A stretch of 64,000 nt of DNA from Aquisphaera giovannonii (GTDB lineage: Bacteria > Planctomycetota > Planctomycetia > Isosphaerales > Isosphaeraceae), in the NCBI RefSeq assembly GCF_008087625.1, contig NZ_CP042997.1, positions 9,672,001 to 9,736,000 on the forward strand, given 5' to 3'. The position numbers and the translations under genes are program-made. The first letter of the stretch is position 1; each line of letters starts with the position of its first letter. A model generated the notes under the pieces. It was given only the letters and a program-made list of their open reading frames with translations. It searched no databases and was not told the DNA's origin. This document shows positions 1-64,000 of this stretch, piece after piece.

Positions 1-1596
1 GGACGTGGCCTTCGCCGTGCCGCCGGCACGCCGGGAGACGATGGACGCGGCGATGGCCAGCGCGATCGCGGCCAGGAGGGCCGCCGCCCAGGGCCAGCGG
101 CCGCGGAGCCGGGCGGCGAGCGTGCCGGGCGCGGCCGCGGCGACCGGGGCCGCGGGCTGGAGGCCCGAGGAGGATGCCGACCGCTCCCCGGAGAACCACG
201 GCCTGGGCCTCGCGATCGACTCCGAGAGGGACGGCTCCGGCCCCAGGTCCAGGTAGAGCGGGATCTCCTCCTCGCTGCCGACGGGCTGGTCGCTCGCCGG
301 GACCGGCGTCGCCGTCGCGACCGCGCTCTCCGGGCCGGATGCGCCCGCCGACGGCATCGGCGGCGGCCCGGCCGCGTCGTAGGCGGCGGCCGGCGTGGCC
401 GCGACCCCCGCCCCGGCGAACCGGGCCGGCGACGCGGGCTCCGGGATCGGAGTCCTCGAGGGCGGCATGCCGGGCGTGGACGTGGGGGAATCCGGATCGC
501 CGGGCATGAGGACCCCCGTCGCGATCTCGGGATCGTCCCCGGCCCCAGCGCGGGAGGCCGCCGCGCGGTCGTGGGCCTCGAGGCAGGCGTCGATCGCCTG
601 GGCCACCTGGAGCGGCGTCCCGAACCGGTCGTCGGGCGACTTCCGCATCATCCTGCGGACGACCTCGGCGAGCGCCTGGGGGATGTCCGGCGCGAACCGC
701 GAGAGGGGCGCCGGCTCCAGCGCCTGGTGGGCGAAGAGCTTCTCCGGCAGGCTCGGGCTGGGGAACGGGACCTGACCGGCGATCATGTGATAGAACGTGC
801 AGCCGAGCGAGTAGATGTCGCTGCGGATGTCCGCCGAGTGCGAGTGCCGGGCCTGCTCCGGGGCCACGTAGTCGAACGTGCCGACGGTCGCGCCGTCGCG
901 GGTCACGCGCTCATCCTCGGCCTTGTTGATCGCCAGCCCGAGGTCGGCCAGCTTGGCGACCCCGTCGTGGGTGACCATCACGTTGTACGGGTTGACGTCG
1001 CGATGGATCAGGTCCTTGCGGTGGGCGTGCTCCAGCCCCAGCGCGATCTGGCGGACGAGGCGCGCGGCCGTGATCGGCGGCATCGGCCCCTGGGCCGCGA
1101 TCAGGCCGCCGATCGTCTTCCCCTCGATGTACTCCATCACCAGGAAGAAGCGGCCGTTGGACTCGCCGAAGTCATAGATCCGCACGAGGTTCTCGTGCTG
1201 GAGCTGGGCGCCGACCCGCGCCTCGCGCTGGAACCGGGCGATGGCCCTCGGGTTGTTCATCCGCTCGGGGGAGAGGATCTTCAGGGCGACCTGCCGGTTG
1301 AGCCGGGAGTCCCGGGCGAGGTAGACCCTCCCCATGCCCCCCTGGCCGATGAGGTCCACCAATACGTAGCGGTCCACGCGGAACCCGCTGGTCCGCCCGG
1401 CCAGCAATTGCTGCGCCTGCCAGAGCGAGAGGAGGCCCCGATGGATGGCCTGCCGCGCCAGGCGGCGGTCCAGGTGCTCCGGCGCGTCCCGCTTCTCCGG
1501 CGGGATCCCTTCCCAGCAGGCGGCCAGGCCCGCGGCGTCGAGCAGCCCGCTCTGGAGACTGGCCTGCCAGAATCGGGAGGTCTGGGGCTCGAGCAT
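1..1596 (-). CDS. membrane serine/threonine protein kinase, C-terminus cut by window edge
   Basis: Reading from 1596 towards 1, the frame stays open for 532 codons and leaves the window without a stop, so only the N-terminal part is seen. The kinase domain starts near residue 88 with a glycine loop GQGGMGRVYLA and the lysine motif ALKIL. It continues with the catalytic loop HRDVNPYN near residue 195, DLG in place of DFG, and the APEQ motif. After about residue 370 comes a Pro/Ala/Ser-rich linker, then one hydrophobic segment (near residues 497-516, WPWAAALLAAIALAIAA). This is the usual planctomycete plan of a cytoplasmic kinase, one membrane helix and an extracytoplasmic sensor part, which here lies outside the window. 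All key catalytic residues are present, so it should be active. The start at 1596 gives MLEPQTSRFWQ. The substrate is unknown. Confidence 0.9.
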   Translation of the reverse strand, partial: MLEPQTSRFWQASLQSGLLDAAGLAACWEGIPPEKRDAPEHLDRRLARQAIHRGLLSLWQAQQLLAGRTSGFRVDRYVLVDLIGQGGMGRVYLARDSRLNRQVALKILSPERMNNPRAIARFQREARVGAQLQHENLVRIYDFGESNGRFFLVMEYIEGKTIGGLIAAQGPMPPITAARLVRQIALGLEHAHRKDLIHRDVNPYNVMVTHDGVAKLADLGLAINKAEDERVTRDGATVGTFDYVAPEQARHSHSADIRSDIYSLGCTFYHMIAGQVPFPSPSLPEKLFAHQALEPAPLSRFAPDIPQALAEVVRRMMRKSPDDRFGTPLQVAQAIDACLEAHDRAAASRAGAGDDPEIATGVLMPGDPDSPTSTPGMPPSRTPIPEPASPARFAGAGVAATPAAAYDAAGPPPMPSAGASGPESAVATATPVPASDQPVGSEEEIPLYLDLGPEPSLSESIARPRPWFSGERSASSSGLQPAAPVAAAAPGTLAARLRGRWPWAAALLAAIALAIAASIVSRRAGGTAKATS

Positions 1597-1964
1597 GAGG
1601 CGTCCTGACGTGGGCTGCTGCGCGACGGCGGCGACGCAACGACTCGGCAGCCGGCTCGCGGCACGCCTTCACATCATACCAGATCCGTCGCAGCAAGGCG
1701 CCCGACCGGCCTGCCGCGGCCGAACTTGCGGGCTTTAGGGAGCGATCCTGATCCCCGCCGGGGCGGACGCAAGTGCCGCCGCTTGAGCCCCCTCATCCTC
1801 GCCCGGTATGCTGGTGGGAGCGGGTGTGCAGCCCCGGCCTCGGCCCGGAGGATATTTGGGATGACACGCCGGCACAGATCATGCATGATAGGTTTTCGAT
1901 ATCGTAGCCGGCAGACCGAGGGGCGACGGGCCGTCGCGTCGTGGACCATCCCGGAGGTTGTCGC

Positions 1965-3278
1965 ATGATCCCGGTGTCATGTTCCTGCGGGCGGCGATTC
2001 AAGGCGGAGGACCACCACGCCGGCAAGCGGACGCGATGCCCCGTGTGCGGCACCCTCCTGGTGATCGGCCAGGCGGGCGTCGCGACTCCCCGTCCGGACC
2101 CGCAGGGCGTGATACCCCCCTCGGGCGTGACCGACAACGGCGAGGTCCCTTCCTGGTGGTTCCCCGCCGGCGGCCCTGGCGCCCACCCGGCCGCAGGCAC
2201 GGTGGCGACGCCCCCCACCACGAGGAGCGGCACCGGCAGCGGCAGCGGGACCGGCAGCTCGAGTTCCGGCGATCCCGACGAGATCAAGACGGCCGTCTTC
2301 CCCCAGCAGCCACCCGCCGCGCGCAGGCCGGCGCACGCCGAGGCCGCCGGCCGGCGGCGCAAGATGATCCTCGCGGGCCTCGGCGTCGGAGCCCTCACGC
2401 TGCTGGTCGGCGCCTCGGCCCTCTACTGGCTGACGCCCCGCGACGAGGGCCGCGGCATTCCGTGGGGGCCCAGGGTGCCCGGCGTGCCCGATCCTCCCGG
2501 CGGCGCCGTCCCGAAGGAGGAGGAAGGCCCCGGGGTGAAGAGGGAGCCGGAGCCTCAGCCCCCGGGGGGCGGGCCCAGGCTCCGCCTGATCGTCCCGGCC
2601 TACTTCTATCCCATCGGCAAGGGCCTGGATGACTGGAAGCGCCTCGGCAAGGCCGCGGGCAAGGTCCAGGTCGTCATCATCGCCAACCCGAGCAGCGGCC
2701 CCGGCGACCGGCCGAATCCCGACTATTCCCGGGCCATCAAGGATGCGCACGACGCCGGCGCCGTCGTGATCGGCTACGTCAACACCAAGTACGGGGCCCG
2801 CCCGATCGCCGAGGTGCAGGCCGATTTCGGCCTCTGGGTCAAGTTCTATCCCGAGGTCCGCGGCTTCTTCCTCGACCAGCAGTCGCAGGACCTCCGCAAC
2901 GTCCCCACGTACATCGAGATCCGCGACGCCGCCAGGAGGGCGCTCAAGGATGCCCTGCTCGTGAATAACCCGGGCGCCGTCTGCGACGCCGCCTACGTGA
3001 CCCAGCGATGCGCCGACGCCACCTGCGTCTTCTCTGCCTACGAGGGCTTCGGCTTCTTCGAACTGCCCCCCACCTACTCCAAGAGCGACCCCTCGCGATT
3101 CGCGGCCCTCGCCTGCCAGATCAAGGGGGAGGACGCCATGCAGCAGGCGATCCATGACGCGATCATGAAGCGGATCGGCTACATCTACATCTCCGACACC
3201 CCCAGCGGGGACAACCCCTGGGGCCGCCTGCCCACCTACTGGGAGAAGGAAGTCGACGCCATCCACCGCGTCGAGTGA
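1965..3278 (+). CDS. zinc-ribbon, membrane-anchored spherulin-4-like protein
   Basis: A protein of 437 residues. Residues 1-35 form a small zinc ribbon (CSCGRRF, then CPVCG) of the type often placed at the N-terminus of planctomycete membrane proteins. A low-complexity Gly/Ser/Pro linker follows, then a membrane helix at about residues 134-157. The second half (about 206-437) resembles the spherulation-specific family 4 domain, recognised from the opening LIVPAYFYP, the HDAGAVVIGYVNTKYG stretch and the GFFLDQQ segment. In family terms this is a TIM-barrel-like, possibly carbohydrate-active module, and no reaction is established. The start at 1965 (MIPVSC) is preferred over 1941 because it places the zinc ribbon at the N-terminus. 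It stands alone between the kinase and a small gene. Confidence 0.75.
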   Translation: MIPVSCSCGRRFKAEDHHAGKRTRCPVCGTLLVIGQAGVATPRPDPQGVIPPSGVTDNGEVPSWWFPAGGPGAHPAAGTVATPPTTRSGTGSGSGTGSSSSGDPDEIKTAVFPQQPPAARRPAHAEAAGRRRKMILAGLGVGALTLLVGASALYWLTPRDEGRGIPWGPRVPGVPDPPGGAVPKEEEGPGVKREPEPQPPGGGPRLRLIVPAYFYPIGKGLDDWKRLGKAAGKVQVVIIANPSSGPGDRPNPDYSRAIKDAHDAGAVVIGYVNTKYGARPIAEVQADFGLWVKFYPEVRGFFLDQQSQDLRNVPTYIEIRDAARRALKDALLVNNPGAVCDAAYVTQRCADATCVFSAYEGFGFFELPPTYSKSDPSRFAALACQIKGEDAMQQAIHDAIMKRIGYIYISDTPSGDNPWGRLPTYWEKEVDAIHRVE

Positions 3279-3490
3279 GCCTCTTCCTCGCCAACGGCGA
3301 GCCTCCTGTTGCGTGGTGCGGACACGGGCGATGAACCCCGGCCACAAGGCCCCGCCCCACGGCGGCGAGGAGTCACCGGCCGGCCGCGCGGGCGTTTAGC
3401 TCTTGTCACGGACGCCGGGCCCTGGACGCGGACAAGCCCCTCGGGGCGTCTCCGGCGTCCCCCTGTCTTATGCCATTTCCCAACATTCCA

Positions 3491-3520
3491 CCACCCCGGG
3501 GCGAGACCTCGCCCGGGGTG
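3491..3520 (+). other. strong hairpin ahead of the small Cys-pair gene
   Basis: CACCCCGGGGCGAG and CTCGCCCGGGGTG are complementary apart from one unpaired C, giving a stem of about 13 bp with a two-base loop. It ends a few bases before the Shine-Dalgarno-like GAGGAGACG of the gene starting at 3542. It could be a leader hairpin or the terminator of the spherulin-like gene; no T-run follows. It also argues against starting translation at 3470. Confidence 0.4.
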
Positions 3521-3541
3521 CGTGACGAGGAGACGGCCCTC

Positions 3542-3877
3542 ATGGCACACTCCGACTGGATCCTTCCGCGCGCCGAGTCCGGCTGCCACAGGGTCTTCCA
3601 CCCCGACCGCCAGTCGGCCGAGGGCCACCGCATCGCGCTGGAACTCTGGATCCAGGCGACCGGACACACCCGGCCCGACTACCGCGTCGTCGCCTTCCGA
3701 TGCAAGAACTGCGGCGGCTACCACGTCGCCCGTCGGAAGGCCAAGGATCGCACCAAGGCCCCCGCCAGGCTCTTCGCCCACTCGTTCAACCCCTGCGACG
3801 AGCCCGAGGCCGCCGGCATCATCCCCGACGCCTCCCCGACCGACGGCGCCCTCGACGGCCCCAGGCCATGGCTCTGA
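3542..3877 (+). CDS. small hypothetical protein with CxxC pair
   Basis: A 111-residue protein starting MAHSDWILPRAESGCH, preceded by a good ribosome site (GAGGAGACG). An upstream in-frame ATG at 3470 would translate through a strong hairpin and is less likely. The only motif is FRCKNCGGYHVARRK near the middle, a CxxC pair followed by GGYH and basic residues, which suggests one half of a metal-binding knuckle or nucleic-acid contact. The tail is acidic and proline-rich. I do not recognise the family. It has no operon partner on its strand. Confidence 0.55.
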   Translation: MAHSDWILPRAESGCHRVFHPDRQSAEGHRIALELWIQATGHTRPDYRVVAFRCKNCGGYHVARRKAKDRTKAPARLFAHSFNPCDEPEAAGIIPDASPTDGALDGPRPWL

Positions 3878-4262
3878 GCCGACCCGCGGGTCGCCCTGGT
3901 TGAGTGCGGACCGCGCATCGAGGCTTCGATGCGATTCCAACCGCAAAGGTGCTCGAACATCGATTGCGGATCGGCCTCGCCTGGATCCCCGGATCCGGGA
4001 CCGCGACCTGGCGCCTCGAGGAGGCCTCCGAGTGCCCGGGCGGAGCCGCAAGTGACGCCGCGGAATCACCCCGAGCATCGGCGAACCGATGCGGGCCCGC
4101 ACGACGCCAGGAGCTTCGGGTCCGGGGCGATCGTCGCTCGCCTCGCCGTTCCCCACCATCCGCCCTGGGCATCCCGCGGAGGCATCGATCGGATGCGCAC
4201 GGGGTCCCATTTCTGGAGAGAGCCGGTCTTACCAACCCACTCTCCGGCGTCATCGAGGGGGA
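3878..4262. other. intergenic region between convergent genes, one small hairpin
   Basis: No gene is supported here. A perfect stem CGCATCGA / TCGATGCG with loop GGCT lies at 3914-3933, just downstream of the small gene ending at 3877, and may end its transcript. The rest has no recognisable repeat, RNA or promoter. Confidence 0.4.
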
Positions 4263-4736
4263 TCAACCTCTCCCGCGAGGCAGCGTAGGCAGGATCTCCG
4301 CCCGAGGGAAAGCCGGATGGTCCCCCAGCCAGCCCTTCCCTTGGGGCAGGGCCGACGGGTTCGTCGGCGAGGCCGGCGCGCCCGCGACGGTCGCGGCGAT
4401 GTTCGCGGTATCTCCGGGGGACGCGGGGCCGTCGTGGCCGGAGGTCACCTGGGCGCCGCGAGGGGAGGTCGCCAGGCCGGCCAGCGAGAGGGCGGCGGCC
4501 CCGTCGGCGGACTCGGCATCGACCCGGAGGAGCGCCCGGTTCCCGTGCGCGGCCTGGAGGGCGTTCCGATCCACGGCCGTGCTGTAGGTATTGTTCGAGA
4601 CCAACACCAGCCGCCCTTGATACGCCACGAACCCCGCCCCGGCCCCGGAGAGCAGCGAGCGGCCTTCCATGGGCTCGAGCGAGGGGGCGTAATCAGTCCG
4701 TCGACGCCGGGAGCCGCCGCGAGCGGTGCGTGCCAT
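4263..4736 (-). CDS. short protein with planctomycete LEPxxR-type N-terminal motif
   Basis: A 157-residue protein beginning MARTARGGSRRRRTDYAPSL. A basic stretch is followed directly by LEPMEGRSLLSG. This matches the LEPLEDRxLLS pattern seen at the start of many planctomycete exported or surface proteins, where it is thought to act as a lineage-specific sorting signal. The remainder is Ala/Gly/Pro-rich, with one moderately ordered stretch (GFVAYQGRLVLVSNNTYS) and no catalytic motif. It is much shorter than most proteins carrying this signal, so it may be a small secreted protein or a remnant of a larger one. An upstream in-frame start at 4985 is unlikely because that extension has no protein-like features. 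Confidence 0.55.
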   Translation of the reverse strand: MARTARGGSRRRRTDYAPSLEPMEGRSLLSGAGAGFVAYQGRLVLVSNNTYSTAVDRNALQAAHGNRALLRVDAESADGAAALSLAGLATSPRGAQVTSGHDGPASPGDTANIAATVAGAPASPTNPSALPQGKGWLGDHPAFPRAEILPTLPRGRG

Positions 4737-5251
4737 GGTGCCTCTCCGTGGATGGGCCGCCTCGCCGACTCTCGTCGGCCGGGAATTGCGGCGAAGGCGC
4801 CCGATGGGATCAACTCCGACGCCGCGGCGGTCCGCGTCCTGCGCCGTCCGCCCGGGGCGGACGCGATCCGCGGGGCCGGCCACATCATAACACGCCGGGC
4901 CCGATCGGGCGAACCTCGACCATCGCGCGGGCGGGGCCCGCGCCTCGGTGCTCGAGTCGAGGCGGCCGGCAACCTCGATCGGCATCAGGACAGCCGCGTT
5001 CGCCCCGCGGCCGGCGTCATGAAATCGCCTTCGAGTCCGACCGTGACGCTTCCCATGGGAGAGCGGTGCACCGTCCCCTCACCTGGTCGACCTTCCCGGG
5101 TGGCCGCGGTGGGAGGGGGAGGGGTCCAGGATCGGAGCGACCGGGCCCGCCTCCAGCCTTCCGCCGCCAGGAGAAGGACGGCAGGCCTCACTCCAGCCCC
5201 TCCACCCTGCGCTTCTCATCGGGCCTCCTCGTGTCCTCCGTGCCACCGTGG
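4737..5251. other. 515-bp gene-free stretch
   Basis: No frame with protein-like composition, tRNA or repeat is evident. On the minus strand a TATGAT hexamer (4889-4884) with a poor -35 (TTCGCC, 18 bp away) could be the promoter of the LEPxxR-motif gene. The right-hand end is the downstream region of the long minus-strand operon and shows no convincing T-tailed terminator. Confidence 0.35.
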
Positions 5252-6358
5252 TCAGCCCGCATTCTCGTCCTCACCGCGGAGGCCGCGGCCGCGGGAGGAG
5301 GCGCCGGCGGAGCGCTCGCGGATGGTCCCGGGCTCGTGGGCGTTGGAGAGGGCGGTGTCGTAGCTGATCTCGCCGCGCTGGTAGAGGTCCAGGAGCGCCA
5401 TGTCGATGGTCTGCATCTGGTGCTTGCGGCCCATCTGCATCTCGCTGAACAGCAGGTGCGGCTCCCCCTCGCGGATCCGCTTCCGCACGGCGGGCGTGGC
5501 GATGCCGATCTCGCAGGCGAGGACCAGGCCCTTCCCGTCGGCCCTGGGGAGCAGGCGCTGGGCCAGCACGGCCTGCAACGTATTGGCGAGCTGGTACATG
5601 ATGTTATTCTGCTGCTCGTGCGGGAAGACGCTGAAGATCCGCTGGATCGTCTGGACGACGTCCGGCGTGTGCAGGGTCGCGAGCACGAGGTGCCCCGTCT
5701 CCGCGGCGGTCAGGGCGGTGGAGACGGTCTCCAGGTCGCGCATCTCGCCGATCACGACCACGTCGGGATCCTGGCGGAGGACGTGGGTCAGGGCCTTCTG
5801 GAACGAGGGGACGTCGGTGAGGACCTCCTGCTGGACGACGATGCTGTTGCGGTTCTCATGGACGTACTCGACGGGGTCCTCGATCGTGATGATCTTGGCC
5901 CGCCGGCCGCGGTTGATCGTGTCGACGAGGTAGTTCAGCGTCGTGGTCTTGCCGTTGCCCGTCGCGCCGGTGACCAGGATCAGTCCGTTGGGCAGCCTCG
6001 CGAGCTCGTCGATGACCGGCGGCAGGCCGAGCACCTCGCGGCCGCGGACGGTGGTCTCGCAGAGGCGGATCGCCATCTCCGGGATGCCGGCGTGCAGGTA
6101 GATGCTCGCCCGGCACCGCCCCACGCCGTCCCAGTATCGTGAGAAGCAGAGCTGCCACTCGCGGTCGAAGATCGCGCGCTGCCTCTCGTTCATCAGGCCG
6201 TTGGTCATCTCGCGGAGCGACGCCTCGTCCAGCGGCTCCCCCTCGATCAGGCGGATCTCGCCGTTGACGCGGAACGCCGGGCTCAGGCCGCGAATCAAAT
6301 GCACGTCGCTGGCGCCGTACTTCCGGGCGCCCTTGAGGATCTTCTCCATCGTCCACAT
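5252..6358 (-). CDS. PilT-like type IV pilus retraction/secretion ATPase
   Basis: A 368-residue GspE/PilT-family hexameric ATPase. Features in order are the N-terminal domain (KYGASDVHLIRGLSPAFRVNGEI), Walker A GATGNGKTT near residue 130, the Asp box IITIEDPVEYVHE, the Walker B region RQDPDVVVIGEMRD near residue 195, and the His box TGHLVLATLHT near residue 217. In the family such proteins power pilus retraction and twitching motility. No pilin or assembly gene is nearby. It is the last gene of the minus-strand operon, 32 bp after the TPR gene. The start at 6358 (MWTMEKIL) has GGAGGG upstream; 6349 is an alternative. The tail after about residue 345 is Arg/Gly-rich and not part of the fold. 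Confidence 0.9.
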   Translation of the reverse strand: MWTMEKILKGARKYGASDVHLIRGLSPAFRVNGEIRLIEGEPLDEASLREMTNGLMNERQRAIFDREWQLCFSRYWDGVGRCRASIYLHAGIPEMAIRLCETTVRGREVLGLPPVIDELARLPNGLILVTGATGNGKTTTLNYLVDTINRGRRAKIITIEDPVEYVHENRNSIVVQQEVLTDVPSFQKALTHVLRQDPDVVVIGEMRDLETVSTALTAAETGHLVLATLHTPDVVQTIQRIFSVFPHEQQNNIMYQLANTLQAVLAQRLLPRADGKGLVLACEIGIATPAVRKRIREGEPHLLFSEMQMGRKHQMQTIDMALLDLYQRGEISYDTALSNAHEPGTIRERSAGASSRGRGLRGEDENAG

Positions 6359-6390
6359 CGCGTCAGGCCCTCCGCCGGAAGCCCGGCATC

Positions 6391-7170
6391 TCAACGACCG
6401 CCGAAGAGCCGCCGCAGGCCGCGGCCGATGGACCAACCCCCTTCGGAGAGGCCCTCGAGCAGCCGGCTCGCCTCGACGTTTCGGGGCGAGAGGTCCAGGC
6501 AGCGGGCCAGGCTCTGGCGGGCCTGGCGGTCGAAGCCCAGGGCGAGCTCGCAGCGGGCCTGGATCAGCCAGGGGTAGAAGCTCGCCGGCGAGGCCTCGGC
6601 CGCCTGCCGGGCGCGGAGGAGCCCCTTGCTCGGCTTGTCGTACTCGAGGTAGATCAGGGCGATCTCCAGCGGGACCAGCCAGTCGCGGTCGGCCTGCACG
6701 GCCTTGTCGAAGCAGTGGGCGTCCACATCGTCGCGGGCGGCCACCAGCATCTCGCCGCGGACGATCCAGCGGTAGGCGGAGGTCCCCTCCTGGCGCAGCG
6801 CCCCGTCGATCATCTCCGCCGCACGCGTCCGGTCGCCGATCCGGAGCAGCGCCTGGGCCCGGCCGGCGAGCAGGTCCGGCTGGTTGCGGAAGAGCTCCAG
6901 CGCCTTGCCGGCCCAGAGCTCGGCCTCGGGATACTCCCCCAGCATGATCAGCATCTGCACCTGGCCGACCCAGCCGGCCACGAGCGACCGGTCGAGCTCC
7001 AGGGCCCGGGAATAGTACCGCAGCGCGTTCTCGTAATGCCCGCGGCGGCGGTCCGCGTCCGCCTTCCCCAGCCATTCGCGGTCGTCCCGCGAGGCCTCGC
7101 TCGGGGCGGGGCCCAGTTCACGTTCATCCCCCGGTGCCGCGTCGAACTCGAGCTGATTGAATCTCGGCAA
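6391..7170 (-). CDS. TPR-repeat protein
   Basis: A protein of about 259 residues made largely of tetratricopeptide-like helix pairs, for example ALRYYSRALELDRSLVAGW, EAELWAGKALELFRNQPDLL and ARCELALGFDRQARQSLAR. TPR proteins act as protein-binding scaffolds. There is no signal peptide or membrane segment. I chose the TTG at 7170 as start because GGAGAGGGGG lies just before it. An ATG at 7431 would extend the protein 87 codons through sequence that reads as an out-of-frame shadow of the preceding gene, with which it would overlap by 217 bp. It sits between the zinc-ribbon membrane protein and PilT in one operon, suggesting an adaptor role. Confidence 0.8.
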   Translation of the reverse strand: MPRFNQLEFDAAPGDERELGPAPSEASRDDREWLGKADADRRRGHYENALRYYSRALELDRSLVAGWVGQVQMLIMLGEYPEAELWAGKALELFRNQPDLLAGRAQALLRIGDRTRAAEMIDGALRQEGTSAYRWIVRGEMLVAARDDVDAHCFDKAVQADRDWLVPLEIALIYLEYDKPSKGLLRARQAAEASPASFYPWLIQARCELALGFDRQARQSLARCLDLSPRNVEASRLLEGLSEGGWSIGRGLRRLFGGR

Positions 7171-7214
7171 GGTCCCCCCCTCTCCGTCACGGTCGCCGCC
7201 CGCGGCGGCCTGAC

Positions 7215-8255
7215 TCAGCGGATGAATCGGAATCGGGACAGCGGGGCAATCCGCAGCCAGACCCCGCCCTCCACGTCGCCGGGGTCGATGAGCCCGGCGA
7301 CCTTCCAGAACTCCGCCGAGCTGCCGCGCTGGGCCGCGGCGGCCGTCATCGTCGGCAGCACCAGCAGGTAGTGCTCGGGGACCTCGATCTCCATCCGTGC
7401 GGGGAGCCGGTCCGGGACCAGGGGCGTCCACGACACGGGCTCGCCGTTGATCGACAGACGGCCGTCCTCCCAGACGACCCGGTCCCCCGCGAGGCCGATC
7501 ACCCGATCGATCACCTGGTTGTCCTCGAGGTAGTCGCGGCGATGGCCTCCCGCCCTCATCGGGTCGGTCACCTCGCGGCGGGAATTCACGCTCGGCCTGG
7601 TGACGACGACGTCGCCCCGCCTCGGGCCCGTGATCGCGAAGGCCCAGTTATTCACCAGGAGCACGTCGCCCGCGGCGAACGGTCGGGAATCCGCCATGAG
7701 CGCCAGCGGCGCGGCGATCCCCCTCAGCACGACGGACAGCAGCGCGTACAGGATCGTCGTCACGAAGAGCGTGAACAGGAACAGCTTCCGGCGATCGACG
7801 GCGTGCTCGCGCATCAGGGCGCTCACCACGGACGAGGCATGGGCACTGATCGCCAGGCCGATGAAGATCGGCCCGTCAGTCGAGCCCCATCGCAGGAGGC
7901 CCAGGAGCAGGAACACCGCGTAGGAGCCCAGGTAGAGCCAGCCCCAGGTGACGTTCCCCGCGTGGATCTGGGCCAGGCCCGGGACAATCAGGCGGCGGAT
8001 CGTGCCCGGCGGCGGCGGGGTGAACCAGCCGTCCGCGGCGATCGCGCCCAGCAGGCCCCCGCGGACGCTCCGGGCGGCGTCCTTCGCCCGGTAGACGGGC
8101 TTCCGGTTGACCAGCCGCCGCATCTGCCGGGCCGACCGCGAGGCGCGCGGGGGATTCACGTCGATCGCGGAGCCGGCCAGGGTCAGGGAGGTCCCGCATC
8201 GCCCGCAGGCATCCAGGCCCGGCATGTTCTCGAACCGGCAACTCGGGCATTGCAT
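7215..8255 (-). CDS. zinc-ribbon multi-pass membrane protein with degenerate signal peptidase I (S26)-like domain
   Basis: A 346-residue protein. It opens with a zinc ribbon (Cys 3, 6, 17 and 20: MQCPSCRF, ACGRCG). Three hydrophobic segments follow (around residues 93-120, 128-147 and 157-178). A periplasm-type S26 fold then carries GDVLLVNNWAF, RRGDVVVTRP and DRVIGLAGDRVV near residue 250. The S26 catalytic serine box (SxSMxPT) is absent: the aligned stretch reads MADSRPFAAGD. The general-base lysine that precedes RVIG in true signal peptidases is Asp. By family knowledge it therefore should not cleave signal peptides and is better seen as a membrane scaffold or substrate-binding pseudoenzyme. 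It lies 45 bp downstream of the DUF2997 gene. Confidence 0.8.
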   Translation of the reverse strand: MQCPSCRFENMPGLDACGRCGTSLTLAGSAIDVNPPRASRSARQMRRLVNRKPVYRAKDAARSVRGGLLGAIAADGWFTPPPPGTIRRLIVPGLAQIHAGNVTWGWLYLGSYAVFLLLGLLRWGSTDGPIFIGLAISAHASSVVSALMREHAVDRRKLFLFTLFVTTILYALLSVVLRGIAAPLALMADSRPFAAGDVLLVNNWAFAITGPRRGDVVVTRPSVNSRREVTDPMRAGGHRRDYLEDNQVIDRVIGLAGDRVVWEDGRLSINGEPVSWTPLVPDRLPARMEIEVPEHYLLVLPTMTAAAAQRGSSAEFWKVAGLIDPGDVEGGVWLRIAPLSRFRFIR

Positions 8256-8300
8256 GGCTCGCCAGCCTTTCCCCTTCCGCCCCCTCGAGCCCGTCCGCGC

Positions 8301-8519
8301 TCAGTCCAGGCCGAACCGGCGGACCCGCTGCTCGACGCGGGCCATCGCCTGGACGCCGGCCTCGTGGTACTCGTCGGTCAACTGGCGCGACTCCTCGCGG
8401 CCGACGACCTGCGCGATCGCCTCCGCGACGTCCACGCACCGCGGCCCCTTGATGCCGATCGTCCGCACGACGACCTTGCCGTCGGCGCCGATCTCGATCT
8501 CGATCTCCTCGTCGCTCAT
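8301..8519 (-). CDS. DUF2997 family small protein
   Basis: A 72-residue protein starting MSDEEIEIEIGADGKVVVRT and continuing GIKGPRCVDVAEAI. This matches the DUF2997 pattern of a beta hairpin around a (P/A)DGK turn followed by KGPxC. The family is of unknown function and commonly lies next to DUF1257 and a Ycf46-like ATPase, as here. The single conserved Cys in GPRC could bind a metal or a cluster, but this is inference. An ATG further upstream (8555) lacks the good GGAGCG ribosome site of the chosen start. It lies 42 bp after the DUF1257 gene. Confidence 0.85.
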   Translation of the reverse strand: MSDEEIEIEIGADGKVVVRTIGIKGPRCVDVAEAIAQVVGREESRQLTDEYHEAGVQAMARVEQRVRRFGLD

Positions 8520-8561
8520 GGCCGTTCGCTCCGATCCGAGGGGGGTGACCGACAATCCGGC

Positions 8562-9026
8562 TCAGCGATTCCGGACCCGAATGTGGATGGCCTGGTCGGC
8601 CCCCACTCGTTCCTCGATGATGGTCATGTCCCGATCCTTCAGCTCGGTCATGAGCCGGTGATACGCATACTGCTGGGCGACGCGGCCGACGAGGGCCTCG
8701 CCGATCTGCTTCAACTCCGCCTTGGACCGCCCAGCGCCCTCCACGCAGAGCTTCAGGGCGCCCCGGGCGTCGCGGCTGAAGATCGCGAGGATGCCGTCGC
8801 GCTCGACGACCAGACGCTCGTCGGTCCCGGCGCCGCCGGCGAGGATCTCGGAGTCCTCCAGCTCGATCTCGGCGCGGGCGGTCGCCTTCTGGCCCGCGCG
8901 GACGCTGGAGTCCTGCATGGCCCGCGCGGTGGCGTACCCCATGCTGCTGACCGCCGCGGTGATCGCCGCGGAGAGGAGCGGCCACGAGGCGACCAGCAGC
9001 GGGCTAACGACGAGGACGGTGCTCAT
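8562..9026 (-). CDS. DUF1257 (Ycf35-like) protein
   Basis: A 154-residue protein of the DUF1257 family, the family of the chloroplast/cyanobacterial Ycf35 protein. The C-terminal half carries the recognisable parts: ALVGRVAQQYAYHRLMTELK, followed by a short strand DMTIIEERVG and IHIRVR. The N-terminus (VLVVSPLLVASWPLLSAAITAAV) is hydrophobic and may touch the membrane, which is not typical of the cyanobacterial members I know. Biochemical function is unknown in the family. The gene starts 33 bp after the AAA+ ATPase and precedes DUF2997, the arrangement repeated in many bacteria. Confidence 0.8.
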   Translation of the reverse strand: MSTVLVVSPLLVASWPLLSAAITAAVSSMGYATARAMQDSSVRAGQKATARAEIELEDSEILAGGAGTDERLVVERDGILAIFSRDARGALKLCVEGAGRSKAELKQIGEALVGRVAQQYAYHRLMTELKDRDMTIIEERVGADQAIHIRVRNR

Positions 9027-9059
9027 GGGATTGGGCTCCGTGGGAGGTCTCGGTTCCTG

Positions 9060-10775
9060 TCAGATCTCCAGCTTGCGGCGGGCCTCCGCCGGCTCGGCCG
9101 GGGCGCGGGCGGGCGTGCCCGTGGACGGCCGGGCCCGGCCCTGCGCCCAGTTCCGCAGGCGGTTCAGCTCCTCGCTCATCGTCCGCGAGAGGGGCACGGC
9201 CTGCGAGAGCTCGGCCCGCAGGGTCTCGGTGTCCAGCTCGCCCCCGCGGCTGAAGGCGTCGAAGAGGCCCGCGACGATCGCCTCCTCGATCTCCGCCCCG
9301 CTGAAGCCCTCGCTCAGCTTCGCCAGCGCAGCCACGTCGAAGGCGTCGGGATTCCGCCGTCGCTTCAGGAGGTGGATCCGGAAGATCTCGCGCCGCTCCT
9401 CCTCGTTGGGGAGGTCCACGAAGAAGATCTCGTCGAGGCGGCCCTTGCGGAGGAGCTCCGGCGGGAGCTGGCTGACGTCGTTGGCCGTGGCGATGACGAA
9501 CACCGGCGCCGTCTTCTCGGAGAGCCACGTCAGGAACGTGCCGAAGACGCGAGACGCGGTCCCGCCGTCGCTGCCGGCCGACCCCGCCGATCCGGCGAAG
9601 GCCTTGTCGATCTCGTCGATCCAGAGGATCGCCGGCGCGACCGATTCCGCAGTCTGGATCGCCCGCCGCATCGACTCTTCGCTGGAGCCGACCAGGCTGC
9701 CGAAGACCCGGCCGATGTCGAACCGCAGCAGCGGCAGCTTCCAGAGGCTGGAGGCCGCCTTGGCGCAGAGGCTCTTGCCGCACCCCTGCACGCCCAGCAG
9801 CAGCACCCCGCGCGGGGATGGCAGGCCGAACCGCGCGGCCCGTTCGCTGAACGCGGCGCTCCGCTTGCGGAGCCAGTCCTTGAGGTTCTCCAGCCCCGCC
9901 ACCGAGGCGAACTTCTCGTGGCTCTCGTAATACTCGAGCATCCCGCTCTTGCGGATGATCTGCTGCTTCTCGCTGAAGACTACGCTGACGTCGTCGGCGT
10001 CGAGCTTCCCGTCCAGGATCAGGGTCTTGGCGAAGACGTTCTCCGCCTCCTTGAGCGTCAGCCCGCGCGCGGCGTGGACGAGCTTCTCCCGGGCCTCGCC
10101 GTCGAGGTTGATCGTGATCCGCGGCTGGTCCTTCACGTCCTCGATGATCCGGTCCAGCAGGCCGTTGAAGTCCTGCACGGAGGGCGACCCGAACTCGACG
10201 ACGGCCACGTCCTTCGAGAGCTCGGTCGGGATCTTCATGATCGGCGAGACGAGCACCACCGTCTTGTACGTGTCGCGGAGGGCCTGGGCCACGTCCCGCA
10301 GGCGCCGGATGTTCCGGAGGTTGCCGGGGCAGACGCGGATGTCCAGGTGGTCGTGCAGGTCCTTGAAGAGGAAGATCGCCGGGTCCACGTGGGCGACCAC
10401 CGCGTCCAGCCCGGCGACCGGGTCGCAGGTGCTCCCCGCGCCCCCCTTGGACCTTTGCGGGTCCGCGCCGAATTTCACCAGCCCCTGGCTGCACGTCCAG
10501 ACGTGGAGCGTCTTGTTGCGCCGCTTGGCGATCTCCTGGAGCCGCTGCTCGAGCCGCTCCTCCTCCCAGGTGACGACGTAGATGATCGGATACCGCGCGC
10601 GGATCAGGACCTCGAGCTCGTCCGGCGGGCGGCGGGCCTGCGCCGGGGGCGACGACGGCGCGGCCGTAGCGGGCTGGGACGCCCGGGCGGGCGCGGCCTG
10701 TCGGGGCGCCTCGCGCTGCGGCGACGCGGGCTGGGGGGCGGCGTGGTGTCCGTTGCGCGGGCTGTCGTCGCTCAT
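9060..10775 (-). CDS. Ycf46-like AAA+ ATPase
   Basis: A 571-residue AAA+ ATPase. An Ala/Pro-rich N-terminus (1-55) leads into the Ycf46-type N-domain (DELEVLIRARYPIIYVVTWEE) with degenerate P-loop-like architecture. The active AAA+ module follows, with Walker A GVQGCGKS near residue 327, Walker B ILWIDEIDKAF near 381, sensor 1 VFVIATAND and the arginine-finger region LLRKGRLDEIFFVDLP. The LPNEEERREIF and GFSGAEIEEAI segments are typical of the FtsH-like/Ycf46 clade. In cyanobacteria Ycf46 has been linked to inorganic carbon uptake; elsewhere its role is open. The start codon overlaps the stop of the preceding 79-aa gene by four bases, so translation is probably coupled. It is the likely motor of this operon. 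Confidence 0.88.
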   Translation of the reverse strand: MSDDSPRNGHHAAPQPASPQREAPRQAAPARASQPATAAPSSPPAQARRPPDELEVLIRARYPIIYVVTWEEERLEQRLQEIAKRRNKTLHVWTCSQGLVKFGADPQRSKGGAGSTCDPVAGLDAVVAHVDPAIFLFKDLHDHLDIRVCPGNLRNIRRLRDVAQALRDTYKTVVLVSPIMKIPTELSKDVAVVEFGSPSVQDFNGLLDRIIEDVKDQPRITINLDGEAREKLVHAARGLTLKEAENVFAKTLILDGKLDADDVSVVFSEKQQIIRKSGMLEYYESHEKFASVAGLENLKDWLRKRSAAFSERAARFGLPSPRGVLLLGVQGCGKSLCAKAASSLWKLPLLRFDIGRVFGSLVGSSEESMRRAIQTAESVAPAILWIDEIDKAFAGSAGSAGSDGGTASRVFGTFLTWLSEKTAPVFVIATANDVSQLPPELLRKGRLDEIFFVDLPNEEERREIFRIHLLKRRRNPDAFDVAALAKLSEGFSGAEIEEAIVAGLFDAFSRGGELDTETLRAELSQAVPLSRTMSEELNRLRNWAQGRARPSTGTPARAPAEPAEARRKLEI

Positions 10776-11011
10776 GATGTCGTCCCCTCTGCGGCCGAAG
10801 CGGGAGCGGCGCGATGGGCGGCGAGGCCGGCGATCCGGCCGAGCAGCCGACGCGTCCGGTCGTCCCGGGTCGGCAGCTTGCCGAGCACCTCGGCCATCGT
10901 CGCGGTGATGCCGAAGGCGAAGATGCGCCCGTCGGGCTGGATCGTGATCTCGCTCTCGGCGGATTCGTCCACGGCCTCGCGTGCCGGGCCCTTGTACGAT
11001 CGTCCGTTCAT
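10772..11011 (-). CDS. small conserved-looking protein of the AAA+/radical SAM operon
   Basis: A 79-residue protein overlapping both neighbours by four bases (ATGA with the radical SAM gene upstream and with the AAA+ gene downstream). This tight packing is strong evidence that it is real. The central segment SEITIQPDGRIFAFGIT has the same strand-PDGR-strand shape as the DUF2997 protein four genes later. A helical Arg-rich part (DDRTRRLLGRIAGL) follows. No named family is recognised. It could be a diverged DUF2997-like partner of the ATPase, which is inference from the motif only. Confidence 0.7.
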   Translation of the reverse strand: MNGRSYKGPAREAVDESAESEITIQPDGRIFAFGITATMAEVLGKLPTRDDRTRRLLGRIAGLAAHRAAPASAAEGTTS

Positions 11012-11835
11012 TCGATGACCCTCAGCCCCGCGGCCTGCGCGAGCTCCCGGGCGCGGTCGCCCTCGCCGGGGCCCAGCGGCCGGGCCAGCTCCGGATGGGA
11101 CGCCGCCTTCCAGCTCGGCAGGTAGCCGTCACGGACGCTGAATCCGGCGTCCGGCAGGTTGGCCTTCATCCAGCCGACGATCGGCCGGAAGCAGCATGCG
11201 AAGTGCCCCGGCAGCAGCAGGTGGCGGACGATGAGCCGGCCCTGCCCCGCGGCGATCTTCAGGTTCCGCGTCACGATCCGCAGGTAATCGTCGATGCCCG
11301 CGATCCGCCGGGCGCACGCATCGTCGCCGAATTTGAAGTCGGCGAGGTAGACGTCCGCCACGCCGTCGAGCAGTGCGAACGCCTCGGGCGTGCCGTGGAA
11401 GTCCGACTTCCAGACGATCGGCGGCAGGGGCGACGAGCATGCCGCCATCGCCCCCAGGATCGCCGGCAGGTGGATCGTCGGCTCCCCGCCGACCCATTGG
11501 AGGGTCCGCGCGCCGAGCGAGCGGCCCTCGCGGACCGCCTCGCCGAGGAACTCGGCCGTCAGCGGCCGGCCGTGGCGGGCGTCGAAGGCGTTCACGCCCG
11601 CCACGCAGAAGGCGCAGCGGAGGTCGCAGCCGGAGAGGTAGAACAGGTGCGACGGCACGAGCTCCCACTCTTCCCCATACTCGACCCGGTGCTTGAACAC
11701 GCGAGCCTCCGTCCCCGCGCGGCACGGCCCCCGCCCGCCGGACTCGCGGTCGGCGCCGCAGCGATGTTCGCAGAGCCCGCACGAGCGATAGTGCATCCGG
11801 GCCCGATCGAGCAGGTCGCCTACCGTCCCATCCAC
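11008..11835 (-). CDS. radical SAM protein, PflA/PflX-like
   Basis: A radical SAM enzyme of about 275 residues with the cluster motif CDLRCAFC (CxxxCxxC). Four or more further Cys in SCGLCEHRCGADRESGG and GPCRAG lie before it, typical of the PflX-like group that carries an extra metal site. LQWVGGEPTIHLPAI is the GGEP motif. Such proteins generate a 5'-deoxyadenosyl radical; the target here is unknown. I chose GTG at 11835 because GAGGTGA precedes it at good spacing. The frame stays open to a TTG at 11913, but that stretch contains the probable promoter (TTGACT/CATTAT). First gene of the eight-gene minus-strand operon. Confidence 0.85.
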   Translation of the reverse strand: MDGTVGDLLDRARMHYRSCGLCEHRCGADRESGGRGPCRAGTEARVFKHRVEYGEEWELVPSHLFYLSGCDLRCAFCVAGVNAFDARHGRPLTAEFLGEAVREGRSLGARTLQWVGGEPTIHLPAILGAMAACSSPLPPIVWKSDFHGTPEAFALLDGVADVYLADFKFGDDACARRIAGIDDYLRIVTRNLKIAAGQGRLIVRHLLLPGHFACCFRPIVGWMKANLPDAGFSVRDGYLPSWKAASHPELARPLGPGEGDRARELAQAAGLRVIE

Positions 11836-11857
11836 GCCACTCACCTCGACCCGGAAA

Positions 11858-11928
11858 ACGACAGTTGTCCTACGACATCCGTAGATAATGCCCCTTCGTC
11901 GGACAACAGTCAATAGGACAAATGTCCC
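11858..11928. promoter_or_regulatory. three GGACAA/TGTC operator-like motifs around the promoter
   Basis: GACAGTTGTCC lies at 11860-11870, GGACAACAGTC at 11901-11911 and the inverted repeat GGACAAATGTCC at 11916-11927. They sit respectively in the transcription start region, over the -35 and spacer, and just upstream of the -35. The half-site geometry (GACA, two bases, TGTC) resembles operators of BlaI/MecI/CopY-family repressors (TACAnnTGTA type). The identity of the regulator is inference, and none is encoded in the window. Confidence 0.45.
11885..11913 (-). promoter_or_regulatory. probable sigma70-type promoter of the radical SAM/AAA+ operon
   Basis: On the minus strand TTGACT (11913-11908) is followed after 17 bp by CATTAT (11890-11885). 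This is a good -35/-10 pair about 50 bp ahead of the proposed GTG start at 11835. The region is visibly less GC-rich than its surroundings. Confidence 0.5.
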
Positions 11929-12098
11929 AATCGGCGGCCGGCGGACCCGAGGGGTGTCGCCCCGGCCCGGCGACCGTCACCCCGCCCCCTTGCCGGAGGC
12001 GAGGCGGCGATGTGGAATGAGGTCCGCTCATGCCCCATGGCGACGGGGGACGAGGTCCGTCTCACCGCCGCTCCCACCCGCCGGATCGAGGACGAGCC

Positions 12099-13109
12099 AT
12101 GAATGCCCGCATGATTCACCTTCCCGTTCTGGCGGTCCTCGCGGGCTTCTGCACCGGAACCCTTGCGATGGCGGCGCCACCGGCCGCCGAGGGGCACGAG
12201 GCCGGCAAGCCGGTGCCCGGGCTGCGGAAACTGATGGACACGCCCCTGCGGGACACGTCGATATGCCGAGGCCCGGACGGGACGTACTACCTGACCGGCA
12301 CGCGCGAGCCGTTCTGGTCGTACAACGAGGGCATCCGCGTCTGGAGGTCCAGGGACCTCCGGGCGTGGGAGCCGCTGGGGATGGTCTACCGATACGGCGA
12401 GAGCCCGTGGCACAGGCCGTATCTGGACGCGAAGAGGCCGCTCTGGGCTCCCGAGATCCACCACCTCAAGGGTACGTTCTGGCTGACCTACAGCCTCCCC
12501 GGCTGGGACGGCACGGGCAGGACCTCCGGCTGCGGACTGCTCCGGAGCACCACGGGCAAGGCCGAGGGGCCGTACGAGGACATGCATCCGTCCGAACGTC
12601 TCGGCGACGAGATCGACGCCTCGCTGTTCCGGGACGACGACGGCAGCGTGTATTTCCTCTGGCACAGCGGCAAGATCGCGAAGCTGAAGCCGGACATGAC
12701 CGGGCTTGCCGAGCCCTACCGCTGGCTCCGGACGACGGGCACCGACCCGGCCCCCGGCCATCATTCCGGCCTCTGCGCCGGGATCTTCGGCCGCGACTCC
12801 TTCGACCACGTCGGCTACGAGGGGATGTTCCTCTTCAAGGCCAACGGCCGCTATTACCTCTCCTGCGCCGAGCTCATCGACGGCCGCTACTCCTGCGTGG
12901 TCGCCGAGTCGAAGGCCCTCCTGGGCCCCTACTCACCCCGCTACGAGGCGATCCCCCACGCCGGCCACAACGTCTTCTTCCGGGACGCCGAAGGCCGGTG
13001 GCTATCCACCTTCTTCGGAAGCGACGCCTCGGCCCCCTGGCAGGAGCGCCCGGGCGTGCTGCCCATCCACTTCGACGCCGACGGCCACCTCCGGCCGGGG
13101 GCAGAATGA
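12099..13109 (+). CDS. secreted glycoside hydrolase family 43-like protein
   Basis: A 336-residue protein with an N-terminal signal peptide (IHLPVLAVLAGFCTGTLAMA, cut near AAPPA). It has a five-bladed-propeller glycosidase layout. LRDTSICRGPDGTYYLTGT carries the expected catalytic base Asp. DEIDASLFRDDDGSVYFLW carries the pKa-modulating Asp. GYEGMFLFKANGRYYL carries the general-acid Glu. Family members act on arabinan, xylan or galactan side chains; the substrate is not readable here. Start at 12099 with GAGGACGAG upstream; an ATG at 12030 only adds a non-signal-like extension. It is divergent from the radical SAM operon. Confidence 0.8.
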   Translation: MNARMIHLPVLAVLAGFCTGTLAMAAPPAAEGHEAGKPVPGLRKLMDTPLRDTSICRGPDGTYYLTGTREPFWSYNEGIRVWRSRDLRAWEPLGMVYRYGESPWHRPYLDAKRPLWAPEIHHLKGTFWLTYSLPGWDGTGRTSGCGLLRSTTGKAEGPYEDMHPSERLGDEIDASLFRDDDGSVYFLWHSGKIAKLKPDMTGLAEPYRWLRTTGTDPAPGHHSGLCAGIFGRDSFDHVGYEGMFLFKANGRYYLSCAELIDGRYSCVVAESKALLGPYSPRYEAIPHAGHNVFFRDAEGRWLSTFFGSDASAPWQERPGVLPIHFDADGHLRPGAE

Positions 13110-13354
13110 GCCCTTCCCTTGCGAGCCGACTCCGCCAGGTGACGAGGTGAGCGATCTCGGACTCGGTCGGCCCCGTCGCCGTGAAGGCCGGCTCACGCGG
13201 GACTGGATTGCCCAGGGTTCGCATCGATGCCGAAACTCCGGCCGCCCGATCGAACCTCACCCCACGCCCCGGTGTCGGGCGTTGCGATCGAAGGTCGATC
13301 GGGGATGATGGGACCGGGACTGGCCGAGGCCGAAGCAGACGAGGGCCGGCGTGC

Positions 13355-13759
13355 ATGACGGACGACGACATCGGCTCGCTCCTCGCGCGGTTCGAGGATG
13401 GGACGCTGCCGAGGGCGGAGTGGACGCACGGGGCGCACCTGGTCGTGGCGCTCTGGTATCTGCGGCGGCACAGTCGCGACGAGGCGATGGACCGCGTCCG
13501 CGACGGGATCCGTCGGTACAACGAACGGCAGGGGAACCACACCGGGTATCACGAGACGATCACGCTCGCGTGGGTCGAGGTGGTGGATCGGTTCCTGCAT
13601 GGTCGGGACGGGAAGGCGACGGACGCATCGCTCGCGGCAAGTCTGCTGGATCGATGCGGCCGGCCGGATTACCTGCTGCGGTTCTACTCCAGGGACCGAC
13701 TCTTCTCGGCCGAGGCCCGCGCCGGGTGGCTGCCGCCCGACCTCGAGGCGATCGGATGA
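13355..13759 (+). CDS. conserved hypothetical protein (helical, unknown function)
   Basis: A 134-residue helical protein beginning MTDDDIGSLLARFEDGTLPR. The stretch AEWTHGAHLVVALWYLRRH and the central YHETITLAWVEVVDRFL form a pattern I associate with a widespread uncharacterised bacterial family of this length. The conserved His residues (THGAH, YHET) could bind a metal, but nothing is established. A longer frame from 13181 adds a basic, disordered and implausible N-terminus. It is convergent with the sulfite-oxidase-like gene, 63 bp apart. Confidence 0.65.
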   Translation: MTDDDIGSLLARFEDGTLPRAEWTHGAHLVVALWYLRRHSRDEAMDRVRDGIRRYNERQGNHTGYHETITLAWVEVVDRFLHGRDGKATDASLAASLLDRCGRPDYLLRFYSRDRLFSAEARAGWLPPDLEAIG

Positions 13760-13822
13760 GCCGGGCCTTGCGCAGGTCGGCCCCCTCGGTCACGCCATGA
13801 TCACCCGGCGGCCACGCCGCGG

Positions 13823-14983
13823 CTACCGGACGGTCACTTCCACGGGGAGGATGTGATGGACCATCACGGTCCTCAGGTCCGGGTCGCGTTTCAGCGGCTG
13901 GGTGCGGCCTCGGTCGTCGGTGGCCCGGGCCATGAGGATGTGACGCCCGGGGCGGCCCGGGACCTTCCAGGTGAAGTCCCAGAGCCGCCAGGCGTGGCGG
14001 ATGGGCTCCCCGAGGAGCCGGGCGGGCGTCCACGAGGTCCCGCCGTCGACGCTGACATCAACCCGGGACACGAGGGCCTCGCCGGCCCACGCCGCGCCGA
14101 AGACGCGGTATTCCGCCCCGCGGGGCACCGCCTCGCCGGCGGCCGGGAGGGCGACCTGGGCCTTCACGCCGTTCTCGGTCAAGGGGACGAGCGTCGGCTC
14201 GCCCGAGCGGCGCTCGAAGGTCGAGTACTCGAGCGTCTGGAAGTAGCCGGCGAACGGACGCTCCGAGACGATCACCCGAGAGAGCCACTTCACCGACGCC
14301 ATGCCGTACCAGCCGGGCACGACCGCACGGACCGGGAAGCCGTGCGCCGGCGTCAGGTCCTCGCCGTTCATCGCGTAGGCGAGCAGCACGTCGCCGGCCG
14401 CCTTGGCGAGCGGGACGCTGCGGGCGAAGTGGATCTCGCCGGGCGACTTCGGCTCGTCGTCGATCCTGCCCCGGTCGGCCCCTTCCAGGATGACGTCCAC
14501 GGCCCCGCCCTTGACGCCGGCCCGCTCCAGCAACGCCCCGAGCGGAACGCCCGTCCACTCCGCGTTGCCCACCGCGCCGGTCTCCCACAGCAGGCCCTTC
14601 GCCTTGGGCACGAGGAAGACGCGACCGTTGCCCGCGCACTCGAGCATGGCCATGATGGTCCGGGAGGGCATCCGCCGCAGGTCCTGGAGCCCGAACTCGA
14701 AGGGCTCCCGGACGGCCCCCTCGATCTTCAGCCGCCATGTCGATGCGTCGAGCTCCGGCACGGCGAAATGGCTGCGCACGTAGAAGCGCCCGGCGGGCGT
14801 GAACGAGGAGTCGAGCTCGGAGAACGGCATCTCTAGGTTTCTCGGCTCCGACTCCCGCACGATCAGGCCGCGGGCGGACTTCTCGTCGGCCTTAGCCTCC
14901 CGCCCCGGGGCCATGCCGGCCAGTGGCGCGGCCATGAGGCCGCCGAGGAAGGTGCGGCGGCCGAGGATGCCTTCGCTGTTCAT
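13823..14983 (-). CDS. Tat-exported sulfite oxidase-type molybdopterin enzyme
   Basis: A 386-residue protein with a twin-arginine signal (GRRTFLGGLMAAPLAGMAPG). The oxidoreductase molybdopterin-binding domain follows (residues ~80-260), with the Mo-coordinating cysteine in MAMLECAGNGR and the cofactor-binding stretches TPAHGFPVRAVVPGWYGMASVKWL. A C-terminal Mo-co oxidoreductase dimerisation domain is suggested by SRVDVSVDGGTSWTPA and HAWRLWDFTW. In the family the enzyme oxidises sulfite or reduces S-/N-oxides in the periplasm; the electron partner is not encoded nearby. The start at 14983 is preceded by GGGGAG; a frame from 15184 would place the Tat signal internally. Confidence 0.88.
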   Translation of the reverse strand: MNSEGILGRRTFLGGLMAAPLAGMAPGREAKADEKSARGLIVRESEPRNLEMPFSELDSSFTPAGRFYVRSHFAVPELDASTWRLKIEGAVREPFEFGLQDLRRMPSRTIMAMLECAGNGRVFLVPKAKGLLWETGAVGNAEWTGVPLGALLERAGVKGGAVDVILEGADRGRIDDEPKSPGEIHFARSVPLAKAAGDVLLAYAMNGEDLTPAHGFPVRAVVPGWYGMASVKWLSRVIVSERPFAGYFQTLEYSTFERRSGEPTLVPLTENGVKAQVALPAAGEAVPRGAEYRVFGAAWAGEALVSRVDVSVDGGTSWTPARLLGEPIRHAWRLWDFTWKVPGRPGRHILMARATDDRGRTQPLKRDPDLRTVMVHHILPVEVTVR

Positions 14984-15237
14984 GAAATTCTCCCCTCGTG
15001 GACGCCGCCCGGCGGCGCTACCCGCCGGGACGATGGCGATGATGACGTGCCAGGCGAATCCGGTGCCGGCACGCCGGCATCCACATCGCATCCCCCGGTT
15101 CCTCGCCGCGAAGATCGAGTCCGGGCGGCCCGTTGGAATGGAGGCCCGTCCATTGTAGGTTGGCGCCGGGATCGTCCGGGCCACCTCCGGCCGCCACCGC
15201 CGAGCGGTGCGAGCGAACCAGTTGAGGATCAGACGCC

Positions 15238-16542
15238 ATGCCGCGAACCTGGGTATTCACGACGACGATCGGATTTGCCGTGCTCGGGCTGGTCGGGCGG
15301 TCCACGGCCCGCGAGGCGGCCGGGGCGGGCAGCGACCCCTATCCGCTCGCGGACGCGGCGGAATGCCGACCGCGCGACGGGCTGCCGAACTTCCTGGCGA
15401 AGGCCCGCACGCCCGGGGCCGAGGTCAGGGTGGCCTATCTCGGCGGCTCGATCACGGCGCAGGACGGGTGGAGGCCGAAGACGCAGGCGTCCTTCCGGAA
15501 GGCCTATCCGGATTCGAAGTTCTCCGAGATCAACGCCGCGATCGGCGGAACGGGCTCGGACCTGGGCGTGTATCGGCTCAAGCAGGACGTGCTCGACCAT
15601 CGGCCCGACCTGCTGTTCGTCGAGTTCGCCACCAACGACGGCGGGGCGTCCCCGGATCAGATCCGCCGCTGCATGGAAGGGATCGTGCGGCAGACGTGGC
15701 GTGCCCTGCCCTCCTGCGACATCTGCTTCGTCTACACGCTCACCGAGTCCGCCGCCGGGCCGATGCTCGCCGGGAAGTTCCCGCGGTCTGCCAGCGTGAT
15801 GGAGGAGGTCGCCAACCATTACGGCATCCCGTCGATCCACATGGCCATGGAGGTGACGCGGCTCGCGAAGGAGGGCCGGCTCATCTGGACCGGGCCTTTA
15901 CCGGGGCCGGCGGGCAAGGTCGTCTTCGCCAACGACGGCGTGCATCCCTACGCGGAGACCGGGCACGAGCTGTACCTCCAGGCGGTCGTCCGGTCCTTCG
16001 GGCCGATCGCCGCGGCGTCGAAGGACGCGAAGCCCCATGCCCTCGGCGCCCCGCTCACGCCCGGCAACTACGAGAATGCGAGACTGATCCCGATCGGCGA
16101 GGCCACGCTTTCGTCGGGCTTCGCCCCCGTTGACCTGGAGGCCGATCCCGAATTCCGGCACTTCGGCGCGCGGCTGAGGTCGCTCTACCGAGCGTCGCAT
16201 CCGGGAGACTCGATCACCTTCAAATTCAAAGGGACGAGCGCTTCGATCTACGACGTGATCGGCCCGAGCGTCGGGCAGGTCCTCGTCACGGTGGACGGCG
16301 GCCCGCCGCGTGTGGCGAATCGCTTCGACGGTTTCTGCCTCTACAACCGCCTGGCCGTCGTGCCCGTCGCCACCAACCTCCCGGACACGGTCCACACGGT
16401 CAAGGTGGAGATCGATCCGCGCGAGCCGGACCGGATGAAGATCCTCGGCGAGCGGACGAAGGAGATCAAGCAACCCGAGCGGTTCCGGGGAACAAGTTTC
16501 TATCCTGGCGCGATCCTGGTCGTCGGCGAACTGGTGAAGTAG
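15238..16542 (+). CDS. secreted SGNH/GDSL hydrolase
   Basis: A 434-residue exported protein (signal WVFTTTIGFAVLGLVG). The SGNH blocks are VAYLGGSITAQDGW (nucleophile Ser), AAIGGTGSDLG, FVEFATNDGG and DGVHPYAETGHELY (Asp-His pair), covering residues ~60-250. The C-terminal ~170 residues form a beta-rich ancillary module (GDSITFKFKGTSASIYDVIG) often found on planctomycete acetyl-esterases. Deacetylation of polysaccharides is the likely role by family, but the substrate is unknown. The gene is divergent from the molybdoenzyme and convergent with a second SGNH gene, across an inverted repeat. Confidence 0.82.
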   Translation: MPRTWVFTTTIGFAVLGLVGRSTAREAAGAGSDPYPLADAAECRPRDGLPNFLAKARTPGAEVRVAYLGGSITAQDGWRPKTQASFRKAYPDSKFSEINAAIGGTGSDLGVYRLKQDVLDHRPDLLFVEFATNDGGASPDQIRRCMEGIVRQTWRALPSCDICFVYTLTESAAGPMLAGKFPRSASVMEEVANHYGIPSIHMAMEVTRLAKEGRLIWTGPLPGPAGKVVFANDGVHPYAETGHELYLQAVVRSFGPIAAASKDAKPHALGAPLTPGNYENARLIPIGEATLSSGFAPVDLEADPEFRHFGARLRSLYRASHPGDSITFKFKGTSASIYDVIGPSVGQVLVTVDGGPPRVANRFDGFCLYNRLAVVPVATNLPDTVHTVKVEIDPREPDRMKILGERTKEIKQPERFRGTSFYPGAILVVGELVK

Positions 16543-16571
16543 GAGCCCGGCCGCGTGCTGGCATTCCTCTG

Positions 16572-16689
16572 TCCGGGTGGCCGTGGTGGAGCACAGCGAC
16601 ACTACGGTCGGGCCCTTGCGATGACCACGCTTTCCCCCGCGACGAGCCGATCCCGCGGTGTCGCTGCGCTCCACCACAGCCACCCGGGA
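16572..16689. repeat. imperfect inverted repeat between convergent SGNH genes
   Basis: The arm at 16572-16604 (TCCGGGTGGCCGTGGTGGAG...) is the near-complement of 16656-16689 (...CTCCACCACAGCCACCCGGGA). The arms are about 33 bp with a few mismatches, separated by about 50 bp. It would fold into a long hairpin in both transcripts and can act as a two-way transcription end. The sequence style suggests a dispersed genomic repeat, but only one copy is present here. Confidence 0.7.
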
Positions 16690-16708
16690 ATGGCTCATTC
16701 CGCCGCCA

Positions 16709-18049
16709 TCAAGGCGACACCTTCGTCGCCTCCGCCGGGGCCGGGTGGATCACGAAGTGGAAGGGCCTGGGCTTCACGAGGGCACGCTGGAGGTCCTCGA
16801 TGCGGGCGTTGATCTCGGAGTCGAGGGCGTGGAGGCGAACGCCGTCGGGGTGCGCGGGGAGGTAGTGGTCCAGGAAGAGGCGGCCGGAGGCCATCTTGTC
16901 GCGGCCCTGGGTCATGTCCTGGAGGATCCAGGCCTGGGCGTCCCAGGGGCCGCCGGGCTGCCAGCCGTCGGCGGTGGCGGAGGCGAGGTTCACGGACCTC
17001 GCGAGCTCCGCATCGGTCCAGGTGCCCAGGCCCCGGCCGTCGGCCTCGATCGCGTAACGACCGGTGGGCAGGCCCCTCACCCTGAGCAGGTACCGGTTGA
17101 GCTCCTCGGGGATCGGCACGTAGCGGAAATTCAGGGCCCCGAAGAGGCCGAAGTTGAGCGGCAGGCCGTCGTCGAGCCGGTCGAACTCGAGGCGATCCGG
17201 CCCGCCGGTCACCCGGTTGACCTTGCAGCCGCGGGCCTCCGCCGCGCGGGGGCCGTCGGCCGACACGTCGATCGCGACCGAGGAGACCTCCGCGGGGGCG
17301 TCCAGTCCCTTGAGGATGGAGAAGGCCATCGCGAGCTGTCCCAGGTCGTTGAGATGGACGCCGTCGGCGACGTGCAGCGACTGCCGGTCCTCGGGCTTCG
17401 CCCGCTCGTTCGCCTTGAGCACGGCACGCTGGATCGCCCGCATCCCGCGCTGGATGTCGATCGCATGCTCGCCCAGCTCGCGGGCGATGGCCATGCCGTC
17501 GTCGCACATTGTCTGGAGGAAGCCGCGCTCGGCGGCGTCCGGGCTCTCGGCGGTCGCGGCGGCCGAGCAGATATAGACCCGGACCTTGCGGGCCTTCGCC
17601 CGCTCGACGATGCCGCGGATCGAGTCCAGGTAGATCCTGCGGTGGACCTCGTCGGCATGAGTGCCCCAGCCGATGTCGTTGACGCCGTAGGCGACGATGA
17701 GCACCGTCGCGCCCCGGTCCAGGACGTCGCGGTCGAGCCGCCTCAGGCCGCCCTCGGCGGTGTCGCCGCCCCAGCCGGCGTTGAGGAAATGGACCTTGCG
17801 ATCCGGGAAGCGGAGGAGCGTGTAGTTCTCCACGATCCGGCCGTACGTCCGCGCCGCGGTGATGCTATCTCCCAGGAAGACCACGGTGTCGCCGTCCCGG
17901 AGGGCGAAGTCCCCGGCGGAGGCCCCGCACGGGCAGGCACTCGACAGGATCGCCCCGGCCAGCATGAGGAGCACGCCTCGCGGGAGCCGGCCCCCGCGGG
18001 GCGTGTGGGTTGCTCGTCCTCGGTCCGAGGCAAGGGGGGTGTCGGGCAT
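16709..18049 (-). CDS. secreted SGNH/GDSL hydrolase (second)
   Basis: A 446-residue protein with a hydrophobic export signal (PRGVLLMLAGAILSSACPCG), in which ACPCG resembles a loose lipobox. SGNH blocks are VVFLGDSITAARTYG, LNAGWGGDTAEGG, IVAYGVNDIGWG and VADGVHLNDLGQ, all with the key Ser, Gly, Asn and Asp-His. The remaining C-terminal part (GRYAIEADGRGLGTWTDAEL... HALDSEINARIEDLQ) is typical of planctomycete lipolytic proteins that occur next to PVC dehydrogenase proteins, as here. The start at 18049 has GGAG upstream. The open frame continues far upstream opposite the dehydrogenase gene, but that part is an antisense artefact. Confidence 0.85.
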   Translation of the reverse strand: MPDTPLASDRGRATHTPRGGRLPRGVLLMLAGAILSSACPCGASAGDFALRDGDTVVFLGDSITAARTYGRIVENYTLLRFPDRKVHFLNAGWGGDTAEGGLRRLDRDVLDRGATVLIVAYGVNDIGWGTHADEVHRRIYLDSIRGIVERAKARKVRVYICSAAATAESPDAAERGFLQTMCDDGMAIARELGEHAIDIQRGMRAIQRAVLKANERAKPEDRQSLHVADGVHLNDLGQLAMAFSILKGLDAPAEVSSVAIDVSADGPRAAEARGCKVNRVTGGPDRLEFDRLDDGLPLNFGLFGALNFRYVPIPEELNRYLLRVRGLPTGRYAIEADGRGLGTWTDAELARSVNLASATADGWQPGGPWDAQAWILQDMTQGRDKMASGRLFLDHYLPAHPDGVRLHALDSEINARIEDLQRALVKPRPFHFVIHPAPAEATKVSP

Positions 18050-18235
18050 CGCGGGGCTCCGGGGAGAGGGCCGCCCTCGGCCGGGGCGGGCCAAGTCGGC
18101 TTCCCAGGCTCCAGCGGCGGCATTATTGTGAGTGTATTGATTGCTCCGATGTCTCGCCGCCGTCAACGTGCCAGGCCGCCTTCCCACCCGGGCCGGAGCC
18201 CAAGCCGGCCCGACTGGACCTTCACGGATCGCCTC

Positions 18236-21200
18236 ATGAATCGCCCCTCGTCGCGCACGCTCTCGGCCGCCCGGGTCGGGACGCGGATCCTCGCCCGCTT
18301 CGCCCTCTGCCTCTGCCTGATCCCCCCGGCCACGCTCCCGGCACGAGCCGGGGACGGTCCGACGGATCAGGGCAAGCCGTACAATCCGGTCATCGCCGCC
18401 GCATCGGACGAGGGGGAGAAGGCCATCCAGGGCTTCAGGGTGCCCGAGGGCCTGAAGGTGGACCTGTTCGCCGCCGAGCCGCTGCTGGCCAACCCTGTGG
18501 CCTTCTGCTTCGACGAGAAGGGGGTCGCCTACGTCGCCGAGACGTTCCGCCACAGCGCCGGGGTGACCGACACCCGCGGCCACATGAACTGGCTGGACGC
18601 GGACCTCGCCTGCCGGACAGTGGCCGACCGGGTGGCGATGTTCCGCAAGTACCTGGGCAAGGACTTCGAAGGATACAAGGTCGAGCAGGAGCGTGTCCGC
18701 CGCGTCGTGGACACGAACGGCGACGGCAAGGCGGACGCCGCCTCGGTGTTCGCCGACGGCTTCGGCGACCCGGCCGCGGGCATCGGTGCCGGCGTGCTGG
18801 CGCGCGGGCCGGACGTCTGGTACACGTGCATCCCCTGGCTCTGGCGGCTCCGCGACCCGGGCGGCACGGGCAAGGCCACCGAGCGGATCCTCCTGCACGA
18901 GGGCTACGGCGTCCACGTCGGCTTCCTCGGCCACGACCTGCACGGCCTGCGGCTGGGGCCTGACGGCCGGCTCTACTTCAGCATCGGCGACCGCGGCATC
19001 AACGTGAAGACGCGTGAGGGCCGCGACCTCGTGGTCCTGGACACGGGCTCGGTGCTCCGCTGCGAGCCCGACGGCAGCCACCTGGAGGTCTTCGCGACCG
19101 GACTGCGGAACCCGCAGGAGCTGGCCTTCGACGAGCACGGCAACCTCTTCACCTGCGACAACAACTCCGACAGCGGCGACCGCGCCCGCTGGGTGCACGT
19201 CGTGGAGGGGGGCGACAGCGGCTGGCGGATCGGCTTCCAGTTCATGGAGCGAGGCTACTCGCGCGGGCCCTGGAACGAGGAGAAGATGTGGCAGCCCGGG
19301 CCGGCGGCCGAGATCGGCTACATCGTCCCGCCGCTGCTGAACATCTCCGACGGCCCCTCCGGCCTGACCTACAACCCGGGCGTCACCGCGTTGCCGGACA
19401 AATACAAGGGCCACTTCTTCCTCGCCGACTTCCGCGGCGGGGCCGGCGAGAGCGGCATCCGGAGCCTCGCGCTGAGGCCGAAGGGGGCCTCCTTCGAGGT
19501 CGTCGATCCGGGGCAGTTCGTCTGGCGATCGCTGACCACGGACGTGGATTTCGGGCCCGACGGCGGGCTCTATTTCTCCGATTGGGTCGAGGGCTGGGAC
19601 AAGCCGAACAAGGGGCGGATCTACCGCGTCGTCGACCCGTCGCGGAAGGCCAGCCCGGCCGTGACGCAGGTGAAGGGGCTCCTCGCCGCGGGCATGGCCA
19701 GGCGGTCGGTCGCCTACCTCGTCGCCCTGCTCGCGCACGAGGACATGCGCATCCGCCAGGAGGCGCAGCTCGAGCTGGCCGCTCGCGGCGAGCGGCCCGC
19801 GCTGGCCGCGGTGGCACGCGGCAAGGGGGGCAGCACGCTGGCGCGGATCCACGCCGCGTGGGGCCTCGGGCAGATCGCGAGGAGGTCCCCCGCGGGGATC
19901 CGCGAGGAGATCGAGCCGCTCCTGGCGGACTCCGACGCCGAGGTCCGCGCCCAGGCCGCGCGGGTGCTCGGCGAGGTCGGCGACGCGGCGGCCGGGAAGG
20001 CCCTGATCCCCCGGCTGGCGGACGAGTCCCCGCGCGTCCGCTCGTTCGCCGCGATCGCGATCGGCCGGCTCGGGACGCCCGGGGCGGGGCCCGCCTTGAT
20101 CGAGATGCTGCGCGAGAACGACGACGGGGACCCGTACCTGCGCCACGCCGGGGTCATGGGGCTTGCCGGCCTGAAGGACCGCTCGGCCCTGGACGCGGCC
20201 CGCAAGGACGGCTCGAGGGCCGTCCGCAGGGCGGCCGTGGTGGCGATGCGTCGGCACGAGGATCCGGCGGTCGCGGACTTCCTGGACGACGCGGATCCGA
20301 CCATCGTGCTCGAGGCCGCGCGGGCGATCAACGACGTCCCCATCGGCCCGGCGATGCCCAGGCTCGCCACGCTGCCGGTCACGTCGCAGTCGCCCCTCCC
20401 CCTGCTCCGCCGCGTGGCGAACGCCGCGTTCCGGCTGGGCGGCCCGGAGCGGGCGAGGTTGCTCGCCGCGATGGCCGGCCGGGCCGACCTTCCGGAGAAG
20501 ATCCGGCTGGAGGCCCTCGCGATGCTCGGCCAGTGGGCGAAGCCCTCCGGCCGGGACCGCGTCGTCGGCCTCTGGCGGCCGATCCCGGAGCGTCCCGCAT
20601 CCGAGGCCTCCGACGCCCTGCTGACGGGCCTGGCCCCGCTGCTCTCCGGCGGCTCCGGCCACGTCCGTGCCCAGGCGATGCGGGCGGTCGCCGACCTCGG
20701 GATCAAGGACGCCGCCCCGCGGCTCGTCTCGCTGGCCCGCGACGCCAAGGCCGCGGACGAGACCCGCGCCGAGGCGATGAAGGCGCTCGAGTCCCTCGAC
20801 GCCCCCGGCCAGGCCGAGATCGCGCGGGGCCTGGTGACGGCGGGCGGGCCGAGGGCCCGCGTCGAGGCGGTTCGGATCCTGTCCAGGGCGGACCCGGCCG
20901 CGGCGAAGACCGCGGCGGGGGCGATCCTCGCCGATGGCTCGACCCTGGAGCGTCAGGGGGTCCTCGCGATCCTGGGCGAGGGGCATGACCCCGCGGGCGA
21001 GGAGATCCTCCTGGCGTGGCTGGACCGCCTCGACGCCGGCAAGGTCCCGGCCGAGCTTCAGCTCGATGTACTCGAGGCAGCCGGCAAGCGGAAAACGCCC
21101 AAACTCGCGGAGAAGCTGAAGGCCTACGAGGCGAAGAAGCCGAAGGAAGACCCGCTCTCGCCGTATCGCGAGGCGCTCGTCGGCGGCGACGCCTCCCGCG

Positions 21201-21622
21201 GCCGGGAGATCTTCCTGAGCAAGGCCGAGACGACCTGCCTGCGCTGCCACAAGGTGGCCCTGGAGGGCGGCCACCCGTTCGGCGGCGAGGTCGGGCCGGA
21301 CCTCTCGAACGTCGGCGGCCGGCAGCCCCGCGACTACATCCTCGAGTCGATCGTCGTGCCCGACCGGAAGATCGCCGAGGGCTTCGAGTCGGTCGTCCTC
21401 GCCCTGTCCGACGGCAAGATCGTCACGGGTGTCCTCCGCGGCGAGGACGCGAAGTCCATCCGCGTCATCACCGCCGAGGGCCAGGCCGTGATCGTCGCCA
21501 AGGACGACGTCGAGGACCGCAAGCGCGGCCCCTCCCCCATGCCGGCCGACGTGGTCACGAAGCTCACCAAGCAAGAGCTCCGCGACCTCGTCGAGTTCCT
21601 GTCGGGGCTCAAGGCGAAGTAG
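18236..21622 (+). CDS. PVC-type membrane-bound dehydrogenase with HEAT repeats and C-terminal haem motif
   Basis: A 1128-residue exported protein. After the signal peptide comes a six-bladed propeller-like dehydrogenase domain (about 60-480), recognised from GFRVPEGLKVDLFAAEPLLANPVAF split over the opening, VDTNGDGKADAASVFADGF, GLRNPQELAFDEHGNLF and TTDVDFGPDGGLYFSDW. HEAT-like repeats follow (about 490-930: ARIHAAWGLGQIARR, VRAQAARVLGEVGD). The C-terminal cytochrome-c-like domain has one haem site CLRCH near residue 1001 and the planctomycete block DYILESIVVPDRKIAEGFES. Such proteins are believed to oxidise sugars and pass electrons to cytochrome c. The start at 18236 gives a proper signal peptide. 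Divergent from the SGNH gene. Confidence 0.88.
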   Translation: MNRPSSRTLSAARVGTRILARFALCLCLIPPATLPARAGDGPTDQGKPYNPVIAAASDEGEKAIQGFRVPEGLKVDLFAAEPLLANPVAFCFDEKGVAYVAETFRHSAGVTDTRGHMNWLDADLACRTVADRVAMFRKYLGKDFEGYKVEQERVRRVVDTNGDGKADAASVFADGFGDPAAGIGAGVLARGPDVWYTCIPWLWRLRDPGGTGKATERILLHEGYGVHVGFLGHDLHGLRLGPDGRLYFSIGDRGINVKTREGRDLVVLDTGSVLRCEPDGSHLEVFATGLRNPQELAFDEHGNLFTCDNNSDSGDRARWVHVVEGGDSGWRIGFQFMERGYSRGPWNEEKMWQPGPAAEIGYIVPPLLNISDGPSGLTYNPGVTALPDKYKGHFFLADFRGGAGESGIRSLALRPKGASFEVVDPGQFVWRSLTTDVDFGPDGGLYFSDWVEGWDKPNKGRIYRVVDPSRKASPAVTQVKGLLAAGMARRSVAYLVALLAHEDMRIRQEAQLELAARGERPALAAVARGKGGSTLARIHAAWGLGQIARRSPAGIREEIEPLLADSDAEVRAQAARVLGEVGDAAAGKALIPRLADESPRVRSFAAIAIGRLGTPGAGPALIEMLRENDDGDPYLRHAGVMGLAGLKDRSALDAARKDGSRAVRRAAVVAMRRHEDPAVADFLDDADPTIVLEAARAINDVPIGPAMPRLATLPVTSQSPLPLLRRVANAAFRLGGPERARLLAAMAGRADLPEKIRLEALAMLGQWAKPSGRDRVVGLWRPIPERPASEASDALLTGLAPLLSGGSGHVRAQAMRAVADLGIKDAAPRLVSLARDAKAADETRAEAMKALESLDAPGQAEIARGLVTAGGPRARVEAVRILSRADPAAAKTAAGAILADGSTLERQGVLAILGEGHDPAGEEILLAWLDRLDAGKVPAELQLDVLEAAGKRKTPKLAEKLKAYEAKKPKEDPLSPYREALVGGDASRGREIFLSKAETTCLRCHKVALEGGHPFGGEVGPDLSNVGGRQPRDYILESIVVPDRKIAEGFESVVLALSDGKIVTGVLRGEDAKSIRVITAEGQAVIVAKDDVEDRKRGPSPMPADVVTKLTKQELRDLVEFLSGLKAK

Positions 21623-21723
21623 GGGCCGGCTCTGGCCGGGCCTGCTCCCGCAGCCTATCTTCATCGTAACGCAATTCGACCATCAGACATGTGGTTGGCC
21701 GAGGTGTCGCCGCGCTCTGTCTT

Positions 21724-21886
21724 TTGTAGGGTGTGTCAAGCGGAGCGCGGACGCACCGGACCGCCCCGTCACATGGAGCGAGTGGGGACGAGGAGGGACG
21801 CGGGCCTCGCATGCGAGGAGATCCCGGGCCGTCCCTGATGACGAGCCGAACCGGTGCGTCCGCGCTCCGCTTGACACACCCTACAA
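21724..21886. repeat. 163-bp element bounded by perfect 36-bp inverted repeats
   Basis: TTGTAGGGTGTGTCAAGCGG... at 21724-21759 is the exact reverse complement of 21851-21886. The 91-bp interior contains the palindrome CTCGCATGCGAG and no gene. The size, perfect ends and lack of coding capacity are those of a miniature inverted-repeat element or dispersed intergenic repeat. No target duplication is obvious. It lies downstream of the dehydrogenase and of the small convergent coiled-coil gene. Confidence 0.85.
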
Positions 21887-21889
21887 TTG

Positions 21890-22192
21890 TCAGGCTAAAT
21901 CGTCATGGCCCAACTTGATGCGTATGCGTCCGCGCCGCGATTCGCGCATCGTACATGACTCGAGCAGCCTCTCCGTCTCCCGCAACGCCCTCTCCCGACG
22001 TAGAAGGAGCACGTTCTTCACCCAGTCCCTGTGAGGCGGCGTCATCTTACCGTCCTTCATCTTGCGAACGAACAACGGACGGAAGCCGTGCCAGTCGGCA
22101 TGGGCTCCCGTCTCCAGGTACTCCCGCCCTTTGGCGATCGCTTCCTCGAGCCTCTTGATGCGGTCCAGGATGGCCTCTTCCTTGGACTTCAT
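21890..22192 (-). CDS. small charged helical protein, unknown
   Basis: A 100-residue protein rich in Lys, Arg and Glu: MKSKEEAILDRIKRLEEAIA is a likely coiled coil, followed by EYLETGAHADWHGFRPLF and a second helix around LLLRRERALRETERLL. No family is recognised. Two start codons are possible. At 22198 the AGGAG site would be only one base away, while the ATG at 22192 has it at 7 bases, so I chose the latter. The gene ends three bases from the 36-bp inverted repeat, and its base composition is less GC-rich than the neighbours, suggesting recent arrival. Confidence 0.6.
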   Translation of the reverse strand: MKSKEEAILDRIKRLEEAIAKGREYLETGAHADWHGFRPLFVRKMKDGKMTPPHRDWVKNVLLLRRERALRETERLLESCTMRESRRGRIRIKLGHDDLA

Positions 22193-22417
22193 GGGCATGC
22201 TCCTGTTCGGCCTGCGGCGATCATCGAGGCGGCCAGATCAATACAAGTCTACCACGACCAGCCCCCCGGCGCGAGGCCCCTGAGAGGATCAGGTATCGGA
22301 GATCAAGGGGAATCAACCCGAGCGCCCTCCGCTGGGGGAGCGAACTCGCCGCGCAGGCAGGCTAGGATGGGACGCCTTAGGCAAGGTCCCTCTCGCCATC
22401 CTCGACGAGTCCCCACC

Positions 22418-24091
22418 ATGAGATTTCGCGTTCTTCCGCTGCCGCTGCTCGCCGTTGCCCTGATCGCCTCCGCGGCCGCGGCCCCGCCCGCGGCCGAGGC
22501 CCCGCACCGGGAGATGACCATCACGCAGCGATATCTCCACCTGCCGGTCCGCAACGGGGCGACAAAGCGGCGCGTGCAGGTGGCGGTGGACGGGAAGGTC
22601 GTCCGCGACTTCGACATCGAGCTGGACGGCGAGCGGCCGGACTTCGTGGCCTTCGACGACGTGGACGCGCTCCGCGGCAAGGCGGTCGAGATCCGGGTGG
22701 TCGGCAACGCCGAGGGCGTCGGCAAGGCCCTGGAGGCGATCGCCCAGGCGGACGAGATCCCGGACGCCGGGAACCTCTACCGCGAGGCGGGGCGGCCGCA
22801 GTTCCACTTCACGTCGAGGCGGGGCTGGCACAACGACCCGAACGGGCTCGTCTGGCAATCCGGGCTCTATCACATGTTCTACCAGCACAATCCTTATGGG
22901 TGGGGCTGGGGCAACATGCACTGGGGCCACGCCGTCAGCCCGGACCTGGTCCACTGGACCGAGCTCGGCGACGCGATCCGGCCCCGCGAGTACAACGACT
23001 GGGCCTTCTCCGGCAGCGCGGTGGTGGACCACGCGAACACGGGCGGATTCCAGGCCGGGGCGAGCCCGGCGCTCGTCGCCGCCTACACGAGCACCGGCCG
23101 CGGCGAGTGCATCGTCTTCAGCAACGACGGCGGCAGGACGTTCGCGGAGTACGACGGCAACCCGGTCGTGAAGCACAACGGCCGCGACCCGAAGCTCGTC
23201 TGGTACGCGCCGGGCAAGCACTGGGTCATGGCCGTCTATGACGAGGCGAAGGACAAGCAGCGGATCGCCTTCTACACGTCCAACGACCTGAAGCGCTGGG
23301 CGCTGCAATCGAAGATCGACGGCTACTTCGAGTGCCCCGACCTGTTCGAGCTGCCGGTGGACGGCGACGCCTCGAAGACGCGCTGGGTCCTCTCCGCGGC
23401 CGACGGCAAGTACGCCCTGGGCGACTTCGACGGCAAGGCGTTCCACGTCACCTCCGGGCCGTCGAAGCTCCAGAACCGGTATGGGAACTACTACGCCGCC
23501 CAGAGCTTCAGCGACGTTCCCGACGGCCGGCGGATCCAGGTCGGCTGGGGCCAGAACGTGATCTTCCCGGGCATGCCGTTCAATCAGCAGATGACCCTCC
23601 CGGCGCAACTGACGCTGCGGACGGCCGATGGCGGCATCCGCCTGTTCGCCGAGCCGGTCAAGGAGCTGGAGGCGCTCCGCGGGGCGAAGCATGAGTCGAA
23701 CGGCCTGACGATCAAGCCGGGCGGCGACGAGAACCCGCTCCGCGAGGTCTCCGGCGAGTTGCTGGAGATCGCCGCGGAGATCGTCCCCGCCAAGGCCGGC
23801 ACGGTGACGCTGGACCTCCGCGGGACGCCGGTCGTCTACGACGCCGCGAAGGGCGAGCTCGCCTGCAAGGACGTCCGCGCGCCCTTGCCCGCGAAGGATG
23901 GCCGGGTCCGCCTGCGGATCTTCGTGGACCGCGGCTCGGTGGAGGTCTTCGGCAACGACGGCCGCGTCGCGCTCTCGGTCGCGACCGGCGCGGCCGGGCC
24001 CGGCAAGCCGCTGGGGATCTCGGCCGCGGGCGAGCCGGCCGAGATGCCGTCCCTGACGGTGTACGAGCTGAAGTCGGCGTGGCCGCGATGA
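22418..24091 (+). CDS. secreted glycoside hydrolase family 32 (levanase/invertase-like)
   Basis: A 557-residue exported protein (signal VLPLPLLAVALIASAAAA). An N-terminal beta domain of about 100 residues precedes the GH32 propeller. The catalytic set is complete: nucleophile Asp in WHNDPNGLVW, transition-state stabiliser in the RDP motif (NGRDPKLVW), and acid/base Glu in FECPDLFEL. The C-terminal GH32 beta-sandwich is visible in KDGRVRLRIFVDRGSVEVFGNDG. The enzyme hydrolyses beta-fructosides such as levan, inulin or sucrose outside the cytoplasm. Start at 22418; no neighbour on this strand belongs to a fructose pathway. Confidence 0.92.
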   Translation: MRFRVLPLPLLAVALIASAAAAPPAAEAPHREMTITQRYLHLPVRNGATKRRVQVAVDGKVVRDFDIELDGERPDFVAFDDVDALRGKAVEIRVVGNAEGVGKALEAIAQADEIPDAGNLYREAGRPQFHFTSRRGWHNDPNGLVWQSGLYHMFYQHNPYGWGWGNMHWGHAVSPDLVHWTELGDAIRPREYNDWAFSGSAVVDHANTGGFQAGASPALVAAYTSTGRGECIVFSNDGGRTFAEYDGNPVVKHNGRDPKLVWYAPGKHWVMAVYDEAKDKQRIAFYTSNDLKRWALQSKIDGYFECPDLFELPVDGDASKTRWVLSAADGKYALGDFDGKAFHVTSGPSKLQNRYGNYYAAQSFSDVPDGRRIQVGWGQNVIFPGMPFNQQMTLPAQLTLRTADGGIRLFAEPVKELEALRGAKHESNGLTIKPGGDENPLREVSGELLEIAAEIVPAKAGTVTLDLRGTPVVYDAAKGELACKDVRAPLPAKDGRVRLRIFVDRGSVEVFGNDGRVALSVATGAAGPGKPLGISAAGEPAEMPSLTVYELKSAWPR

Positions 24092-24100
24092 GGCAGGCGG

Positions 24101-24157
24101 TCATGCTTCAAGCATGATCAATGAATGACGTGACCACCCGCGCGAGCGGGCGGTCAC
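24101..24157 (+). terminator. tandem hairpins after the GH32 gene
   Basis: A 17-bp palindrome TCATGCTTCAAGCATGA (24101-24117) is followed by a stem of 12 bp with one mismatch, GTGACCACCCGC / GCGGGCGGTCAC, closed by GCGA (24130-24157). Together they fit a transcription end for GH32. No long T-run follows, so a Rho-aided or processing role is possible; the first palindrome could instead be an operator for the rhamnose genes. Confidence 0.45.
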
Positions 24158-24313
24158 ATATGATGACGATCTGCTGGACGTCGCCGGGGCCCGTCCCATG
24201 TCGCCTTCCGCGAACTCGGGAGCCTCCGCACTCGCCCCTGGAATGGGCTTCTCCTCCGTGAGAGAATCCGACCGGTGCGGGCCTATCCCCGCGTTTCTCC
24301 CGAGGACGACGCG

Positions 24314-25597
24314 ATGCACGCTCTCTCCCCCTCCCCGTACAAGGACGTGGACCAGGCCTTCGCGCTGGCGAAGGAGCGGTATGCCGGCCTCGGCGTGGAC
24401 GTCGATCGAGCCATCGGCAGGCTGGCGAAGGTCCCGATCTCGCTGCACTGCTGGCAGGGGGACGACGTCGGCGGGTTCGAGGACTCGGGCGAGGACATCG
24501 GCGGCGGGCTCGCGGTGACGGGCAACTACCCGGGCCGGGCGCGCACGCCCGACGAATTGCGGGCCGACCTCGACCTGGCCCTCTCCCTGATCCCCGGCAC
24601 TCACCGCCTGAACCTGCACGCGAGCTACGCGGAGACGGGCGGCAGGCCGGTGGAGCGCGACGCCCTGGAGCCGGCCCACTTCCGGCGCTGGATCGAGTGG
24701 GCGAAGGCCAAAGGGATGGGGATGGACTTCAACCCCACGTACTTCGCCCATCCCAAGGCGGCCGACGGCTTCACCCTCGCCCACCCCGACGACGGCATCC
24801 GCAAGTTCTGGATCGACCATGGCATCGCCTGCCGGAGGATCGGCGCGGCGATCGGCCAGGCGCTGGGCTCCCCCTGCGTCACGAACGTCTGGATCCCGGA
24901 CGGGATGAAGGACACGCCGATCGACCGCAAGGCGCCCAGGCAGCGGCTGGCCGCCGCGCTCGACGCCATGTTCGCGGAGCCGCTGGACCGCCGCCACAAC
25001 CTGGACGCCGTCGAGGGCAAGCTCTTCGGCCTGGGCTCGGAGAGCTACGTCGTCGGGTCGCACGAGTTCTACCTCGGATACGCCGTCTCGCGGAAGAAGC
25101 TGGTCTGCCTGGACGCCGGGCACTACCACCCGACGGAGAGCCTCTCGGACAAGATCTCCTCCGTGCTGACGTACCTGGACGAGATCCTCCTCCACGTCAG
25201 CCGCGGCGTCCGCTGGGACAGCGACCACGTCGTCACCCTGACCGACGAGCTGGAGTCGATCGCGCAGGAGCTCGTGCGGGGCGATTACCTGGGCCGCGTC
25301 CACATCGGGCTCGACTTCTTCGACGCCAGCATCAATCGCATCGCCGCGTGGGTCGTCGGCACGCGCTGCATGCTCAAGGCCCTGCTGATGGCCATGCTGG
25401 AGCCGACCGCCGAGCTGCGACGGCTCGAGGCCGAGGGGAACTACACGGCCCGGCTGGCGATGCTGGAGGAGCTGAAGACCCTGCCGTTCGGTGCCGTCTG
25501 GGACCACTACTGCCAGGTCAAGGACGTGCCCGTGGGCCCGGCGTGGCTGGGCAAGGTGAAGTCCTACGAGGCCGAGGTCCTCTCGCGACGAGGCTGA
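24314..25597 (+). CDS. rhaA: L-rhamnose isomerase
   Basis: A 427-residue protein converting L-rhamnose to L-rhamnulose in the cytoplasm. Family landmarks run along the whole length: [72 protein letters not shown] with its metal-site context, [29 protein letters not shown] and [12 protein letters not shown]-like metal-binding residues ([13 protein letters not shown]). The length equals that of typical RhaA (~420). The start at 24314 ([16 protein letters not shown]) has GAGGACG upstream. rhaT follows after about 100 bp; rhaB and rhaD are not in the window. Confidence 0.95.
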
Positions 25598-25700
25598 CGC
25601 GGCGGGCCCGACGGGAAGCCCCTCGGCCCGGCCGTCGGGGGCCGCGGGCGACGCGAGTGAACTCTCCCTCCCCTGAATCACCCGGCACGATCGAGAGTCC

Positions 25701-26879
25701 ATGACACCCAACCCGTTCCTCGGCGTCATCTACCACTGGCTGGGCGGCCTCGCCTCGGGCAGCTTCTACGTCCCGTACCGGTTCGTCCGGAAGTGGTCGT
25801 GGGAGACCATGTGGCTGACCGGCGGCGTCTTCTCGTGGATCATCGCCCCGTGGGCGGGCGCCCTGCTCAACACGAAGGACCTGATGGCGGTGCTCTCGGA
25901 GACGCCCGCGAGCACGCTCTTCTGGACCTACCTCTCCGGCGTGCTCTGGGGCATGGGCGGCCTGACCTTCGGGCTGACGATGCGGTACCTGGGCATGTCG
26001 CTGGGCATGGCCGTGGCGCTCGGCTACACGGCGGCCTTCGGGACGCTCATCCCGCCGATCTTCCGCGGCGAGCTGTTCACGAAGATCCTGCCCACGACCT
26101 CCGGCCAGGTCGTCCTCTTCGGCGTGCTCGTCTGCCTGGCGGGCATCGCCATCGCGGGGTTGGCGGGCATGTCCAAGGAGCGGGAGATGTCCGAGGAGGC
26201 CAAGCGGGCCTCGATCAAGGAGTTCGACTTCAAGAAGGGGAGCCTGGTCGCCACCTTCTCCGGCATCATGAGCGCGTGCTTCGCCTACGGCCTGGAGGCC
26301 GGCAAGCCGATCAAGGAGGCGACGATCGCCCACGGGACCGCCCCCCTCTGGCAGGGGCTGCCCGTCCTGGTCGTCGTCCTGCTCGGCGGCTTCACGACGA
26401 ATTTCCTCTGGTGCCTCTACCTCCACGTGAAGAACGGCACCGCGCACCAGTACCTCAGCCCGGAGGACCGCCCGGCGCCCGCCACGCCGGGCGTGGAGAA
26501 GCTGGAGACGGCCACCGACGCGCCCGGCGAGGAGGTCGCCGAGCACGCCCCGGGGCTCGCGGCAGACGCGTCGCCGGGCCCCGTGCCGCTGCTGCGGAAC
26601 TATTTCTTCTCCGCGCTCGCGGGCGTCACCTGGTATTTCCAGTTCTTCTTCTACACGATGGGCGAGTCCAAGATGGGCCGCTTCGGGTTCTCGAGCTGGA
26701 CCCTGCACATGGCCAGCATCATGATCTTCAGCACCCTCTGGGGGATCGCCCTGAAGGAGTGGGCCGGGACCAGCGGCCGGACCCGCCGGCTCGTCGCCCT
26801 CACGCTGCTCGTGCTCATCGGATCGACCGTCCTCATCGGCTACGGGAACTCCCTGGCGCCGGTGGAGTCGGCCCACTGA
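25701..26879 (+). CDS. rhaT: L-rhamnose-proton symporter RhaT
   Basis: A 392-residue inner-membrane protein of about ten hydrophobic helices. RhaT hallmarks are GGLASGSFYVPYRFVRKWSW and WETMWLTGGVFSWIIAPW at the N-terminus, GVLWGMGGLTFGLTMRYLG, ALGYTAAFGTLIPP and WYFQFFFYTMGESKMG. It takes up rhamnose with a proton. It is longer than enterobacterial RhaT (~344) because of a hydrophilic insertion of about 45 residues (near 245-295, Glu/Ala/Pro-rich) between helices. It forms a likely operon with rhaA upstream and the rhamnosidase fusion downstream. Confidence 0.93.
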   Translation: MTPNPFLGVIYHWLGGLASGSFYVPYRFVRKWSWETMWLTGGVFSWIIAPWAGALLNTKDLMAVLSETPASTLFWTYLSGVLWGMGGLTFGLTMRYLGMSLGMAVALGYTAAFGTLIPPIFRGELFTKILPTTSGQVVLFGVLVCLAGIAIAGLAGMSKEREMSEEAKRASIKEFDFKKGSLVATFSGIMSACFAYGLEAGKPIKEATIAHGTAPLWQGLPVLVVVLLGGFTTNFLWCLYLHVKNGTAHQYLSPEDRPAPATPGVEKLETATDAPGEEVAEHAPGLAADASPGPVPLLRNYFFSALAGVTWYFQFFFYTMGESKMGRFGFSSWTLHMASIMIFSTLWGIALKEWAGTSGRTRRLVALTLLVLIGSTVLIGYGNSLAPVESAH

Positions 26880-26899
26880 CCTTCGCTCCGCCGTCCGTC

Positions 26900-26918
26900 G
26901 CGCCGCGAGGCGCGGCGC
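26900..26918 (+). other. GC hairpin between rhaT and the rhamnosidase gene
   Basis: GCGCCGCG and CGCGGCGC form a perfect 8-bp stem with loop AGG directly after rhaT. There is no T-run, so it may be a processing or attenuation point within the rha operon rather than its end. Confidence 0.35.
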
Positions 26919-26998
26919 CCCACCCTGGTAGATCGATCGAGACCGACACGCCCGTGAATCGACCCGGGGCCCACCCCGGCAGCAGAGGAACCCGCCCC

Positions 26999-29900
26999 AT
27001 GACATCCCGGATCAATCGCCCGTCGCGGACGCTCGCCGCCCGCGGGCTGGCGGCCGCCGCGGCCGCCCTCGCGGCCTTCGCGCCGCTGCTCGCCGCCCCC
27101 GCGGAGGCCTCGGCCGCCGCCGAATCCGGCCCGCTGAGGCCGGCCAACCTGCGATGCGAGTCCAAGGTGGACCCGATGGGCGTCGACGTCGCCAGGCCCC
27201 GCCTGAGCTGGATCGTCACGTCCGAGGGCCGCGGCCAGGTGCAGACCGCCTACCGGATCCTCGTCGCCAGCGGCCCGGCCGCCCTGGCTCGCGACGAGGG
27301 GGACTTCTGGGACAGCGGCAAGGTGGACGGCGCCCACACGATCGCCATCGAGTACGCCGGCAAACCGCTCGCCTCCGACCAGCGGGCCGCCTGGAAGGTC
27401 ATGGTCTGGGACAGGGACGGCAAGCCCTCCGCCTGGAGCGCCCCGGCGTCCTGGTCCGCCGGGCTCCTGAAGCCCGAGGACTGGAAGGCCCAGTGGATCG
27501 GCGTGGATCACCCCGCCGCCCCCAAGGCCGAGCCCGGCAAGGAGCCCACGCTCCTGCTCACGCCGGCCCCGTACCTCCGCGCCAGCTTCGAGGTGAAGAA
27601 GCCCGTCCGCACGGCCACCGTCTACACGACGGCCCTGGGGATCCACGACGTCCACCTCAACGGGGCCCGCGTCACCGACGACTCGTTCAACCCCGGCTGG
27701 ACCGATTACGCGAAGCGCGTCTACTACCGCGCCTACGACGTGACGCCCCGCATCCGCCAGGGGGCCAACGCGATCGGCGCCATCCTCGCCGACGGCTGGT
27801 ACAGCGGCTACGTCGGCTTCGGCAAGAACCGCGACCACTACGGCCACCTGCCCCGGATCAAGACGCAGCTCAACCTCGTCTACGAGGACGGCACGGCCGA
27901 GGTCGTCGCCACCGGCCCGTCGTGGAAGGCCGCGACCGGCCCGCTCCTCGAGGCCGACTTCCTCCAGGGCGAGGCCTACGACGCCCGCAAGGAGCTCCCC
28001 GGCTGGGACGCCCCCGGCTACGACGACTCCGGCTGGGGCATGGTGCAGACCGGCGCCGAGGTGAGCCCGGTCGTCCAGGCCCACCCCGGCCCGGCCGTCC
28101 GCCCCTTCGCCGAGATCCCGGCCGCGACCTGGGAGGAGCCGAAGCCCGGCGTCTACGTGGCCAACCTGGGCCAGAACCTCGCCGGCGTCGTCCGCCTGAA
28201 GGTCAAGGGCGAGCCCGGGCGCAAGATCACCCTCCGGTTCTCCGAGCGGCTGAATCCCGACCGGACCATCTACACCACCAACCTCCGCTCCGCCCGCTGC
28301 GTGGACACCTACGTCTGCAAGGGGGCCGGCGAGGAGGTCTGGACCCCCCGGTTCACCTTCCACGGCTTCCAGTACGTGGAGCTCACCGGCCTGGCCACGC
28401 CGCCGACCTCGGACACCGTGACGGCGATCGCCCTCTCGAGCGACACCCCGGTCGTCGGCCAGTTCGCCTGCTCCGACCCGATGCTCAACAAGCTCCACAG
28501 CAACGCCTACTGGACCCAGCGGGCGAACTTCATCGACATCCCGACCGACTGCCCCCAGCGCGACGAGCGGCTCGGCTGGACGGGCGACGCGCAGGTCTAC
28601 ATCCGGACGGCCACGCTCAATTGCGACGTCCAGGCGTTCTTCAACAAGTGGCTGGTGGACCTGACCGACGGCCAGCGCGCCGACGGCCAGTTCCCGATGG
28701 TCGCCCCCGTGAAGGTCGCCGGCGACGACGGCGGCCCCGCCTGGGCCGACGCCGGCGTCATCTGCCCGTGGACGATCTATCAGGTCTACGGCGACCGCCG
28801 CGTCCTCGAGCGGCAGTACCCCTCGATGGTCAGGTTCGTCGAGTTCTGCCGCGCCCGCTGCACGCCCGCCATGCTGCCGCCGGACAAGTTCCACTGCTTC
28901 GGCGACTGGCTGAGCATCGGCGCGGACACGCCCAAGGACGTCATCTTCGCGGCCTACTTCGCCATCAGCGCCCGCGACACGGCGAAGGCCGCGGAGGCCC
29001 TCCGCAAGCACGAGGACGCGGAGAAGTACCGGGAGCTGTTCAGCCGGATCAAGGCCGCATTCCACCGGGCCTACATGTCGGCCGATGGCCGCATCAAGGG
29101 TGACACCCAGGCCGTCTACGTCCTGGCGATCGCCGCCGACCTCGTGGACGGCGAGGACCTCCGCCGGGCCGGCGAGTACCTCGTGGAGGACATCGAGAAG
29201 AAGGGCAACCGCCTCTCCACCGGCTTCATCGGGACCAAGGACCTGATGCTCGTCCTCTCGAAGATCGGCCGCGTGGACGTCGCCTACGGGCTCCTGCTCA
29301 ACACGAGCTTCCCGTCGTGGGGCTTCTCGATCAAGCAGGGCGCGACCAGCATCTGGGAGCGCTGGGACGGCTGGACCCCGGAGAAGGGATTCCAGGATCC
29401 GGGGATGAACTCGTTCGCCCACTACTCCTTCGGCGCCGTCTACCAGTGGATGGTGGAGAACATCGGCGGGATCAAGTCCGACGCCCCGGCCTACAAGCAC
29501 ATCGTCATCGAGCCCCGGCCCGGCGGCAAGCTCGAGCACGCCGACACGCTGTACAAGAGCGTCCGCGGCGACGTCGTCACGTCGTGGGCCGTGAAGGAGG
29601 GCGAGATGTCGCTCGTCGCCACGATCCCCGCCAACACGACGGCCACCGTCATCCTGCCGGCATCCGACACCGCCGCCATCACCGAGTCCTCCAAGCCGGT
29701 CGCCCGGGCGGAGGGCGTGAGGGTCAAGGGGACCGAGCGGGGCAAGGCCGTGTTGGAGGTTGGCTCGGGCACGTACGCGTTCGCCGTCAAGCTCTTCCCG
29801 GGTGTTCTGGAGAAGGCCCTGATGACCCCCGTGAAGGCCGCGGACCAGGCCGGCGACGGGTTCGTCGCGCTCTTCAACGGCAACGACCTCTCCGGCTGGC

Positions 29901-31678
29901 ACGGCGAGGACACGGCCGACCCGCGCAAGGTCGCCGCGATGTCCGCCGACGAGAAGGCCAAGTTCCTGGCCAAGGGCGCCGAGGACGCGAAGAAGCACTG
30001 GCGCGTGGACAACGGCGAGATCGTCAACGACGGCGACGGCGCCTACCTGACCACGGACAGGGCCTACGGCGACATCGAGCTGTACGTCGACTTCAAGATC
30101 GGCCCCAAGGGCGACAGCGGCGTCTACCTGCGGGGGACGCCCCAGGTCCAGGTCTGGGACTCCACCGAGCCTTCCTACGTCCGGTTCGACGCCCAGAAGG
30201 GATCCGGCGGGCTCTGGAACAACTCGCCCGGCAAGCCCGGCAAGGACCCGCTCGTCAACGCGGATAAGCCGATCGGCGAGTGGAACACCCTGCACATCAT
30301 CCAGGTGGGCTCGCGGACGACGATCTACCTGAATGACAAGCTCGTGGTGGACAACGCGATCATGGAGAACTACTGGGACCGCTCCACGCCGATCCCGGCG
30401 GCCGCGCCGATCCAGCTCCAGACCCACGGCCACGAGATCCGCTGGCGGAACATCAAGGTCCGCGAGATCCCCGGGGACGAGGCCAACACCATCCTTTCCG
30501 GCAAGGGGGCCAAGGGCTTCACGTCCATCTTCAACGGCAAGGACTTCACCGGCTGGAAGGGCCCGGTGGACAACTACCAGGTCAAGGACGGGGCCATCGT
30601 CTGCAAGCCGGGCCACGGCGGGACGATCTACCACGAGAAGGAACTCAAGGACTTCGTCGCCCGGGTCGAGTTCCGGCTCCCGCCCGGGGGCAACAACGGC
30701 CTGGCGATCCGCTACCCCGGCGAGGGGGACACGGCGTACGTCGGCATGACCGAGCTCCAGGTGCTCGACAACACGGCCGAGCAGTACCGCAACCTCGACA
30801 AGCGGCAGTACCACGGCTCGGCCTACGGGATGGCCGCGGCGAAGGTCGGCTACCTCCGGCCGGTCGGCCAGTGGAACTACCAGGAGGTCACCGTGCAGGG
30901 CTCGAAGATCAAGGTCGAGCTGAACGGCACCGTGATCCTCGACACCGACCTTTCGAAGGCGAAGGACTTCATGGCCGGCTCGGCCCACCCGGGCAAGGAC
31001 CGGACCTCCGGGTACTTCGGCTTCGCCGGCCACAACGACGCGGTGGAGTTCCGCGCGATCTCCATCAGGCCCCTGAAGGAGGGCGAGGACGCCGACGGCT
31101 TCACCGACCTCTTCGACGGCCGGTCGCTCGACGGCTGGGAGATCCACGGCGGCAAGTCGAAGTACCGCGTCCAGGACGGGAACATCGTCGGCGTCACCGA
31201 CGACCACGCCGCCAACACGTTCCTCTGCAAGGGGGACTTCAAGGACTTCCTGCTGGAGGCCGAGGTGAAGGATGACCCGCGGCTGAACTCGGGCTTCCAG
31301 GTCCGCAGCCACGTCAACGAGCACAACGTCGTCCAGGGCCCGCAGTGCGAGGTGGCGCTCCAGTCCTCCGGCACCGCCGGCCGCTTCTACGACGAGGGCC
31401 GCCGCGGCAAGTGGCTCTGCGAGATCCCGGACGCGGCGAAGGCCGCCTTCGACGACAGGGGCTGGAATCGCTACAAGATCCTGGTGCAGGGCAACCGCTA
31501 CCGTTCGTGGGTCAACGGCGTCCCCTGCTCCGACTTCACCGACGACGCGGACGGGCAGGGCTTCATCGGCCTCCAGGTCCACGCCATCCCCCAGGGCGAG
31601 GGCCCCTACGAGGTCCGCTGGCGGAACCTCCGCATCCGCGAGCTGCAGCCCGGCGAGAAGGTCGAGGGCGTGGATTGA
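26999..31678 (+). CDS. alpha-L-rhamnosidase (GH78) fused to three DUF1080 / 3-keto-disaccharide hydrolase domains
   Basis: A 1559-residue exported protein. An Ala-rich signal peptide is followed by GH78 modules: the N-terminal Fn3-like part (LRCESKVDPMGVDVARPRLSW), the beta-sandwich with LNGARVTDDSFNPGWTDYAK, and the (alpha/alpha)6 barrel. The barrel carries the catalytic stretch DCPQRDERLGWTGDAQV near residue 515 and SIWERWDGW near 785. After about residue 950 three DUF1080 domains follow in tandem, each opening with the family signature: FVALFNGNDLSGWHGE (~957), FTSIFNGKDFTGWKG (~1174) and FTDLFDGRSLDGWEI (~1366). DUF1080 proteins have been linked to 3-keto-glycoside cleavage and carbohydrate binding. 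Position after rhaA and rhaT points to release of rhamnose from glycans or glycosides outside the cytoplasm. Confidence 0.92.
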   Translation: MTSRINRPSRTLAARGLAAAAAALAAFAPLLAAPAEASAAAESGPLRPANLRCESKVDPMGVDVARPRLSWIVTSEGRGQVQTAYRILVASGPAALARDEGDFWDSGKVDGAHTIAIEYAGKPLASDQRAAWKVMVWDRDGKPSAWSAPASWSAGLLKPEDWKAQWIGVDHPAAPKAEPGKEPTLLLTPAPYLRASFEVKKPVRTATVYTTALGIHDVHLNGARVTDDSFNPGWTDYAKRVYYRAYDVTPRIRQGANAIGAILADGWYSGYVGFGKNRDHYGHLPRIKTQLNLVYEDGTAEVVATGPSWKAATGPLLEADFLQGEAYDARKELPGWDAPGYDDSGWGMVQTGAEVSPVVQAHPGPAVRPFAEIPAATWEEPKPGVYVANLGQNLAGVVRLKVKGEPGRKITLRFSERLNPDRTIYTTNLRSARCVDTYVCKGAGEEVWTPRFTFHGFQYVELTGLATPPTSDTVTAIALSSDTPVVGQFACSDPMLNKLHSNAYWTQRANFIDIPTDCPQRDERLGWTGDAQVYIRTATLNCDVQAFFNKWLVDLTDGQRADGQFPMVAPVKVAGDDGGPAWADAGVICPWTIYQVYGDRRVLERQYPSMVRFVEFCRARCTPAMLPPDKFHCFGDWLSIGADTPKDVIFAAYFAISARDTAKAAEALRKHEDAEKYRELFSRIKAAFHRAYMSADGRIKGDTQAVYVLAIAADLVDGEDLRRAGEYLVEDIEKKGNRLSTGFIGTKDLMLVLSKIGRVDVAYGLLLNTSFPSWGFSIKQGATSIWERWDGWTPEKGFQDPGMNSFAHYSFGAVYQWMVENIGGIKSDAPAYKHIVIEPRPGGKLEHADTLYKSVRGDVVTSWAVKEGEMSLVATIPANTTATVILPASDTAAITESSKPVARAEGVRVKGTERGKAVLEVGSGTYAFAVKLFPGVLEKALMTPVKAADQAGDGFVALFNGNDLSGWHGEDTADPRKVAAMSADEKAKFLAKGAEDAKKHWRVDNGEIVNDGDGAYLTTDRAYGDIELYVDFKIGPKGDSGVYLRGTPQVQVWDSTEPSYVRFDAQKGSGGLWNNSPGKPGKDPLVNADKPIGEWNTLHIIQVGSRTTIYLNDKLVVDNAIMENYWDRSTPIPAAAPIQLQTHGHEIRWRNIKVREIPGDEANTILSGKGAKGFTSIFNGKDFTGWKGPVDNYQVKDGAIVCKPGHGGTIYHEKELKDFVARVEFRLPPGGNNGLAIRYPGEGDTAYVGMTELQVLDNTAEQYRNLDKRQYHGSAYGMAAAKVGYLRPVGQWNYQEVTVQGSKIKVELNGTVILDTDLSKAKDFMAGSAHPGKDRTSGYFGFAGHNDAVEFRAISIRPLKEGEDADGFTDLFDGRSLDGWEIHGGKSKYRVQDGNIVGVTDDHAANTFLCKGDFKDFLLEAEVKDDPRLNSGFQVRSHVNEHNVVQGPQCEVALQSSGTAGRFYDEGRRGKWLCEIPDAAKAAFDDRGWNRYKILVQGNRYRSWVNGVPCSDFTDDADGQGFIGLQVHAIPQGEGPYEVRWRNLRIRELQPGEKVEGVD

Positions 31679-31691
31679 CGGGGACGCCGGG

Positions 31692-31727
31692 GGCATGGCG
31701 GGGACGCCCCCGCCCGCCATGCCTTTA
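31692..31727 (+). terminator. intrinsic terminator after the rhamnose operon
   Basis: A perfect 11-bp stem GGCATGGCGGG / CCCGCCATGCC with a 10-base loop is followed by TTTAT, 14 bp after the stop codon of the rhamnosidase fusion. This is the best intrinsic terminator in the window. Confidence 0.75.
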
Positions 31728-31895
31728 TGCAGTCCCGAGGAATTCCGCCCCCGCGGCCCGTTCGGCGTGCGGCGCCCGGGCCTTCACCTGCTACGATGAA
31801 TGGGGCGCAAGGCGTGGTCGGCGACCCCGGCCGCCGGGGCCCGGGCCGTAGACTCCGCGCGAAGCGTCCGATCCGCAAGCCGGAAGGGACGGGCC

Positions 31896-34800
31896 GTGCC
31901 GGGAAACGAGGGGCATCAACCCGATGCAGAGGGGCGGCCCGGGCCGGCCGGGCAGCCCGAGGAGCAGGACCGCCTCGCCCAGCCGGTGGACGCCGAGCAG
32001 CCGCCGCGGCTGTCGTTCCCGGTCGTGGGCATCGGCGCGTCGGCGGGGGGGCTGGAGGCGGTCAACGAGTTCCTGGACGCGATGAAGCCGGACTCGGGGA
32101 TCGCGTTCGTCCTCGTCCAGCATCTCCCGCCCGACCGCGCCAGCATGATGGCCGAGGTGCTCGGCCGCCACACCACCATGCCGGTCCTCCAGGTCGAGGA
32201 CGGGATGGAGGTCGCGCCGAATCACGTCTACGTGATCCGGCCCGGCCGCGTCCTGACGATCCGCGAGGGCCGCCTCCGCCTGGGGGTGGCCCTGGGTTCG
32301 CCGCGGGCCGCCAACCGGCCCATCGATGATTTCTTCCGCAGCCTGGCGGAGGAGCAGCGCGAGCGGGCCGTCTGCGTGGTGATGAGCGGCATGGGCTCCA
32401 ACGGCGCGGCCGGGGCCCAGGCGATCAAGGCGGTGGGCGGGCTGTGCATCGCGCAGGATCCGGAGTCGGCCCAGTTCCCCAGCATGCCCCGGCACCTGAT
32501 CGATGCCGGCTATGCGGACTACATCCTCCGCCCGGCCGACCTCCCGGATGTCCTGCTCTCCTACGCGGGGCACCCCTACGCGAGGGGGGGGCGGGAAGCC
32601 GACGCGACGGAGGCCGTGCGGCGAGAGGAGGAGTATCTGCGGGAGACGCTGGCCGTGCTCCGGACCCGCACTCGCCAGGACTTCTCGGGGTACAAGAAGC
32701 CCACGCTCCTGCGACGGGTCCAGCGGCGGATGGGGCTGACGCGCATGCTCAGCATCTCCGACTACGCCCGGCTCCTCCGGCAGAGCCCGACCGAGGTCAA
32801 CGCGCTGGCCGACGACCTGCTCATCCACGTCACCGGCTTCTTCCGCGACCCCGAGGCGTGGGAGGCGCTGAGGCGGCTGGTCATCGCGCCGATGGTGAAT
32901 GCCCGCGAGCATGGGGGGTCGATCCGGGCCTGGGTGACGGCCTGCTCCAGCGGCGAGGAGGCCTACTCGCTGGCGATGCTCCTGATGGAGGAGGGAGAGA
33001 AGGCGGGCAAGGCGCTGGACATCAAGGTCTTCGCGACCGACCTGGCCGAACGGTCGCTGGCCCACGCCCGCGCCGGGGTCTATGCCGGGGGCATCGAGTC
33101 GGAGATCTCCCCGGAGCGGTTGCAGCGATTCTTCTCCCGGGAGGATGAGGTCTATCGGATACGGCCCGATCTGCGAGACCGGGTGGTCTTCGCCCCCCAG
33201 AACATCCTCCAGGATCCGCCGTTCAGCCGCCTGGACATCGCCACGTGCCGCAACATGCTCATCTACCTGGAGCCGGACGTCCAGCAGCGGGTGCTCACGC
33301 TCCTGCACTTCGGGCTCCGCGAGGGCGGGGCCCTGTTCCTGGGGAACACCGAGGCCATCGCCGGCGCCGAGGGGCTGTTCGAGCCGATCGACAAGAAGGC
33401 GCGGATCTTCCGCCGCGTCGGGCCGACCCGGCACGGGCTGGTCGATTTCCCGCTCCCCCACTCGCTGCCGGGTCGCGACGACCCGGGCGGGACGGGGCTG
33501 GCGGCGGGCGTGCGGGCGCGGCGGCGCGAGGGCGAGCGGGCGTCGATCGCGGAGCTCACCCGGCGTACGCTGCTGGAGTCGCACACGCCGGCCGCCGTGA
33601 CGGTGGACCGCGACTACCACATCCTCTACTACCACGGCGACACGCGGCCGTTCCTCCAGCAGCCCCCCGGCGAGCCGACGCGGGACATGATGCTCCTGGC
33701 CCGCGACGGCGTCCGGGGCGCCGCGAGGGTGGCCCTGCACCGGGCCGCGGCCGCGAACGCCAGGGTCGTCGTGGCCGACGGCTGGGCGGAGCCGGAGCCC
33801 GGGCGCCGGGTCCGGGTCGCCGTCACGGCCTCGCCGCTCCGCGACGAGCCTCCCGAGGAGCCGCGCGGCCCCGCCGAATATTTCGTCGTCAGCTTCGAGG
33901 AGCGGGGGGACCTCGCCGCGGCCGAGGCCGGCGACGGGGCCTCGGCCAGCGACGCCCCGGAGGAGCTCCAGCGACTCCGCACCGAGCTCCAGAGCACCAT
34001 CGAGGAATTGCAGACCAGCAACGAGGAGCTGAAGGCCTCCAACGAGGAGGTCATGAGCATCAACGAGGAGCTCCAGAGCGCCAACGAGGAGCTGGAGACC
34101 AGCAAGGAGGAGATGCAGTCGCTCAACGAGGAGCTGACCACGGTCAACGCCCAGCTCCGGGCGAAGATGGAGGAGCACCAGGCCGCCAGCAGCGACCTGT
34201 CGAGCCTGCTGGCCAGCACGGACATCGCCGTGCTCTTCCTCGACACGGGCTTCCGCATCCGGCGTTACACGCCCGCGGTGCGCGACCTCCTGGACCTGAT
34301 CCCGGCGGACGTGGGGCGGCCGCTGTCGGCCCTGGCCCGCCGGTTCGAGGACCCGCGGCTGGACGACGACGCGCACGCGGTGCTGGAGCGGCTGGTGCCC
34401 ATCGAGCGCGAGGTCGCCGGCCCCGGCGGGCGGCACTTCCTCCGACGGGTCCTGCCCTACCGGACGACGGACAACCGGATCGACGGCGTCGTGATCACGT
34501 TCGTCGACATCTCCGCCCGCAAGCGGGCCGAGGACGCCCTGCGGGCGAGCGAGGAGCAGTTCCGCCGGGCGATCGAGGACGCCCCGATCCCGGTCATCAT
34601 GCAGGCCGAGGACGGCCCGGTCCTCCAGGTCAGCCGCACCTGGATCGAGCTCACCGGCTACACCCTGGCCGACCTGCCGACGGCCGACGCCTGGCTGACC
34701 CGGGCGTACGGGCCCGGGGCCGACGCCGTCCGCGACCACATGCACGAGCTGTTCCGGGGCGATCGGAAGACGCTCGACGTGGAGTTCGCCATCCGGACCC

Positions 34801-35576
34801 GGGCCGGCGGCGAGCGGCACTGGAGCTTCAGCGCCAGCGCCCCGGGCACCCTGCAGGACGGCCGCCGTTTCCTGGTCGGGATGGCGGTCGACGTCACCGA
34901 CCGCAGGCGGGCCGAGGGCCAGCAGGCGTTCCTCCTGAAGCTGAGCGACACGCTGCGGCCGCTGGCCGACCCGCTCGAGATCCGGGCGACGGCCGCGCGC
35001 GTCCTCGGCGAGCACCTCGGCGTCTCGCGGGCATTCTACGCCGACGTCATCGACGAGACCTGGGCCGACGTCCGGGACGACTACGCGGACGGCGTCCCCT
35101 CGATGGCGGGCCGGATCCGGGTCGAGGACCTCGGCGCCGCCCTGGTCCCGACGTTCCGGCGCGGCGAGCCGGCGATCTTCGGCGACGCCGACGCCGACGA
35201 GCGGTTCACCGACGCGGAGCGGCGGGCGCTGACGGCGATCGGCGCCCGGGCGGGCCTGTGCGTGGGACTGGTCAAGGGGGCCCGCTGGGTCGCGGCCTTC
35301 GGCGTGCACCAGGCGGCGCCGCGGGCCTGGGACGAGGGCGACGTCTCCCTGGTCCGGGAGGCGGCGGAGCGGACCTGGGCGGCCGTCGAGCGGGCGAATG
35401 CGGAGGCCACGCTGCGAGAGAACATGGACGAGCTGACGCGGTTCAATCGGGCGATGGTGGCCCGCGAGTCGAGGATGATCGACCTCAAGAAGGAGGTCAA
35501 CGAGCTCCGCCGGCGGCTGGGGGATGCCCCAAGGTATCCGCTCGACTTCGAGGCGGGAGGGGGCGACCATGCCTGA
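31896..35576 (+). CDS. CheB-CheR-PAS-GAF fusion chemoreceptor-modification-like signalling protein
   Basis: A protein of about 1226 residues. It begins with a CheB methylesterase domain (about 35-215) with the nucleophile in VGIGASAGGLEA and His in LVQHLPPDRASMM. The third triad position reads SGMGSNG, with Asn where CheB has Asp. A CheR methyltransferase follows (about 250-500: AWVTACSSGEEAYSLAM, CRNMLIYL). Next are a heptad coiled coil around TIEELQTSNEELKASNEEV, two or three PAS domains, a GAF-like domain and a C-terminal coiled coil (RMIDLKKEVNELRRRLG). GTG at 31896 with GGAAGG upstream is the preferred start; ATG at 31800 is in frame. It overlaps the histidine kinase gene, so it likely feeds that pathway. 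Confidence 0.9.
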   Translation: MPGNEGHQPDAEGRPGPAGQPEEQDRLAQPVDAEQPPRLSFPVVGIGASAGGLEAVNEFLDAMKPDSGIAFVLVQHLPPDRASMMAEVLGRHTTMPVLQVEDGMEVAPNHVYVIRPGRVLTIREGRLRLGVALGSPRAANRPIDDFFRSLAEEQRERAVCVVMSGMGSNGAAGAQAIKAVGGLCIAQDPESAQFPSMPRHLIDAGYADYILRPADLPDVLLSYAGHPYARGGREADATEAVRREEEYLRETLAVLRTRTRQDFSGYKKPTLLRRVQRRMGLTRMLSISDYARLLRQSPTEVNALADDLLIHVTGFFRDPEAWEALRRLVIAPMVNAREHGGSIRAWVTACSSGEEAYSLAMLLMEEGEKAGKALDIKVFATDLAERSLAHARAGVYAGGIESEISPERLQRFFSREDEVYRIRPDLRDRVVFAPQNILQDPPFSRLDIATCRNMLIYLEPDVQQRVLTLLHFGLREGGALFLGNTEAIAGAEGLFEPIDKKARIFRRVGPTRHGLVDFPLPHSLPGRDDPGGTGLAAGVRARRREGERASIAELTRRTLLESHTPAAVTVDRDYHILYYHGDTRPFLQQPPGEPTRDMMLLARDGVRGAARVALHRAAAANARVVVADGWAEPEPGRRVRVAVTASPLRDEPPEEPRGPAEYFVVSFEERGDLAAAEAGDGASASDAPEELQRLRTELQSTIEELQTSNEELKASNEEVMSINEELQSANEELETSKEEMQSLNEELTTVNAQLRAKMEEHQAASSDLSSLLASTDIAVLFLDTGFRIRRYTPAVRDLLDLIPADVGRPLSALARRFEDPRLDDDAHAVLERLVPIEREVAGPGGRHFLRRVLPYRTTDNRIDGVVITFVDISARKRAEDALRASEEQFRRAIEDAPIPVIMQAEDGPVLQVSRTWIELTGYTLADLPTADAWLTRAYGPGADAVRDHMHELFRGDRKTLDVEFAIRTRAGGERHWSFSASAPGTLQDGRRFLVGMAVDVTDRRRAEGQQAFLLKLSDTLRPLADPLEIRATAARVLGEHLGVSRAFYADVIDETWADVRDDYADGVPSMAGRIRVEDLGAALVPTFRRGEPAIFGDADADERFTDAERRALTAIGARAGLCVGLVKGARWVAAFGVHQAAPRAWDEGDVSLVREAAERTWAAVERANAEATLRENMDELTRFNRAMVARESRMIDLKKEVNELRRRLGDAPRYPLDFEAGGGDHA

Positions 35577-37614
35577 GCCGGCCGGCCGCGAGCCCGATCA
35601 CGTGGCCGAGCTGCGGGCCGCCCGCCGCGCCGCGCTGAACGTGATGGAGGACGCGGTCGCGGCCCGGGACGCCCTGCGGGACGGCGAGGAGCGGCTCCGG
35701 CTGGCCATCGCCGTCGGCGGCCTCGCCACCTGGGACTGGGACGTGCGGACCGGTCGGGTCGTCTGGAATGACCTCCATTTCACCATGCAAGGCTACATGC
35801 CGGGCAAGGTGGTGCCCAGCTACGAGGCGTGGCTGGCCCGCGTCCATCCGGACGACCGCCACGCGGCCCAGGCGGCCCTGATCGCCGCCCGGGACGCCGG
35901 CGCGCCATATCGCCATGAGTTCCGCTCGCTCCACCCGGACGGGGCGGTCCGGTGGATATCCGCCCGGGGTAGCTTCTTATTCGACGAGGGCGGTGCCCCG
36001 GTCCGGATGATCGGGGTGGCGCAGGACGTCACCCCCCAGCGGGAGGCCGAGGAGGCCCGGCGGGCGAGCGAGCGCCAACTCCGCCTGGCCCTGGCCGCCG
36101 CCCGGATGGGGATCTGGATCTGGGACGTGGAGGCCGGCATCCACACCCGCGACGCCAGCCTCAACCGGCTGCTAGGGCTGGAGCCGGTTGAGACGAGGCA
36201 TCCCTTCGCAGACTTCCTCGGCCGGGTCGTCCACCCCGAGGACCGAGGGCGGGTCGAGGCGGCCTTCCACGAGTCCATCGCCCACGGGCAGCCCCTCAAC
36301 ATCGAGTTCCGCATCGTCCGGCCCGACGGCGCCGTGCGCTGGCTGCGAGACCGGGGCGACGTCCTCGGCGAGGGCGGGCCGTCGTCGCGATTCATGACCG
36401 GGGCGTGCGTGGACGTGACCGACCTGAAGGGGGCCGAGGCGGCGATCCGGGCCAGCGAGGAGCGGCTGCGGCTCATCCTGGCCAGCGCCATCGACTTCGC
36501 CGTCTTCACCCTGGCCCCCGATCGCCTGGTCACGAGCTGGAGCCCCGGCGCCGGGGCGATCTTCGGATACTCCGAGGCGGAGATCCTCGGCCGTTCCGCG
36601 GACATCCTCTTCACCCCGGAGGACCGGGAGGACGCCGCGCCCGAGGGAGAAGCCCGGACGGCGTTGCGGGACGGGCGCGCCGCGGACGAGCGGTGGCATA
36701 TCCGCAAGGACGACACGCGGTTCTTCGCCTCCGGCGTCCTCACACCCATGGGGGAAGGCGGCTCGCTCGGCTTCGTCAAGGTCCTCCGCGACCTGACCGA
36801 GCGGAAGCAGATGGAGGACGCCCTCCGCGAGGCCCGCGACCGGCTGGAGGAGAAGATCGCCGGGCGCACCGCGGAGTTGGAGGCGGCCAACGCGGCGCTG
36901 CGGGAGACGATGGCCGCGCGGGCCGAGTTGCTGCGGCGCAACGCCACGACCCAGGAGGACGAGCGGCGGCGGATCTCGCGCGAGCTGCACGACCGGCTGG
37001 GCCAGGAGCTGACCGCCCTGATCTTCTCCCTCAAGGCCCTGGGGCAGGCCGTGCCCGAGGGCGCGCCGGGCCGCATCCGGCTGGTCGAGGCCGAGGCGAT
37101 CGTCAACCGGATCGGCCGCGAGGCCCACGACCTGGCCGTCGAGCTGCGGCCCACCGCCCTGGACGACATCGGCCTGGGCCCGGCCCTGGCCGACTACGTC
37201 TCGCGGTGGTCGGCCAGGACCGGGGTCGCCGCCGATTTCCAGTCGCACGGCCTGGACAGCCGCCGGCTGCCGACCGACATCGAGACGGCCGTCTATCGCG
37301 TCGTCCAGGAGGCCCTCAACAACGTCGCCAAGCACGCGCACGCCCGACGGGCCAGCGTCATCCTGGAGCGCAACCAGGGCGAGCTCACCGCGATCGTGGA
37401 GGACGACGGTCGGGGCTTCGACCCGTCCCGGATCGCCCGGGCCGGCCCCGAAGCCCGGCCCTCCGCCCTGGGCCTGCTCGGGATGCGGGAACGGGCGGCG
37501 CTCCTCGGCGGGAGCTTCCTGGTAGAATCGGCCTATCGCGAGGGCGAGGCCACCGGGACCGTCGTGAGGATCCGCATCCCCCTTTCGCCGCCGGAGGAGG
37601 AAGGCCATGAGTAA
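35569..37614 (+). CDS. PAS-containing NarL-type sensor histidine kinase
   Basis: A 681-residue kinase without membrane segments, so a cytoplasmic sensor. Three PAS domains run from about residue 50 to 420 (LATWDWDVRTGRVVWND; MGIWIWDVEAGIHTRD; FAVFTLAPDRLVTSWSPGAG), each closed by a PAC-type segment. A coiled-coil linker leads to the HisKA_3 phospho-acceptor ISRELHDRLGQELTAL. The ATPase domain has the N box VVQEALNNVAKHAHA, the G1 box VEDDGRGFDPS and LGLLGMRERAALLGG. It starts inside the end of the CheB-CheR gene with a strong GGAGGGGG site and overlaps the response regulator by eight bases, so the three are translated together. Confidence 0.92.
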   Translation: MPEPAGREPDHVAELRAARRAALNVMEDAVAARDALRDGEERLRLAIAVGGLATWDWDVRTGRVVWNDLHFTMQGYMPGKVVPSYEAWLARVHPDDRHAAQAALIAARDAGAPYRHEFRSLHPDGAVRWISARGSFLFDEGGAPVRMIGVAQDVTPQREAEEARRASERQLRLALAAARMGIWIWDVEAGIHTRDASLNRLLGLEPVETRHPFADFLGRVVHPEDRGRVEAAFHESIAHGQPLNIEFRIVRPDGAVRWLRDRGDVLGEGGPSSRFMTGACVDVTDLKGAEAAIRASEERLRLILASAIDFAVFTLAPDRLVTSWSPGAGAIFGYSEAEILGRSADILFTPEDREDAAPEGEARTALRDGRAADERWHIRKDDTRFFASGVLTPMGEGGSLGFVKVLRDLTERKQMEDALREARDRLEEKIAGRTAELEAANAALRETMAARAELLRRNATTQEDERRRISRELHDRLGQELTALIFSLKALGQAVPEGAPGRIRLVEAEAIVNRIGREAHDLAVELRPTALDDIGLGPALADYVSRWSARTGVAADFQSHGLDSRRLPTDIETAVYRVVQEALNNVAKHAHARRASVILERNQGELTAIVEDDGRGFDPSRIARAGPEARPSALGLLGMRERAALLGGSFLVESAYREGEATGTVVRIRIPLSPPEEEGHE

Positions 37615-38260
37615 CAGGCTGAGGGTGCTCCTGGCGGAGGACCACAACGTGGTCCGCGCGGGGCTGAAGGCCCTGATCGACGCCCAGGATGACATGCGGG
37701 TCGTCGGCGAGTCGGCGGACGGGGAGGCGGCCTGCCGGCTCTGCGCGGAGCTGACGCCCGACGTCGTCGTCATGGACGTCTCCATGCCGATCCTCGGCGG
37801 CGTCCCGGCGACGGAGCGGATCTGCCGCGACCAGCCGGAGGTCCGCGTCCTGATCCTGACGGTCCAGGAGGACCGCAGCTACCTCCACCAGCTCCTCCGG
37901 GCCGGCGCCTCCGGCTACCTCCTGAAGCGGGCCGCGGCCGACGAGCTCATCCACGCCATCCGCGCGGTGGCCCGGGGCGGCACGTACGTCGACCCCGGGC
38001 TCATCGGCGACGTGCTCGGCGACCTGGGCGCGCGAACCTCCCGGGAGGGCTCGCCGGCGGAGCCGCTGAGCGAACGCGAGGGCGAGGTGCTCCGGCTGGT
38101 CTCGCGGGGCTTCACCAACCGCGAGATCGCCACCCAGCTCGACGTGAGCATCAAGACCGTGGAGACCCACAAGGCCCGCGGCATGGAGAAGCTCGGGCTG
38201 GTCAGCCGCGCCGACATCGTGGCCTACGCCATCCGCCGGGGCTGGCTGACCTCGACGTGA
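37607..38260 (+). CDS. NarL/FixJ-type response regulator
   Basis: A 217-residue DNA-binding regulator. The receiver domain has acidic pocket AEDH, phospho-acceptor Asp in VVVMDVSMP, Thr in LILTVQE and Lys in YLLKRAA. After a linker, the LuxR-type helix-turn-helix is clear in LSEREGEVLRLVSRGFTNREIA and SIKTVETHKARGMEKLGL. It is the expected partner of the overlapping histidine kinase. Targets are not evident; no repeated binding site is seen near the operon. Confidence 0.93.
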   Translation: MSNRLRVLLAEDHNVVRAGLKALIDAQDDMRVVGESADGEAACRLCAELTPDVVVMDVSMPILGGVPATERICRDQPEVRVLILTVQEDRSYLHQLLRAGASGYLLKRAAADELIHAIRAVARGGTYVDPGLIGDVLGDLGARTSREGSPAEPLSEREGEVLRLVSRGFTNREIATQLDVSIKTVETHKARGMEKLGLVSRADIVAYAIRRGWLTST

Positions 38261-38545
38261 TCCCCTCCCGGTCGGGGAAATCCGCCTCCATTTTCCTAGC
38301 TTCCCCGATACTTCCGCCGCTTCCCGGGCCGCATAATCGAGCCTACATCGCACCGGAGGGGACCCGCTCTCCATCGCCCCGGGGCCGGCGAACGCCGCGG
38401 GCCGCGTCCCGCCCGGCGACGCCGAGCGGCCGGCCCCCCCATCACGGGCGGGGGGCCAGGGAAGGATCGGGGAGCATCGTCGACGCGTCGCGAGGGAACC
38501 GATGGCGTGAAGGATGCCCGCGCACCCCGGTAAGCCTATTTCAAA
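38261..38545. other. intergenic region with a GC-rich hairpin
   Basis: No gene is seen. A perfect 8-bp stem GGCCCCCC / GGGGGGCC (38432-38457) may end transcription of the three-gene signalling operon, though it lacks a T-run. The last 30 bp before the receiver-HPr gene are AT-richer (CCTATTTCAAAATGC) and probably hold its translation start region. Confidence 0.4.
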
Positions 38546-39292
38546 ATGCACACACTCAACAAGGCGACCATGACGCAGCCACACGATCGACTCGAGCTCG
38601 CTCGGGTCCTCGTCGTCGACGATGATAGGGACAACGCGGAGAGCCTGGGGTGCCTCCTCCAGCTCTACGGGCACCACGTGGAGATCGCCCTGGACGGCCG
38701 CGAGGCGATCCGAGCCGCCCGCGACCTGCGGCCGGATTTCGTCCTGCTGGACGTCGCCCTCCCCGAGATGGACGGCTACGAGATCGCAGGCCACCTCCGG
38801 CGCGAGGCGCAGGGCGCGATGACGCTGATCGCCATCACGGGCTACGGACGCGACGAGGACCGCCGCCGCACCCGGGAGGCGGGCTTCGACCATCACTTCG
38901 TGAAGCCCCTGGATGGCCCGACGCTGGACGTCCTGATCGCATTGATGGGCGGCGAGGCCGCGGCCTGGGACGACGGGCACGCCGGCCGCCGCGACGGCAG
39001 GCCGACGCGCGACGGGGACGGCCCCGCCAAGCCCCGCCGCCTGGCCGCCGTGAACAACGTGCTGGGCCTGCACCTCCGCGCGGCGGGCCGGCTCTCCCAG
39101 CTCGCCTCACGGTTCCGGGCGGCGGTGCGGGTCGGCTGCGACGGCCGCACGGCCGACGGGCGGAGCGTGCTCGAGCTGACCACCCTGGGTGCCCCGTGCG
39201 GCGCCTGGCTCGTGGTGGAGGCCGACGGCGAGGACGCACCCGAGGCCGTGGAGGCGGTCATCGCCCTCATCGAGCGCGGGTTCGACGAGTAG
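38546..39292 (+). CDS. response-regulator receiver domain fused to an HPr-like domain
   Basis: A 248-residue fusion. Residues ~20-140 form a receiver: VLVVDDDRDNAESLG, phospho-acceptor Asp in FVLLDVALPEMDGYE, Thr in IAITGYG and Lys in HHFVKPLDG, all present. After a Gly/Arg/Asp-rich linker, residues ~168-248 look like the PTS phosphocarrier HPr: VNNVLGLHLRAAGRLSQLAS aligns with the active-site histidine loop GLHARPA, GRSVLELTTLGA with the Ser46 region, and GEDAPEAVEAVIALIERGF with the last helix. The active-site His and following Arg are kept; Pro is Ala. It may couple two-component and PTS-like phosphorylation, which is inference. MTQPHDR at 38570 is an alternative start. Confidence 0.82.
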   Translation: MHTLNKATMTQPHDRLELARVLVVDDDRDNAESLGCLLQLYGHHVEIALDGREAIRAARDLRPDFVLLDVALPEMDGYEIAGHLRREAQGAMTLIAITGYGRDEDRRRTREAGFDHHFVKPLDGPTLDVLIALMGGEAAAWDDGHAGRRDGRPTRDGDGPAKPRRLAAVNNVLGLHLRAAGRLSQLASRFRAAVRVGCDGRTADGRSVLELTTLGAPCGAWLVVEADGEDAPEAVEAVIALIERGFDE

Positions 39293-39363
39293 GCCCCGGC
39301 CACCATCGACGTCGAGGCCCTGTGAGCCGACTCCCATCGGCGGCGGCCGCCGCACCGCCCGGG

Positions 39364-40206
39364 TCACGGGCATCGCAGGGGCCCGCGGGGGGCGGGGCGG
39401 GGCGGCGTGCCCGCCCGCCACGCGCGGAGCTTCTCCAGGGCCTCGTTCTGGATCTGGCGGATCCGCTCCTTGCCCAGGCCGAGGCGTCGGCCGGCCTCGT
39501 CGAGCGTGTGCTCCTCCTCCCCCCCGAGCCCGAACCGGAGGTGGAGGACCGTGCGCTCCCTCGGCTTGAGGGACCCGAGCATCGCCTCGAGGCTCTCGCG
39601 GTCCTCGAGGTCCAGGGCCCCGGCGTCGGGGGGGCCGGCGAGGATCGCGGACCGGGGGGATCGGCCGGCGCCCGCCATGTCGAGCGGGACGGGGGATTGC
39701 GTCGCCGCGAGCAGCCTGCGGAGGGTCGCGGGGATCGGGCCCGCGGGGCGCCCCTCGTCGCGATGGGGGCCCCGGCGCCAGAACTCGGCGACCTTCCGGA
39801 GGCCGCGGGGATGGACCTTCACCGGGTAGGCGGACGCCGCCACCAGGCACTGGATCCTCTGGCGGATCCACCAGACGGCGTAGGTCGAGAGGTCATTCCC
39901 CATGGCCGGGTCGAAGCGGTCGATGGCCTCCAGGAGCCCGCAGAACCCCTCCTGCATGAGGTCGCGCAGGGGGATGCCGACGCCGCGATAGCGGCGGGCC
40001 ACGGACCAGACGACCCAGGAGCTGCCCAGCGCGATCCGGTCTCGCGCGGCGACGTACCCGTCGCGGAGGCGGGCGGCGTCCTGGCCGGCGGGGCGGCCGT
40101 CCAGGGCCCGCCGGCACTCGGCCAGCTCCCGGAGCAGGGCCCGGACCTCGGCCGGCGACAGGCGGCCGGCCTCGCCCGGCGTCCAGGTGGCGGCGTCCCC
40201 GTTCAT
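39364..40206 (-). CDS. sigma-70 family RNA polymerase sigma factor (group 2-4-like)
   Basis: A 280-residue sigma factor. Region 2 is well formed: GIPLRDLMQEGFCGLLEAI, FDPAMGNDLSTYAVWWIRQ and QRIQCLVAASAYPVKVHP. A shortened region 3 follows. Region 4 reads LKPRERTVLHLRFGLGGEEE, then LGLGKERIRQIQNEALEKLRAW, the helix-turn-helix that reads the -35 element. It is larger than ECF factors and lacks region 1.1, so it is an alternative sigma of the RpoD/RpoS/SigB type. Its start overlaps the stop of the ECF-type gene by four bases, which implies coupled expression. Confidence 0.87.
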   Translation of the reverse strand: MNGDAATWTPGEAGRLSPAEVRALLRELAECRRALDGRPAGQDAARLRDGYVAARDRIALGSSWVVWSVARRYRGVGIPLRDLMQEGFCGLLEAIDRFDPAMGNDLSTYAVWWIRQRIQCLVAASAYPVKVHPRGLRKVAEFWRRGPHRDEGRPAGPIPATLRRLLAATQSPVPLDMAGAGRSPRSAILAGPPDAGALDLEDRESLEAMLGSLKPRERTVLHLRFGLGGEEEHTLDEAGRRLGLGKERIRQIQNEALEKLRAWRAGTPPRPAPRGPLRCP

Positions 40207-40817
40207 GGCCCCGCCCCCAGCCGGGCCCGCAGGCGGATGAGGGCCCGGAGCAGCCGCACCTTGACCGCCCCCTCGCCGACGCCGATCGCCTCGCCGATCT
40301 CCGAGGTGCTGAGACGCTCCAGGTGCCGCATCACCAGGACCTCGCGGTCCTTCGGCGAGAGCGAGTCGATCGCCGCCCGGACCGACTCGAGGTCCTCGTC
40401 CCGGATCAGCCGGTCGGTCGGGCTCGTGTCGTCGGCCAGGATGCGGCGGATCAGGGCCATGCTCGACTCGTCGGGGAGCGGGGCGGCGGCGGCCTCGCGG
40501 GTGACGCTCCGCTTCCGCGACCCGACGTGGGCCCGGTGCGCATCGACGATCCGGTCCCCGGCGATCCGGCGGAGCCAGGCGGGGAACGGGATCGGCCGAT
40601 CCCGCAGGTAGTCATCCAGGCGGCGATCCGCCTCCATCAGCGTCTCCTGCACGATGTCCGAGGGGTCGATCCGACGGGACAGGCGTCCATCGAGGCGGAC
40701 GGCGACCATCCGCCGCAGGTGGTCGCGGTAGCGGGCCAGCAGCGATTCGCGGGCGGCGCGATCCCCGCCGGCCGCTTGCTCGATCAGGTCCGGCGCGTGC
40801 GAGTCGGGGTCCGGCAT
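40203..40817 (-). CDS. ECF (SigJ-like) RNA polymerase sigma factor
   Basis: A 204-residue ECF sigma factor of the planctomycete type. Region 2 is LLARYRDHLRRMVAVRLDGR and RRIDPSDIVQETLMEA, with PAWLRRIAGDRIVDAHRAHVG. Region 4 is SLSPKDREVLVMRHLERLST with the helix-turn-helix SEIGEAIGVGEGAVKVRLLRAL. No anti-sigma gene is adjacent. ATG at 40817 is chosen because GGAGG lies eight bases upstream; the GTG at 40832 overlaps that site. The downstream sigma gene overlaps it by ATGA. Confidence 0.9.
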   Translation of the reverse strand: MPDPDSHAPDLIEQAAGGDRAARESLLARYRDHLRRMVAVRLDGRLSRRIDPSDIVQETLMEADRRLDDYLRDRPIPFPAWLRRIAGDRIVDAHRAHVGSRKRSVTREAAAAPLPDESSMALIRRILADDTSPTDRLIRDEDLESVRAAIDSLSPKDREVLVMRHLERLSTSEIGEAIGVGEGAVKVRLLRALIRLRARLGAGP

Positions 40818-40953
40818 CGAAGGAGCCTCCACCCTGGGAGCCGTAATCCGCGGGGCGGGGTTACACCCGGGATGGAAGTTTCTTCATCCCGGCGGCGCTC
40901 CGCCCCCGCGCCCGCGGTTGCCGTCGAGTCCGGCCTCCCCCGGGCCGGGCGGC

Positions 40954-43900
40954 TCACGGGGCGAACGGGCGGGCGGGCAGGGCCGGATCGGGGTGGACGA
41001 CCGACTCGGCCTCGCGGGCCAGGACGTCGATCTCCAGCTCGTCCCACAGCCCCCTCGGGTCGGCTGAGCGGGCCCGCCCCCGGAGGCGGTCGAGCCAGCG
41101 GCGGGCCTCCGCCGGACGGCCGAGCGCGTGATTGGCCAGGGCCAGTAACGCCTGGGCCTGGTGGCGCCACCCGGCGGAGAGCCGCTCCCCCTCCTCGAGC
41201 CTGGGGATGGCCTCCGCCGGCCGGCCGGCCCGATGGAGGGCCGCGCCCGAGATGACCAGGAATTCCGGCCGCCGGTCGTCCTTGGTCCCCCGCGACGCGG
41301 AGTCGGCCAGGCGGGCGATGGCGGCCGCGTCGTCCGCGGCGCCGGGCCCGAGCGAGCAGACCCAGGCGGCCGTGCTCGCGACCCGGGGCGCCGGCCGAGG
41401 CCCCGCCCATCCGACCGCCCGCCGGCAGACGGCGCGGTAGGCCTCGGCGTCGCCGCCCAGGATGCAGAGGATGGCCTGGAGGTTGTGGAGCTGCGCGACC
41501 TGGAGATCGCCGCCGGGCCATCGCTCCGTGCGGCCGACGAACGCGTCCATGTGCGCCCGGGCCTGCGCGGGGCGGCCGAGCTCGGCCTCGGCCTCGGCGA
41601 GGCGCCAGGAGAGGGCGGGCGCCTCGCCCAGCAGCGAGGCCAGCCGGAGGAGCTGGTCGACGACCTCGGACCGGCGGCCCCGGGCCCGGGCGAGCGTCAT
41701 CCGGTCGAACGCCTCCAGGGCCTCCCAGGCGCGGACGGCCTCCGCCGGCCCGGCGGACCTGGCACGCGCCCGGTCCTCGGCCGCCCCCCGCTCGTCGCCG
41801 GCGTGGATCCGCGAGAGGGCGCGGCGGGCGTGGATGAACCAGTCGTCGGGCCGGGCGGCGACCATGCGGTCGAGGTGCCAGGCGGCCGCGTACGGCCTCC
41901 CCAATCGCTCCGACTCGGCCCCGCGCCGGTCGTGCCACTCGGCCGCGGACGGCACGGCGACGGCCCACGCCGGGTCGCCGGCCTGGAGCCGATCCCGCCA
42001 CTCGGCCGGGTCGAGCATCGCGGCGTCGCCGCCCCCGCCCAGCGTCATGCCGGTCAGGGCGTCGAGGGACGCCGCCAGCCGCGGGAGGTCGGGCCGGCTC
42101 GCCGGCGTGGCCCCCGGCGTCTCCCAGAGGATCAGGGTGTCCCCCACGCTGAACGCGGTCCTCCCATCCGGGCTGAACCCGACGAGCTTGCCGTCGTCCA
42201 CCCGGTACTCGCGCCGGAGCCGGCGATGGAGGCAGGACGGCCCCAGCGGCTTGCCCGTCGCCGCGTCCCAGAAATGGAGCCTCTCCCCCGCCAGCGTCAG
42301 GAGCGTGGCCCCGTCGGGGGAGACGGCGACGTCGTAGACCGGCTCCACGTGGTCGAGGGCCGGGCCATCCGGCCGCCCCGCGGCGACGTCCCAGACCCGG
42401 GCCGTCCGGTCGCAGGCCCCCGCCAGGAGCCGCCGGCCCCCGGGCAGCGGTGCGATGCTCACGAGGTTCCGGCCGAAAGGGGGCCGGACCTCCCGGAACG
42501 ACCGCAGGTCGATGACGTGGACGCGGCCCCCCTCCAGGATCAGGGCCGGGCCTTCCGGGCCGGGCCCGACGAGGAGGTCCACGATGCTCGACTCGAACCG
42601 CGCGAACGGGGCCAGGGGCCGCCCGGTCCCCGCGTCCCAGAATCCGACCGTGGCCTCCTTGGCCTCGGTGAGCGTCGTCCCCGTGATCGCGACGCGGCCG
42701 TCGGGGCTGAAGGCGACGGCCCGGATCTCGTGGCCGAACCGGACCGGATGGTCGAGGTCCGGGCCGATCGGGCGGGAGGTCGTCAGGTCCCAGAGCCGGC
42801 CGGTCCCCGCCGTCGTGCCGACGAGGAGCGTGCGGCCGTCCGGGCCGAACCGCAGCCTCGTCACCCAGGAAGGCTGGAAGAGGGGCGGGCCGATCGGCTC
42901 GCCGGTGTGGACATCCCAGATCCGCACGAGGCTGTCGAAGCCGCCGGTCGCCAGCCGGCGGCCGTCCGGGCTGAAGGCCACGGCGAGGGCCTCGTCCGCG
43001 TGGATCAACGGGGGGAGTACCGGCCGCCCCGTCGCGGGATCGAACACGCGCACCGCCCCGTCCGAGCCGCCGCAGGCCAGCAGCCGGCCGTCGGGGCTGA
43101 ACTCGATCCTCCTCGCGCCCACGGCCAGCGTCACGGCCCGGCCGGAGTCGAATGCCGGGGCGACGTCCCAGGTCCGCACCGAGCCGTCGCTGGTGGCGGC
43201 CACCAGCGTCCTCGCGTCGTCGCCGAACGCGACCCGGAGCACCGGCGCCGGGTGCTCCAGGATCGGCCCGAACGGCCGCCCGGTGTCCGACTCGAAGAAG
43301 CGCACCGTGCCGTCGTCACCCCCCGTGACCAGGAACTTGCCATCCGGGCTGAACGCGACCTCCCCGACGGAGCCGCCGTTGGGCGGGGAGAGGTCCCGCG
43401 CCCTGCCCGTCTCCGCGTCGATGAGGTGGACGCCCCCCGCATGGGCGAGCGAGGCGAGGCTCCGGCCATCCGGGGCGTGGAGCACCTTCTTCACGCCCCC
43501 CGCGACGGCCTGAGAGCGGGCGAGGACCCTCCCGTCATCCGGGTCGCAGACGACCACCGAGTCGGCCGTCCCGGCGGCCTCCACCAGCGCGAGGCGTCGG
43601 CCGCCTGGCGCGAAGGCGGCGAACGAGATCGACGCCCCCTCCTCCAACGGCCTCCCCACCGGGCGGCCGGTGGACGGGTCCCAGAGGCGGGCGCCCCCGG
43701 GCCCGCCGTAGGTGAGGACCTGGCCGCTCGCCGGCCGGACCTCGACGCCGCGGGGGAGGCCGGCCCGCCCGGCCTCGCCGATGGGGGGGCCGATGACCCC
43801 TCCGGTGTCCAGGCTCCGGCGGCGGACGGCGCCATCCAGCCCGGCCGTCAGGAGCGACGAGGAGCCGGGGTCGAGGGCCATCGGGCATACGCCCCCCCCG

Positions 43901-45885
43901 GAGTGGGCGATCGGGCTCCCCCTCGGCCGGAGGGTGGCCGCGTCCCAGATCCGGACCTGCCCGTCATGGCCGACGGTCACCAGGGACCGCCCCCCGCCAC
44001 CGAACCGGACCTCCCAGGCCCGCGGGTGCGCGCCCGGGGCCGAGGCCAGCGGCCGACCGGCGACCGCGTCCCAGAGGCTCAGGGAGCCGTCGCCGTCGAC
44101 GAGGGCGAGGGTGCGGCCGTCGGGGGCCAGGCTCAACCCGTGGATCGGGGACCCTCCGCCGCATCGGAACACGGCCCTCGGCGCGGGCGAGATCCGGCAC
44201 CAGGCCGCGAGGTTGGCCCCGGCGGCCCCGGCGAGGTCGGCGTCCTCCGGCGACGCGAGCTCGAGGCATCGCCGCATCCAGAGCAGCCCGCGGCCGATCC
44301 GGCGGTCCTCCGCCAGGCCGATGCCCCGTTCCAGCGCCAGGGCCGCGGAGGTCCGCCGCGCTTCCGATCGGGCGCCCGATCCGGGGGCGCCTGGGGCCGC
44401 GATCACCCCGTCGCGGCCGTCCCGGCGGTCGGGGCGGAGGGCCAGGAGCGCCACGACCGTCGCGAGCACCAGCACCGAGGCGGCCCTCGACGGCCCTCGC
44501 CTCGCCCGCGCCAGGGCCCTCCCCCAGGGGCGGGCCGGCCGCGCGAGGACCGGCCTCCCGCCCAGGAACCGGCCCAGGTCGTCGGCGAGGGCCCTCGCCG
44601 TGGCGTAGCGGGCCCCCGGCTCCCTCGCCATCGCCTTGGCCACGACCGTCGCCAGCTCGGCGGGGATCGCGGGGTCCAGCGACCGGAGCGGCGGGGGCTC
44701 CTCCTCGGCGATCGCCCGGAGGATCCGCTGAGGGTCGGCGCCGACGAAGGCCGGCCGCCGGGCCAGGAGCTCGTAGAGCGTCACCCCCAGAGAATAGACG
44801 TCGGTCCGCCGGTCCACCGGCCCCGCCTCCCGCGCCACCTGCTCCGGGCTCATGTAGCGGAGCGTGCCGACGAACTCCCCCGTCAGGGTGAGCCCGTCCC
44901 CCCCCTGCACCCGGGCCAGGCCGAAGTCGCCGATCCAGACGTCCCCCCGGCTGTCGAGCAGGAGGTTGCCCGGCTTGACGTCGCGGTGGATGATCCCCTG
45001 CCCGTGCGCGTACTCGAGCGCGCCGGCGGCCTGCAGGCCGATCCGGGCCACCTCGCGGTGGTAGCCCGCCGGGCGCGACCCGGCGCCCCCGCCCCCGCCC
45101 GACGGCGGCCCGGCGGGGGCCGGCGTGTCGCCCGCCGTCCCGAAGCGCCCGGACAGCAGGCACGCCGCCAGTGAATCCGCGATCGGATCCCCGCCCCGGT
45201 CCGCCTCGCGGGCCGCGGCGGGGCCCTCCAGCCGCCGGAGCCCCGCCAGGAGGTCGGCCAGGCTCCTCCCGTCGATGAGCTGCATCGCGTAATACGGGAC
45301 GCCTCCCTCGGCGCCCACCAGGTAGACCGGGACGATGTTCGGGTGCTGAAGGCGGGCCGCCGCCCGGGCCTCGGTCCGGAATCGCTGCAGCGCCCGCTCC
45401 CCCGACGAGGCCGCATGCCCCAGCACCTTCAGCGCGACGCGGCGTCCGAGCGACTCCTGCAACGCCTCGTAGACGACCCCCATGCCGCCCCGCCCGATCT
45501 CGCGGACGATCCGGAACTCGCCGAGCCGCTCCAGGCCCAGCGGGCCGACGGCCACCGCCCGGCTGCCGAGCGGCTGCATCCGACTCGCCCCCAGCCGGGC
45601 CAACGTCCTCAGCGCCGGCAGGAGCTCGAGGAGCATCGGGGCAAGGGCCGGGTCGCTCGCGGCGAGCCCGTCGAGGTCGACGTCCTCGCCGGCTTCCAGG
45701 CCCCTCGTGATCCGCTCCACGAGCTCGGCGAGCGACGGATCGAGCGGGAGCCCGGCAAGGGACGAGTCCGGCCCGCCCGCCGACCGCGGCCCGCCGGCCG
45801 GGGAGGCCGCGCCGACCTCGGCGTCCCCGCCCTCGCGGGGCGAGATCCTCGGCGAACGCTCGGGATACGTGCGGGGGTCCTCCAT
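40954..45885 (-). CDS. Ser/Thr protein kinase with WD40 propellers and C-terminal TPR region
   Basis: A 1643-residue protein. The cytoplasmic kinase domain (about 120-395) has the glycine loop GRGGMGVVYEA, lysine in VALKVLG, catalytic loop HRDVKPGN near residue 300, DFGLA near 318 and SPEQ. One membrane helix near residue 465 (AASVLVLATVVALLAL) separates it from a long extracytoplasmic part. More than ten WD40 repeats follow (about 585-1260), each with the SPDGR...WD pattern (SLAPDGRTLALVDGDGSL; FSPDGKFLVTGGDDGTVRF). The final part, about 1370-1620, holds TPR-like helices (EAELGRPAQARAHMDAF). This plan is common in planctomycetes. The start at 45885 follows GAGGTG; the frame runs open to 46554. 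Divergent from the PSCyt/DUF1549 gene. Confidence 0.9.
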   Translation of the reverse strand: MEDPRTYPERSPRISPREGGDAEVGAASPAGGPRSAGGPDSSLAGLPLDPSLAELVERITRGLEAGEDVDLDGLAASDPALAPMLLELLPALRTLARLGASRMQPLGSRAVAVGPLGLERLGEFRIVREIGRGGMGVVYEALQESLGRRVALKVLGHAASSGERALQRFRTEARAAARLQHPNIVPVYLVGAEGGVPYYAMQLIDGRSLADLLAGLRRLEGPAAAREADRGGDPIADSLAACLLSGRFGTAGDTPAPAGPPSGGGGGAGSRPAGYHREVARIGLQAAGALEYAHGQGIIHRDVKPGNLLLDSRGDVWIGDFGLARVQGGDGLTLTGEFVGTLRYMSPEQVAREAGPVDRRTDVYSLGVTLYELLARRPAFVGADPQRILRAIAEEEPPPLRSLDPAIPAELATVVAKAMAREPGARYATARALADDLGRFLGGRPVLARPARPWGRALARARRGPSRAASVLVLATVVALLALRPDRRDGRDGVIAAPGAPGSGARSEARRTSAALALERGIGLAEDRRIGRGLLWMRRCLELASPEDADLAGAAGANLAAWCRISPAPRAVFRCGGGSPIHGLSLAPDGRTLALVDGDGSLSLWDAVAGRPLASAPGAHPRAWEVRFGGGGRSLVTVGHDGQVRIWDAATLRPRGSPIAHSGGGVCPMALDPGSSSLLTAGLDGAVRRRSLDTGGVIGPPIGEAGRAGLPRGVEVRPASGQVLTYGGPGGARLWDPSTGRPVGRPLEEGASISFAAFAPGGRRLALVEAAGTADSVVVCDPDDGRVLARSQAVAGGVKKVLHAPDGRSLASLAHAGGVHLIDAETGRARDLSPPNGGSVGEVAFSPDGKFLVTGGDDGTVRFFESDTGRPFGPILEHPAPVLRVAFGDDARTLVAATSDGSVRTWDVAPAFDSGRAVTLAVGARRIEFSPDGRLLACGGSDGAVRVFDPATGRPVLPPLIHADEALAVAFSPDGRRLATGGFDSLVRIWDVHTGEPIGPPLFQPSWVTRLRFGPDGRTLLVGTTAGTGRLWDLTTSRPIGPDLDHPVRFGHEIRAVAFSPDGRVAITGTTLTEAKEATVGFWDAGTGRPLAPFARFESSIVDLLVGPGPEGPALILEGGRVHVIDLRSFREVRPPFGRNLVSIAPLPGGRRLLAGACDRTARVWDVAAGRPDGPALDHVEPVYDVAVSPDGATLLTLAGERLHFWDAATGKPLGPSCLHRRLRREYRVDDGKLVGFSPDGRTAFSVGDTLILWETPGATPASRPDLPRLAASLDALTGMTLGGGGDAAMLDPAEWRDRLQAGDPAWAVAVPSAAEWHDRRGAESERLGRPYAAAWHLDRMVAARPDDWFIHARRALSRIHAGDERGAAEDRARARSAGPAEAVRAWEALEAFDRMTLARARGRRSEVVDQLLRLASLLGEAPALSWRLAEAEAELGRPAQARAHMDAFVGRTERWPGGDLQVAQLHNLQAILCILGGDAEAYRAVCRRAVGWAGPRPAPRVASTAAWVCSLGPGAADDAAAIARLADSASRGTKDDRRPEFLVISGAALHRAGRPAEAIPRLEEGERLSAGWRHQAQALLALANHALGRPAEARRWLDRLRGRARSADPRGLWDELEIDVLAREAESVVHPDPALPARPFAP

Positions 45886-46577
45886 CGGCACCTCGCGCCC
45901 TCGAAGATTGCTCCCGCCGTCGGGAGCCGTGGCGGACGACACGTCACGGCCGCCGGCCCGGGAGGCCCCGCCCGGGCCCCATCGTCCGCCCTCGCCGGCC
46001 GCCTCCGGATCGCCCGGGCCCGGGCACTCAGGCGAGGCGGCATGCCCGCCGCCCTTGCCGGTTCCCGGTCCCGCAGGAACACGCCATCGAACGGGATCAT
46101 TCATGGGGCGGGAATCGCCCCGGGCTGCCGAGGAGCCCGGACCCGATTGTAATCCGCCGGCAAGTGCCCCGTGTACTCTTTCCGACGATTCCCACGCGGT
46201 CGCGGCCGCCGCTCGCGGGCTAGTCGGCCGGGCCTCCCCTCCATCACCGGTCGGCGGCGCGGGCCATCCGGGCGGGCCCCGGGCGCGGCCGCCACCGCCG
46301 CCCCGCCGCCCGTGTGACGATTCTCGGTTGCATGCCGGACATCGTCTCGTGGTATAATACGGTGGGTCAATGCTCGTTGATGGACACCGGGAGGCCGCAG
46401 TGGCCGCGAGGATTCCAGGTCGAGTGCCCTTCCTCCCGCCCCACGGAGGACGCTCGGATCGCCCCGCCCCGATTCGCCCGCCCCCGCGATCGCCCCGCCC
46501 GGAACACGCCGGACCGACCTCACCCGACCGCCCGCTCTGCTCGCCGAGAGTCAATACCCTGGCCGAGGAGCCCCGCC
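45886..46577. other. 692-bp divergent intergenic region
   Basis: It separates the kinase-WD40 gene (minus) from the PSCyt1/DUF1549 gene (plus). Open frames run through from both genes, but these extensions are Pro/Arg/Gly-rich without domains, so I treat the stretch as non-coding control DNA. The one clear signal is the extended -10 box described separately. Confidence 0.45.
46328..46358 (+). promoter_or_regulatory. extended -10 promoter of the PSCyt1/DUF1549 operon
   Basis: TATAAT at 46353-46358 is preceded by TG at -14/-13 (TGGTATAAT), a perfect extended -10 element that is striking in DNA this GC-rich. A possible -35 TTGCAT (46328-46333) is 19 bp away. It points right, about 220 bp ahead of the start at 46578, leaving a long 5' leader. 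Confidence 0.55.
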
Positions 46578-49500
46578 ATGAGCCTGCCCACCCTCCCCGC
46601 CCCGGCGCGCCTTGCCGCGGCCCTGATGATCCTGGCGATGCCCGCCATGGCCGCCGACGAGAAGGCGAAATCGGGGGCGGGGGCGAAGCCGGCCGTCGAG
46701 GCGAAGGTCAGCTATGACAAGCAGATCCGGCCGATCTTCCAGGCCCACTGCCAGGGCTGCCACCAGCCGGCCAAGGCCGGGGGCGCCTACGTGATGACGG
46801 CCTTCGACCGGCTGCTCAAGGGGGGCGAGTCCGACGAGCCGGCCGTCGTCCCGGGCAAGCCCGCCGAGAGCCATCTCCTCGACGTCATCACCCCCCACGC
46901 TGGCAAGGCGGAGATGCCCCGCGACAAGCCCCCGCTGGCGGCCCCGGAGGTCGAGCTCGTCGCCAGGTGGATCGCCCAGGGCGCCAGGGACGACTCGCCC
47001 CCCAACCCGGGCCCGCGCTATGACAGGGATCATCTCCCCGTCTACACCCGGCTCCCCGTGATCCCCGCCGTGGCGTTCTCCCCCGACGGCTCGACCCTGG
47101 CCGTCGCCGGCTTCCACGAGGTCCTCCTCTGGAAGGCCGACGGCTCCGCGCCGGTCGCCCGCCTGGTCGGCCTCTCCGAGCGCGTCGAGTCGCTGGCGTT
47201 CTCCCCCGACGGCAAGCGGCTCGCCGTCACCGGCGGCCGCCCGGCGAGGATGGGCGAGGTCCAGGTCTGGGACGTCGAGAAGAGGGCCCTGAAGCTCTCC
47301 GCCCCCGTCACCTCCGACACGGTCTTCGGCGTGAGCTGGTCCCCCGACGGCTCGAAGATCGCCTTCGGATGCGCCGACAACACCGTGCGGGCCATCGACG
47401 CGAAGACCGGCGAGCAGGTCCTCTTCCTGGGCGCCCACAGCGACTGGGCGCAGGACACCGTCTTCTCCAGGGACGGCTCGCACCTGATCTCGGTCGGCCG
47501 CGACATGGCGGCGAAGCTCACCGAGTTCGCCACCCAGCGGTTCGTGGACAACATCACCTCGATCACCCCCGGCGCCCTGAAGGGGGGCCTGACGGCCGTC
47601 GCGCGGCACCCCTCGCGGGATGAGATCGTGATCGGCGGCTCGGACGGCGAGCCCAAGGTCTACCGAGTCTTCCGCCTGACCTCGCGGGTGATCGGCGACG
47701 ACTCCAACCTGATCCGCGAGCTGCCCCCCCTGCCCGGCCGCGTCTGCAGCGTCGCGGTCAGCCCCGACGGCAAGCGGATCGCCGCGGCCAGCAGCCTGGA
47801 CGGCTCCTCCGGCGAGGTCGCCGTCTACGGCTACGAGTTCGACACCTCGCTGCCGGCGAACATCCGGGCCATCAACGAGAAGGTCGTCACGGCGAGGTCG
47901 CCGGCGGAGGCCGCGGCGCTGGACGCCTACCACAAGCAAGGGGTGGCGAAGGTCGCCGGCTTCAAGGTCCCGAAGGCCGCCGTCTACGCGGTCTCGTTCC
48001 GGCCCGACGGCAAGGTGCTGGCCGCGGCCGGCGGCGACGGCCTGGTCCGGCTGATCGACGCGGCGACCGGCAAGCTCGTCAAGGAATTCGCCCCGGTGAC
48101 CGTCACCGCCGCGAAGCCCGCGGAGGCCGGCTCCGTCGGCCTGGTCACGCCCAAGACCGAGGAGGCCGTGGAGACCGAGACGCTCCCCGCCGGCGCGAAG
48201 CTCGCCGCGCTCGAGGTCGAGCCGAAGCAGGTCCGCCTCGCCGGCAAGTTCGCCTACGTGCAGCTGCTCGTCACCGGCCGGCTCGCGAGCGGCGAGGCCC
48301 TGGACGCGACCCGGATGGTCGAGGCCGAGGTCCGCCCGGACCTCGCCGCGGTCTCGCGGTCGGGGCTCGTCCGGCCGCTGAAGGACGGCAAGGGGGTCAT
48401 CACGCTCCGCCTGGCGGGCAGGTCGGTCGACGTGCCGGTCGCGGTCGAGGGCATGGGCCGGCCGTCGAAGGTGGACTTCGTCCACGACGTGAATCCGGTC
48501 CTCTCCCGCCTGGGCTGCAACCAGGGGACCTGCCACGGCTCCGCCCAGGGTAAGAACGGCTTCAAGCTCTCGCTCCGGGGCTACGACCCGCTCTTCGACG
48601 TCCGGGCGCTCGTGGACGACAACGCCGGCCGGCACGTCAACCTCGCCTCGCCCGAGGACAGCATGATGCTCACCAAGCCCACCGGCGCCGTGCCGCACGT
48701 CGGCGGCGTCCTCATGCACCCGGGCGAGCCGTATTACGAGACCCTCCGCGCGTGGGTCGCCGACGGCGCGAAGCTCGACCTGGGCACGCCGCGCGTCGCG
48801 AAGATCGAGGTGACGCCCGTCAACCCGATCCTCCCGCGGGTCGGCTCGCGGCAGCAGCTCCGGGTGATGGCCACCTACGCCAACGGCGAGGTCCGCGACG
48901 TCACCCGCGAGGCCTTCCTGGAGACCGGCAACATGGAGGTCGCCTCGGCCGGCAAGTCGGGCGTGATGACCGCCCTTCGACGCGGCGAGGCGCCGATCCT
49001 CGCCCGGTTCGAAGGCGCGTACGCCTCCACCACCCTCACCGTGATGGGCGACCGCGAGGGCTTCGCCTGGTCCCAGCCGCCCTCGTACGGCAAGGTGGAC
49101 GACCTGGCCGCCGCCAAGTGGAGGCGGATGAAGATCCTGCCCTCGGGCCTCTGCACCGACGCCGAGTTCATCCGCCGGGCCTCGCTGGACCTCACCGGCC
49201 TGCCGCCGACCGCGGCCGACGTCCGGGCCTTCCTCGCCGACTCGCGGGACTCCCGAGCCAAGCGTGAGGCGCTCGTCGACCGCCTCATCGGCTCGCCCGA
49301 ATACATCGACTACTGGACGAACAAGTGGGCCGACCTGCTCCAGGTGAACCGCAAGTTCCTGGACGTGGACGGGGCCGTCGGCCTGCGGAACTGGATCCGC
49401 GGCCAGGTGGCCGCGAACACCCCCTACGACCAGTTCGCCCGGGCGATCATCACGGCCTCGGGCTCGAACAAGGACAACCCGCCGGCCGCCTACTTCAAGG

Positions 49501-51710
49501 TGCTCCGCGAGCCGACGGCGGTCATGGAGAACACCACCCAGCTCTTCCTGGCGGTGCGGTTCAACTGCAACAAGTGCCACGACCACCCGTTCGAGCGCTG
49601 GACCCAGGACCAGTACTACCAGACGGCCGCCTTCTTCGCCCAGGTGGGGCTGAAGGGCGACCCGTCCAGCAACGGCCGGACGGTCGGAGGCACCGACGTG
49701 GAGGCCCCCAAGCCGCTCTTCGAGATGGTGAGCGACACCGGCTCCGGGGAGATGATCCACGACCGGACCAAGCAGGTCGCCGCGCCGAAGTTCCCCTACA
49801 CCTGCGCCTACGAGAAGCCCGCGGGCGCCTCCAGGCGGGTCGACATGGCCGCCTGGCTGACCTCGAAGGACAACCCGTACTTCGCCCGCAGCTACGTCAA
49901 CCGGCTCTGGGGCTACCTCTTCGGCGTCGGCATCATCGAGCCCCTGGACGACCTCCGCGCCGGCAACCCGCCGACCAACCCGGAGCTGCTGGACTACCTC
50001 ACCGACGAGTTCATCAAGAGCGGCTTCAACGTCCGCCACGTCGTCCGCCTGATCTGCACGTCGCGGACGTACCAGCTCTCGGTGGAGACGAACAAGTGGA
50101 ATCAGGACGATAAGACCAACTACTCGCACGCGGTCGCGAGGCGCCTGCCGGCGGAGGTGCTCCTCGATTCGGTCTACCGGGTGACCGGGACGAAGTCGAG
50201 GATCCCCGGCGTGCCCGAGGGGACGCGGGCCGCGGCCCTGCCGGACTCCGGCGTCGAGCTGCCCAGCGGCTTCCTCACCACGTTCGGCCGGCCGCCCCGG
50301 GAGAGCGCCTGCGAGTGCGAGCGTACCAGCGGCCTGCAGCTCGGCCCGGTCATGGCGCTCGTCAGCGGCCCGACCCTCGCCGACGCCCTGGCCGACCCGA
50401 CCAACGAGCTGACGGCCCTCGCCTCGACCCAGCCCGACGACGCGAAGCTGATCGACGAGCTCTTCGTCCGCATCCTCAACCGGCCGGCCACGCCGCGGGA
50501 GGTCGCCACCTGCGAGGCGGACCTGAAGGCCATCGACGACGACCACCGCAAGCTCGCGGAGAACCTCGCCCGGCACGAGCTGGAGTACGCGCTCAGGCGC
50601 CCGCAGCTCGAGCGGGACCGCCTCGCGGCGATCGCCCGGGCGCAGGCCTCGCTCGCCTCGTACGAGAAGGAGCTGGCCCCGAGGCGGGCCAAACAGGAGC
50701 AGGACCGCGCCGCGGCCGTCGCGAAGCTCGAGGCCGACCTGAAGGCCTACGAGGCGACGCTCCCGGAGAAGCTCGCGGCCTGGGAGAAGGCCCACGCCGG
50801 CTCCATCGTGAACCGGTGGGCGGTCCTGGAGCCCAAGGCCCTCTCCGCGACCGGCGGGACGAAGCTGACGAAGGAGGCCGACGGGACGATCGTCGCCTCG
50901 GGCAACATCGCGATGAACGAGTACACGATCGCCGCGGAGACCGACCTGGCCGGGATCACCGGCATCCGCCTGGAACTCATCCCCGACCCGAAGTTCCCCA
51001 GCAACGGCCCGGGCCGCGCCCCGGACGGCAACTTCGTCCTCTCCGAGATCCAGCTCTCCGCGGCGCCGAAGTCCGACCCGGCGAAGGCCCAACCGGTCGC
51101 CCTGCAGAACGCGAAGGCCGACTTCAGCCAGGACGGCTTCGACGTCTCCAAGGCGATCGACGGCACCGACGACGGCGACGGCGGCTGGGCCGTCTCCCCG
51201 CGCACGGGCATGATCCACTGGGCGACCTTCGAGACGAAAACGCCCGCGGGCGGGCCAGGCGGCATGCGGCTGACGATCAAGCTGCACCAGAAGTACGGCG
51301 GCCGCGTCTACCAGCTCGGCCGGTTCCGGATCTCGGTCACGCGGGCCCCGTCGCCGGGCCTCGACCTCGCGGAGCCGCTCCGCGCCGCGCTCGCCGTCGC
51401 GCCGGAGGTCCGCGGCCGGGCCCAGCAGGACCTCCTGATGGGCTACCTCCGCGGCATGGACATGGAGCTGAAGGCGAAGGCCGACGCCCTGAACGCCGGC
51501 AAGGCCCCGCTGCCGGAGGACGAGCGCCTGGCCGCCCTCCGCGCCGAGCTCGAGCAGGCGAAGCTCCCGGTGGCGGCCGACCCGGCCCTCCTGCAGCTCC
51601 GCCACGACCTCGAGCAGAGCATCCAGCAGGCCGCCGCCCGCCGCCTGACCGCGGCCCAGGACGTCGCCTGGGCCCTGATCAACAGCCCGGCGTTCCTGTT
51701 CAATCACTGA
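46578..51710 (+). CDS. planctomycete cytochrome c / WD40 / DUF1549-DUF1553 protein
   Basis: A 1710-residue exported protein (signal RLAAALMILAMPAMAA). Domains in order: PSCyt1 cytochrome-like module with haem motif HCQGCHQ near residue 57 and EMPRDKPPL; a WD40 propeller (about 150-500: FSPDGKRLAVTGG, FRPDGKVLAAAGGDGLVRL); an Ig-like segment; a CNQGTCHG motif near 647; DUF1549 (RRASLDLTGLPPTAADVRAF) with CNKCHDHPFERW near 996; and DUF1553 (YFARSYVNRLWGYLFGVGIIEPLDD...). A charged coiled coil of ~120 residues is inserted near 1330-1420. Such proteins are periplasmic and are thought to take part in electron transfer during polysaccharide breakdown, usually paired with a DUF1501 protein as found here. 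Start after GAGGAG. Confidence 0.88.
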   Translation: MSLPTLPAPARLAAALMILAMPAMAADEKAKSGAGAKPAVEAKVSYDKQIRPIFQAHCQGCHQPAKAGGAYVMTAFDRLLKGGESDEPAVVPGKPAESHLLDVITPHAGKAEMPRDKPPLAAPEVELVARWIAQGARDDSPPNPGPRYDRDHLPVYTRLPVIPAVAFSPDGSTLAVAGFHEVLLWKADGSAPVARLVGLSERVESLAFSPDGKRLAVTGGRPARMGEVQVWDVEKRALKLSAPVTSDTVFGVSWSPDGSKIAFGCADNTVRAIDAKTGEQVLFLGAHSDWAQDTVFSRDGSHLISVGRDMAAKLTEFATQRFVDNITSITPGALKGGLTAVARHPSRDEIVIGGSDGEPKVYRVFRLTSRVIGDDSNLIRELPPLPGRVCSVAVSPDGKRIAAASSLDGSSGEVAVYGYEFDTSLPANIRAINEKVVTARSPAEAAALDAYHKQGVAKVAGFKVPKAAVYAVSFRPDGKVLAAAGGDGLVRLIDAATGKLVKEFAPVTVTAAKPAEAGSVGLVTPKTEEAVETETLPAGAKLAALEVEPKQVRLAGKFAYVQLLVTGRLASGEALDATRMVEAEVRPDLAAVSRSGLVRPLKDGKGVITLRLAGRSVDVPVAVEGMGRPSKVDFVHDVNPVLSRLGCNQGTCHGSAQGKNGFKLSLRGYDPLFDVRALVDDNAGRHVNLASPEDSMMLTKPTGAVPHVGGVLMHPGEPYYETLRAWVADGAKLDLGTPRVAKIEVTPVNPILPRVGSRQQLRVMATYANGEVRDVTREAFLETGNMEVASAGKSGVMTALRRGEAPILARFEGAYASTTLTVMGDREGFAWSQPPSYGKVDDLAAAKWRRMKILPSGLCTDAEFIRRASLDLTGLPPTAADVRAFLADSRDSRAKREALVDRLIGSPEYIDYWTNKWADLLQVNRKFLDVDGAVGLRNWIRGQVAANTPYDQFARAIITASGSNKDNPPAAYFKVLREPTAVMENTTQLFLAVRFNCNKCHDHPFERWTQDQYYQTAAFFAQVGLKGDPSSNGRTVGGTDVEAPKPLFEMVSDTGSGEMIHDRTKQVAAPKFPYTCAYEKPAGASRRVDMAAWLTSKDNPYFARSYVNRLWGYLFGVGIIEPLDDLRAGNPPTNPELLDYLTDEFIKSGFNVRHVVRLICTSRTYQLSVETNKWNQDDKTNYSHAVARRLPAEVLLDSVYRVTGTKSRIPGVPEGTRAAALPDSGVELPSGFLTTFGRPPRESACECERTSGLQLGPVMALVSGPTLADALADPTNELTALASTQPDDAKLIDELFVRILNRPATPREVATCEADLKAIDDDHRKLAENLARHELEYALRRPQLERDRLAAIARAQASLASYEKELAPRRAKQEQDRAAAVAKLEADLKAYEATLPEKLAAWEKAHAGSIVNRWAVLEPKALSATGGTKLTKEADGTIVASGNIAMNEYTIAAETDLAGITGIRLELIPDPKFPSNGPGRAPDGNFVLSEIQLSAAPKSDPAKAQPVALQNAKADFSQDGFDVSKAIDGTDDGDGGWAVSPRTGMIHWATFETKTPAGGPGGMRLTIKLHQKYGGRVYQLGRFRISVTRAPSPGLDLAEPLRAALAVAPEVRGRAQQDLLMGYLRGMDMELKAKADALNAGKAPLPEDERLAALRAELEQAKLPVAADPALLQLRHDLEQSIQQAAARRLTAAQDVAWALINSPAFLFNH

Positions 51711-51728
51711 GGAAAGCGGGCCGGCCGG

Positions 51729-52145
51729 ATGGCAATGCCTGGCTCCAGAGAAGCGAGGTTATTCTATCGGTGTGCCTACGGCCGATGCGACGAGGCCCAA
51801 GTCCTCTTACGAGCGGGCTATACGACGGGAGCCGTATACCTGGCGGGCTACACGGTCGAGTGTATTCTCAAGGCCCTAATCCTCAACGCGGTGCCGCCGG
51901 GACGAGTAACCGAGGTACTCCAGCTCTTCCGGGGAAATCATGCCCACGATTTCGAGTGGCTGAAGGCGCTCTACCGGCGGCACCAGGGCGCGACGCTCCC
52001 TCCCGATGTCCGTCGTGCGTTCACCTTGGTCAATGAATGGTCCACCGACATGAGATATTCTCCCGAACATATGAGGGGTGCTGATGCTGAGAGATTCCTG
52101 AGCGGGGTGGACGCGATCCTCAAGTGGGCTGAAGAGAGGATGTGA
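51729..52145 (+). CDS. HEPN-domain protein
   Basis: A 138-residue all-helical protein matching the HEPN domain layout. ARLFYRCAYGRCDEAQVLLR is helix 1, TTGAVYLAGYTVECILKALI is helix 2 with the usual aromatic/Glu pattern, and HAHDFEWLKALYRRH is the HDL-type third helix. The last part is MRYSPEHMRGADAERFLSGV. The R-x4-H spacing in RYSPEH could be the RNase motif of HEPN toxins, but this family also contains non-catalytic members. One base separates it from the next gene. The codon usage is visibly less GC-biased than the flanking DUF1549 and DUF1501 genes, suggesting an insertion between two genes that are normally adjacent. Confidence 0.75.
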   Translation: MAMPGSREARLFYRCAYGRCDEAQVLLRAGYTTGAVYLAGYTVECILKALILNAVPPGRVTEVLQLFRGNHAHDFEWLKALYRRHQGATLPPDVRRAFTLVNEWSTDMRYSPEHMRGADAERFLSGVDAILKWAEERM

Positions 52146-52146
52146 A

Positions 52147-52482
52147 ATGTCCGTCGACATTCGAGGCAAAGCCGACCCGATCGTGGATAGGTTGGGACAG
52201 GTCCTGCAGATCTATGAACTCGAGCGTCCCGAAGCTCAGGTTGCCCTGTACCGGCAGAACCCCGCCGCAATCCGAATCAGGATCATCGACCCGCACTTTG
52301 CCGGCATGGGTCGGGCCGAGCGGAACGATCAAGTGTGGGATTGGCTCGAAGCCCACTGGCCGGGCCCCGACGAGGAGTTGGGGGACATCACCATGCTCCT
52401 CCTGCTGACCCCTACCGAGGTGAAGAAGTCCTTCGGCAACATGGAATTCGAAGACCCCGTACCGTCCGGATTCGAATCGTAG
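52147..52482 (+). CDS. BolA-like-fold hypothetical protein, partner of HEPN gene
   Basis: A 111-residue protein starting one base after the HEPN stop, so the two are translated together. The arrangement [30 protein letters not shown] and [12 protein letters not shown] resembles the strand-FxG-RxxR-helix-strand order of the BolA fold; this is my reading from the motif order, not a proven match. It is not a nucleotidyltransferase, the common partner of HEPN genes. It may act as its antitoxin-like or regulatory partner (inference). Composition is lower in GC than the neighbours. Confidence 0.6.
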
Positions 52483-52516
52483 GCCCCATCATCTCCACGC
52501 GACCAGGAGCCCCGCC

Positions 52517-54007
<1,491 letters not shown>

Positions 54008-54017
54008 GACGAAGCGC

Positions 54018-54500
54018 ATGCGACACGCGACCCGACTGCCGGCCCTCCTGCTGATCCTCGTGCCCTGCGCGGGCTTCCTCCCCGCGCAGGAGTCGGCGGC
54101 CGGGAAGAACGACGAGGCCACGCTCAGGGCGCAGGCCGGAACCTGGGCCGCCGTCTCCTTCCGCCGCGACGGCAAGGAGACGCCCGCGGACATCGTCCGC
54201 ACCATCACGAGGACCGTCGAGGGCGATCACGTCGTCTGGAAGCGCGACGGCAAGAGCTTCGCCGGCACGAACCTCGTCCTGGGCGTGCAAACCATCGGCG
54301 GCAAGGGCGTGAAGACGATCGACGTCCTCCCCGACGGCGGCCCTTCGAAGGGCAAGCGCGTCCTCGGCATCTACAAGCAAGACGGCGACGAGCTCACCCT
54401 CTGCATGGCCGACCCCGACAAACCCCGCCCGACCTCATTCGAGGCCGAGCCGGGCTCCCACCAGACCCTCATGGTCTTCCGCCGGCAGAATTCGGACTAA
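54018..54500 (+). CDS. TIGR03067-like secreted protein
   Basis: A 160-residue exported protein (signal RLPALLLILVPCAGFLPAQ). The lipocalin-like planctomycete domain TIGR03067 is suggested by LRAQAGTWAAVSFRRDGKET, IDVLPDGGPSKGKRVLGIYK and ELTLCMADPDKPRPTSFEAE. Family function is unknown. It starts 10 bp after the DUF1501 stop and is probably co-transcribed. Its TAA stop codon lies inside a copy of the CACAGAG repeat described below. Confidence 0.82.
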   Translation: MRHATRLPALLLILVPCAGFLPAQESAAGKNDEATLRAQAGTWAAVSFRRDGKETPADIVRTITRTVEGDHVVWKRDGKSFAGTNLVLGVQTIGGKGVKTIDVLPDGGPSKGKRVLGIYKQDGDELTLCMADPDKPRPTSFEAEPGSHQTLMVFRRQNSD

Positions 54501-54542
54501 CCACAGAGGCACAGAGGGCACAGAGAAGAGGGGAAGAGAAGA
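54498..54542 (-). repeat. inverted copy of the CACAGAG/CTCTGTG repeat
   Basis: CTAACCACAGAGGCACAGAGG... reads as the reverse complement of the two tandem units at 54664-54795, nearly exact over about 45 bp. Paired with either unit it forms a very long hairpin across the gap between two convergent genes, and could end transcription from both sides. Confidence 0.8.
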
Positions 54543-54663
54543 TCCAAGGAGGGGGAGACTTCCGATAGAAATCAAGCCCGAGGGATCGTCGGAAAGCCCG
54601 ACCTAATTCGCCTTGGGCGGTTGGGGCCAGCCGGATTGGGCTTTGCCTGTCCCTGCCTCACCT

Positions 54664-54795
54664 CCTTCGGTCTTCTCTTCTTCTCTTCTCTGTGCCCTCT
54701 GTGCCTCTGTGGTTAGCTATTCTCATCATCCTTCGGTCTTCTCTTCCCCTCGTCTCTGTGTCCTCTGTGTCTCTGTGGTTAGCTATTCTCATCAT
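54664..54795 (+). repeat. two tandem 66-bp units of a CTCTGTG-type repeat
   Basis: Units 54664-54729 and 54730-54795 both begin CCTTCGGTCTTCTCTTC and end TGTGGTTAGCTATTCTCATC, differing at only a handful of central positions (CTGTGCCCTCTGTGCC versus CTGTGTCCTCTGTGTC). The second unit runs into the 3' end of the HPr gene and supplies its stop codon and last codons. Similar CACAGAG-rich motifs are known as dispersed repeats in planctomycete and related genomes (general knowledge). Confidence 0.85.
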
Positions 54796-55099
54796 CCATG
54801 TGGAACCCCGCGGCCACGAGCTCGGCCAGTGCCGCGACGGCCTGCTCGGCGTCGGGGCCCTTCGCCTCGATCTCCAGCGATGTGCCGTGCTCGGCGCCCA
54901 GGCAGGTCATCTCGAGCAGGCTCTTGCCGTTGGCCCGGGCGCCGCGGAAGTCCACCCAGACGTCGGACCGGAACGTCCCGGCGAGCTTGACGAACCGCGT
55001 GGACGGCCGCATGTGCAGGCCGTAGGCGTTGACGATGGTCACCTCGCGGCGGGCGACCGGGGCGGGGCATTCGGCGTCGGCATCGACTCGCGTTTCCAT
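54779..55099 (-). CDS. stand-alone HPr-family phosphocarrier protein
   Basis: A 106-residue protein with an acidic 18-residue N-terminal extension, then an HPr fold. REVTIVNAYGLHMRPSTRFV contains the active-site His-x-Arg-Pro, NGKSLLEMTCLGAEHG contains the Ser46-type region, and GPDAEQAVAALAELVAAGF is the last helix. It would accept a phosphoryl group from enzyme I and pass it on, or act as a regulator; no EI or EII gene is nearby. The last residues (MDDENS) and stop are provided by the 66-bp repeat. Start with GGAGGCGAGCC upstream. It lies 36 bp after the DUF362 gene and may be co-transcribed with it. Confidence 0.88.
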   Translation of the reverse strand: METRVDADAECPAPVARREVTIVNAYGLHMRPSTRFVKLAGTFRSDVWVDFRGARANGKSLLEMTCLGAEHGTSLEIEAKGPDAEQAVAALAELVAAGFHMDDENS

Positions 55100-55135
55100 G
55101 GCTCGCCTCCGGTGGCGTGGCGGACGGCCCGGCGA

Positions 55136-56407
55136 TCAGGACACGTCGATCGCGGTGTGCTGGATCGAGAACCTCCGGCCGCGGGGCGAGTCCAGCTCGA
55201 ACAGGCCCAGGCCGAGGAACCCGGCGAGCCGGACGTGCTGCGGCTGGCGGGCGTCGAAGCCCTCCGTGCCCAGGGGATCGGCCGCAGCCCGCCCGGAGGC
55301 GGCCACCGGCGGCAGCCCCTTCTCCTTCCGCTTGGCGTCGATCCGGTCCCAGAGGATGCGGTCCATGGCCACCGGATCGGTCGCGAACAGCAGGGCGTTG
55401 TTCTCCCATGTCCAGTCGACCTTGCCGGCCCCCGGCCCCCCCTGGTACACCCCGACGATGCCGTCCATGATGTGCAGGACGCACTTCCTGCGGATGATCG
55501 GGTGCGACACCACCTGCGGGATGAAAATATTGCAGATATTGGAATCTGGCGTGCTGTGCGAGCGGCACACGTTGTTCACCAGGCCGTGGCTCATGTTCTT
55601 GAGCGCGCCGGTGATCCCCGCGGAGCCGTGGTCCTTGAGCACCGGGAGGCACACGATCTTGTTCACCCGCCTGGTGACGAGCAGCCCGAGGTGCGACCGC
55701 CGCGTCCGGTCGTCCTTCGGGTCCTCGCCGTTGCCGACGGCCTCCAGGTGCACGAACTCGTCGGGGTCGTAGCCCGTGACGCGGCCCAGGTCGTCGAGGG
55801 GCCGGTCGTCCTTCCCCCTGATGTCGATCTGGTGGGCGTTGTATCCCACGCCGAGCGTCAGCCACTCGATGCCGTCGGGCACGGCCCGGTCCATCTTCGC
55901 GGCGAGGAAGTCCTCCTGATACCGTTCGAAGACGACGATGTCGCGGGCCTTCACGCCGGCGGACTTCAGGCCGTCGACGACCTCGAGCATCAGCTCGCTG
56001 GAGGTGTTGGCCAGCGGGTTGCCTACCGGGTTCATCTTGATCCCGACCACGTCCCCCGGCTCGAAGAACCGCCGCCACGCGGAGGCCGCGTCGTCCGCCC
56101 CGGCGAGCTCCTTCATGCCGCGGGCCACCGACCGCTTGATCGCCTCGCGATCCTTGACGCCCGCCCTGATCATGCGGGGATTGCGGACCTCCACGACCCT
56201 GCCGGGATACGGCCCGGGGATCCCGAGGGAGCCGTCGCCGAGCACCGGCACGTGCGCCGGCGTGCCCGCCGAGGCGGCCGCCTTCGGCTCCTGGGCCGAC
56301 GCGTGCGTCGCGGCGAGGGCCCCCAGCGCAGCCGGCGCCGCGGCCATGCCCATGGCGGCGAGGAAGTCGCGGCGACCGGCGCCACCGCACGGGTATCGCT
56401 TGGACAT
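55136..56407 (-). CDS. DUF362 protein with Tat signal
   Basis: A 423-residue exported protein with a twin-arginine signal (GRRDFLAAMGMAAAPAALGA). The DUF362 pattern is seen in EPGDVVGIKMNPVGNPLANT, KIVCLPVLKDHGSAGITGAL, KNMSHGLVNN and HIMDGIVGVYQGGPGAG, with NALLFATDPVAMDRILWDRI near the C-terminus. The family is uncharacterised, and some members are fused to ferredoxin domains; this one has no cluster-binding Cys set. It is read towards the HPr gene. Start at 56407 (MSKRYPCGGAGRRD). Confidence 0.85.
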   Translation of the reverse strand: MSKRYPCGGAGRRDFLAAMGMAAAPAALGALAATHASAQEPKAAASAGTPAHVPVLGDGSLGIPGPYPGRVVEVRNPRMIRAGVKDREAIKRSVARGMKELAGADDAASAWRRFFEPGDVVGIKMNPVGNPLANTSSELMLEVVDGLKSAGVKARDIVVFERYQEDFLAAKMDRAVPDGIEWLTLGVGYNAHQIDIRGKDDRPLDDLGRVTGYDPDEFVHLEAVGNGEDPKDDRTRRSHLGLLVTRRVNKIVCLPVLKDHGSAGITGALKNMSHGLVNNVCRSHSTPDSNICNIFIPQVVSHPIIRRKCVLHIMDGIVGVYQGGPGAGKVDWTWENNALLFATDPVAMDRILWDRIDAKRKEKGLPPVAASGRAAADPLGTEGFDARQPQHVRLAGFLGLGLFELDSPRGRRFSIQHTAIDVS

Positions 56408-56502
56408 GACGAGCTACCCTCCGGGATCGAGGCGATCGCGACGCTCCTCGCCCGCAACTATCGCATGCGGGCCTGCATCGGGCAAATCCTTTTGCCGTCC
56501 CA

Positions 56503-58968
56503 TCAACGGCCGCCGGCGGGTGAGAGCGCCCCGTCCAGCGCGTAGCGGCCACCCTTCGCGGTATCCAGCGTCGTCGTCCGGTCGCCCAGCCGGATCACGG
56601 CCTTGCCGCCGATCGAGGACGTGATCGCGGCCGAGGCGAGCTTCCCGCCCTTCCAGGCGGCGTCCACCGTGAACCCGCCCCGGGCCCGCAGGCCCCGGAA
56701 CGAGCCGTCCGGCCAGGCCCCCGGCAGCGCCGGCAGCAGGTGGATCTCGCCCTCGGCGGAGTGGCTCTGCAGGAGCATCTCCGCCACGCCCGCCGGGAAG
56801 GCGAAGTTGCCGTCCATCTGGAACGGCGGATGGCTGCCGAAGAGGTTCGGGTACACGCCCCCCGGCCCGATCCGGAGCGTCCTCCGGATCAGCGAGAGGG
56901 CGTGGTCGCCGTCCCCCAGCCGGGCCCACAGGCAGACCTTCCAGCCGGTGGACCAGCCCGTCCCCTCGTCGCTCCGCCCGACTAGGGACTTCCTCGCCGC
57001 CTCCCGGAGCTCCGGCGTCCCGCGGCCGATCTGCGAGCCCGGGTACATCCCCCAGAGGTGCGACACGTGCCGGTGGTGCGGCTCCGGCTCCTCGAACGGC
57101 CGGAACCACTCCTGCAGCCGCCCGTCCGGGCCGACCTTCAGCGGGTACAGTTTCGCGAGCGCGGCCTCCAGCCTGGACCGGAATTCCGCATCCTCGCCCA
57201 GGAGCCTCGCCGCGGCGACGCAGTGCGTGAACAGGTCGTGGATCAGCTCCAGGTCCATGCTGCTGGCCATCGCCACGGCGGCCGTGCCCTCACCGTCGGG
57301 CGTGCGGAATTGGTTCTCCGGCGAGGTGGACGGCGCAGTCACCAGCCGCCCCTGGCCATCGTCGATCAGGAAGTCCAGGCAGAACTCCGCCGCGCCCTTC
57401 ATGAGCGGATACGCGACCTCGCGGAGGAATCGCTCGTCTCGGGAGAACTCGTACCGCTGCCAGAGGTGCTGGCAGAGCCACGGCCCGGACATCGGCCAGA
57501 GGGCCCAGGCGGCGTCCCCGTCGCCGTAGTCCCCGACCGGCGCCGTCTGGCACCAGATGTCCGCGTTGTGGTGCGACACCCACCCGCGGCAGCCGTAGTT
57601 CACCTCGGCCGTCCTCCGGCCGTTGGCGGCCAGCCCGCGGATCAGCCAGAAGAGCGGCTCGTGGCACTCCGCCAGGTTCGTCACCTCGGCCGGCCACATG
57701 TTCATCTGCGTGTTGATGTTGATCGTCCAGTTGCTGCTCCAGGGCGCCCGGACCTCGTCGTTCCAAATCCCCTGGAGGTTCGGCGGCGGGCCGCCGGGGC
57801 GGGACGACGCGATCAGCAGGTAGCGGCCGTACTGGAAATGGAGGCGAACCAGGCCCGGATCGTCGGCCCCGTACTCCTTCACGCGCTCATCCGTGGGGAG
57901 CGAGGCGGCGCCCGCGGGGGGGGCCCCCAGGTCCAGGGCGACGCGCCGGAAGAGGGACTGATGGTCCTCGACGTGGCGGGCCAGGAGCGCGTCGCACCCC
58001 TTGGCCGCCGCCGCCTCGAGCCTCGACCTCGCGATCGGCGCGGGGTCCGCGCCGTCCCGGCCCGGCGAGCGGTCGTAGCCGCGGAAGCTCGTCGCCTCCC
58101 CGAGGATCAGGGTCGCGGCGGTCGCCCCTTCCACGCGGAGCGTATCGTTCGCGGCGGCCACCTTGCCGCCCTCGGGGATCGCCCGGAGAAGGCACCGGAA
58201 CCGCATGCCCTCGCCGCCATCCTCGTAGCGGACGGGGTCGGGGCGGTTGTAGTAGTTCGGATCGACGTGAGCGGGGGCCTTGCCGTCGAGGACCAGGTCG
58301 CCCCCCTCGGACTTCGTCCTGGAGCGGAGCTGGCTGCCGAGCCTCGCGGAGAAGTTCAGGGCTCCCGGGCGGCTCGCGGTGAGCCGGACGACGAGCACGC
58401 CGTCGGGATGCGAGGCGAAGACGTCGCGGCGATAGGTCACGTCGCCGACGCGGTACTCGACCGAGGCGACCGCGCGGTCCAGGTCCAGCGTCCTTCGGTA
58501 ATCAAGGACCTCCGCCGGCGCCGCCCCCCCCTCGTGGAGCCCGAGGGTAAGTTCGCCCAGGGGCAGGTACGTCTGCGTGTACGGGCCCATCATCTTCTTG
58601 CCGAGCCGATGGGCTTCCGCGAACTTGCCCTCGAAGATGAGCCGACGCATCTCGGGGAGCACCTGCCGGGCGCCGGGGTTGTTCCACTCCTTGGGGCCGC
58701 CCGACCACAGCGTGCTGTCGTTGAGCGCGATCCGCTCGTGGAGGATGCCGCCATACACCATGCCCCCGAGGCCCCCGTTGCCGACCGGCAGCGCCTCGAG
58801 CCAGTTCTCCGCGGGCTTCGAATACCAGAGAGCTAGGGTTTGGGTGGGCGGTAAGGGCCGCCCGACGATGGCGGGCGCGGCCGCTTGAAGGCCGGCCGGG
58901 GCCAGGAGTAGAATGACCAGCGCCAGGCCCATCGGCGCGATCCCCGTTCGCGGAGCTGTGCTTCCCAT
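56503..58968 (-). CDS. secreted glycoside hydrolase family 95 (alpha-L-fucosidase-like)
   Basis: An 821-residue exported protein (signal PMGLALVILLLAPAGLQAAA). GH95 landmarks are LALWYSKPAENWLEALPVGN at the N-terminus, GGLGGMVYGGILHERIALN, DSTLWSGGPKEWNNPGA, the central WTININTQMNMWPAEVTNL containing the catalytic-region Asn and Glu, and HHRHVSHLWGMYPGSQI near the C-terminal end of the barrel. The family removes alpha-1,2-L-fucose or L-galactose by inversion. The start at 58968 has AGGGA upstream; an in-frame ATG at 58986 is also possible. It ends 95 bp before the DUF362 gene, on the same strand. Confidence 0.9.
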   Translation of the reverse strand: MGSTAPRTGIAPMGLALVILLLAPAGLQAAAPAIVGRPLPPTQTLALWYSKPAENWLEALPVGNGGLGGMVYGGILHERIALNDSTLWSGGPKEWNNPGARQVLPEMRRLIFEGKFAEAHRLGKKMMGPYTQTYLPLGELTLGLHEGGAAPAEVLDYRRTLDLDRAVASVEYRVGDVTYRRDVFASHPDGVLVVRLTASRPGALNFSARLGSQLRSRTKSEGGDLVLDGKAPAHVDPNYYNRPDPVRYEDGGEGMRFRCLLRAIPEGGKVAAANDTLRVEGATAATLILGEATSFRGYDRSPGRDGADPAPIARSRLEAAAAKGCDALLARHVEDHQSLFRRVALDLGAPPAGAASLPTDERVKEYGADDPGLVRLHFQYGRYLLIASSRPGGPPPNLQGIWNDEVRAPWSSNWTININTQMNMWPAEVTNLAECHEPLFWLIRGLAANGRRTAEVNYGCRGWVSHHNADIWCQTAPVGDYGDGDAAWALWPMSGPWLCQHLWQRYEFSRDERFLREVAYPLMKGAAEFCLDFLIDDGQGRLVTAPSTSPENQFRTPDGEGTAAVAMASSMDLELIHDLFTHCVAAARLLGEDAEFRSRLEAALAKLYPLKVGPDGRLQEWFRPFEEPEPHHRHVSHLWGMYPGSQIGRGTPELREAARKSLVGRSDEGTGWSTGWKVCLWARLGDGDHALSLIRRTLRIGPGGVYPNLFGSHPPFQMDGNFAFPAGVAEMLLQSHSAEGEIHLLPALPGAWPDGSFRGLRARGGFTVDAAWKGGKLASAAITSSIGGKAVIRLGDRTTTLDTAKGGRYALDGALSPAGGR

Positions 58969-59346
58969 CGCGAAGTCCCTGCTCATGCGTCGTGATCGGA
59001 TCTGCTCGTGCCCCCGAGCCGCCATTTCGACAGCCATGCCCAGGCTCGGCGCGGTAATGCTTACAAATCGAGCGGGCGCCATCCCCTCAGGTCCTGGCGC
59101 ATCCACGCGCGTCCCGCTCTTGATGCCTCACCAGGGGGCCTATTCCATCCTGAACACGGAGAACATTTTACGGCAGCCGCGCGGGACGTCGCCATCGGCC
59201 CGCGGGCGAAAAGTGAACAGATCCCGGGATCGAGGTGTCTGTGGTATCGGTGTTGCTTTAGGGATCTGACGGGCCCGGTCGGAACAATGCGGCGGGCCCC
59301 TCATATCGTCCCGAGCGTTCTTTGCCATTCCCACGGAGGCGCGACC
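58969..59346. other. divergent intergenic region
   Basis: It lies between GH95 (minus) and the 49-aa gene (plus). A 12-bp perfect palindrome GATCCCGGGATC is at 59220-59231. The 59140-59170 part is locally AT-richer. No RNA gene or convincing protein frame is seen. Confidence 0.35.
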
Positions 59347-59496
59347 ATGAGTGCCAAGAAGCGTCGCAAGATCTACGGTGTACGTCGAGAGACTCGCCGG
59401 CCTCGGGGTTGGACGCGGTGGTTCCAGGAGGGCATCTTCGAGACCGAAACCGCGGGGAGCGTCCGCCTCCGCACGGTCCTCTGGGGCCAGAAATAG
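59347..59496 (+). CDS. 49-aa basic protein, unknown
   Basis: A short gene with an ideal ribosome site (GGAGG seven bases before ATG). The product begins MSAKKRRKIYGVRRETRRPR and continues GWTRWFQEGIF; it is strongly basic at the start and ends with a Trp-rich, less charged half. It could bind nucleic acid or membranes. No family is recognised. The longer open frame starting at 59008 has no support. Confidence 0.5.
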   Translation: MSAKKRRKIYGVRRETRRPRGWTRWFQEGIFETETAGSVRLRTVLWGQK

Positions 59497-59778
59497 GAGC
59501 CCGGCCGACACGATGGACTTGCTTCGCGATCGCGTCCTTCCACCTCCGTAATCCCATGGAGGCCCATGACCCGCAAGGCCGCGCGGCCCCGAGGACGTCC
59601 CCTTCGTCCGCGATCGGGGCCTTGCCGCCTTGCGGGGGGGTGACCCGCACAAGAGCCCGCGCAACATCGCCGCCAACGGGATGACTCGCCCGCGACGGCC
59701 GCGAGAGGCGGCGGCACCTCGATGCCGGGGCGGGCGGGAACCCGATGCACCCTACGAAGAATCATTTCTGCGTATCAG
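59497..59778. other. intergenic region between the 49-aa gene and ureD
   Basis: 282 bp with short spurious frames on both strands. No repeat, RNA gene or clear terminator was seen. Confidence 0.35.
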
Positions 59779-60732
59779 TCAGCTCCAGGGGAATGCCGGC
59801 GGCACGTCGTGGCCGGTGACTTCCCCGCGGACGGCGGCCCAGAAGGCGCGGACGCGGGACCGGGCGACGGACGACTCGCCCGCGAGGGCCTTGTAGATCA
59901 GCCCGGCGTCGTTGGGCAGGCGCGAGACGCCGTCCACGCATCCGCACGAGGCGTCCGCGCCCGTCGGGAAGGCCTCCGCGATGCGTTCCGCATGGGCCTT
60001 CGGCGTCAGGAGGATGACGTTGGCGAAGACGTCGAATTCGCCCATCACCCCGACGCCGCGCGGCGACGACCTGCCCGGCTCGATGAGGAACTTCTCGGCG
60101 AAGAGCGGCTCGCCGCCCGGCCTGGCCGCGCGGACGGACGAGGAGAACAGGTCGTACTCGAAGCCCTCGCCGCCCCGGTAGTGCTTCCGGCCGGCCCAGA
60201 GGATCTCCGAGTAGAGCAGCGTGGCCGTCGGGTGGACGTGGATCGCGGTCCGCGTCAGGAAGCGGGAGTGCCGGAACGGGATCACGGCGTCGGGGAGGTA
60301 CTCCAGGTACGAACCCTCCTCCAGGACGATCGACTGATCCTGCGCGGCGAAGTTCGCATCCATCTCGTGGATCTTGGTGGCGGCCTGGGTCGTCACGTGC
60401 CCGATCGCGCCGGGGCCGGCCTCGATGCGGATGCGGTAGCGGTCCCCCTGGAGGATGCCGCCGGAGTTGGTGATGACATACACCCAGGGCAGGTGCGGCA
60501 TCCCCTCGTCGCAGTAGAGTGCCCGCTGGACCAGCAGCGGCGCCCTCCGCTCCATGGCGGCCAGGATGGATCGCCCGCCCCGCCGCTCGAACCGCAGGCG
60601 CAGCCGCGCGTCCTTCCCCGGCGACCCGCTCGGGAGCTGCTTCGGCTCGTCCCGGTAGGGATCCAGCTCGGGCTCGTCGTACGAACAGGCTTCGGATGCA
60701 TCCGCCCCCGGCGTCGCCATCGCGTCGATCAC
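59779..60732 (-). CDS. ureD: urease accessory protein UreD (UreH)
   Basis: A 317-residue protein with the UreD pattern: [72 protein letters not shown] and [14 protein letters not shown]. It binds the urease apoprotein and, with UreF and UreG, delivers nickel. It is about 40 residues longer than common UreD because of an acidic N-terminal extension. The GTG start overlaps the ureG stop (GTGA). Last gene of the urease operon, in the G-D order. Confidence 0.93.
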
Positions 60733-61367
60733 GCCCCCTCGCCCCTCGGCTCGAGATCGAAGAGGAGGTTCTCGCGGATCAGGCCGACGAGGCCGTCGAT
60801 CCCCTCCCCGGACTTGCAGTTGGTGAAGACGAAGGGCCGGTCGCCGCGCATCGCCCGGGAGTCGTCCTCCATCACCTTCAGGCTGGCGTCCACGTAGGGC
60901 GCCAGGTCGGTCTTGTTGATGACGAGGATGTCCGACTGGCTGATGCCCGGCCCGTTCTTGCGGGGGATCTTGTCGCCGGCCGCCACGTCGATCACGTAGA
61001 TGAAGAAGTCCACCAGCGCCGGGCTGAAGGTGAGCGTGAGGTTGTCGCCGCCGCTCTCGATCAGGACGACGTCGGTGTCCGGGAAGCGGGCCTCCATGTC
61101 CTCGACCGCGGCGAGGTTCATGCTCGGGTCCTCGCGGACCGCGGTATGAGGGCAGGCGCCCGTCTCGACGCCGAGGATCCGCTCCTCGACGAGGATCCCC
61201 TTGAGCGTCCGCCGGACGTGGCGGGCGTCCTCCGTGGTCACCACGTCGTTGGTCACGATCAGCACCCGGAGCCCCAGGTCGATCAGCTTCGGCGTGATGG
61301 CCTCGACGATCGCCGTCTTCCCCGAGCCCACGGGCCCGCCGATGCCTATGCGAGCAATCTTCTTCAT
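60729..61367 (-). CDS. ureG: urease accessory GTPase UreG
   Basis: A 212-residue GTPase. P-loop [15 protein letters not shown], metal-binding [14 protein letters not shown] with the conserved Cys-Pro-His, switch region [18 protein letters not shown], and base-recognition [11 protein letters not shown]. It supplies nickel to urease in a GTP-dependent way with UreE, UreF and UreD. The start at 61367 begins the family-typical [16 protein letters not shown]; the frame remains open upstream opposite no real gene. Confidence 0.96.
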
Positions 61368-61399
61368 GACTCTGCGATCCTCGTCTCGTCGGTTTCTCT

Positions 61400-62170
61400 C
61401 TAATTCATGAAGAGGCGGACGCTGGCGCGGACGTGCGCGGCGGCCAGGACGTCGACCATCGGGGAGAATGACGCCATGTCCGCGAGCGACCGGCCGCGGA
61501 CCTCGTCGTAGGCGGCCGCGGCCTCGTCGCCCACCCTGCGGAGGATCGCCTGGGCGTCCATGTGGCCGATCCGCATGAGCCGCATCGAGGCGTTCACCAT
61601 CATGGCCGCCACGCCGTACTGGTGCGCCGCGAACGCCGACGCCTCGTCCAGGCCGAGCGCCTCGGAGGCGAGCGCCTGGGCCACCGGGTACGTGCCGGGG
61701 GTCTCGCCGCGGCGGATCTCCCCCAGCCACGCCTCGACGCCGGGCGCCTCGGCGATCTTCACGGCCACCTCCGCCAGCTTGCGGCCCATCCGCACGGACA
61801 TGACCCGCATCTCCTCGTTCAGCTTGCGGCCGAACGCCTCGCGGTCGGCGAGCGCCACCCGCGGTCGGTCCCCGTCGCGGGCCGCCCGGAAGGCCTCCAG
61901 GAGCGCGATGCCGTCGGTCGTGGCGGACGCCCTCGCCGCAACCCTGACGAACGCCTCCAGGCCCCCCGCGTCCCGGACGACCTTCGCCTGCACCGCCGAC
62001 TCCAGGCCGTTCGAGAACGAGAAGGCGCCCACGGGGAGCGCCGAGTCGCCGAGCTGGAGCAGCCGCATCATCGAGGAGACCGCGCTCAACGCGCACCCCC
62101 GGCGCTCGCGATGACGAGGCCCGTACCCATCGCCGTCCTCATACCCGTCCCTGCTCATAAGACTTCGCAT
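61400..62170 (-). CDS. ureF: urease accessory protein UreF
   Basis: A helical protein of up to 256 residues with the UreF opening [20 protein letters not shown] and GLESAV, then [20 protein letters not shown], and [20 protein letters not shown] near the end. UreF acts with UreD as activator of the UreG GTPase on urease. The first ~33 residues are Arg/Gly-rich and unlike the family, so translation may begin nearer [12 protein letters not shown]. Given the 32-bp overlap with ureE, 62170 is the longest possible start. Confidence 0.92.
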
Positions 62171-62714
62171 GAGAGTGGGGCGTGGAGTCCGCGCCGCCGA
62201 AGAGGCGGCGGGCCTCGTGCGGGGCCAGGAAGGGGATGACCTCGAGGCCCGGCCTGAACTCGTGCGTGACCCCGGCGAAGGCGTGGGTCCGCATCACGGA
62301 GTCCATCACGCGGCGGTCCACGGTGAGCGGGACGTACACCTCGGTCCCCTTGACGATCGCCGGCCAGTGCTGGTTGCCCAGCGCATGGCCGAGCTCGAAG
62401 CAGGTCCGGGCGAGGGCCTCGGCCGGCTCGCCCAGGAGGGCGTCCAGGTGGATCACCAGGACCTCCTGGAGCCGGATCCGCACGGCGATGGCCGTCTTCG
62501 TCCCCTCATCCCATCCGAGGATGTCGCCGTCTCGGAGGTGCGAGCCCCGGTCCAGAGCGACGGCGACCTCGGCGCCCGAGCGAGTCTTCAGGCGGAATCG
62601 ATTCTTCTGCGCGTGCCACTGGTCCAGCTCGAGGACGTCCACCGTCGCCGTGGCCAGGCGGTCCGCCCAGGAGGGGTCGGCGAGGTTCCCGACGGGCTTC
62701 TCGACCATCAGCAT
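62139..62714 (-). CDS. ureE: urease nickel metallochaperone UreE
   Basis: A 191-residue protein with the two UreE domains. The N-terminal peptide-binding part is LELDQWHAQKNRFRLKTRSG, AEVAVALDRGSHLRDGDIL. The metal-binding part is LARTCFELGHALGNQHWPAI, with the conserved His that binds nickel. The C-terminal tail is only slightly His-rich (STPHSHAKS), unlike the long poly-His tails of some UreE. The ATG at 62714 follows GGAGCTCCCTC; the frame upstream to 62750 is not needed. Confidence 0.92.
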   Translation of the reverse strand: MLMVEKPVGNLADPSWADRLATATVDVLELDQWHAQKNRFRLKTRSGAEVAVALDRGSHLRDGDILGWDEGTKTAIAVRIRLQEVLVIHLDALLGEPAEALARTCFELGHALGNQHWPAIVKGTEVYVPLTVDRRVMDSVMRTHAFAGVTHEFRPGLEVIPFLAPHEARRLFGGADSTPHSHAKSYEQGRV

Positions 62715-62754
62715 GAGGGAGCTCCGGGGGGGGCGGGCGGGCAACGGCACGCGC

Positions 62755-63999
62755 TCAGCCGAAGAAGTGCAGCCGATTCAGGGCGATCGACGTCGGCGGC
62801 TTCACGGTGGCGTGCACGCCGTCCACGGTCACGGCGAAGGTCTGCGGGTCCACGTTGATGTCCGGGAGGAAGTCGTTGCGGACGAGGTTCCGCTTGGTGA
62901 GCGTCCTCGTGCCGTAGACCGGCCGGACGAGCTTCTTCAGGCCGTACTTCGCCGCGACCCCCAGCTCGTGGGCCTCCCTGGAGATGAACGTGACGCACGT
63001 CCGATGCAGGGCCGAGCCGTGGGCGGCGAACATCGGCCGGTACATCATCGGCTGGCAGGTCGGCAGCGAGGCGTTCGGGTCCCCCATGCTGGCCCAGGCG
63101 ATCATGCCCCCCTTCAGGACCATCTTGGGCTTGGCCCCGAAGAAGGCCGGCTCCCAGAGGACCAGGTCGGCCATCTTCCCCGGCTCGATCGACCCCAGGC
63201 AGTCCGCGATGCCCACCGTGAGCGCGGGGTTGATCGTGACCTTGGCCACGAACCGGAGGACCCGCTGGTTGTCGTTGCCGGAGTGGGCGTCCTCGCGGAG
63301 CGGCCCGCGGGCCTTCTTCATGATGTCGGCCGTCTGCACGGTCCGCAGCCAGGTCTCGCCGACGCGGCCCATCGCCTGGGAGTCGCTGCTGATCATCGAG
63401 ATCGCGCCCAGGTCGTGCAGGACGCTCTCGGCCACGATCGTCTCGCCGCGGACCCGGCTCTCCGCGAAGGCGACGTCGGAGGGGATCTTGGGGCTGAGGT
63501 TGTGGCAGACCATGATCATGTCGAACAGCTCGGCCACCGAGTTCACGCCGCAGGGCAGGGTCGGGTTGGTCGAGCTCGGCAGGACGTTCGGCTGGCCGAC
63601 GACCTTCAGCAGGTCCGGCGCGTGGCCGCCGCCGGCCCCCTCGCTGTGGTAGGTGTGGATGGTCCGGCCGTCGAAGGCGGCGATCGAGTCCTCCACGTAG
63701 CCGGCCTCGTTCAGGGTGTCGGTGTGGATCGACACCGAGACGTCGTACTGGTCGGCGATCCTCAGGCAGGACCGGATCGTGGCGGGGGTGGTGCCGTAGT
63801 CCTCGTGGATCTTGAAGCTGGCGGCCCCGGCGCGGATCTGCTCCACCAGCGGGGCGATGCCGGTGGAGTTCCCCTTGCCGTGGAAGCCCATGTTGATGGG
63901 GAAGTCGTCGGCGGCGCGGAGCATCATCTCGATGTTCCACGGGCCGTTCGTGCTGGTCACGCCGTTGGTGCCGTCGGTGGGGCCGACCCCGCCCCCCCA
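62755..63999 (-). CDS. ureC: urease alpha subunit UreC, N-terminal part outside window
   Basis: The frame enters from the right edge at GPTDGTNG and ends at 62755, covering roughly residues 155 to the end of the usual ~570. Active-site pieces are present: [15 protein letters not shown] with the lysine that is carbamylated to bridge the two nickel ions, the HTDTLNEAG segment, [17 protein letters not shown] with nickel-ligand His residues, and [20 protein letters not shown], the mobile flap with Cys and catalytic His. [13 protein letters not shown] has the last nickel-ligand Asp. The His following the flap CH is Asn here. ureA and ureB should lie just beyond the window. 40 bp separate it from ureE. 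Confidence 0.95.
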
Positions 64000-64000
64000 G

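Follow-up and report, generated by a model that had tools for sequence, protein, structure and literature searches.

DUF1257 (Ycf35), DUF2997 and Ycf46-type AAA+ ATPases are widespread, are retained in plastids and have no agreed function. Clusters of Ycf46-like AAA+, Ycf35 and DUF2997 genes are found in cyanobacteria, on plasmids and in phages, frequently with an Fe-S partner. In cyanobacteria the partner is fed7 (4Fe-4S), which occurs with ycf35 and DUF2997 (PMC4284462), and elsewhere it is a Fer4_12 radical SAM enzyme. Ycf46 has been tied to CO2 utilisation (Jiang 2015, as cited in PMC12172450).

The same three families are present in an operon of the planctomycete Aquisphaera giovannonii, located in a 64,000-nucleotide stretch of contig NZ_CP042997.1 (the window). 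Unlike in the clusters above, a PflA/PflX-like radical SAM enzyme (rSAM), a separate 79-residue protein (s79), an S26 pseudo-peptidase, a TPR protein and a PilT ATPase are fixed parts of it. Through the operon, DUF1257, DUF2997 and Ycf46-type ATPases gain partners that are fixed and open to interpretation. Other phyla share the radical SAM enzyme, and in PVC bacteria there are also a membrane pseudo-peptidase, a TPR adaptor and a pilus motor. No published description of the operon was matched in the literature searched, which left out most subscription journals.

Gene layout and conservation

The operon consists of eight minus-strand genes between positions 11844 and 5252 of the window (Table 1). 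The rSAM and s79 genes overlap by 4 bp, as do the s79 and AAA+ genes, and from the AAA+ gene to the PilT gene the gaps are, in order, 33, 42, 45, 44 and 32 bp. The strands, overlaps and gaps given in a preliminary description of this DNA were re-derived exactly. Its span of 5252-11928 was right in gene set and loose in its upstream limit, as the rSAM gene most likely starts at 11844. Within 5000-12200 (7.2 kb) consensus matching found one sigma-70-like promoter only, just before rSAM (11913-11885), and no terminator-like site inside the operon. Two putative operators of the KACANNTGTM type, which we take to resemble BlaI/CopY-family boxes, lie on either side of this promoter. A divergent GH43 gene is found upstream, and no pilin or PilC gene is present in the operon.

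Table 1. Features of the operon in the window
Feature	Position	Strand	Description
Radical SAM enzyme (rSAM)	11008..11844	-	278 aa, GTG start; glycyl-radical-enzyme-activase type
s79, conserved small protein	10772..11011	-	79 aa; 4-bp overlap each side; E-hhh-PDG-hh hairpin motif
AAA+ ATPase	9060..10775	-	571 aa; degenerate D1 and active D2 (predicted)
DUF1257 (Ycf35)-like protein	8562..9026	-	154 aa; PVC-type; hydrophobic N-terminal helix
DUF2997 protein	8301..8519	-	72 aa, ATG at 8519; invariant Cys28 in G-x-K-G-x-x-C
S26-like pseudo-peptidase, predicted membrane-anchored	7215..8255	-	signal peptidase I fold; N-terminal zinc-ribbon-like CxxC...CxxC
TPR protein	6391..7170	-	259 aa, TTG start
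PilT-family ATPase	5252..6358	-	368 aa; clade specific to this operon type
Putative sigma-70-like promoter	11885..11913	-	TTGACT-N17-CATTAT; consensus match only
Putative operator GACAGTTGTC	11860..11869		KACANNTGTM type
Second putative operator GACAAATGTC	11917..11926		far side of putative promoter from first

Scanning 84,980 species for the AAA+ protein yielded 80 PVC loci, and 85 loci were scored for gene content. Of these 85, 44 have the full set of eight genes in the order of the window, and this order recurs in distantly related Planctomycetota and Verrucomicrobiota. In phylum-wide searches seeded with the DUF1257-like protein alone, every full-length match whose neighbourhood was read belonged to this operon. 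Relatives do not share the downstream genes, and the flanks are variable. Relative to their nearest relatives, the eight genes have pN/pS values of 0.18-0.70, with DUF2997, AAA+ and PilT evolving slowly (0.18-0.30), and in a mirror-tree comparison of 46 loci their pairwise distances correlate (Spearman 0.66-0.86). Because of the conserved order, these pN/pS values and these correlations, the arrangement is more than chance: the eight genes are a real operon and one evolutionary unit. Chance adjacency of unrelated genes, which has nothing in its favour except that no named system fits, is refuted because the order persists from phylum to phylum while the flanks vary, and its probability is negligible. 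The preliminary description had named relatives with only the AAA+-DUF1257-DUF2997 core as evidence against its reading; orthologous loci instead hold all eight genes.

The distribution of the operon is patchy (8/292 Planctomycetota and 4/241 Verrucomicrobiota). One carrier that is in culture is Geminisphaera colitermitum TAV2 (locus L157). Isosphaeraceae AAA+ matches below about E 1e-100, a common core-only paralogue or FtsH-type ATPases, were not counted as members. On plasmids and phages only core modules were seen and never the full eight-gene set, and tblastn searches of them with the window's DUF2997 gave no match. In some relatives the operon is split in two: PilT, TPR and S26 remain together, and so do rSAM, s79 and AAA+. 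A minimal natural version, AAA+-TPR-PilT, occurs in genomes G337-G340 without DUF1257 and with no radical SAM gene adjoining.

The AAA+ core and the radical SAM enzyme

The AAA+ protein matches Pfam AAA at 4.3e-27. Its first domain (D1, residues about 53-277) is degenerate and has no Walker A, while D2 is intact (Walker A GVQGCGKS, Walker B ILWIDEID). Residues 1-52 are disordered in the structural model (pLDDT 82) and, unlike in p97, there is no N-domain. All 50 of the 50 Foldseek matches listed were p97/Cdc48 or the related Drg1 (E from 8e-21), with both domains aligned. As in these proteins, two stacked AAA+ domains are predicted by the model, and a hydrophobic pore loop (LVG) is found in the sequence. 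The match to the p97 fold is domain by domain, with a TM of 0.4 and an rmsd of 12-16 A, and the D1/D2 arrangement therefore differs from that of p97. The NCBIfam CDC48 cut-off was not reached (108.8 vs 802.65 bits). The earlier term "Ycf46-like" can be made more exact: judged by its model, the protein resembles p97/Cdc48 in being a tandem ATPase, and its D1 is degenerate.

In the window's DUF1257-like protein the PF06868 cut-off is just met (23.0 vs 22.2 bits), over the C-terminal 39 residues only; DUF1257 was matched at E<=0.01 in 38 of 44 relatives. Its AlphaFold2 model (pLDDT 71) had no PDB match at E<=0.001. The DUF2997 protein is a clear PF11211 member (49.1 vs 24.1 bits, 5e-13), and the cysteine of its GxxGxxC motif is kept in 50/50 sequences. 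Homology of these three proteins to the cyanobacterial ones would suggest a carbon-uptake or photosynthesis-related regulator, such as has been proposed there for Ycf46/Ycf35. However, the hosts are heterotrophic by lineage (planctomycetes, verrucomicrobia and others), the operon partners are membrane and pilus-type proteins, and the subfamily of the AAA+ protein, a PVC one, is distant from those of cyanobacteria (best cyanobacterial plasmid match to the window AAA+: 46%). Such a role is very improbable for this operon.

The radical SAM enzyme (Pfam/NCBIfam match 1.9e-9) shares the CxxxCxxC core (C73/C77/C80) with the PflA, PflX and NrdG activases. It also has an N-terminal C22/C25/C29/C41 region, presumably like that of PflX. 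In contrast to these activases, it has three more conserved cysteines (C177, C217, C218), no adjoining glycyl radical enzyme, and scores below every NCBIfam equivalog cut-off (PFLA: 21.0 vs 231.75; best relative 43.7). The preliminary "PflX-like" thus holds only as PflX/PflA-like. All ten cysteines are conserved among relatives.

This enzyme is not an addition peculiar to the operon, as had been supposed. In Actinomycetota and Bacillota, AAA+-DUF1257/DUF2997 modules likewise come with genes for activase-type radical SAM enzymes, and in Spirochaetota such a gene is the neighbour of the AAA+ gene. Paenarthrobacter, Rhodococcus, Paenibacillus, Bacillus and planctomycete locus L094 have Fer4_12/NrdG-like ones with AAA+/DUF2997 but no PilT, and one adjoins AAA+ in Treponema. 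Together with cyanobacterial fed7, the persistence of rSAM-s79-AAA+ when the operon splits, the invariant DUF2997 cysteine and the ten rSAM cysteines, these five genera/loci and Treponema favour a maturation machine built around the radical SAM enzyme. AAA+, DUF1257, DUF2997 and s79 would deliver, open or recycle the protein that it converts (by radical or side-chain modification), and S26-TPR-PilT would merely localise or export the product. Taken as a whole this reading is somewhat unlikely, since the minimal AAA+-TPR-PilT loci and several core modules have no radical SAM gene, no glycyl-radical motif was seen by eye in the operon proteins, and no activase cut-off is reached.

The small protein s79 has no Pfam/NCBIfam family match. 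It has a hairpin similar to DUF2997 and to the C-terminal end of the activase-type radical SAM enzymes of other phyla. The similarity to DUF2997 covers 19 columns only (probability 48%), which offers a lead but does not prove homology. Rather than the "linker" first proposed, s79 is a conserved small protein with a DUF2997-like E-hhh-PDG hairpin. A PqqD/RRE-type peptide-recognition domain was tried for s79 and rejected, as Pfam over 41 members and a PDB profile search gave nothing.

Membrane and motor components and a proposed machine

The S26-like protein matches Peptidase_S26 (PF10502; 5.9e-12, 46.3 vs 22.9 bits), and falls just below TIGR02227 (45.6 vs a cut-off of 47). The catalytic Ser and Lys are absent from all 49 alignable sequences of 50 (L123 is unalignable at these sites), in agreement with the earlier "catalytically dead". 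Hydropathy predicts that it is membrane-anchored. In about 20 of 49 loci a pseudo-rhomboid gene matching Rhomboid/DUF1751 lies 25-57 bp upstream; no catalytic His was seen in these proteins of relatives and GxSG is not kept. No rhomboid gene is present in the window.

TPR repeats in the adjacent protein are supported by Pfam/NCBIfam. The PilT protein scores above the TIGR01420 cut-off (391.5 vs 319.1 bits, residues 4-343), with Walker A, Asp box, Walker B and His box invariant in 49 sequences. It is therefore the bona fide PilT-type motor that had been described, a full-length member of the PilT/PilU retraction ATPases with all motor motifs. Unlike these, it is encoded away from pilB, pilC and pilin genes, is tied to TPR and AAA+, and forms a clade apart from the same genomes' other PilT proteins (support 0.85).

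The operon probably encodes one uncharacterised membrane machine, and the "membrane-linked, ATP-driven complex" suggested earlier is plausible; it may modify or move a partner, as was also suggested. For its function, a membrane-associated machine with two motors, which would remodel proteins in PVC bacteria, is tentatively proposed, with a pilus/pseudopilus-type component as the most likely client. At the inner membrane, the AAA+ hexamer would unfold a client protein or pull on it, and DUF1257, DUF2997 and s79 would act as client adaptors or regulators. The pseudo-peptidase, in many relatives with the pseudo-rhomboid, may be the membrane receptor presenting the client, and the TPR protein may couple this receptor to a PilT hexamer acting on a filament or platform that resembles a type IV pilus. 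The radical SAM enzyme would modify one of the small proteins or the client, DUF2997 Cys28 being one candidate site. With a client from a pilus/pseudopilus-type assembly, the machine would in effect take that assembly apart, repair it or retract it in a regulated manner. The minimal AAA+-TPR-PilT loci argue that the two motors are directly linked. The operon points to an unrecognised coupling of an unfolding motor with a PilT motor, and makes AAA+ binding partners and radical SAM targets concretely testable. Pilus-based macromolecule uptake (planctomycete crateriform structures) was considered and rejected, the operon being far too patchy for a widespread trait.

In many relatives AAA+ is genetically coupled to inactive membrane peptidases, as in Derlin-p97 ERAD and Bacillus YqgP-FtsH; there is a precedent in a bacterial rhomboid that has an adaptor role, without proteolysis, towards the AAA protease FtsH (PMC7231995). 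The window differs in its S26-type inactive peptidase and in having no rhomboid, attached protease or ubiquitin. By analogy, a counterpart of the Derlin-p97 dislocase without common descent could be imagined, in which a degenerate-D1 AAA+ would work with inactive S26 and rhomboid receptors and be mechanically coupled to a PilT motor, and radical SAM would mark the client, but this is unlikely.

Core modules outside the operon

The same genome has a second, core-only DUF1257-DUF2997-AAA+ copy (L066), with a large CRISPR array lying about 2.5 kb away, and the core module is found on plasmids and phages and also close to toxin, RloB and nuclease genes. These locations and the patchy distribution of the operon would suit a conflict or defence system against phages or mobile elements. 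However, PADLOC gave generic AAA+ matches only (IetA 9e-19) and no system, the flank gene lists read around the eight-gene operon have no defence genes, and the co-evolving genes include slow DUF2997, AAA+ and PilT, unlike arms-race genes. A defence role is thus distinctly improbable. The presence of L066 in the same genome indicates that the core operates elsewhere independently of the other five genes. Core modules that lack PilT, TPR or S26 are frequent outside this operon, and the core therefore needs no pilus motor.

Operon layout, conservation and natural variants

The eight minus-strand genes are assigned, in order, to a radical SAM enzyme (rSAM), an unnamed 79-aa protein (s79), AAA+, DUF1257-like, DUF2997, Peptidase_S26 (S26-like), TPR and PilT. 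The tight packing claimed in the preliminary description was measured as two overlaps of 4 bp each and gaps of 33, 42, 45, 44 and 32 bp. The operon boundary was set after PilT because the downstream genes vary between loci. One promoter-like site lies ahead of rSAM; inside the operon no terminator-like site was found. Two GACANNTGTC boxes (KACANNTGTM; 0.7 expected in the entire 64 kb) flank the promoter-like site. At the equivalent position the related locus L061 carries TACAAATGTC. The boxes resemble BlaI/CopY-family operators.

Coordinates of the operon, its control region and related features
Feature	Location	Coordinates	Strand
Eight-gene operon	window	11844-5252	minus
Putative promoter	window	11913-11885	minus
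GACANNTGTC boxes	window	11860-11869, 11917-11926	
GH43 gene, upstream of operon	window	start 12030	divergent
PilT-like gene	L183, A. giovannonii	C1:3659507	
Core-only module locus	L066, A. giovannonii	C1:777000-796900	
CRISPR array and core module region	L066	2499-6530 and 9279-11432	
Inserted two-helix protein	L105	11576-11881	
Fer4_12 radical SAM and AAA+ genes	L207, Treponema succinifaciens plasmid	6345-8500	
AAA+/DUF1257/DUF2997 module with Hsp70-like gene	L208, Pseudanabaena plasmid	2568-8512	
AAA+, DUF1257, DUF2997 cluster	L217, Rhizobium phage RHph_I4	3821-7143	

The first phylum search and region reads found the complete gene order in three loci (L062, L096, L097), and L061 keeps it as far as its contig end. 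An AAA+ alignment scan of 84,980 species gave 411 relatives, the best 80 of which belong to Verrucomicrobiota, Planctomycetota, Lentisphaeria and a few unassigned MAGs. Conservation of all eight genes, for which a survey was proposed earlier, was supported by profile annotation of 85 loci (L096-L180, many cut by contig ends): 44 carry them in the window's order, and none of the 49 loci with at least seven genes deviates from it. A second survey, which avoided the bias of AAA+ seeding, used the DUF1257-like profile alone. Full-length matches were detected in 8/292 Planctomycetota and 4/241 Verrucomicrobiota genomes, and the operon was present at every locus inspected (8/8 and 3/4, respectively; s79 was too divergent for scoring in three, L202, L203 and L206). 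The operon is therefore conserved but patchy.

Several variants occur. In three assemblies (G335, G336, G343) the operon is split over two contigs, rSAM-s79-AAA+ and DUF1257-DUF2997-S26-TPR-PilT. Four possibly incomplete MAGs (G337-G340) have only AAA+-TPR-PilT at the locus, and no PVC-type DUF1257 was found in these assemblies, which may likewise reflect incompleteness. In Limisphaerales-type relatives a two-helix membrane protein of ~100 aa separates AAA+ from DUF1257; it ends in PLSRDELxKARSKL in L105 and at least 13 other loci. In Verrucomicrobiota an ECF sigma factor and a ~75-aa protein are often found upstream.

Operon proteins and a candidate mechanism

All 50 PDB matches listed for the AAA+ AlphaFold2 model (pLDDT 82) were p97/Cdc48 or Drg1. 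Since they align over both halves, residues ~53-277 of the model appear to be a degenerate AAA+ domain that lacks Walker A. The second domain is intact. The mutual domain arrangement, however, differs from that of p97/Cdc48 in the model (TM near 0.4).

The s79 protein is kept in every lineage, with the motif E-hhh-PDG-hh. When its profile was run against 23,965 ORFs, the first match that was not itself an s79 (E 0.76) was to the C-terminal tail of a radical SAM gene. This gene lies at locus L094 of another planctomycete and adjoins an AAA+-DUF2997 module. Six radical SAM tails of this kind, compared as a profile, gave probabilities of 72% to s79 and 87% to DUF2997, and both scored above all 100 column-shuffled control profiles (25.8 against a best shuffled 21.1, and 31.9 against 13.8). 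The three are shown to share a short hairpin motif; because the match is so short, the likeness is one of motif rather than demonstrated common descent. All three may dock on one common partner.

The S26-like protein had been called catalytically dead, and both the catalytic Ser and Lys are indeed absent from every alignable sequence. It has two hydrophobic segments and is the fastest evolving of the operon proteins (pN/pS 0.7). A rhomboid-family protein (PF01694 and DUF1751 matches) lies 25-57 bp upstream in ~20/49 loci, two of the 20 gene calls being frame errors; in an alignment judged by eye, no catalytic His is visible and the GxSG serine is mostly replaced. PilT retains intact motor motifs. 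PilT sequences from full and minimal operons form one clade (29 sequences, support 0.85). The remaining PilT proteins of these genomes, three of A. giovannonii among them (35-39% identity), fall outside it. A further A. giovannonii PilT-like gene (L183), read with one in-frame TGA, is sister to this clade (support 0.99).

No fold was assigned to the DUF1257-like protein by structure prediction and PDB comparison. A single Cys of DUF2997 (residue 28 of 72) is invariant in 50/50 sequences. The rSAM has CxxxCxxC and seven more conserved Cys, and the closest models for its relatives are PflA (2e-11) and NrdG2 (5e-11), all under cut-off. A maturase centred on this enzyme is only slightly less likely than the membrane unfoldase proposed below.

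The p97-type ATPases extract and unfold clients, and PilT is a filament retraction motor. We tentatively favour a membrane unfoldase, in which the AAA+ protein would act with small adaptors and pseudo-peptidase receptors, the TPR protein would couple the unfoldase assembly to PilT, and rSAM would modify a small protein or the client. This proposal builds on the conservation of the operon as a unit, the motor motifs, the dead peptidases and the separate PilT clade. AAA+ enzymes can receive their clients from inactive rhomboids, as in YqgP-FtsH (PMC7231995).

The core module outside the operon

Every component falls into a known family, and the core cluster is known as well. Cyanobacteria have fed7-ycf35-DUF2997 (PMC4284462). 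No published description of the eight-gene operon was found in the literature searched. Plasmids of Paenarthrobacter, Rhodococcus, Paenibacillus and Bacillus carry the AAA+ gene together with DUF2997/DUF1257 and a radical SAM gene of the Fer4_12 type. In the T. succinifaciens plasmid (L207) the radical SAM and AAA+ genes are flanked by contractile injection system genes, VgrG on one side and baseplate V on the other. AAA+ is also phage-borne, accompanied in one phage by DUF1257 and DUF2997; these three genes cluster in phage RHph_I4.

The neighbours of AAA+ on cyanobacterial plasmids are Hsp70/GrpE or defence-like genes; a radical SAM gene was not found with it there. A defence role for the operon is improbable. 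In the Pseudanabaena plasmid (L208) and in locus L098, the Hsp70-like gene (with GrpE in L208) represents a different chaperone partner for the module.

Since the core is found on plasmids, in phages and in cyanobacteria, it is an old and mobile four-part unit; the part made up of S26, TPR and PilT is its extension in PVC bacteria. Of the additions to the core listed in the preliminary description, this part stands; the radical SAM gene does not, as it also accompanies the core in the four plasmid-bearing genera.

A. giovannonii has a second, core-only module (L066; DUF1257-DUF2997-AAA+), with a large CRISPR array (32-bp repeat GTCGCCCCCCACGCGGGGGCGTGGATTGAAAC, >46 repeats) ~2.5 kb away. The module is followed by a 330-aa protein without a Pfam match, which recurs in locus L090.
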